From the IMG/VR virus record IMGVR_UViG_3300028030_000052, positions 1-27,423 of that record: a stretch of 27,423 bases of DNA; one strand, given 5' to 3'. This DNA comes from a virus. This document shows positions 1 through 27,423 of this stretch, piece by piece; the first letter of the stretch is position 1, and every line of letters begins with the position of its first letter. Position numbers and translations under genes: made by a program. The notes under the pieces were generated by a model that was not told the origin of the DNA, did no database searches, and was given only the letters and a program-made list of their open reading frames with translations.

Positions 1-17
1 CCAATTCAAACATCTAA

Positions 18-98
18 ATTAATACCTTTAGTAGAAGTCCTTACCGAGTGATAAGAACTTTCTATATTTGGAATTGGACTCCCACTAAAAGTATTAAT
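18..98 (-). other. Long RNA stem-loop at the left edge
   Basis: Positions 18-40 and 76-98 are inverted repeats of 23 bases with 3 differences, separated by a 35-base loop. In a minus-strand transcript all three differences become G-U wobble pairs, so the stem is fully paired. In a plus-strand transcript they would be A-C mismatches. This suggests the structure works as RNA on the minus strand, the direction of the late genes. It lies downstream of the capsid and endonuclease genes. There is no U-tract after it, so it is not a standard terminator. It may be an RNA-processing or stability element. Confidence 0.55.
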
Positions 99-152
99 AA
101 AATTATATCATATAAATCTTTTAACCCCCAAATGGGAGTTCTTTGTTTGGTT

Positions 153-206
153 CTAAATAAGCTTTTTAGCTTCTTCTATCTTAGCTTCACTAAAAAGCCA
201 CCGTGT
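153..206 (-). pseudogene. Orphan 17-codon C-terminal reading frame
   Basis: Between an in-frame TAG (207-209) and a TAG stop (153-155) the minus strand encodes a charged helix-like tail, RWLFSEAKIEEAKKLI. It reads like the C-terminus of a protein rather than random sequence. It has no start codon and lies 70 bases after the HNH endonuclease stop. It could be a displaced 3' end of a gene split by the endonuclease insertion, or chance. No upstream part was found that it could join. Confidence 0.2.
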
Positions 207-221
207 CTATCCAGAAGTTTA

Positions 222-274
222 GGTCGCTTGACTGTCGAGCCAAAAAGTTAGATACGCTCAAATTTGAGCCGACC
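222..274 (-). other. Multi-hairpin RNA element after the HNH gene
   Basis: Immediately after the HNH stop codon, an outer stem (222-226 with 270-274, GGTCG/CGACC) encloses two hairpins. One is the 14-base perfect palindrome at 256-269 (GCTCAAATTTGAGC). The other is 226-240 (GCTTG/CGAGC). The whole forms a compact branched fold. Conserved group I intron core elements such as GATATAGTC were not seen, and it does not fit a tRNA. Role unknown; a 3' mRNA structure is the simplest reading. Confidence 0.4.
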
Positions 275-1042
275 TTAAATATCCTCTTCTAAATACTTAA
301 AGATATATCCATGAGTAGATTTTCTACCACCTGTGCATACAGCAGATATATGTGATTTAGATTTAATACCAAGTGCTTTACCTGCTTCTGTTACGCTATT
401 ATATTTTCCTACAAATTCTCCATCTTTAGTATATGCTACTATTTTTTTTAATCTTTTATCCTCTTTTACTCTCTTGTAAGTATTCTTATACTTTTCTGCT
501 TTTACTGTTTCAGCTATTTTAGAGTATAATTCTTTATCTTCTATATAGTCTTGAACCTTGTGTGGTAGCTTATTCTTGATTATATAGGAGTTTCTTGCTT
601 CTACAGCTTCTTTAACAGTGTTAAAAGTACCTATTGATTTTTCTTTATTATCTACGACTATTCTTGCAGTATATTTTATAATACCTGTATGATATTTGCG
701 AGGTTTTATACCTGTGTAACCTGATGTATTGGTTCTTCTTTTTCTTTGATTAGTACCTTGTATTTGAGCTGTAGTCCATCTACAATTATCAGGAAAATAA
801 CCTTTATTATTATCTATTCTATCTATTGATATAGTATTTCTACCATTTTTGTTTGGCTTATACTCATATCCATTCATTATAGCCCAAGCATAAAATGCTT
901 CAAATGAATTAATCCATTCTTTGCATACTATTATGCCTCTTGCACCATATTTATGATAATCATGATTATTTTTATTGTAACAATTACCAAGCATTCTATA
1001 GTAAATTTTACGAAGTCTTTGTTTGTTTGTTTTATTGTTCAT
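275..1042 (-). CDS. HNH homing endonuclease with AP2 and NUMOD1 DNA-binding domains
   Basis: A 255-residue free-standing homing endonuclease. The HNH nuclease domain is N-terminal: YGARGIIVCKEW (about residues 32-43) and SIDRIDNNKGYFPDNCRW (72-89) contain the conserved Cys, Asp and Asn residues of phage HNH enzymes. An AP2-like DNA-binding segment follows (about 107-157: SGYTGI, KYTARI, KSIGTFNTVKEAVEAR). A C-terminal NUMOD1 helix-turn-helix module spans about 199-253 (IVAYTKDGEFVGKYNSVTEA, KSTHGYIFKY). Such enzymes cut phage DNA at a target site and spread by repair. It sits just downstream of the major capsid gene with its own AAGGAG site, part of which lies in a hairpin. No intron core was recognised around it, so it is called free-standing. 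The nuclease assignment is strong; the target is unknown. Confidence 0.88.
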   Translation of the reverse strand: MNNKTNKQRLRKIYYRMLGNCYNKNNHDYHKYGARGIIVCKEWINSFEAFYAWAIMNGYEYKPNKNGRNTISIDRIDNNKGYFPDNCRWTTAQIQGTNQRKRRTNTSGYTGIKPRKYHTGIIKYTARIVVDNKEKSIGTFNTVKEAVEARNSYIIKNKLPHKVQDYIEDKELYSKIAETVKAEKYKNTYKRVKEDKRLKKIVAYTKDGEFVGKYNSVTEAGKALGIKSKSHISAVCTGGRKSTHGYIFKYLEEDI

Positions 1043-1048
1043 GTAGAA

Positions 1049-1074
1049 CTCCTTGTGTGGTTTAATTACACAAG
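1049..1074 (-). promoter_or_regulatory. Hairpin overlapping the ribosome-binding site of the HNH gene
   Basis: CTTGTGT (1052-1058) pairs with ACACAAG (1068-1074) across a 9-base loop. The Shine-Dalgarno AAGGAG of the HNH gene (minus strand, 1049-1054) runs into the stem, with its first three bases paired. This would lower translation on long read-through transcripts coming from the capsid gene. T4 homing endonuclease genes are known to be limited in late transcripts by sequestered ribosome-binding sites; the parallel here is inference. Confidence 0.45.
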
Positions 1075-1134
1075 AAGTATATAGTAGTTTAGCTTAGTGG
1101 TAGCTTATTATTGTGACCTGTATGGCTAGAATGA

Positions 1135-2358
1135 CTACATTTCTGCTACTGACCATATCACTGCAATCCTCTCTGGACGACTGAAAAGGCTGCCATAGTA
1201 CCACTCGGCTACCGTCCAGCCCACTTTTCCATAGGGGTCTTGTCTATCTCTTGATTGAAGAGATTGAGGTCTCTTATCTGAATAGAGGAATTTTTTACCA
1301 CCTGTACCAGATTTAAATGAAATAGTAGTAAATGAATCTCCACCTACAACAAGTAATGGGAAAGCATCATATCTGTCTTCTCCAGTTATATTTGTACTAT
1401 GTCTATATCCAGCATTTGCAGCTGTAGCTAAAGCACCAGCAGCAGCATGATAAGTCATATATTTACCTACATTAATAATTCTAAAATTACCTACTCTACC
1501 CCATTCACCATTAGCCATACCACCTGCATCTGCATATCTCTCTATTGGCTCAAAAGCTTTTTCATTAAAATAATCAGTAATTTTTTCCATTGTTTTTTTC
1601 ATTGGAGTACCAATATACATATATCTAGCATTTGGAATAGTTACTGTATCAATTAATCTTGAACCCTTAACAATAGTTGTATTATCAGGTACATCAAGGT
1701 CATCTAATTTATCAGATAAGCTTCTAAGCCCATCATATGTCACAGTAGAAATAACTCCACCACCTTCACCTGTTAGTTGGTTTAATGCTGTTGCATCACC
1801 ACCAAACATAACAGTTCCAGCATTATTAATTAAATCTATCTGTAAAGTATCTTCATATATTTGTGCTACAGCTTTATATGTTTCTCTTGTATTCCATTGA
1901 ATTAAATCTGACTCAGAATCAAATTGTTCTGCATCTTTTGTGTATTCCCAAAAAAAACCAAAGTTTTCAAAAGTACCTTCAACTTGTAATCTTGTGAAAC
2001 TTACTCTGTTTACTCTACCACCCATTTCACCTACTCTTGGTAATAATGAAGTGATAGTACCAATATCTCTACTAGAACCATATAGATTTTGAGTTACAGT
2101 ATTGTCTGTTGCATAATCAACACCAGCAGAGTTAATACCCTCTTCACCAACGTTTCTATCATCTAATAATGGTACATGTATAGTTTGAATAATTTTCTTT
2201 CCATAATTTTTAGGCATCTCAGTTGTGCTTGATAACTGTGAAAAGTAATCATATCCTACTCTATCTTCAATAGCTTTTCTAAGCCAATACTCTGTTAATG
2301 GTTGTGTTCCAATATCTGATGGATTACCCCCTAGAGGGTTATTATATGCTAAAGCCAT
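1135..2358 (-). CDS. Major capsid protein, N4 gp56 family
   Basis: A 407-residue protein that forms the icosahedral shell. Length and layout match the N4 gp56-type major capsid proteins. The N-terminus has a helix followed by a conserved 'MPKNYGKKI' segment (N-arm/E-loop side), the middle is rich in short beta segments, and the C-terminal stretch DPYGKVGWTVAEWYYG followed by RPERIAVI is the family's most recognisable part. It follows the scaffold-like gene by 10 bases, the usual order for capsid morphogenesis genes. AGGAGA precedes the ATG. The product ends in VAEM and the stop is TAG. The next gene downstream is the HNH endonuclease after 92 bases. Confidence 0.85.
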   Translation of the reverse strand: MALAYNNPLGGNPSDIGTQPLTEYWLRKAIEDRVGYDYFSQLSSTTEMPKNYGKKIIQTIHVPLLDDRNVGEEGINSAGVDYATDNTVTQNLYGSSRDIGTITSLLPRVGEMGGRVNRVSFTRLQVEGTFENFGFFWEYTKDAEQFDSESDLIQWNTRETYKAVAQIYEDTLQIDLINNAGTVMFGGDATALNQLTGEGGGVISTVTYDGLRSLSDKLDDLDVPDNTTIVKGSRLIDTVTIPNARYMYIGTPMKKTMEKITDYFNEKAFEPIERYADAGGMANGEWGRVGNFRIINVGKYMTYHAAAGALATAANAGYRHSTNITGEDRYDAFPLLVVGGDSFTTISFKSGTGGKKFLYSDKRPQSLQSRDRQDPYGKVGWTVAEWYYGSLFSRPERIAVIWSVAEM

Positions 2359-2368
2359 AATTTATCTC

Positions 2369-3421
2369 CTATTTTGGTAAATTTTTTAAATGTTCATTAT
2401 AAAACTTATCTGCTTCCTCTATAGACATATTGAAAAAATCTATATTGCTGAAGTCAGGAGTCTGTTTTATTCGCTTGTTGGTAACTCTCTTTCTAGTAGG
2501 AGTACTACTTATCCTATTAGCTACACTCTCTCTTTTTTTATTATTTATATTTTTTTGTTGTTGCTCTATAACGGTCTTATAAGATTCTATATATAAATCT
2601 ATAGTTGGTCTCGTATTTCTTTCAAAAAGTTTTTTACTTTGAACTACGCCCATTACTTTGTTATAGATACCACTTTTTATATCGTTTCTTAATGCTTCTA
2701 ATAGTCTAGGATTCTCTGATATTATTTCAGAACTTTTATCATTCATAAAGTCCTTTGATATTTCTTGAATAACAATATCATAATCTCCATTTTCTTTTAA
2801 ATCCTGAATAATCTGATTAAATTCTACTTCTTTTTCTGATGGGATATGTTGCTTAGGTTTGTATTCAGTTTCTTCTTCATCATCTATTTCACTAAGGTCT
2901 AAATTAGATTGCTTAATAAATGATTTTAGAGCTTCTTTATCACCTTTAGCTATATCTATCAGCTGGTTCAGTTTTTCTTGATTATCAAGCAACTCTGCTT
3001 CTTTCAACGCCTGAACCACACCTAAAGCAGGTTTAATCTCTTGCATTTTCTTATTGTAGTTAGCTCCCATTTGAATTAATTGTATTGCTTTTTCAGGAGT
3101 ATCTACATATATTTCATGTCCATTAGCTTTTATAGGTATTATACCTATAGAATCAAATGTTAATTTATCTTGATTATTTTCTTCTTTTTGATTATCATTG
3201 GATAAATCTTCTTCATCTGTATTAGCTTCTTCAGGCTCTATATTTTGTTCTTCTCCCTGTTCAGGTGTATTATCTTTAACTTGTTGAGTTTCTTCTTTAT
3301 TTTGGCTTGTAGAGGCTTCTAAATAAGCGTCTAAATCAAATTTTTCAAACTCTTCTGCACTCATATTATCAAAATCAATATCGTTAAAATTAGTTGCTTG
3401 TGCATTGCTATTTTCTTCCAT
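2369..3421 (-). CDS. Probable capsid scaffold protein
   Basis: A 350-residue, very acidic, helical protein directly upstream of the capsid gene, the normal place and composition of a phage scaffold. Residues 1-90 are rich in Glu, Asp, Gln and Asn and look disordered. The central part is helical. The C-terminal third becomes basic (TPTRKRVTNKRIK), as expected for a scaffold segment that binds the capsid protein. The motif IDFDNMSAEEFEKF near the N-terminus is repeated near the C-terminus as IDFFNMSIEEADKFYN, an unusual feature. The start has AAAGGTAAG, which overlaps the end of the preceding gene. No protease gene was seen nearby. Confidence 0.65.
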   Translation of the reverse strand: MEENSNAQATNFNDIDFDNMSAEEFEKFDLDAYLEASTSQNKEETQQVKDNTPEQGEEQNIEPEEANTDEEDLSNDNQKEENNQDKLTFDSIGIIPIKANGHEIYVDTPEKAIQLIQMGANYNKKMQEIKPALGVVQALKEAELLDNQEKLNQLIDIAKGDKEALKSFIKQSNLDLSEIDDEEETEYKPKQHIPSEKEVEFNQIIQDLKENGDYDIVIQEISKDFMNDKSSEIISENPRLLEALRNDIKSGIYNKVMGVVQSKKLFERNTRPTIDLYIESYKTVIEQQQKNINNKKRESVANRISSTPTRKRVTNKRIKQTPDFSNIDFFNMSIEEADKFYNEHLKNLPK

Positions 3422-3422
3422 A

Positions 3423-3797
3423 TTACTTACCTTTCATTCTATTTGATAACTCTTCTTTGAGTTCATCTATTTTTTCAATAGCTCTTAAACCTTCACCTTC
3501 AAGTTGTCTCAACCAAACTTGAACCAAACCAGAAGCATTTATTATAGAATCAAATCTTTTTAAATGCTGTTCTGCTTGTTCACTCATTGTAATAGATGGG
3601 TCATTTTTTAATCTAGCACATCTTAAAGGATATTCCTTAAAGAACTCTTCTTCAAATAACATTTTGAAATCTTGGTTCTCTTTTAATCTTTTAAGAGCTT
3701 CTGCTTTTTCAATATGCTTTCCATCTTCAAGTTCCTTGATTGAAGCTCTAATAATATCTGCATCTACTTTTGCTAATTTATTCTTATTATCTTTCAT
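3423..3797 (-). CDS. Small helical protein of unknown function in the head gene cluster
   Basis: A 124-residue, charged, almost wholly helical protein with no recognised family. The N-terminal third is Lys/Glu-rich. A middle segment contains EEFFKEYPLRCARLKND, and a more hydrophobic stretch (SGLVQVWLRQLEG) precedes a Lys/Glu helix at the C-terminus. It lies one base upstream of the scaffold-like gene and is probably co-translated, since its end carries the next ribosome-binding site. A minor virion or assembly protein is likely from context alone. AAAGGAATAGAAA precedes the ATG. Confidence 0.6.
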   Translation of the reverse strand: MKDNKNKLAKVDADIIRASIKELEDGKHIEKAEALKRLKENQDFKMLFEEEFFKEYPLRCARLKNDPSITMSEQAEQHLKRFDSIINASGLVQVWLRQLEGEGLRAIEKIDELKEELSNRMKGK

Positions 3798-3825
3798 TTT
3801 CTATTCCTTTTTTTATTATCTTATC

Positions 3826-4242
3826 TTAATTTAACTTTAATTTACTTTTTACATCAAAACAAGGACATGTTTTCTTAACTCTTGGATAATCTCTATGTCC
3901 TTTTATATTTCTATTTTTTATATTATATTCTGCTTTTAGTTCTTTCAATAATCTATTTAAAGATTCAAATTGCTTTTTAGTAAAATCACTCTTTTTAGAA
4001 CCAATTAAGCATATAGCAATCATACCAGAGTTATATCCTTTAACAGCTGCTGGTATCTTGTTCAAAGGTCTTCCAACTTCTATAGAACCATCAAGACAAG
4101 ATAGTTGTTTCCCATTGTTTATTACAAAATGATAACCTATAGCTCTCCATCTCTTAACTTGTCTATGATACTTATCTATAGATATAGCATTACCTGTAGA
4201 AGTTGCAGAGCAATGTATTGATATTCTCCATATTTTACGCAT
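3826..4242 (-). CDS. N-acetylmuramoyl-L-alanine amidase, T7 lysozyme type (endolysin)
   Basis: A 138-residue Amidase_2/PGRP-fold enzyme that cuts the amide bond between muramic acid and L-alanine in peptidoglycan at lysis. It aligns well with T7 lysozyme (gp3.5). The zinc ligands are His10 (ISIHCSAT), His116 (GHRDYP) and Cys126 (KTCPCFDV), with Tyr37 (GYHF) and Lys124 at the positions of the T7 catalytic residues. The length is close to T7 lysozyme's 151. There is no signal peptide, so a holin or membrane helper is needed. AAAGGA lies before the ATG, which overlaps the end of the small membrane reading frame upstream. T7 lysozyme also inhibits T7 RNA polymerase. This phage encodes a T7-type polymerase, so a dual role is possible but unproven. 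Confidence 0.87.
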   Translation of the reverse strand: MRKIWRISIHCSATSTGNAISIDKYHRQVKRWRAIGYHFVINNGKQLSCLDGSIEVGRPLNKIPAAVKGYNSGMIAICLIGSKKSDFTKKQFESLNRLLKELKAEYNIKNRNIKGHRDYPRVKKTCPCFDVKSKLKLN

Positions 4243-4339
4243 TAAAAAGTCCTTTAAATAAACCTATTGTAGCTCCAAATTGCAAAGCTACACCTATTCT
4301 TACAAGTATAAATACTATTTTGTAAAGATTATCTATATC
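4235..4339 (-). CDS. Short membrane-spanning reading frame without a canonical start, holin candidate
   Basis: Between the phospholipase-like gene and the amidase there is an open frame of 34 codons with clearly protein-like sequence: NLYKIVFILVRIGVALQFG, then ATIGLFKGLFNA. It would form one hydrophobic helix. It ends on the TAA that overlaps the amidase start, and its beginning overlaps the end of the upstream gene, so it fills the gap exactly. No ATG, GTG or TTG occurs before the hydrophobic segment. Translation would need an ATA start (4336-4334) or a frameshift from the upstream gene. Position suggests a holin or spanin-like lysis helper. The missing start keeps confidence low. Confidence 0.35.
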   Translation of the reverse strand, partial: DIDNLYKIVFILVRIGVALQFGATIGLFKGLFNA

Positions 4340-4574
4340 TCAACCACCCAAATAGTCTTACAGCTAAAAATACTAAAAAGCCATGAATAATATTACTTTT
4401 CCTTGTTATACACCTATATAAAAGTTTATCTGCTTTATAACGAGTTAATCTTTTATTAGCATATCTTCTATCATGTCTAGCACAACAATCACTCCAATTA
4501 GAACCACAACAACTGTCTATATAACAAGAACAGTTGGTTCTGTAGTTGCAAAAATTGTTTAACCACTTAAGCAT
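4329..4574 (-). CDS. Phospholipase A2-like small protein
   Basis: An 81-residue Cys-rich protein carrying the secreted/parvoviral phospholipase A2 signature. CCARHDRRY (30-38) provides the His34-Asp35 pair and Tyr38 of the HDxxY catalytic motif, and AD at 48-49 (YKADKLL) matches the second catalytic aspartate helix. Upstream CCGSN (22-26) would correspond to the calcium-binding loop region. Eight cysteines lie between residues 9 and 31 or at 55. The C-terminus (IIHGFLVFLAVRLFGWLRY) is hydrophobic and could enter the membrane. It would hydrolyse phospholipids, and its place beside the amidase suggests a role in lysis or envelope disruption, though entry is also possible. The ATG overlaps the end of the preceding gene by 8 bases. 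Confidence 0.55.
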   Translation of the reverse strand: MLKWLNNFCNYRTNCSCYIDSCCGSNWSDCCARHDRRYANKRLTRYKADKLLYRCITRKSNIIHGFLVFLAVRLFGWLRYR

Positions 4575-5304
4575 TGTATTCTTTTATATTCAAAAGTTCT
4601 ATACTTCCAAATGTATCAAAAGGCTTACTTTGGATATCTATGTCATATCCTGCATTTTGAAACACCTCTATTGACACCATCATATCTCTTTCTAAATATA
4701 TTATTTTATCTATACTCAAACTAGGGAATATATTCTCATCATATTGACTTGTGCTAACTTGTGCAATGACATCTAGGTGTGGTTCTATCAATCTTAAAGA
4801 AAATGTATTTCTTAAATCTCCAAGCTTATCTATTTTGATTGTTAATTTTATATTATAATATCCATTCTCCTTTACAGTAAATACTCCATGATGAACCCAA
4901 TCCCTATTTGTATTATATACTTCTTCGAATGTTTCAATTAAAGTCCATCGTTCGTTTACTGCTTTAAAACTATCTACCATCTCTAGAATTGTTATTTCGT
5001 TCGAACTGTTATTACCTATATTAAAATCTTTTAAAATTTTATCTGGTTGTGTAGTTACTTTATACAAAAATTTAATTCTACCTTTAATTTGTGGATTGGT
5101 ATGATACATAAAAACAGTTGAAGATATAACTATTTGTTCTCCATATTTTAATTTTATATCGTATTCATCTTGTGTATTATTATCACTAATATATAGAGTT
5201 CCAATATATGGATTATTATTTTCCAAAATAGCAACTTTAGTCCCATCTAATTGCAATTCTACCTTTTGCCCTGCTTTATTTAATAATATACTATTTATTT
5301 GCAC
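4567..5304 (-). CDS. Tail appendage protein with shared N-terminal module and jelly-roll-like C-terminus
   Basis: A 245-residue protein with two parts. Residues 1-85 (IGTLYISD, YDIKLKYGEQIVI, FMYHTNPQIKGRI) resemble the N-terminal module of the 449-residue fibre protein at 10507-11856 and probably dock the protein to the virion. The C-terminal part has alternating beta strands (GVFTVKENGYYNIKLTI, MMVSIEVFQNAGYDIDI, FGSIELLNI) in the style of C1q/TNF-like jelly rolls used for receptor binding. The start is GTG with AGGAG six bases before it, overlapping the portal gene end by 14 bases. Structural role is inferred from modules and neighbours. Confidence 0.5.
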   Translation of the reverse strand: MQINSILLNKAGQKVELQLDGTKVAILENNNPYIGTLYISDNNTQDEYDIKLKYGEQIVISSTVFMYHTNPQIKGRIKFLYKVTTQPDKILKDFNIGNNSSNEITILEMVDSFKAVNERWTLIETFEEVYNTNRDWVHHGVFTVKENGYYNIKLTIKIDKLGDLRNTFSLRLIEPHLDVIAQVSTSQYDENIFPSLSIDKIIYLERDMMVSIEVFQNAGYDIDIQSKPFDTFGSIELLNIKEYNA

Positions 5305-7234
5305 TTTTTGCTCCTGTGTCTGATTTTTCTATTTTTTGCTTAAATTCTAAATCTTTTAAGTCTTTATCAGAAGTAGCTTGTTTAGCTAATGCTATATAAT
5401 AGTCAGTCATAGCTTTCTCTCGCTCTATCTTTGCTTCTTTTTCCTTAACTTCTAACTGTTGTAATATATCTGGTTGTGGTTCAAATTCTATTATATCTTT
5501 AGCCATAGTTTCGCTACCTTCTAGTCTGCTAATTTGAGCTTGGTATATTCTTCTTTCTTCAGCGTCCATATTATTTCCAACTGTTTGCAATAAGAAAGCT
5601 AATCTATCTGCTTTAGATAATCTAACTTGTGGTGTTGATATATCTATATTCATTCCAAAGAAAGGTTGATATTGGTTTCTAGGTATTAAAACCTTATCAG
5701 TACCTGTTTTAAGCATTATCTCCTCATCTGAAAGTAATTCAATATCTAATCTAGCTGTTTTTATAGCCAATTCTATTATTCCATTAGCCATAATTCTAAG
5801 TATTGATGCTTCTCTTTTAGAAATAGCATCTACAGCACTTCTAACACCTGTAGCTGTAGAACCCATACTATCGCCTGATATACCATTTGTGTTAAAAGCT
5901 TTTATACCTGTAAGGCTTTCAGCTTCTTGGTTAAAGAAGTTAATAAAATATGGCACTGTTTGAGGTATGTCATCGAAAGTTGTTGTAAATACAGCTGTTG
6001 CTGGGTCATGTTCTGCATTAATTTCACAGTGTTCACCAACCTGTAATAACTCTTTGTTTATTCTATCAAATGCACCTTTCCTGGTTATCTTTTGTCCTAT
6101 AGCTTTTTGAGCGAATAAATCTATGCTACCTCTAAGAATAGCTGAAATAATATCTTGATTGTCTTTTATTAATTCTGCTGGACTATCTCCATATACACTA
6201 TCTGTATTAATTAAACACTGAACCAACACGAATGGAAGCTCTTGAAGCGGATAAGGATTTTCTTCCATTCTAATTATAGTATTATTAACCCAAGATATAA
6301 TTACAGGTTCTGATATACCATCTCCATTTATATCATAATAACACCAATATTCGTTCACAATTAGTGTTTTATTAGGAATGTGACTAATACCATTACTTGC
6401 TAAAGTTTCAAGGCTAGAAATACGATTATAGTCTTCTGGGATAGTTTCTAAATCACCAATAGTTAGCTTATTTAAATTTGAATATCTACCATCTTGTTTC
6501 AACTCTGATAATGTACTCTCAAATCTATGTAGAACATATTTAGCTTTAGATATATCTCCTTTACAATTAGGGTCTATAACTACATTTTCAATATCACAAA
6601 ATTCATATATTGGTTGGTTCTTGAGTATAAATTCTTGCAAAACAGTCATAGTTCCATCACCATTATTTTCTGTGATTACTTCTATTATGTTGTTTGTATC
6701 TTCATAATCATCAATAGGTATAACTGTCTCTCTTTTTTTAGTTAATCTATCCCAACTAAGTTTTATTATACAAGTACCATCATCAACAGTTTTTCTTATT
6801 AAAGTATTTATAAAATTAACTATGTTATTCTCTTTTGTGAATTGATAATTTAATAAATCTTGTAATTGAAACAAAGCACTTCTATTCATAGGCATACTAT
6901 CGGACAAGAGAAATAACTTGTCATCTGACAAAAAAGCACTCTCTAAATTAGGATATTGCCATGTAGCTTGTTTTTTGACAAGTCTATAGACAAAATTAGA
7001 TTTAGATTTACTTACTTCGAAATTAATCTCTCCATCTCTATAACTATGCCATTCTTGAATCTTAGTCAATTGATATGATAATTCCTTTTCTCCATCTTTA
7101 GCTTCATCTTTTAGCACATCTATAGGAGGTATATTCTTCCAATTAACAGTCAAATTTGGAGAACCACTATAAGCTTTATCTATCTTATAGCTAGTTTCTT
7201 TGTTTTCTATATTATAGGTTTCTTCTATTTTCAT
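5291..7234 (-). CDS. Portal protein
   Basis: A 647-residue portal, forming the dodecameric ring at one capsid vertex through which DNA is packed and ejected. Typical features are the segment NVVIDPNCKGDISKAKYV (wing/crown entry), NEYWCYYDINGDGISEPVI followed by NPYPLQELPFVLV, then YGDSPAELIKDNQDIISAI, all conserved in large P22/N4/crAss-type portals. A Gly/Ser-rich loop GDSMGSTATGVRS (tunnel loop region) follows, then long C-terminal helices rich in Lys and Glu. Length agrees with that family. AAGGAG precedes the ATG. The gene is separated from terminase by the appendage cluster, unlike the more common adjacent order. Confidence 0.82.
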   Translation of the reverse strand: MKIEETYNIENKETSYKIDKAYSGSPNLTVNWKNIPPIDVLKDEAKDGEKELSYQLTKIQEWHSYRDGEINFEVSKSKSNFVYRLVKKQATWQYPNLESAFLSDDKLFLLSDSMPMNRSALFQLQDLLNYQFTKENNIVNFINTLIRKTVDDGTCIIKLSWDRLTKKRETVIPIDDYEDTNNIIEVITENNGDGTMTVLQEFILKNQPIYEFCDIENVVIDPNCKGDISKAKYVLHRFESTLSELKQDGRYSNLNKLTIGDLETIPEDYNRISSLETLASNGISHIPNKTLIVNEYWCYYDINGDGISEPVIISWVNNTIIRMEENPYPLQELPFVLVQCLINTDSVYGDSPAELIKDNQDIISAILRGSIDLFAQKAIGQKITRKGAFDRINKELLQVGEHCEINAEHDPATAVFTTTFDDIPQTVPYFINFFNQEAESLTGIKAFNTNGISGDSMGSTATGVRSAVDAISKREASILRIMANGIIELAIKTARLDIELLSDEEIMLKTGTDKVLIPRNQYQPFFGMNIDISTPQVRLSKADRLAFLLQTVGNNMDAEERRIYQAQISRLEGSETMAKDIIEFEPQPDILQQLEVKEKEAKIEREKAMTDYYIALAKQATSDKDLKDLEFKQKIEKSDTGAKSANK

Positions 7235-7243
7235 TGGTTCTCC

Positions 7244-9172
7244 TTATAAAGCATATAATCTTTCTACTTCTGACTGTGTTAATTCTTTGTCAAAATATCT
7301 AACTTCATCAATATCTACTTTTATATTAGCATAAGTATTACTATTGTTACTATTTGTTGTTCCACCAAATGTAGTATGATATTGTGAATATGTTATATTA
7401 TTAGCAGTATTTGTACTTGATTGCAATACTTTATCAACATATAAACGCATTATACCACTACTGCTTCTAGTAGCTACTATATGATACCATTGATTTATTG
7501 TATAAGTATTATCTGAATCAATATACTTATATGTTCCTCCCCAAGTACCCTCTGTATATCTAAATTTTTGACCAGCTTGTGATATATATGAATAATTATC
7601 ACCATTATTTGCAAATCTACCTTGTATAGAATAAGCATAATTATTTGTAGTATCTAAAGGTCTAATATGCATTGATACACTAAATTCTGTTCTACTATTT
7701 TGTCCATGTAAAAAGTCATCTAATTCTACTACTGAATCTACACCATCAAAATGAATACATTGAGAATTTAATACTCCATCTACTAAATATGTTACACTTG
7801 TAGCTATACCGTCATGACCATTATTTCCTTCGTCTAAAACATTCCCATTAAATCTATACCAAGCGATGCAACTTCCATCTCCGAATATGTCAAATGTTTC
7901 TAATCCACTAGATATTTTCAATTCTTCATCATCTGATATTAGAGCAGACCATAATCTTAAATTTTGTATTTTCCCATCTATTGGATTATTCTCACTCAAA
8001 GCTATTCTATCTCCACCTGTAATTAATCCAGCATGTCCGTTAGTATTAGCTGTTGTAGTTACTTCTTCTCCATTAACTATTACTTTATATATATTGGCAT
8101 TTAAGAATCTAAAAAATATTTTATTACATTCACCTGCAGTTAATGTATCTGTTATGTAAGTACTATTACTTCCATTCATAATAAGCAAGGTTTCATTTGT
8201 TGCATTAGCATCACTTGAGCCACAATATACACCTAAATTAGAACCAAATGAGACAATCTCTTGCTTAGCAGTAGCATTTGTAATATCATTATTTGGTATA
8301 TATTCAAAATATATTGCATATATATCAGGTGTAGTAAGTAATGTCTTAAGATAATTTCCAGATACATTATTAAAATTAGCTGCTCTATCAGTAAATGGAA
8401 CAGAACCTGTTATTGTCAAATTATGTTGTGTAAACCAATTATCTTTAGCATCTTTATAAAATGGATAAACTCCAACTACATCATGGTCAACTATTAATGG
8501 GTGATTATATAAATCTCTTTTATGTAGATTATTTATATCATCACTGCTTAATACTTTATTAAATATTCTAAATTGTGAATATCTACCAACCATACCTTTA
8601 GTTCTATTTGTAACATGATTACCTATAGTGATATTAGGTGTATTTGCAGTAAATGTAGTAGTGAGTTGATACCTTTGAACACCATCAAGATATAGCGTTA
8701 TGACTCCATTATTAGCTGTTAATATAATATTATACCATCTATTTGTAACTATATCAGTTGCATAGCTATTATCAAATTCAGTAGTATTACCTTTTACCTC
8801 AAATACAACTCTGTTTGAAGTAGTATTTCCTAAACTTACCATAATATACTCTGTTGTATTATCTCCAATAGATAATACATATTGATTCACCATATTACTG
8901 TTTTCTTTTTTACACCAAAGACTCATAGACCATGTTGAAGCAATATCTACTACTGATATTCCATCTACATAGTCTGTAGTCTGGTTCTGAACTAAGCAAC
9001 TACCTTTTAAGTTGTCTTGACTCCATTCAGAACCTGTACCTACTAAATCATTGTCTGCTTTAAAATCAGTACCTGTACCTGTTAATGGTGAATATTGTAT
9101 TATCCCATTTGGTATTTTCCCTTGATTTGAATTTAAAATTCTATTACATGCTGTTAAAAATGCTCCAAACAT
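7244..9172 (-). CDS. Tail appendage protein with LamG/concanavalin-like domains
   Basis: A 642-residue protein made mostly of laminin-G/concanavalin-like jelly rolls. A first domain lies at about 80-220 (STWSMSLWCKKE, NRWYNIILTANN, ITLYLDGVQ, GRYSQFRIFNKVLSSDDI). A second, less regular one follows at about 280-430 (KVIVNGEEV, GKIQNLRLWSA). A third is C-terminal (TEFSVSMHIRP, NQWYHIVATRSS, MRLYVDKV, VDIDEVRYFDKELTQSEVE). Such domains bind carbohydrates and are common in phage receptor-binding proteins. Its start overlaps the preceding stop as TAATG, so translation is coupled. It is probably exposed on the virion and involved in adsorption. Confidence 0.7.
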   Translation of the reverse strand: MFGAFLTACNRILNSNQGKIPNGIIQYSPLTGTGTDFKADNDLVGTGSEWSQDNLKGSCLVQNQTTDYVDGISVVDIASTWSMSLWCKKENSNMVNQYVLSIGDNTTEYIMVSLGNTTSNRVVFEVKGNTTEFDNSYATDIVTNRWYNIILTANNGVITLYLDGVQRYQLTTTFTANTPNITIGNHVTNRTKGMVGRYSQFRIFNKVLSSDDINNLHKRDLYNHPLIVDHDVVGVYPFYKDAKDNWFTQHNLTITGSVPFTDRAANFNNVSGNYLKTLLTTPDIYAIYFEYIPNNDITNATAKQEIVSFGSNLGVYCGSSDANATNETLLIMNGSNSTYITDTLTAGECNKIFFRFLNANIYKVIVNGEEVTTTANTNGHAGLITGGDRIALSENNPIDGKIQNLRLWSALISDDEELKISSGLETFDIFGDGSCIAWYRFNGNVLDEGNNGHDGIATSVTYLVDGVLNSQCIHFDGVDSVVELDDFLHGQNSRTEFSVSMHIRPLDTTNNYAYSIQGRFANNGDNYSYISQAGQKFRYTEGTWGGTYKYIDSDNTYTINQWYHIVATRSSSGIMRLYVDKVLQSSTNTANNITYSQYHTTFGGTTNSNNSNTYANIKVDIDEVRYFDKELTQSEVERLYAL

Positions 9173-9666
9173 TAATACATTCTCCCTATTCTTATAGTTG
9201 TAGAGTTTTCTATAAAATAACCAAAAGTTTCATCTCCTGTTAAATCTGTTGGAACTACATCTTTAAATACAAATTCACTACTCCAACCTGTGATATTTTC
9301 AGAACTTTTGATTATTAAAACACCAGATTGTCCTGCTGTTAAATTTGTAGCAGTTACATTATTATTAGTTGCAGTCCATACAAAATTGTTCTCTAAAGAA
9401 AAATCTATTTCATTATTATGAGTTGATGGATAATCACTTATTCCTGTAGTTTGAACTCCTGCAAAGTTGTTTCCACCAGCTCTCATAGCATCTCCTGAAC
9501 CAGCTGAAGTCCAACTTCTAACACCTGCAGTAGTACTACTTAAAATTAATCCATTAGATGCTGGATTTCCTAAAGCTGGTTCTTTTGTATTTACTTCACT
9601 TTTTATTTTAGTTAAGTATGTTTGGAATTGTGTCCTAACATACTGATATAGATTTATTACAGCCAT
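9172..9666 (-). CDS. Short tail fibre-like protein sharing an N-terminal anchor with its neighbour
   Basis: A 164-residue protein. Its first 28 residues (MAVINLYQYVRTQFQTYL, then KIKSEVNTK) are nearly the same as those of the 271-residue protein encoded just upstream, which suggests a common virion attachment peptide. The rest is rich in Asn, Thr, Gly and short beta strands (FVWTATNNNVTATNLTAGQ, TTIRIGRMY), as in fibre tips. AAAGGAT precedes the ATG. It is a separate small subunit or tip of the appendage. Confidence 0.55.
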   Translation of the reverse strand: MAVINLYQYVRTQFQTYLTKIKSEVNTKEPALGNPASNGLILSSTTAGVRSWTSAGSGDAMRAGGNNFAGVQTTGISDYPSTHNNEIDFSLENNFVWTATNNNVTATNLTAGQSGVLIIKSSENITGWSSEFVFKDVVPTDLTGDETFGYFIENSTTIRIGRMY

Positions 9667-9678
9667 TGGCTATCCTTT

Positions 9679-10494
9679 CTAGGCATTATTCCAATCATCT
9701 GTAGCTTCTTGCGATGTAATATTAGTTGTATTAGCTGCATCATCTGGTATCCATAGACTATTTGTATTATCCCATTTTAATATTTGGTCATTAGTTGGAG
9801 CATTTGTAGCTGTATCTACATCTGTTAAATCATTGATAGTAGAAGCTCCACCACTACCAGCAACTTGGTCATCAACATACTTTTTATTAGCCATTTGATA
9901 ATCAGATGTTGGAGCTGAACTTGGAGTGATAGGAAAAGATGTAAAAGTTTTTACATCATCTATAGTCTCATTAGATGATACATGAACTACAAAACTATCA
10001 TTTGCCTTATCATTTAAAGCTGTTTGTGTTGCATTTGAAATTGGTTTGTCTAAATCTGAAGTATTATCTACATTTCCTAAACCAACATCTGATTTAGAGT
10101 AATCACCTGCTTGTGGAGTAACAGCACCTGTTCTACCATTAAAAGAACTTACTCCGTTATTTGGAGTTGTTATAGCTCTCCATGAGGATACTTGACTTAA
10201 ATCATCTCCAATAGCAATATAATCCTTTGATTCATCTGTTCTAGTACACCAATCACCTTTTTGCCCTGTTAAAGCTAACATAGCTGCTTGGTCTGCTACT
10301 TCACCCAAGAAATCTGAAATTGCTATATTTGGTACTTGTGCATTTGGTATCTTCCCATCTGCTCCTAATGAAGCATATCCATTTGCTGCTCCCTTTTCAC
10401 TTGTACTCTGCTTACTATTTGTTACACTCTTAATTACAGGTAGGTAAGTTTGAAATTGTCCTCTTACATAAGCTTTTAAATCTATTACTGCCAT
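9679..10494 (-). CDS. Tail fibre protein, shared anchor and shared C-terminal tag
   Basis: A 271-residue fibre-like protein. Residues 1-28 match the 164-residue neighbour (YVRxQFQTYL). Collagen-free fibre repeats follow: GASLGADGKIPNAQVP-like text, VSSFNGRTGAVTPQAGDYS and DVGLGNVDNTSD, all well known from phage tail fibres. A segment GGASTINDLTDVDTATNAPT resembles the 449-residue protein. The last residues, EATDDWNNA, are almost identical to the end of that protein (EANSDWNNA). It probably forms a trimeric rod in the appendage. AAAGGAAAAAATA precedes the ATG. Confidence 0.65.
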   Translation of the reverse strand: MAVIDLKAYVRGQFQTYLPVIKSVTNSKQSTSEKGAANGYASLGADGKIPNAQVPNIAISDFLGEVADQAAMLALTGQKGDWCTRTDESKDYIAIGDDLSQVSSWRAITTPNNGVSSFNGRTGAVTPQAGDYSKSDVGLGNVDNTSDLDKPISNATQTALNDKANDSFVVHVSSNETIDDVKTFTSFPITPSSAPTSDYQMANKKYVDDQVAGSGGASTINDLTDVDTATNAPTNDQILKWDNTNSLWIPDDAANTTNITSQEATDDWNNA

Positions 10495-10506
10495 TATTTT
10501 TTCCTT

Positions 10507-11856
10507 TTATGCGTTATTCCAATCAGAGTTAGCCTCTGAAGTATCTATATTATTATTTGCTACTGTTATTGCTTCCCATGCAGGAGACATATTAGCACCT
10601 TTAGATGTTAAAACCTCACCATCTGAACCAATCGAAGAAGATGTAGTAGAGCCTATATACAAGCCATTATCAGCTATTATATAAGCGTTACCATTAACAT
10701 CTACTCTAATTCTACCATAATTATTTGAATTGTCATTTGCCTCAATATCTACGAAACTATCATTTAATCTAAATCTTGAATTTACATCTTCTATAGCAAA
10801 ATAGTGCGAGTTTGTAGTTATTGTTCTGTCATTAGTTAAAACTCCATCTGTATTATACATATTACTTGAAGTCGGTAAAACTTCCCATGTATAAACCCCA
10901 GCTGTAGCACTAGCCATTAATACTTTACCACTGTTTGTAGTTCCATTAGCTGGAACATGTAGATTCCCATCTCCTACTGGGTGGCTATAATTGTTAGCAT
11001 TTGGTTCTATTCCATCTAATTTACTTTTATCAGAACCAGACATTAAACCAGCTTCAGCTGTAGTAGCTTTTGGAAGTACTACATCATTTCCGTTACTACT
11101 TACAACTGTAAAATTATCACTTGTTACATTCGCTAAAGATAAATCTGTTCTTGCGTTAACTGTAACAGGTACAAATTCAGTACCATTCCATGCTAATAAT
11201 TGACCATTTGTAGGTGGATTTGTGACCATATCTACATCTGACAAGCTATTAATTCCTTTAGGTTTCAATGTTACCAATCCTGTAGCATCTACATCAAAGT
11301 CTGTAGAATTATACATAGAACCACCCAGAACTATATCCGTAGCTATTGGTAGAGTGTAATTATTAGCATTATCCTCTATCCCACTCAATTTAGTCTTTTC
11401 TGTTGTAGTATAATCTTCTGTAGATAGTCCTTTACCAGATACTTTTTCTACTTTATTCTCATTAAGAACTCTACCCATATTAGCTGAAAGAGCATCGGTT
11501 GTAGCATTGGAAGTTAAACTATCTTCTATATTGATAGTTACAGGTACTATTCCACCTGTAAAATTTTGTCCTCCTGTACTTGTTTCACTGTAAGTTATAG
11601 TTACAGTGCCTTTATAACTAGCATTTCTATGATATATATAGAAATCTCCACCTGTTAATATCACTTTTTCACCATATTTAAGCTCATAATCTGTATCAAT
11701 ATCTTTTTGATATAGTCCTAAAGATTTATCAGTATCACTAATAAATAAAGAGCCAAGATTTCTTATTGTATTCTTTATAAAAGCGTTCTTATTGCTAGGA
11801 ACACCTAAATGAGTTTTTATACCTGCTCTATTAATCAAATTTATTGTCTTAATCAT
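10507..11856 (-). CDS. Tail fibre/appendage protein
   Basis: A 449-residue fibre protein. The N-terminal 90 residues (LGSLFISD, YELKYGEKVILTGGDFYIYH) are related to the module at the start of the 245-residue protein at 4567-5304. The middle has phage fibre repeats, EKTKLSGIEDNANNYTLP and SDKSKLDGIEPNANNYSHPV, and INSLSDVDMVTNPPTNGQLL, which is paralogous to a segment of the 271-residue neighbour. The C-terminus ends in the shared tag EANSDWNNA. The start overlaps the preceding stop by four bases (ATGA), so the two genes are translationally coupled. Confidence 0.68.
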   Translation of the reverse strand: MIKTINLINRAGIKTHLGVPSNKNAFIKNTIRNLGSLFISDTDKSLGLYQKDIDTDYELKYGEKVILTGGDFYIYHRNASYKGTVTITYSETSTGGQNFTGGIVPVTINIEDSLTSNATTDALSANMGRVLNENKVEKVSGKGLSTEDYTTTEKTKLSGIEDNANNYTLPIATDIVLGGSMYNSTDFDVDATGLVTLKPKGINSLSDVDMVTNPPTNGQLLAWNGTEFVPVTVNARTDLSLANVTSDNFTVVSSNGNDVVLPKATTAEAGLMSGSDKSKLDGIEPNANNYSHPVGDGNLHVPANGTTNSGKVLMASATAGVYTWEVLPTSSNMYNTDGVLTNDRTITTNSHYFAIEDVNSRFRLNDSFVDIEANDNSNNYGRIRVDVNGNAYIIADNGLYIGSTTSSSIGSDGEVLTSKGANMSPAWEAITVANNNIDTSEANSDWNNA

Positions 11857-14312
11857 ATTACTTTACCTACCATTCTAGTTGTGTTATTCATACCATTATT
11901 TAGCGTTACAGTACATTCTATACACATTAAAGTACCTGTTTCCAAATTATCTGATATACTAATATTAACATATTTCCCAACTATATCTCCACTAGTTGCT
12001 ATAATATTATTATTTAATAAATTTGTAACTTTTGCATCAATAGCTGATATTATATTAACATTTGTATTGTTTAATATTGTTATTAATAATTTAATCTTGT
12101 TGACTCCTCTATTTAACATGATAATTGGATAATTATTTATATTTTCAATTATATACCCCTCAGTAGAAAAGAAAAATAATGGAGAAGCTTTCTCGTATAT
12201 ATTTACAACATCATTATCTTTTATAAAAGCATGAGAACCTGTAGCATCTTCATTAATAAGTGAAGTTCCATTTTCTATTACTTGCAATATTGATGAATTT
12301 CCATTTTTTAAATCCAATGACATTTTAAATTTAGACCCAATATTCTCTATAAGTTGGTCATATACATCACCTGTAGTAGTATAGGCACTACCTCTACTTG
12401 TTTTAACTGTTAATTCAGAACCATTATTTGTTATCACTTCATAAGTGCCTGTTGGTTCTATGTATTTTTCATATACCAGAAATGCTGTGTCTGCAACTTC
12501 AAAATCTAAATTATTTTTATTTGTTAATTTCAGAGTAACATATATTATATATACGTTTAATGTATTATCTCTAATAAATACTTCAATATTGTTAATATTA
12601 AAATTATCTGAACCATTTACTGTTTCTGCAAAGATGATATTACCGAAAGCATTCTTCATCTCTATATATTTACTCACTGTATAGTGTTCATGATTCAAAG
12701 GAATATTAAGATTATTTTTTGGATTTATTGTAATATGGTCAACCCAATCATTAAAAATAATAGAATATTCTTCTATGTCATATACTACTGTATGCTTGGT
12801 ATCAATCTCATATGTTAAAGTGTTTTTAGCAGTAATATTTGCTGAATAAGTATATGGCAAATCTATAGGATTTGCTTCAACTATAATATCTTGCGTCATC
12901 AATAACTCTGTTCCACTGTTAAAAAATTTAACAGTATATCTTCTAGTTTCATTCAAATATTCTATAAACTCAATAACTGCTGTATTCATAGGATAAGTAG
13001 TTATAATATTGTTATTTGCATCTATTTTTATAATTTGATAATCTGTATAAGTAAATTCAATATTATCTCTTATTTTTACCTCATATTCTACTTCAGTCCA
13101 GCGAACTTCATTTAATCCATTTTGATTAACTTCTAACTCATTTCCTTGATTATGTATATGTCCATCATAGACTTCCCTTGTAATCTCTAAACCACAGGTA
13201 GCATAATAATAAGTACTTGAATTTATATGGTCAATTATATTTGTAGCATAAAATAGTACTTCTGGTGCATCTGGAAAACCATTATCTATGTATGTAGCCC
13301 CTTCATCTATATATTCTTCCCCATTTTCTGTAAAAACTGTAGCAGCTCCTACTAGTGTTAATACTGGGTCTATACCTATTGTATATGGATTCGTATATAT
13401 AGGTTCAGTCCATTCTGATACGAATGAACTTTCTGCAAAATTCGCATCTGGTACTACTTTTACCTCTATTGAGCCATAAGTTATATCTATATCACTTAAT
13501 ATATTTTTTACTTCTCTGACTCTCATATCTAATATATATTCATCTTTTGTATTTATATACTTTTGTTTAAAATTTGATATATATAGAGTGTCATTTTTAT
13601 CAATTAAAGCATACCTATATTTTACTGTAAAACCCTCATATATCCCATTGTACATATGTACATTCAACATAGCTCCATCTACAGTACAAGCTTTTTTAAT
13701 TCTTATTATAGACGTTACTTTTTGTGTTGTATCTGGGTCTGAAACTTCATCTTCTCCATCAAAATTATCTTGATTTGTTGCCCAATTTTCTCCATTATTG
13801 TTATTATCACTATGTTCTCCATTATATGGTCTTGGCTCATTATATCCACCATGTGTTCCACTACAATAATAACTATTTCCTAGTCTATCACACCCAAAAA
13901 CTATTCCATTGTTCGTTTTGTTTACCCAACTAACACCTGCTTCTCTATAGTTATCATATTCATTGCTACTTTCATTACTTTTAACCATTGAAATCAATAT
14001 TGGATTAAAGTCAACTTCTAATAATGCATTATTGCAAGTATCTTCTGTATAGCAATTTTCTATTAAATAACTATTATATTCGATAATTATAGAACCACCT
14101 GTATTGTTTGCTATGAATACCATTGAATATTTAGAATAATTACTTGGTTCGTCTTGTATCTCAGTTATTGGTTTCCAATCTGTAAAATCACCATTATAGA
14201 TACCAGAGTATGAATAGTATATATTATTTGTAGAAGCTGGGATAGTTATACTTTTATATTCTTTAATAACTCTTATTTCCTTGTCTGGTATCGTTATAGT
14301 TTGTAAAGCCAT
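11853..14312 (-). CDS. Large appendage protein with Ig-like domain
   Basis: An 819-residue, beta-rich, acidic protein with many Asn, Thr and Tyr. The N-terminus (LQTITIP, then YYSYSGIYNGDFTDW) looks related to the small protein encoded just upstream. The segment PVLTLVGAATVFTENG followed by YIDEGATYIDNG (about residues 335-370) is a good match to the bacterial Ig-like DUF5011 signature. The rest has repeated strand patterns that suggest further Ig-like or carbohydrate-binding modules, but none I can name. It is probably a long structural or receptor-binding component of the tail. AAGGATAGAGA precedes the ATG. Confidence 0.6.
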   Translation of the reverse strand: MALQTITIPDKEIRVIKEYKSITIPASTNNIYYSYSGIYNGDFTDWKPITEIQDEPSNYSKYSMVFIANNTGGSIIIEYNSYLIENCYTEDTCNNALLEVDFNPILISMVKSNESSNEYDNYREAGVSWVNKTNNGIVFGCDRLGNSYYCSGTHGGYNEPRPYNGEHSDNNNNGENWATNQDNFDGEDEVSDPDTTQKVTSIIRIKKACTVDGAMLNVHMYNGIYEGFTVKYRYALIDKNDTLYISNFKQKYINTKDEYILDMRVREVKNILSDIDITYGSIEVKVVPDANFAESSFVSEWTEPIYTNPYTIGIDPVLTLVGAATVFTENGEEYIDEGATYIDNGFPDAPEVLFYATNIIDHINSSTYYYATCGLEITREVYDGHIHNQGNELEVNQNGLNEVRWTEVEYEVKIRDNIEFTYTDYQIIKIDANNNIITTYPMNTAVIEFIEYLNETRRYTVKFFNSGTELLMTQDIIVEANPIDLPYTYSANITAKNTLTYEIDTKHTVVYDIEEYSIIFNDWVDHITINPKNNLNIPLNHEHYTVSKYIEMKNAFGNIIFAETVNGSDNFNINNIEVFIRDNTLNVYIIYVTLKLTNKNNLDFEVADTAFLVYEKYIEPTGTYEVITNNGSELTVKTSRGSAYTTTGDVYDQLIENIGSKFKMSLDLKNGNSSILQVIENGTSLINEDATGSHAFIKDNDVVNIYEKASPLFFFSTEGYIIENINNYPIIMLNRGVNKIKLLITILNNTNVNIISAIDAKVTNLLNNNIIATSGDIVGKYVNISISDNLETGTLMCIECTVTLNNGMNNTTRMVGKVI

Positions 14313-14321
14313 TCTCTATCC

Positions 14322-14630
14322 TTATTCATTACAATCAATATAAGAAAGATTGTAAGTTATATCAAATTTAAAATCATCATCATAGTTAAGAGGTATTAGT
14401 GTTAATCCATAATTATAAAAATATATAATTTCATTTTCAAAAGCAAATAAAAAGCCATCTGGTATTGTATTTGTTTTAATCCACAAATTTATGTCATTCT
14501 CATCTCTTAATATCCCATGTAAACTATAATATAATGAATCATAAGCATCTAGATTTAAGAATTTTGTTCGATTCTGACAAGTTATCTTAATTTTACTTTT
14601 TGAATCTATATCTATTGTTTGAATACTCAT
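14322..14630 (-). CDS. Small beta-rich protein related to the N-terminus of the next gene
   Basis: A 102-residue protein with no named family. Its pattern (IQTIDI, LYYSLHGIL, INLWIKTNTI) parallels the N-terminal 90 residues of the 819-residue protein, so it may be a stand-alone copy of the same docking domain. I chose the ATG at 14630, which overlaps the preceding stop as TGATG with AAAGGG about nine bases before it. A GTG one codon earlier is the alternative. Role inferred only from context: minor tail or connector component. Confidence 0.5.
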   Translation of the reverse strand: MSIQTIDIDSKSKIKITCQNRTKFLNLDAYDSLYYSLHGILRDENDINLWIKTNTIPDGFLFAFENEIIYFYNYGLTLIPLNYDDDFKFDITYNLSYIDCNE

Positions 14631-15238
14631 CACACAAACCCTTTATCTCTTATACTAGGCTCTACTTTCAATATTAAATTATCTTTAATAGTATTGTGTG
14701 ACATTCTCTTAAGTGTCTCTATTTCTCTAAGATACTCATTTAAATGCCACTCTGCTGTATCCATATCTTTCCAACCTAAAAGTGTATAAGTTGAATAAGC
14801 AGAGTATGCTAAAATAGCTGTTAAATACTGATTTTCTATCTCTGTTGTTAACTCTATATTATCAATATCTATAGTTCTTAACTGAACCAAATAGAAGGAA
14901 GTTACTCTTTTATAGTCTTTTATATGTAATTCTAACTCTGTTAAACTATTCTGTTTTAGATATAACTCTTTATCTCTCATATCATTTAATAAGATATACT
15001 TTGTCTTATTTGTATCATAAGTTATTTCTGCTTTTAATGTATTTATTAGATTTTTAACTGTTATAAATGTAGTTTCTACATTTATAGATATACTTTGACT
15101 CATAATATTTAATTCTAAATCAAGATATATTTTATTCAATGAAATTTCTAGTAATGACATTAATTCATGGTCTGTAATATCCGTCATTAACGTTCTAGTT
15201 CCTAATTTAATATAATCTATTATTCTTGACACCAACAT
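14630..15238 (-). CDS. Possible head-tail connector/adaptor protein
   Basis: A 202-residue protein encoded between the large terminase and the appendage genes. It has N-terminal helices, a central beta-rich part (SINVETTFITVKNLI, TYDTNKTKYILLND) and C-terminal helices (QYLTAILAYSAYSTYTLLG, then WHLNEYLREIETLK). This helix-strand-helix layout and position are common for adaptor proteins that join the portal to the tail. No specific family could be recognised, so the function is inference. AAGGAG precedes the ATG. Confidence 0.4.
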   Translation of the reverse strand: MLVSRIIDYIKLGTRTLMTDITDHELMSLLEISLNKIYLDLELNIMSQSISINVETTFITVKNLINTLKAEITYDTNKTKYILLNDMRDKELYLKQNSLTELELHIKDYKRVTSFYLVQLRTIDIDNIELTTEIENQYLTAILAYSAYSTYTLLGWKDMDTAEWHLNEYLREIETLKRMSHNTIKDNLILKVEPSIRDKGFV

Positions 15239-15248
15239 GTATTTCTCC

Positions 15249-17873
15249 TTATATAATGTAAGAGTTTTTATATCTTTTGATATTATCTAAATTATTATTA
15301 AGTTCATATATTTGTGTTCTTTTAGAATTTTGAACCACCAAATCAATCTCCTCTTGTGTATCTCCTAAAATTGTTTCATAATAAGGTCTAGTTAAATTAA
15401 TAAATTGAATTTGAGAAACACAATCCAAAACATCATCAAACTCAGAAGTAAAGCCCTTCTTACTTACTCCGTTTATCTCTTCTCTTAATTCTTCTTCCCA
15501 TACATAACCTTTATTCTCTTTGGCTCTATAAAACTTACCAGCTTGAATTTTAGGTACTACAACCATAAAGCGAACTAACTTATTTATAGTAGATGGAACT
15601 TCTTTTATTTTGAAGAAAATATCTCTTTGTATCATTTCCCTTTCTAGCCAAGAAATAAATCCACCTTGTTGTCCAGATGTTTCAATACCTACTTCTAAAG
15701 GTCTATATCTTTCTACAAATTCAAACAGTTGGTCTATATTGTCTGTCATAAGATTGTGTCCACACATACCATCTACTATATATAGGTTATGGTTATCATC
15801 GTAAGCCCATATAAGTATAGATGATAGGTCACCTTGCTCATTGTCTTTTGTAGCAAAATCAGTTGTAATATAGAAGTTATAAGCTACTTTATTAGCCATC
15901 AAATCAGTTAAATTATATTCTACAAAATCTTTATCATAATTCAATATCCTAAGTTTATCATTATCTACTTGGAGCATCATCTCTTGCATAAACCCCTCAA
16001 TAGTCAATCCACCTTCTTCTTCTAATCCCTCCTCTTCTTTTTCATTCTCCATTAATTCACTATTTTTTTCAGCACTATTATACATGTTTTTTATTGCTTC
16101 ATAAGGAAATCTATCTTCCCATGCTCCTCTAAACTCTTCTGGTTCACATGGAAACTTCTCACATATTGGTAAAACCAGATTTGAAAAGTTACCAGATTTT
16201 ACAGCTTGGCTTACTATACACCTATCATGAAAAGGTGTACCAATCAAAATCATTTTTCTTCTTGTAGGGTGTAGAGCAAAATCTATAGCCTTAAATACAG
16301 TGTTCCTGATATTCCTAAGTTTGGCAGGAGATACAGCATTCTTATCATTTAATACATCATCAATAATAGCAACTGATGGTCTTTCATTCTGTTCTCTAGC
16401 ACCTCTAATCCCTGTATTATGTGTTCTAAAATAATCATTTGTTATGTATTGTCTTTCACTATTATCAACAGCTATACATTGCGTAGGAACTGTATCTATT
16501 GATTCTATAGATATTATTGGCTGGAAAACTCTTTTATTCATTTTTTGTCTATTTGCTTTTCTTCTTAATCTAAACATTGGCATATTTAGTTTAATAAAAT
16601 TTTTTTTACATTTTGTTTTTGTTATAGATATTTTAGCAGTACCACCCAATGACAATACCAATGATTTTACATCTTCCAATAATTGCAATGAATTACTAGA
16701 ATAGCTTGATACATTTTTTGTATCAATAGTACCATTGGTATCCATTAATCCTTGTAATAAAGATAATCTCTGTTCTATTGAACCACATAAATATATAGAT
16801 GGTATATACTTATTGTTACCTACTGTGTATAAATTTAAATCTTTTATTTTATTTGTTAATCCTTTTATTGTAAAAGAACAAGTATTTTGTCTTTGTATTT
16901 GTATTTTACTAATATTATATGGAATATTTTTTATATATGTTTCTAAATCATTCTTATGACAAGTTAAAACTGACCTTTTCATTTGACCATCACCAATCAG
17001 TAATCCAAGAGTATATGGGTCTATTGGTAATTCTTTTTTTGTATATTCTAATGGTTCACAATTTTTAATAAAAAATCTATTTGCACCACTTGTTAATTTT
17101 AAGTTACATTGTAATAACTCTTTTGTTGTTATATTTTTAGGAATATACTCTATTCTATCAGGGTTATATTTTCTGACTGCTTCATATATGGCATTTATAT
17201 GGTCTTCAGTAACATCAATATATCTACCATCTAATAATTTAATTCTATACATTGATTTATTAAATATTTTACTTTTTTGAATTACCGTAGTTAATTTACC
17301 ATCAGCACCAAATATTTTATCTCCTACTTCTACCTCTTTCATTGTGATTGTTCCATTATCAGTATATAGCTTATTGGTTAATGGTATAGCTTCAGCCCCA
17401 TAACATCGAACCACTAGAGACTCACCATCTAAATTTGTTAAAACCCATCTTGTATCATTGAATTTACACTCTGGTATATATTTTTTTAAAAATTCACTAT
17501 TTTCATAAGTAAATCTCATTGCTTCTGTCATTGTTCTAACACCATTTTCAATAGTATCACTTACATATATCATAAATTTTATTTTTCCTACAGTCGGAAG
17601 TTTGCCCATTATTGCAGTATAAAAAAATAAGTTCTGAACGAAAGTTGATTTTGCCATACCTCTAGCAGCAACTATACAACTATATGCTTTTACATATAGC
17701 TCATCAAACATCATATAGTGTGCTACAGGAGTTTTATTTTCTAGGCTATCACCATATATCTGTTTTACTATTTCTATGTATTCTATGGCTTCTGTTGATG
17801 GTATATAATGTTTATAACTATCTCCATAATCAATCTCTTTTGCTAATAGTGATAATTTTTTTCTTTTAGCCAT
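15249..17873 (-). CDS. terL: Terminase large subunit, interrupted by an intein
   Basis: An 874-residue precursor; about 549 residues remain after removal of the intein, normal for a large terminase. It drives DNA into the capsid with an ATPase and cuts it with an RNase H-like nuclease. Walker A is VAARGMAKSTF (68-78). Walker B is VAIIDDV (501-507), after the conserved TGIRGAREQNERPS. A coupling motif LIGTPFHDR follows. The nuclease acidic residues appear in ITTDFATKD, VGIETSGQQGG and FDDVLDC. The start overlaps the preceding gene by 8 bases. The intein sits between Walker A and Walker B, at a highly conserved site, as inteins usually do. Confidence in terminase identity is high. Confidence 0.92.
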   Translation of the reverse strand: MAKRKKLSLLAKEIDYGDSYKHYIPSTEAIEYIEIVKQIYGDSLENKTPVAHYMMFDELYVKAYSCIVAARGMAKSTFVQNLFFYTAIMGKLPTVGKIKFMIYVSDTIENGVRTMTEAMRFTYENSEFLKKYIPECKFNDTRWVLTNLDGESLVVRCYGAEAIPLTNKLYTDNGTITMKEVEVGDKIFGADGKLTTVIQKSKIFNKSMYRIKLLDGRYIDVTEDHINAIYEAVRKYNPDRIEYIPKNITTKELLQCNLKLTSGANRFFIKNCEPLEYTKKELPIDPYTLGLLIGDGQMKRSVLTCHKNDLETYIKNIPYNISKIQIQRQNTCSFTIKGLTNKIKDLNLYTVGNNKYIPSIYLCGSIEQRLSLLQGLMDTNGTIDTKNVSSYSSNSLQLLEDVKSLVLSLGGTAKISITKTKCKKNFIKLNMPMFRLRRKANRQKMNKRVFQPIISIESIDTVPTQCIAVDNSERQYITNDYFRTHNTGIRGAREQNERPSVAIIDDVLNDKNAVSPAKLRNIRNTVFKAIDFALHPTRRKMILIGTPFHDRCIVSQAVKSGNFSNLVLPICEKFPCEPEEFRGAWEDRFPYEAIKNMYNSAEKNSELMENEKEEEGLEEEGGLTIEGFMQEMMLQVDNDKLRILNYDKDFVEYNLTDLMANKVAYNFYITTDFATKDNEQGDLSSILIWAYDDNHNLYIVDGMCGHNLMTDNIDQLFEFVERYRPLEVGIETSGQQGGFISWLEREMIQRDIFFKIKEVPSTINKLVRFMVVVPKIQAGKFYRAKENKGYVWEEELREEINGVSKKGFTSEFDDVLDCVSQIQFINLTRPYYETILGDTQEEIDLVVQNSKRTQIYELNNNLDNIKRYKNSYII
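16416..17390 (-). mobile_element. LAGLIDADG intein inside the large terminase
   Basis: Residues 162-486 of the precursor (325 residues). Block A is AIPLTNKLYTDNG, then VGDKIFGADGKLTTV. Block B is GRYIDVTEDHINAIY. The homing endonuclease motifs are YTLGLLIGDG and LLQGLMDTNG. Block F is TQCIAVD and block G ends YFRTHN, followed by Thr as the first C-extein residue. The first residue is Ala, so there is no N-terminal Cys or Ser nucleophile. A Cys at the block F position usually held by Asp, and Thr before the last His-Asn, resemble class 3 inteins, but the class 3 Trp in block B is Asn here. Boundaries are from motif alignment and could shift by one residue. Confidence 0.85.
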
Positions 17874-18624
17874 TTTTGCTCTCTATCAATTCTGCATCTA
17901 TAGTCTCTATAGTTTCTCCAAGTTCAATCCTTTTTACTTGAGCCTTTGATATTTTCCCTAATATACTCTTTAATTCACCTATAGCTGATTTAGACTCTTT
18001 ACCGATATTGTGAACCACCTCTTCCTTAATAAGAAGTTCTTTTGGAGGTTGTAAATATTCCAATATTATCTTACTACTCTCCATTTTTATTCTATCATTA
18101 TTTGAGTTTCTTCTTAATTCATCTAGAGTATATATAGCTTGTTCTGCTAGTTCTATATTATTAACATATAACGGTACATAGCTTCTTTTCAATATATTTG
18201 TTACAAGTTTACCTCTATCATAGCTTCTTACTTTTTTCTTTATTTCCCTATGTATTGTTTTATCTGACTCACCTCTTTTTCGGTATTTATTATATATTAA
18301 ATTGTATTCCTCTGGAAATGTACTTCTCCATGCATTTATAATATCCATACCCATAAGTAAAAAACTTGTATATTTACAAGCATTTATATATTGGGATACA
18401 GAGTATTTACTTCTAGAACCACCGATAAGTATATCCTGATGAGTAATAAAAGATTCAACTAGATTCTTTTTTATTCTTTCATCACTCTTTATAATTGGTT
18501 CTAAATCTATTTCATCTCTAATTTCTGGAGCTATACTATCATATAAGTATTCTCGTATATCTTCATCTGAACCACCCAAACTGTCTAATTTATTCTGAAT
18601 TTTTTCCTCTATATTTCTTTTCAT
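17866..18624 (-). CDS. Probable DNA-packaging protein upstream of the large terminase
   Basis: A 252-residue, charged helical protein that overlaps the terminase gene by 8 bases and the preceding HTH gene by 4 (ATGA). The N-terminal half includes SRSKYSVSQYINACKYTSF. The middle has RSYDRGKLVTNILKRSYVPL, and RIKMESSKIILEYLQPPK resembles the oligomerisation region of some small terminase subunits. The C-terminus is acidic. It is a good candidate for the small terminase subunit or a partner in genome recognition. The gene before it carries a clearer HTH, so which of the two is the true small subunit is open. Confidence 0.5.
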   Translation of the reverse strand: MKRNIEEKIQNKLDSLGGSDEDIREYLYDSIAPEIRDEIDLEPIIKSDERIKKNLVESFITHQDILIGGSRSKYSVSQYINACKYTSFLLMGMDIINAWRSTFPEEYNLIYNKYRKRGESDKTIHREIKKKVRSYDRGKLVTNILKRSYVPLYVNNIELAEQAIYTLDELRRNSNNDRIKMESSKIILEYLQPPKELLIKEEVVHNIGKESKSAIGELKSILGKISKAQVKRIELGETIETIDAELIESKNG

Positions 18625-18902
18625 CTTTTTCCTTTTAGTGCTTCATTTAATTGCTGTAGCACACCTGCTATTGTATTTGTAGCTTTTTCTAACCAAATTA
18701 TATCTTTGGGATATATTGTCTTATCTTCTTCTATTTTTTTAATTATTTTCATGTAGTCACTTTTGCTTGTTCTCTTCTCTAATTCTGCTATCCTTTTTAT
18801 AGCTCTTGTGCTTATATTATATTTAAAAGCTATCTCTCTATAAAAAGCTTTAGTCTCTTTCTTTTCCCTATATGCAGCTATTATTAAGCTTTGGTTTAAC
18901 AT
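18621..18902 (-). CDS. Small HTH protein, candidate small terminase subunit
   Basis: A 93-residue protein, first gene of the late operon. Residues 17-40 (AFYREIAFKYNISTRAIKRI) form a clear helix-turn-helix of the type found at the N-terminus of small terminases. A basic helical segment and a C-terminal helix (NTIAGVLQQLNEALKG) follow. I chose the ATG at 18902 because AAAAGGAG lies six bases before it; an in-frame ATG 13 codons earlier has no such site. It may bind packaging sites in the repeat region just upstream, or regulate the operon. Confidence 0.5.
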   Translation of the reverse strand: MLNQSLIIAAYREKKETKAFYREIAFKYNISTRAIKRIAELEKRTSKSDYMKIIKKIEEDKTIYPKDIIWLEKATNTIAGVLQQLNEALKGKR

Positions 18903-18921
18903 TAATACTCCTTTTCTATTT

Positions 18922-18927
18922 ATTATA
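18922..18927 (-). promoter_or_regulatory. Possible -10 box for the late operon
   Basis: A perfect TATAAT on the minus strand, about 20 bases before the ATG of the HTH gene. A convincing -35 box at normal spacing was not seen, and the leader would be only about a dozen bases. It may be a host sigma70 site, or a chance match in AT-rich DNA. Confidence 0.3.
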
Positions 18928-18996
18928 TCAAATTTTGGCATTTGTAACTTAATTGGAGGGGTCTATTTCTCCTTTTTTGTATTCTGTAGATGAGAG

Positions 18997-19168
18997 TTCT
19001 AAGCTTACATATAAGAGCTAAAAGCTAAAAGTTCTACTCAATTTTCTAAGCTCAAAAATCTAGCTTGGAAAATCTAAGCTTAAGAGGAAAATCTATTAGT
19101 TCTAAGCTTAATGAGTATGAATAAGTATGAATGAGTATTAGTATGAATGAGTATTAGTTCTAAGCTTA
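18997..19168. repeat. Repeat cluster in the intergenic region upstream of the packaging genes
   Basis: The non-coding stretch 18903-19388 (486 bases) begins with a repeat zone. TCTAAGCTTA, which contains the palindrome TAAGCTTA, occurs four times (18998-19007, 19073-19082, 19101-19110, 19159-19168), plus a degenerate copy at 19043. Between copies three and four lies a roughly 10-base tandem unit, GTATGAATGA, with small changes (19114-19155). The location next to the small terminase candidate fits a packaging or regulatory site. No gene is seen in this stretch. Confidence 0.6.
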
Positions 19169-19174
19169 CATAGT

Positions 19175-19201
19175 GGAGTAAAAATCCAATACTCCCCCCC
19201 C
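19175..19201. repeat. Hairpin and C8 homopolymer tract
   Basis: GGAGTA (19175-19180) and TACTCC (19190-19195) form a stem that runs directly into eight C's (19194-19201). A run of eight C/G is exceptional in this AT-rich genome. The following 19202-19330 is less AT-rich, with small palindromes such as GCTCATGTGAGC (19222-19233) and the stem CTGAC/GTCAG near 19275-19288, but no gene. Confidence 0.55.
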
Positions 19202-19388
19202 TGCTTTTATTGTAGGTGGTGAAGCTCATGTGAGCATTGGTATGCTGCCCTGAATCACTCGCTGGTTCTAAACCCTGACTTTGTCAGTGTGTTCTATGGT
19301 GTAGAGTCTCTGATTCTAATTTAACATTATAGAACCGAGTATTAGATAGGTTTTGTTTACCTCTCTATATACTTTCAAGGAGTCTGTT

Positions 19389-19796
19389 ATGGCAACTACA
19401 AACAATAAAAACAACAAGAGTTTCTTCAAAAGTATTGGTTCTCTATTCGAAACTACAGCATCTGCTTCTGTTGACGCTGTAGAGATGGTAGAAAATTCAA
19501 TTGGATTTGTTAAAAATGAGGTAGCACCGACTGTAGGTAAAGGGTTTCGTACCCTTAACAAAGTAGCTGGTTCTGCTTTTGACTCAATTGACAACTTAGT
19601 TGTTGAATGGGAAAGCTTTAACAAAGAAGAAGCAATCAAATCTAAAATTAAACACGAGAAAGCTGAAAGGCTTTATTCTTCTAGTGAGTACAAAGAGCTT
19701 GTTGAAAGACAGATTCTTCTTGAACTCAAAGAAGAGTTAGCCAACGAGTTTTCTGACGAAGAAGTTGAAAAACTTCTTAAAATTTTAGATAAGTAG
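19389..19796 (+). CDS. Small acidic helical protein of unknown function
   Basis: A 135-residue protein, the first forward gene. I chose the ATG at 19389, with AAGGAG six bases before it; an earlier in-frame ATG at 19353 has no site. The N-terminus is Asn/Lys-rich, the middle (about 15-80) is an amphipathic, Ala/Val/Ser-rich helix (ETTASASVDAVEMVENS), and the C-terminal half is charged coiled-coil-like helix (ERQILLELKEELANEFSDEE). No family was recognised. It stands alone between two large regulatory regions and is followed by a very stable hairpin, which suggests a strongly and separately expressed transcript. Confidence 0.7.
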   Translation: MATTNNKNNKSFFKSIGSLFETTASASVDAVEMVENSIGFVKNEVAPTVGKGFRTLNKVAGSAFDSIDNLVVEWESFNKEEAIKSKIKHEKAERLYSSSEYKELVERQILLELKEELANEFSDEEVEKLLKILDK

Positions 19797-19803
19797 TGGC
19801 TTA

Positions 19804-19825
19804 GAAGAGGTATTCGTACCTCTTC
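19804..19825 (+). terminator. Stable hairpin with TTCG loop after the first forward gene
   Basis: GAAGAGGTA (19804-19812) pairs perfectly with TACCTCTTC (19817-19825) around a TTCG tetraloop, starting eight bases after the stop codon. A poor T-run follows (ATTGTCTTGTC), so it may end transcription weakly or protect the mRNA 3' end. Confidence 0.6.
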
Positions 19826-19904
19826 ATTGTCTTGTCAAGCATATATACTTGTTATGTATGTTTGACTCTGCAACGAGTATAAAACATAGTCTATATATCT
19901 ATCA

Positions 19905-19949
19905 GATATATTCTACGTGGATATATTCTATATGGATATATTCTATGTA
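19905..19949. repeat. Three tandem 15-base repeats
   Basis: GATATATTCTACGTG, GATATATTCTATATG and GATATATTCTATGTA follow each other without gaps. Just after them AGTTCGATAG occurs twice, 30 bases apart (19954-19963, 19984-19993). All lie in the 654-base non-coding region 19797-20450 in front of the RNA polymerase gene. Iteron-like protein-binding sites or an origin are possible. Confidence 0.6.
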
Positions 19950-19990
19950 CTTTAGTTCGATAGAGCGATGCAAACCATCATTCAGTTCGA

Positions 19991-20030
19991 TAGTGTTTTT
20001 AGTAGAACCACTTGGTTCTTACACTATTTT
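19991..20030 (+). terminator. Hairpin with inverted AGAACCA motif and T-rich tail
   Basis: AGAACCA (20004-20010) and TGGTTCT (20013-20019) form an inverted pair with a two-base gap. They are enclosed by TAGTGT (19991-19996) and ACACTA (20021-20026), and the structure is followed by TTTTATAATTTTTA. This is terminator-like for rightward transcription and is built from the hexamer that is over-represented across the window. Confidence 0.5.
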
Positions 20031-20059
20031 ATAATTTTTAAAATCAGCTAAGATGTCTA

Positions 20060-20158
20060 TTTGTAACTTTGTTTCTTTTTGTAACATATGTCTGCATCTC
20101 GTCTCATCTTATAACTTTGATGTATTCTGTATATCTTGTTTCCTTTTGTAACTTTGTT
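20060..20158. repeat. Dispersed TTTGTAACTTTGTT repeats
   Basis: TTTGTAACTTTGTT occurs identically at 20060-20073 and 20145-20158. A partial copy is at 20078-20085 (TTTGTAAC) and a degenerate one near 20111. The second full copy also forms a GTAAC-TTT-GTTAC hairpin. The surrounding DNA to 20260 is extremely AT-rich. No gene is present. Candidate origin or regulator-binding region. Confidence 0.5.
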
Positions 20159-20267
20159 ACACATTTACACATCTTATAATATTAGATTAAAACATTATTT
20201 AATATTATTTAATAATTTTTATGGTGTTATTTGAGTAGATTCGTAACATTTTATGAGACATTTTAGC

Positions 20268-20330
20268 TGATTTTAAATCAAATTCAATGGGCTGCAAAGC
20301 CCGAAATCTCGGTTTTTTGATTTAAAATCA
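20268..20330 (+). terminator. Nested terminator with competing stems
   Basis: Two overlapping hairpins cannot form together: GGGCT/AGCCC (20289-20293 with 20298-20302) and CCGA/TCGG (20301-20304 with 20309-20312). The second is directly followed by six T's and is a rho-independent terminator; the first would disrupt it. Both lie inside a 15-base perfect inverted repeat (20268-20282 with 20316-20330), which would also capture the T-tract. This has the logic of an attenuator, placed just before the promoter of the polymerase gene. Confidence 0.55.
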
Positions 20331-20341
20331 TATGCTGTTTC

Positions 20342-20370
20342 TTGACAATTAATCATAGATTAATTATAGC
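20342..20370 (+). promoter_or_regulatory. Sigma70 promoter with operator-like inverted repeat
   Basis: A perfect -35 (TTGACA, 20342-20347), 17-base spacer and -10 (TATAGC, 20365-20370) precede the RNA polymerase gene. The spacer holds an 8-base perfect inverted repeat, AATTAATC (20347-20354) and GATTAATT (20358-20365) with a 3-base centre, reaching both boxes. A dimeric repressor bound there would block host RNA polymerase. The leader to the GTG start is about 75 bases. Confidence 0.68.
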
Positions 20371-20450
20371 TTTTAAAGTCTATTTTGTCAAGTTTAACCC
20401 TATACAACAAGATTTGTTACCTTGTTGTATTTAACCTAAAAGGATATATT

Positions 20451-22838
20451 GTGCAAACATTTTATACACAACAACTAAACAACCTCAGACAAGCTATTAT
20501 TAATGATGATTTCATGATTGTAGCTACAATCATGAATGATTTTAACAATTTCTTATCTTTATCTAAAGATGAAATTGAATATATTAAATCTTTAGGATTT
20601 TATGTGCCAGAAGCAGAACCGGAGTTTTGTTTTAATTATAAATTAGATTTAGTTAAATATTTATATAGTGAAAACTATGTAGATACTTTTTTAAATCCTT
20701 CTGCTTTTAAAGCTAAAGTTTCTAAAAGAACCAAATCTAAACCTAGATTTATTAGAAGAAGAACCGTCAAACTTAACAAAGTTCAAAAAGAGATATATTC
20801 AATTATTTCTAAAATTGAGTCTGAATTTAGTTATAGGTTACTTGATTTGCAAGTTAAAAAGTATATTATTCAACTTAAACCAGATGATTATAAGAGATTT
20901 TCTAAATTCATTTATAGAGTTATGTCTGGAATTGAAATTAAAGTTCCTAAACAGACTTTGATTGGTAAATTAAGATTTAAGCTTCCTAGATTACCATTGA
21001 AAGACATCAAAGACAGTCGCTTATATGAAGATGTTCTCGTTAAGGTTGCTTCTAACCTTATTCAAATACTTCTAAATAAAGAAGTATTTAAATCTGAACA
21101 GTCTCGTCATGTAAACAGACAAACAGGTGAGTTTTCTTCTGTAATTTGGGTATATAGACCTGATAATATTAAATTTAATATTGCTAATTCTGGTAAAAAT
21201 AGCTATGTTGTTGACCCTCATAAAATTAGAATTAGAGGTACAACCAAATTAGTTTCTGTTAATTCGCCTATGAAGAAATTCATAGACAAATATACATCTC
21301 ATATTAATGAGACTATCAGATTTAAGAGAAGACCAACGGAGCTAGTCGATATATATTTTGGGTTACTTTATTATAAAGAAAATGTAGCTAATCCGAAAGG
21401 AAAAGAGTCAATCTTTGATTTGAAAGACAGACTCTTAGGCTATAGAAAGAATTATGATGTTATTCAAAATATGTCTCTTGATATTATGGAGAATAAGATG
21501 TACTATTGTACTAGATGTAGAATGTATTCTACTATTACTCATAGTGGTTTTAGTTTACATGGTGACAAGTTCGAGTCATCAAACAGAGAGTGTGCTAAAG
21601 AGTACACTCTTGAACCAGATGATATAAGAAGAATGAAATCTCACTGTGTTCAACTTCTTAGTGATAAGAAGTTATCTCAACAACAAGCAGAGCCATTATA
21701 TAAACCAGAGATGGCTAAACAACTTAGAGAACCACTTACAAAATTCTACAAGGATTTATTATTGTTTAGTAAATGGTTTAGAATCAATAACCCAGAGTTT
21801 AAAAGTGAATACAAATTTTCAATGACTATTGTCAGAGAGTATTGTCTTTATAATAAACTTGACCATAAAAATCTTATTCGTAAATATGGAAAACATGTTT
21901 ATATGATGGAATTAAGTAAAGAGTTAAGTAAGAAAGTTGGTGATAAATCTCGTTTTCTATTAAAAGAGGATACCACTAATATGGGTATCCTACTTTCTAG
22001 TCTTGCCTTCAAATCTAAACCAATGGCTAGAGGAATAAATATTCTTAAAGGACAAGAAGATATAGCTGATACTCATCAGCTTAACCTTAACTTTATTAAT
22101 AGTCATGGGTATAATTATACTAGAGATGATATAAAAAGTATCTTTAGTAATCCTCTTAATCATGGTGGAGGTATTAAAGCTTTATCTAAAAGATTAGGTA
22201 TTGGACTTAGAAGTTTAAGAAATTTTATAATTGATAATTATGGAATTTCTTTTCTTAATTTCAATATTATAGCTTCATGGATTAAGAATAATTACCCAAA
22301 TAATGGTGTTGTTACTTGGAAGTTATTTGATGATTTTGTGGTTAGAAGTGTAGCCTATTCAGAGAGTCAAAAGTTGTCTGTTTATGTTATTGATAAGCCA
22401 GAAATGGGTAGAGATGGAAAACTTTACCCACGATGGAAAACTGTGGAAATGATACAGGATATGCCTATATCTCGTATAGGTGTAGAATTTCTTAACACAG
22501 GAGATAAAAGCTTAAGAATTAATGGTGGCTATGCAAATGGTGACCATGCTTATGAAGCTTTTATTGTTAGAAAAGTCTTAAGATTTTTCTTTAGAACCAA
22601 TAGACCTATCTTTACCACTCATGATGCTTTTGATATGCGTGGTAGAGATTTATTTATTCTTGAACGCTTACTTAGTAAGTATTTTAAGAAAGAAGTGGAT
22701 AGACCAATAGGTTATTATGAAGATATGTGCAATCAAATTGCTAAACAGTTAGGTATTGAACCACCTGTGCTATATGAAGAAGAAGATAAATTATCTTCTA
22801 AAGATATAGCTGACATAGTTCGTTGTATCATACCATAA
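20451..22838 (+). CDS. Divergent single-subunit (T7-type) RNA polymerase
   Basis: A 795-residue protein that I read as a phage single-subunit RNA polymerase, T7 RNA polymerase being 883. Candidate catalytic motifs are in family order. CTRCRMY (353-359) aligns with the DxxGRxY motif, with Cys for Asp and Gly. DTTNMGILLSSL (from Asp507) matches motif A. RDDIKSIFSNPLNHGGG (558-574) matches motif B, with Lys562. THDAF (His724-Asp725) matches motif C (HDSF). The rest is not obviously similar to T7. I chose GTG at 20451, with AAAAGGAT six bases before it; a TTG 22 codons earlier lacks a site. It would transcribe phage genes from its own promoters. A family A DNA polymerase is less likely because motif C is HDAF rather than HDE. 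Confidence 0.62.
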   Translation: MQTFYTQQLNNLRQAIINDDFMIVATIMNDFNNFLSLSKDEIEYIKSLGFYVPEAEPEFCFNYKLDLVKYLYSENYVDTFLNPSAFKAKVSKRTKSKPRFIRRRTVKLNKVQKEIYSIISKIESEFSYRLLDLQVKKYIIQLKPDDYKRFSKFIYRVMSGIEIKVPKQTLIGKLRFKLPRLPLKDIKDSRLYEDVLVKVASNLIQILLNKEVFKSEQSRHVNRQTGEFSSVIWVYRPDNIKFNIANSGKNSYVVDPHKIRIRGTTKLVSVNSPMKKFIDKYTSHINETIRFKRRPTELVDIYFGLLYYKENVANPKGKESIFDLKDRLLGYRKNYDVIQNMSLDIMENKMYYCTRCRMYSTITHSGFSLHGDKFESSNRECAKEYTLEPDDIRRMKSHCVQLLSDKKLSQQQAEPLYKPEMAKQLREPLTKFYKDLLLFSKWFRINNPEFKSEYKFSMTIVREYCLYNKLDHKNLIRKYGKHVYMMELSKELSKKVGDKSRFLLKEDTTNMGILLSSLAFKSKPMARGINILKGQEDIADTHQLNLNFINSHGYNYTRDDIKSIFSNPLNHGGGIKALSKRLGIGLRSLRNFIIDNYGISFLNFNIIASWIKNNYPNNGVVTWKLFDDFVVRSVAYSESQKLSVYVIDKPEMGRDGKLYPRWKTVEMIQDMPISRIGVEFLNTGDKSLRINGGYANGDHAYEAFIVRKVLRFFFRTNRPIFTTHDAFDMRGRDLFILERLLSKYFKKEVDRPIGYYEDMCNQIAKQLGIEPPVLYEEEDKLSSKDIADIVRCIIP

Positions 22839-22850
22839 TAGGACAGCTCA

Positions 22851-22925
22851 AAGCAAAGCTTTTTCGCTTTGCTTCGCTTATTATACTACACCATTGATAT
22901 TATGGTGTATAAATATTAATATCAA
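22851..22925 (+). other. Hairpins after the RNA polymerase gene, two of them mutually exclusive
   Basis: AAGCAAAGC (22851-22859) pairs with GCTTTGCTT (22866-22874) as a 9-base stem 12 bases after the stop. Next, TACACCAT (22887-22894) pairs with ATGGTGTA (22902-22909). Alternatively the loop segment TTGATATT (22894-22901) pairs with AATATCAA (22918-22925). The last two stems share bases and compete. No T-run follows them. Confidence 0.5.
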
Positions 22926-22938
22926 TTTATACTAAAGA

Positions 22939-22983
22939 GAGGAGTGTCAGTCTTACTATAGTCTGATGCTCCTCCTTTTTTTT
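22939..22983 (+). terminator. Rho-independent terminator
   Basis: A 12-base stem (22939-22950, GAGGAGTGTCAG, with 22963-22974, including two G-U pairs) and a 12-base loop are followed by a C and eight T's. This ends the polymerase transcript and separates it from the small-gene region. Confidence 0.82.
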
Positions 22984-23102
22984 AGCTTTCAATCCCATTT
23001 TTTTTAATTCTATATTCCATGTTTAGCTTTTTCAAGTTTCTCTTTTGTTGTAATTCGTTTAAGTTTACATATATCTTTGAAATCCACATTTATCAGTAAC
23101 TT

Positions 23103-23155
23103 CCGAACCCCATGCGGGGTATCGGTGTTTTGTTGAATCAATGATTCGATAAAAC
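23103..23155 (+). other. Two leader hairpins before the 159-residue gene
   Basis: A GC-rich hairpin (23103-23125) has CCCC/GGGG and CCGA/TCGG stems with one bulge. A second 13-base stem follows (23127-23139 with 23143-23155; GTTTT/AAAAC at the base, GAATC/GATTC at the top, wobble pairs between). They sit 28 bases before the start codon, in a non-coding leader that begins after the terminator at 22983. A phage promoter, RNA-processing or stability role is possible. Confidence 0.5.
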
Positions 23156-23182
23156 AATTACTTTTTACTAAAAGGATAGAAC

Positions 23183-23662
23183 ATGACTAAAAAGCAATTA
23201 ATGTCAGAGCTTACAAAACTAAATGTTGATTTCAAAAAAAGTTGGAGTAAAAAAAAGTTGGAGGAAGTATTCTTGTTTGTTGAACCGAATAATAGTGCTG
23301 TTGTAAAAACAACATTAGAGAATGGTTCAAAAAAAGATTATGCTTTGTTTGCAGATTTGAAAGTTAATCGTATGATAAATGAAGTTAAACGCTTGAATTT
23401 GCACAAGATGACTTCTACACAGCTTGAAGCATTAGCTATGGAACGAGCTAAGGCTGATTTAGAGCAAGGTTTATTTGAAAAGCATGAGCTTAATAAAAAA
23501 GCTTCTGGGAAGTTATGGTATTTAAACGAGTGCTTAGCAGTCTCTAAGAGTGTTGAGGAGGCTTGTGAGTACTACGAAGAAGAATATCAACTTTCTGATA
23601 TGCCTAATAAAGCAGATAGAAGAAAATTAATTTCTTCCAAGGCTGAAAGTCTCTGGAAGTAA
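23183..23662 (+). CDS. Unknown protein with SAP/HeH-like N-terminus
   Basis: A 159-residue, highly charged protein. The first 30 residues (TKKQLMSELTKLNVDF, then SKKKLEEVF) have the helix-turn-helix spacing of SAP/HeH-type nucleic-acid-binding motifs often seen in small phage proteins. The remainder is helical and acidic (EEACEYYEEEYQLSD) with a basic end. No named family. AAAAGGAT precedes the ATG. As the first of the small forward genes it is probably early and may bind DNA or RNA. Confidence 0.6.
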   Translation: MTKKQLMSELTKLNVDFKKSWSKKKLEEVFLFVEPNNSAVVKTTLENGSKKDYALFADLKVNRMINEVKRLNLHKMTSTQLEALAMERAKADLEQGLFEKHELNKKASGKLWYLNECLAVSKSVEEACEYYEEEYQLSDMPNKADRRKLISSKAESLWK

Positions 23663-23672
23663 TTTTAGAACC

Positions 23673-23690
23673 AACCACAAACATGTGGTT
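23673..23690 (+). other. Hairpin after the 159-residue gene
   Basis: AACCACA (23673-23679) pairs with TGTGGTT (23684-23690), extended by AACC/GGTT with a bulge. It lies ten bases after the stop codon and lacks a T-run. A second small stem (TGTCT/AGACA near 23724-23740) lies further along the leader of the next gene. Confidence 0.45.
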
Positions 23691-23784
23691 AGGTTAAAAG
23701 ATATATATAACTAATCTACAGTATGTCTTTAAATAGACAGAACTTATCTTATTAGATGAGTATTATTTTTTAAAAGGATTTATT

Positions 23785-23970
23785 ATGGATAGTGCAATTA
23801 GAAAAATTTATTTCTTTATTGAGAACTTTGTGCCTTACGAAAGTAAGGGTGAAATAGAATTAACAGACAATGGTTATAGAGTCAAGGTATTATTCTTTGA
23901 TACTATATTATGTAAAGAGGTCAATGAATTTCTACATTTCACCAGAGATGGTGATTTAATCCAAAACTAG
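23785..23970 (+). CDS. Small acidic protein of unknown function
   Basis: A 61-residue protein with AAAAGGAT before its ATG. It has a hydrophobic N-terminal strand or helix (IRKIYFFIENFVPY) followed by alternating strands (GEIELTDNGYRVKVLFFDT), possibly a small beta-rich fold. No family was recognised. It belongs to a series of small single-gene units typical of early phage regions that encode host takeover proteins; that role is inference. Confidence 0.55.
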   Translation: MDSAIRKIYFFIENFVPYESKGEIELTDNGYRVKVLFFDTILCKEVNEFLHFTRDGDLIQN

Positions 23971-23987
23971 ACATTCTTTGTCTAGTT
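23965..23987 (+). terminator. Hairpin overlapping the stop codon of the 61-residue gene
   Basis: AACTAGACA (23965-23973) pairs perfectly with TGTCTAGTT (23979-23987) around a 5-base loop, and the stem includes the TAG stop codon. It is followed by AACTTAG, not a T-run. A second stem (ATGTATAA with TTATACAT, about 24000-24030) follows before the next start. mRNA end protection or weak termination is likely. Confidence 0.45.
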
Positions 23988-24070
23988 AACTTAGTAAAAT
24001 ATGTATAAGAGTTTTTAGAGCTTTTATACATGTCTTTATAGGCAGTAGAAAAATTTTAAAAGGATATACA

Positions 24071-24316
24071 ATGAAATTAATTTGGATTTGGTTTCAGGAA
24101 TGGAATGGGCAAGGTAATTGTACTGGCTATGGTGGAGAAAGAGATTTCAAAACCAAAAAAGAATTACAAAAATGGCTAAACAACTATGTTCCTAATTTTG
24201 AAAATTGTACGCTTCATTAGGATTATATAGAAGAAAAAGATGAAGTTGATATAGAAATAACTAATGAAAATGTAGTTAATGCAACACAGAGAAGAAATAA
24301 AATAATAGGAGAATAA
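24071..24316 (+). pseudogene. Small gene interrupted by an in-frame amber codon
   Basis: ATG at 24071, with AAAAGGATATAC before it, opens a 49-residue frame (MKLIWIWFQEWNGQGNCTGY at its start) that meets TAG at 24218-24220. The same frame then stays open for 31 more codons of protein-like, acidic sequence (DYIEEKDEVDIEITNE) to TAA at 24314. The next gene's AGGAG lies in this tail and its ATG follows one base after the TAA. TAG ends other genes here, so it is not generally recoded. A nonsense mutation, stop read-through, or a genuine 49-residue gene with a remnant are all possible. Confidence 0.5.
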
Positions 24317-24317
24317 A

Positions 24318-24557
24318 ATGACATATCTACACAATACAAAAAGCGAATGGGCTGATGGTGCTGCATTATTCGTAGCAGACCACGAACGAGCTGTTGACTT
24401 CAAAAATGGAGATTTTCTCTTAATCAGAGGCAATGCTGAGAAAGATTTTGAAGTAGAAGTCGAAGACGATAAAATCTATCTACATGAAATAAGTTTTAAA
24501 GAAGAATATTTAGAAGAGATTGAAGCAGAAGCAATCTCTCCTTGGAAGCAAAATTAA
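24318..24557 (+). CDS. Small very acidic protein of unknown function
   Basis: A 79-residue protein with many Glu and Asp (FEVEVEDDKIYLHEISFKEE). Aromatic and hydrophobic residues alternate in a pattern that suggests a small beta fold (GDFLLIRGN). Its high negative charge recalls DNA-mimic or host-inhibitor proteins of early phage regions, but there is no sequence match I can name. AGGAGA precedes the ATG, inside the end of the interrupted gene upstream. Confidence 0.58.
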   Translation: MTYLHNTKSEWADGAALFVADHERAVDFKNGDFLLIRGNAEKDFEVEVEDDKIYLHEISFKEEYLEEIEAEAISPWKQN

Positions 24558-24666
24558 GAGTTTTTTACATCAACAGGTATAATCATATACCTAAGATGTA
24601 ATTCATTGAAAATAGAGTACATTTTGAACCAGCAATAGACATATACACATACATTAAGGATAGAAA

Positions 24667-24861
24667 ATGAGATACAAAATATTACCATTAACATTAGATG
24701 AGTTTAAAGAGAGATACAATGTTTTATGTGAAACAATAGCTTTTGCTTATGGGAGATACCTTTTAACAAACATAAATACACATCACTATAATGATGCAAC
24801 TATCAAAGAGTGGTATAGAAATCAATTTTCATCACTCTTAACCAGCAACACACAATATTAA
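24667..24861 (+). CDS. Small protein of unknown function
   Basis: A 64-residue protein, AAGGAT before its ATG. Helical, with LTLDEFKERYNVLCETIAFA and a Tyr/His/Asn-rich second half. No family was recognised. The 109-base leader before it carries only short inverted repeats around 24575-24600. Confidence 0.5.
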   Translation: MRYKILPLTLDEFKERYNVLCETIAFAYGRYLLTNINTHHYNDATIKEWYRNQFSSLLTSNTQY

Positions 24862-24875
24862 AAAAGGACAAAAGA

Positions 24876-25064
24876 ATGAAAACTGTACAAAGAATATTAA
24901 AACAATTAGATTTTGCGAAAAAAGTTGAAGTAGAAGTATATAATAATAAAATAGTTACATACCATGAAATCTTCAACAATACTATTAAAACCTTGTGGAC
25001 TAGACAAGGTAAGATGATTAGACAACAGAAAATCAAAAATAAGAGGTTTTTATATTCTAGGTAA
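24876..25064 (+). CDS. Small basic protein of unknown function
   Basis: A 62-residue, Lys-rich protein (VQRILKQLDFAKKVEVEVY, ending in KIKNKRFLYSR). The basic C-terminus suggests contact with nucleic acid. It follows the previous gene by 14 bases, with AAAAAAGGAC as ribosome-binding site, so the pair is co-transcribed. Confidence 0.5.
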   Translation: MKTVQRILKQLDFAKKVEVEVYNNKIVTYHEIFNNTIKTLWTRQGKMIRQQKIKNKRFLYSR

Positions 25065-25159
25065 CCAATCATATACATAGACTATAATTCGTTTAAATAC
25101 AGCTAAGCTAGATACCTTTATCAGCTTGGTTCTATTTTTATTGATAGAAAGGATATAAG

Positions 25160-25390
25160 ATGAAAAAGATTATAGCGACAGTAGCTAAAGATATAAAAGG
25201 CAATATTACAATATTAAATATCAACGATAGAGCTGCTAAAGATTTTCTTAATCTATTTGATAATTTTGAAGATGGATTAAAACTTAAAAGCACTATTACA
25301 GAACCAAAGAAAATCAATCTTATTTTCAAACATGAAATAATGGATAATGATTTAGGTATTGAACATGATGAATGGTTAGAAGAAATTTAG
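25160..25390 (+). CDS. Small acidic protein of unknown function
   Basis: A 76-residue protein with AAAGGATATAAG before the ATG. It starts with a beta-type stretch (KKIIATVAKDIKGNITILN), continues with a helix (RAAKDFLNLFDNFEDG) and ends in an acidic tail (IEHDEWLEEI). No family was recognised. Its leader holds the AGCTAAGCTAGATACC / TATCAGCTT inverted segment (about 25100-25125). Confidence 0.52.
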   Translation: MKKIIATVAKDIKGNITILNINDRAAKDFLNLFDNFEDGLKLKSTITEPKKINLIFKHEIMDNDLGIEHDEWLEEI

Positions 25391-25465
25391 TGCTAAATAG
25401 TATGTTAAAAATTATATAATAGGGGAAATGCTTCAAATATCTATTTTATGGGATTTGATTAGTTT

Positions 25466-25525
25466 TGAAATTATACATGAGAAGTAATTAGGGATTCTGA
25501 AATTACCTATAGTGTATAATTTCAG
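25466..25525 (+). other. Competing stem-loops in the non-coding region 25391-25916
   Basis: GTATAATTTCA (25514-25524) can pair perfectly with TGAAATTATAC (25466-25476). The overlapping TAATTTCAG (25517-25525) can instead pair with CTGAAATTA (25497-25505). The two stems share one strand and exclude each other. The 526-base region has no convincing full gene; it also holds a tiny frame and a repeat array described separately. Confidence 0.5.
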
Positions 25526-25558
25526 AGTGATATTTTGTTTATAAAGAGGTTTCAATAA

Positions 25559-25615
25559 ATGAATAATAAAAATATAAAACAAATTTCCTTAGATGTTGGT
25601 AATATTTTTATTTGA
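25559..25615 (+). pseudogene. Eighteen-codon frame, possible remnant or leader peptide
   Basis: ATG at 25559, with AAGAGG before it, encodes MNNKNIKQISLDVGNIFI and then TGA. The segment ISLDVGN resembles the first strand of actin-like partition ATPases (ParM type), but nothing more follows in frame that is recognisable. It could be a remnant of a deleted gene, a leader peptide, or chance. Confidence 0.2.
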
Positions 25616-25629
25616 AGTCGAAGCTTTGA

Positions 25630-25846
25630 TGTTCCCAACTCTTCGGAACATATACATGTTCCCAAATTTCTCGGAACATGTTTAAAGCCCATAATATAGG
25701 CATTTGAAATCTTTTTTTAGATGTTCCCAACTATACTTGTTCCCAACTCTTCGGAACATGTTTTAAACTCCACAATATAGGCATTTGAATAACTTGTTCC
25801 CATGTTCCCTATATATTATAATATATAAATAATCTATTTGGGAACA
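25630..25846. repeat. TGTTCCC / GGGAACA repeat array
   Basis: TGTTCCC occurs six times forward (25630, 25657, 25722, 25738, 25795, 25803) and GGAACA four times in the opposite sense (25645, 25673, 25753, 25840). Three pairs form imperfect inverted repeats of 21-24 bases. A 52-base block (25657-25708) is repeated at an 81-base step (25738-25789), including the identical AATATAGGCATTTGAA. The array lies immediately upstream of the ribbon-helix-helix-like gene and its -10 box, as expected for iterons of an origin or operators for that protein. Confidence 0.78.
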
Positions 25847-25878
25847 TCAAAATCAACTCACTTTTAGTATATATACGA

Positions 25879-25884
25879 TATAAT
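25879..25884 (+). promoter_or_regulatory. Possible -10 box before the RHH-like gene
   Basis: TATAAT lies 33 bases before the ATG at 25917, just after the repeat array, in a run of alternating TA. No good -35 is present. Binding to the repeats upstream could control it. Confidence 0.35.
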
Positions 25885-25916
25885 ATATATACAATAAAAT
25901 AATGAAAGGATTATTC

Positions 25917-26090
25917 ATGAATTTACAAGGAAAGCGTAAAATAATTTATTTTACACCAGATGCACAAAAAGATTTGCAAAAAATTATGAAAATAGCTCCA
26001 AGAGAAGTAAATAACTCTATTGCTGTTAGATTAGGGTTAAAGCTATATTTAAAACAACTTCAGAACCAAAACAAAAAGAATATAAAATGA
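25917..26090 (+). CDS. Ribbon-helix-helix-like small DNA-binding protein
   Basis: A 57-residue basic protein. The layout matches Arc/MetJ/CopG-type ribbon-helix-helix proteins: a basic N-terminal strand (KRKIIYFTP), a first helix (DAQKDLQKIMKI), a turn with Asn/Ser (REVNNS) and a second helix (IAVRLGLKLYLKQL). Such dimers bind tandem or inverted operators. I chose the ATG at 25917 because AAAGGAT is six bases before it; the ATG at 25902 would lie upstream of that site. Its stop overlaps the next start (ATGA), so it is co-translated with the ATPase. It probably binds the repeat array upstream and regulates its own transcription or replication initiation. Confidence 0.55.
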   Translation: MNLQGKRKIIYFTPDAQKDLQKIMKIAPREVNNSIAVRLGLKLYLKQLQNQNKKNIK

Positions 26091-27022
26091 GGGATATATT
26101 AAAAAGTATATTACCAGAAGGTTATAATCAAGTAAAGGATTTAATTGGCATAGGAGAAACTAACTTTTTATGTGGTGGATTAAATATATTTTATGGAATG
26201 GACGGAAGTGGTAAGTCTTGGCAAATAGTGAAAGCACTAGGCTGTGAAAATAACAATGTCAGAAATACAGTGTATCTTGATACAGATGGTTCTAATGGTT
26301 TAAAATTTGTCAAACATTGCAATAAATATGGAATAGAGTATATAAGTAGTGATGCTATTCATAATTATCCTGATGGAGAAGATATTTTCTTTAAAGTATT
26401 ATTCTTAATTAGAGCTATCACCACAAGCTACAAAAGTCAAAATAAACCTTATCCTCCTGTATTTGTTATAGACAGTCTTTCTAGTATCGGAGAAGGTAGA
26501 GAAATCAATAATTCTGAAAAAATATCTCCATTATTATATGAGATTAATGGAATTGCTGAAAAACATAATATTTGCATTATTTTAATAGACCATGCTACAG
26601 AATTATGGCATAAAGGTGAATTAGTTGGGTTCAAATTAGAAGGTAATGCTTCTGCTAAAAGAAGAACTACAGTAACTGTAAATAGATATGAACCAATAGA
26701 TGAAACACAACCTCATCTTGGAGGAACAATAATATGTGAAAGAGCCAGAGGTAATAACTGTGGATTATCTGTTGGTGATGTGCAAGAAGTATTAAATGAA
26801 CAAAAAAACTCTTCTTTAGAATGGATAATTGAAAAAAGACCAGATTGGTTGATTAAAAAAGAAATAACTAAAACAGAGTTTTCGAGAGCAACCAAACATA
26901 AAAAAGATTTATGGGTTAGAAAATATGCTTCACAGATATTTGATGAGGTAAAAAAAGGTAAAACTACATATTTCATTTTAAAAGAAAATTATAAAAATCA
27001 ACATTCTAATTTAACACTTTAA
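26087..27022 (+). CDS. RecA-fold ATPase, RepA/AAA_25-like helicase or loader
   Basis: A 311-residue P-loop ATPase. Walker A is GMDGSGKS (37-44). A conserved strand TVYLDTDG follows at about 61-68. Walker B is VFVIDSLSSIG (125-134, with Asp129). IILIDHATE (164-172) matches the sensor-like strand seen in RSF1010 RepA (FLHHASK region). The arrangement fits the AAA_25/RepA group of hexameric replicative helicases, and less well DnaB or RecA recombinases. The C-terminal 80 residues are Lys-rich and probably bind DNA. Coupling to an RHH-like protein and the iteron-like array suggests a replication-initiation unit, which is inference. Confidence 0.68.
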   Translation: MRDILKSILPEGYNQVKDLIGIGETNFLCGGLNIFYGMDGSGKSWQIVKALGCENNNVRNTVYLDTDGSNGLKFVKHCNKYGIEYISSDAIHNYPDGEDIFFKVLFLIRAITTSYKSQNKPYPPVFVIDSLSSIGEGREINNSEKISPLLYEINGIAEKHNICIILIDHATELWHKGELVGFKLEGNASAKRRTTVTVNRYEPIDETQPHLGGTIICERARGNNCGLSVGDVQEVLNEQKNSSLEWIIEKRPDWLIKKEITKTEFSRATKHKKDLWVRKYASQIFDEVKKGKTTYFILKENYKNQHSNLTL

Positions 27023-27049
27023 AACCAATTATAAAAAAGGAATAACAAA

Positions 27050-27320
27050 ATGAAAAAAAAAAATACATAGTAAAAAATATGAAGATTTATATATAGAGTT
27101 AGATGCATGTGAGTTTGATGTAAATGGAGATAGACTCAAAAAAAATAAAAATCCATTCATTGATTTAAATGGACTTGAAAAAACAGTCAATTATTATGAA
27201 GAGATAATAAGTGATTTAGCTAAACAACTAATAAAATTACAAAAAAATTACAATATGACTCTCAATATATTAAAAGAAGAAATTAAACGACTTCAAAACC
27301 AACTACAAACAAAGGAATAA
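27050..27320 (+). pseudogene. Small coiled-coil gene with a frame break at an A11 run
   Basis: ATG at 27050, with AAAAAAGGAATAAC before it, is followed by eleven A's (27053-27063) and a stop after six codons. With ten A's the same start would read a full frame to TAA at 27318: about 88 residues, with YEDLYIELDACEFDVNGD and a long helix (LEKTVNYYEEIISDLAKQL and beyond). That frame has no other start codon near its beginning. Sequencing error, a real frameshift, or transcription slippage on the A-run could explain it. The protein would be a small coiled coil of unknown function. Confidence 0.55.
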
Positions 27321-27322
27321 CA

Positions 27323-27423
27323 ATGAAAATAATAAAGAATTGGATAAAAGATGAAAAAGAGTTTTTCTTTCACTTAGGTTATCAAAATGATACACCAGAA
27401 GAGTTAGCTGGTGGTTCTAAATT
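27323..27423 (+). CDS. Partial gene running off the right edge
   Basis: ATG at 27323, two bases after the previous stop, with AAAGGAATAA overlapping that stop. The 33 visible codons begin MKIIKNWIKDEKEFFFHLGY and continue QNDTPEELAGGSK. No stop occurs before the window ends. The start of an unrecognised protein, translationally coupled to the coiled-coil gene. Confidence 0.5.
   Translation, partial: MKIIKNWIKDEKEFFFHLGYQNDTPEELAGGSK

Follow-up and report, generated by a model that had tools for sequence, protein, structure and literature searches.

Several types of RNA polymerase of the T7-like superfamily are known from phages. T7 RNA polymerase is one polypeptide in which the DX2GR motif (DWRGR) is followed by motifs A, B, and C and which carries the catalytic residues in them. 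Its Tyr639 closes the O helix with the hydroxyl touching the ribose 2'-OH, and the Y639F mutation lowers the discrimination of dNTPs (PMC6511863, PMC4551944). The mutants Y639F, Y639V, and Y639L are active, so catalysis has no strict need for this tyrosine; it is the residue altered by engineers for 2'-modified RNA, and R425, G542, and H784 are the other three ribose-surrounding residues that were randomised (PMC4551944). N4 RNAPII (gp15, RNAP1, and gp16, RNAP2; PDB 6dt7, 6dt8, and 6dta) belongs to the same superfamily; it consists of two subunits split between DX2GR (DKRGR) and motif A, and it has Tyr in motif B. The N4 virion RNA polymerase (mini-vRNAP), a giant virion protein, is highly diverged and has TX2GR in place of DX2GR, so the Asp is not found throughout the superfamily (PMC4496689). 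According to a 2015 survey, a heterodimeric RNAPII accompanied the virion RNA polymerase in all but two of the phages that had the latter, and an order of events was inferred from this (PMC4496689). The Alteromonas podovirus R22Y is reported to have two RNA polymerases (PMC11705849).

Here, we analysed a stretch of viral DNA of 27,423 nucleotides (IMG/VR record IMGVR_UViG_3300028030_000052; hereafter, the window), in which a 795-codon frame had been read as a very divergent single-subunit RNA polymerase with an altered first motif. Our results suggested that this frame very probably codes for a DNA-dependent RNA polymerase of the T7/N4 superfamily that is active, consists of one polypeptide, and takes the place of N4 RNAPII in middle transcription in an N4-like (Schitoviridae-related) phage.

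The polymerase gene and its phage

The window is a fragment of 27 kb, and its gene complement is incomplete. Capsid, portal, and terminase genes of the Schitoviridae/N4 type were present in it (Table 1). The polymerase frame was unbroken and began with GTG; this start is supported by the sequence AAAAGGAT just upstream. A terminase-based scan yielded a second contig, IMGVR_UViG_3300028030_000011 (76,293 bases; G001). A similar sequence, AAAGGATA, precedes the polymerase gene of G001 and also stands before other genes (families D7 and D14). The LAGLIDADG intein of the window terminase is missing from the 552-aa terminase of G001.

Table 1 Features of the window and of the polymerase encoded in it (residue numbers are those of the window polymerase).
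Feature	Position	Strand	Basis or remark
Major capsid protein, Schitoviridae type	1135..2358	-	46-47% identity to classified phages
Portal protein, Schitoviridae type	5291..7234	-	Homology
Large terminase containing a LAGLIDADG intein	15249..17873	-	Homology
Perfect sigma70-type promoter, TTGACA-17-TATAAT	20363..20391	-	Conserved in G001
Likely ribosome-binding site, AAAAGGAT	20438..20445	+	Upstream sequence
Single-polypeptide RNA polymerase, T7/N4 superfamily, 795 aa	20451..22838	+	ORF, homology, profiles, alignment, tree
CTRCR at residues 353-357, replacing DX2GR	21507..21521	+	Alignments, profiles; Arg357 = T7 R425
Motif A, DTTNMG, residues 507-512	21969..21986	+	D507 = T7 D537, G512 = T7 G542
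Motif B, RDDIKSIFSNPLNHG, residues 558-572	22122..22166	+	R558 = T7 R627, K562 = T7 K631
W623 = T7 W727	22317..22319	+	MAFFT alignment
Segment 628-694, motif B to H699	22332..22532	+	Alignment; position of the T7 specificity loop
H699 = T7 H784	22545..22547	+	Alignments
Motif C His-Asp, H724-D725 = T7 H811-D812	22620..22625	+	Alignments

Homologues of the window polymerase

The window protein alone gave no significant match in Pfam, PHROGs, or the PDB sequences, T7 RNA polymerase included. On the other hand, tblastn against 50,697 phage records matched two Alteromonas podoviruses, V19 (vB_AmeP_PT11-V19; E = 4e-13 over residues 463-774) and R22Y (E = 1e-10), and the matched V19 gene (gp85, WAK44711.1) is annotated 'RNA polymerase'. 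The V19 protein matched PHROG 2051 (RNA polymerase) at 1.5e-15, where N4 gp16 scores 5e-172; PHROG 414 (RNA polymerase, with T7 RNAP as a full-length member) at 1.5e-12; and N4 RNAP2 (6dt7_B) in the PDB at 0.001. The V19 and R22Y proteins resemble the window protein in being single polypeptides with the same motif order and His at the place of Tyr639, and their phages are N4-like. They differ from it in having SGSGR instead of CTRCR, in an identity of about 21-24%, and in being about 125 residues shorter.

The closest relative was the 704-aa polymerase of G001, with 32% identity and a tblastn E-value of 1e-64. Its gene lies in the same place, adjoining the terminase genes, and it shares LNHG in motif B and a divergent sigma70-type promoter with the window, whereas its first motif is canonical and HDNNG stands at motif C. 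A profile of the window and G001 proteins matched a profile of V19 and R22Y at E = 6e-19 over 577 columns. The profile of all four members (window, G001, V19, and R22Y) matched the N4-type RNAP2 at E = 3e-14, and among all PDB chains it ranked N4 RNAP2 (6dt7_B) first at 1.7e-4 and T7 RNAP third at 1.4. Significant homology to accepted T7-like polymerases was found through V19, R22Y, and the profiles.

Further relatives were sought in other collections. Searches of the viral contigs with the window protein, with the window, V19, and R22Y alignment, and with the V19 and R22Y alignment found no relative; the window and G001 query found G001 as the sole match in the viral contigs. No relative was found in the genome contigs (two queries) or in the plasmids.

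Motif columns

A MAFFT alignment of the window branch, T7, and RNAP1 and RNAP2 of N4, PT15-A5, and Littlefix placed C353-R357, D507/G512, R558/K562, and H724/D725 of the window protein in the columns of T7 residues 421-425, D537/G542, R627/K631, and H811/D812, respectively. The motif residues do sit at the numbers given in the initial annotation, and their columns match DX2GR and motifs A, B, and C of T7; the aspartates of motifs A and C and the Arg and Lys of motif B were all present. D507, G512, D540, K562, H699, and D725 were identical in 35/35 rows of a second alignment, in which the columns of R558 and H724 were at least 90% identical. This agreement with T7 and N4, the profile matches, and the tree described below bore out the assignment as a very divergent single-subunit RNA polymerase. 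The enzyme would have the standard two-metal palm formed by D507 and D725, with the usual placement of R558/K562, H724, R357, G512, and H699. Segment 628-694 was longer in the alignment than its counterpart in N4 RNAPII, where a shorter segment lies ahead of the His784 equivalent, and this longer segment may contact the promoter directly.

The altered DX2GR motif

The identification of CTRCR as the DX2GR motif is supported most directly by the pairwise comparison with G001, which has the canonical DSRGR in the same column. The four-member profile also placed CTRCR on DKRGR of the N4-type RNAP1 (E = 0.003), and the window and G001 profile paired window residues 352-401 with T7 residues 420-466, a match that is weak by itself (E = 0.31). 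The alteration of the motif, with C353 and C356 replacing Asp and Gly, was thus confirmed. CTRCR keeps only the Arg of the motif; the membership of the window polymerase in the T7-like superfamily rests on homology of the sequences, not on DX2GR.

To see how unusual the change is, we took 60 distinct RNAP1, unsplit, or T7-like proteins from 70 viral contigs gathered by an RNAP2 scan. The tally was made by pattern, because the RNAP1 rows were misplaced when the two halves, RNAP1 and RNAP2, were aligned jointly. D-X-[RK]-G-[RKT] was matched by 58 of the 60, and the Asp and Arg were kept in all 60, including the two exceptions DKRLR and DNGGR; these two are RNAP1 proteins (L062:4972-5994 and L064:5056-5943, respectively). 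Cys in the place of Asp was found only in the window protein and in none of the 60 homologues. Within the branch, this place is taken by D (G001), S (V19 and R22Y), and C (window). Therefore, the modified first motif proposed for the new branch holds for the window protein, but the double Cys is not a trait of the branch, the other members of which have D or S, and G. R357 is retained, so none of these results demonstrates that the contact with template or promoter is modified. The most economical reading of the Cys pair would be a relaxed constraint at the Asp position together with a Gly-to-Cys change that the turn tolerates.

Absence of the Tyr639 equivalent

The end of the O helix reads PLNHGG in the window protein, GLNHGQ in G001, and PLLHGG in V19 and R22Y. 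The place of Tyr639 is occupied by His or Asn in 4/4 branch members (N570/H571 in the aligned window protein), and no gap placement yields Tyr; in the 35-row alignment, this column is Tyr in 33/33 rows outside the branch. The AlphaFold model predicted a helix across residues 558-570. The equivalents of T7 R425, G542, and H784 were retained as R357, G512, and H699. As judged from the alignments, the loss of the Tyr639 equivalent is a branch-wide oddity more notable than the Cys pair. Ribose selection probably proceeds by different means in the branch, or is looser. A natural branch that dispenses with Tyr639 while keeping the other three residues could be a useful starting enzyme. We tentatively consider, as a possibility with the weight of opinion against it, that the branch is a third natural T7-like lineage, serving as the middle enzyme of some phages with a virion RNA polymerase, which selects ribose via His rather than Tyr639 and in one line of which the DX2GR loop was rebuilt on a Cys pair. 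If so, such enzymes might naturally accept 2'-modified or deoxy nucleotides.

Predicted structure

Structure prediction, proposed at the outset as a check, gave a model whose best structural matches were single-subunit RNA polymerases. The AlphaFold input was an alignment of 35 sequences, consisting of the window protein and viral-contig proteins, with T7/N4-type enzymes included and RNAP1 rows excluded; the predicted fold is therefore confirmatory rather than independent. The mean pLDDT was 61.8 and the pTM 0.60; block values were 71-95 over residues 381-600, except for one block of 58, and 83-92 over 701-750, whereas the N-terminal 250 residues were modelled with low confidence. With two sequences only, the pLDDT was 33.8. 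The best Foldseek matches were POLRMT, Rpo41, and T7 RNAP (E to 2.6e-12), and among viral proteins they were RNA polymerases (E to 8e-14), with TM-scores mostly of 0.33-0.40; the input alignment contained such enzymes in both cases.

Phylogenetic position and alternative explanations

A tree of 40 proteins based on 261 palm/fingers columns united the window, G001, V19, and R22Y proteins in one group with support of 100/99. Opposite this group were 24 N4 RNAPII-type proteins (20 heterodimer RNAP2 and 4 unsplit N4-like proteins) and 12 T7-like proteins, the latter on one side of a branch supported by 98/88. The window polymerase did not group with N4 RNAP2, but its attachment shifts when rows are omitted: in a tree without V19 and R22Y, the window and G001 pair moved beside the T7-like group. 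We read the four proteins as a deep branch outside N4 RNAPII and the T7-like group, with long branches and a possible distortion of the tree. The distinctness claimed for a new branch was thus upheld. Its novelty was not, as the branch also occurs in two Alteromonas N4-like phages, and one copy is already annotated 'RNA polymerase'; the branch is little described, not unknown.

An ordinary diverged N4 RNAPII, with the RNAP1 and RNAP2 halves fused and no separate branch, is an unlikely explanation, although N4 RNAP2 is the nearest solved relative, the genome is N4-like, and unsplit N4 RNAPII-like proteins do exist (L068-L072, 563-641 aa). These unsplit proteins retain DXRGR and the Tyr that the branch lacks, and the tree sets the four members apart (100/99) from 20 RNAP2, 4 unsplit, and 12 T7-like proteins, even if rooting and long branches leave doubt. 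It is very unlikely that the motif changes mark a loss of function, leaving a degenerate, inactive, or repurposed polymerase such as a primase-like protein or a regulatory factor. The changed DX2GR and the absent Tyr639 equivalent would fit such a loss, but the 795-aa frame is unbroken, all four proteins, far apart in sequence as they are, retain the catalytic Asp, Arg, Lys, and His, and no other RNAPII candidate was found in G001. A family A DNA polymerase shares the palm motifs, and His for Tyr at the sugar gate could admit dNTPs. Family A DNA polymerases have Glu at the place of T7 G542. The window protein has G512 there, it also has H699 at the place of T7 H784, and its best neighbours in sequence and structure are RNA polymerases, so we give this reading almost no credence.

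The possible metal-binding site is suggested by the CXXC itself. As a structural site, it would bind zinc through C353 and C356, with H370, C381, or C399 as possible further ligands, and would hold the template-side loop in place of the Asp/Gly turn. Two Cys stand exactly at the two conserved positions of the five-residue motif, the 795-residue protein has only 8 Cys in all, and H370 and C399 are common to the window protein and G001. Nevertheless, CTRCR contains the only CXXC of the window protein, G001 has neither C381 nor Cys at 353/356, no close relative that could show co-conservation of the ligands was found in the collections searched, and the model is unsure in this area (mean pLDDT of 67 at 351-360 and 46 at 361-370). 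We regard the metal site as improbable; the initial annotation was right for the most part, but on this point it went into too much detail.

Transcription of the phage genome

The giant virion RNA polymerase was not found in the window, a 27-kb fragment. In contrast, G001 carries a 3,638-aa N4-type virion RNA polymerase, which single-sequence queries missed and a profile search detected (PHROG 2206, E = 1e-76), and a frame of 2,083-2,087 aa in V19 and R22Y matches the virion polymerase profile. In the G001 phage type, the virion enzyme is thus additional to the branch polymerase. G001 gave no RNAP1 or RNAP2 match with the PHROG 2051 and 2166 profiles, which detected the positive controls N4 and an unsplit N4-like contig. 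No RNAP1 and RNAP2 pair was found, the window having one 795-aa ORF for the polymerase. Because a virion RNA polymerase but neither RNAP1 nor RNAP2 was detected in G001, the single polypeptide probably fills the role of N4 RNAPII, with which it would presumably share middle transcription; in this branch, one polypeptide would replace the pair. The combination of a virion RNA polymerase with a second enzyme of one polypeptide makes this branch an exception to the survey pattern, one that bears on how the RNAPII split arose. By analogy with N4 (PMC4496689), early genes would be transcribed by the virion RNA polymerase, middle genes by the window enzyme, and late genes by the host polymerase.

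The sigma70-type promoter agrees with late transcription by the host polymerase. It is the only perfect one in the window (0.11 expected by chance), and it diverges from the polymerase gene toward the late (head/packaging) genes. A dyad, ATTAATC-ATA-GATTAAT, adjoins it, promoter and dyad lying within 20349-20391, and G001 has the promoter with a matching dyad, GTAATC-GTA-GATTAC (L003:4429-4457). The promoter and dyad look like a regulated late promoter. No cognate promoter of the window polymerase was found among repeats and upstream motifs.

Other observations

To the right of the polymerase, the small genes at 23183-23662 and 24667-24861 resemble L003:1341-1883 and 910-1341, respectively, indicating that the gene order is conserved; the 24667-24861 gene is much shorter than its L003 relative. 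A NUMOD/I-HmuI-like homing endonuclease gene (275-1042) lies beside the capsid gene. In the N4-like contigs L077, L078, and L033, the RNAP2 gene is split into two frames, and in L077 and L078 the break immediately precedes the tyrosine of motif B, as an intron or an inserted gene would produce. Finally, repeated GTTCCC/GGAACA hairpins (ATGTTCCCAACTCTTCGGAACAT) occupy 25589-25809, an AT-rich stretch with no evident gene, and are a possible origin or operator array.
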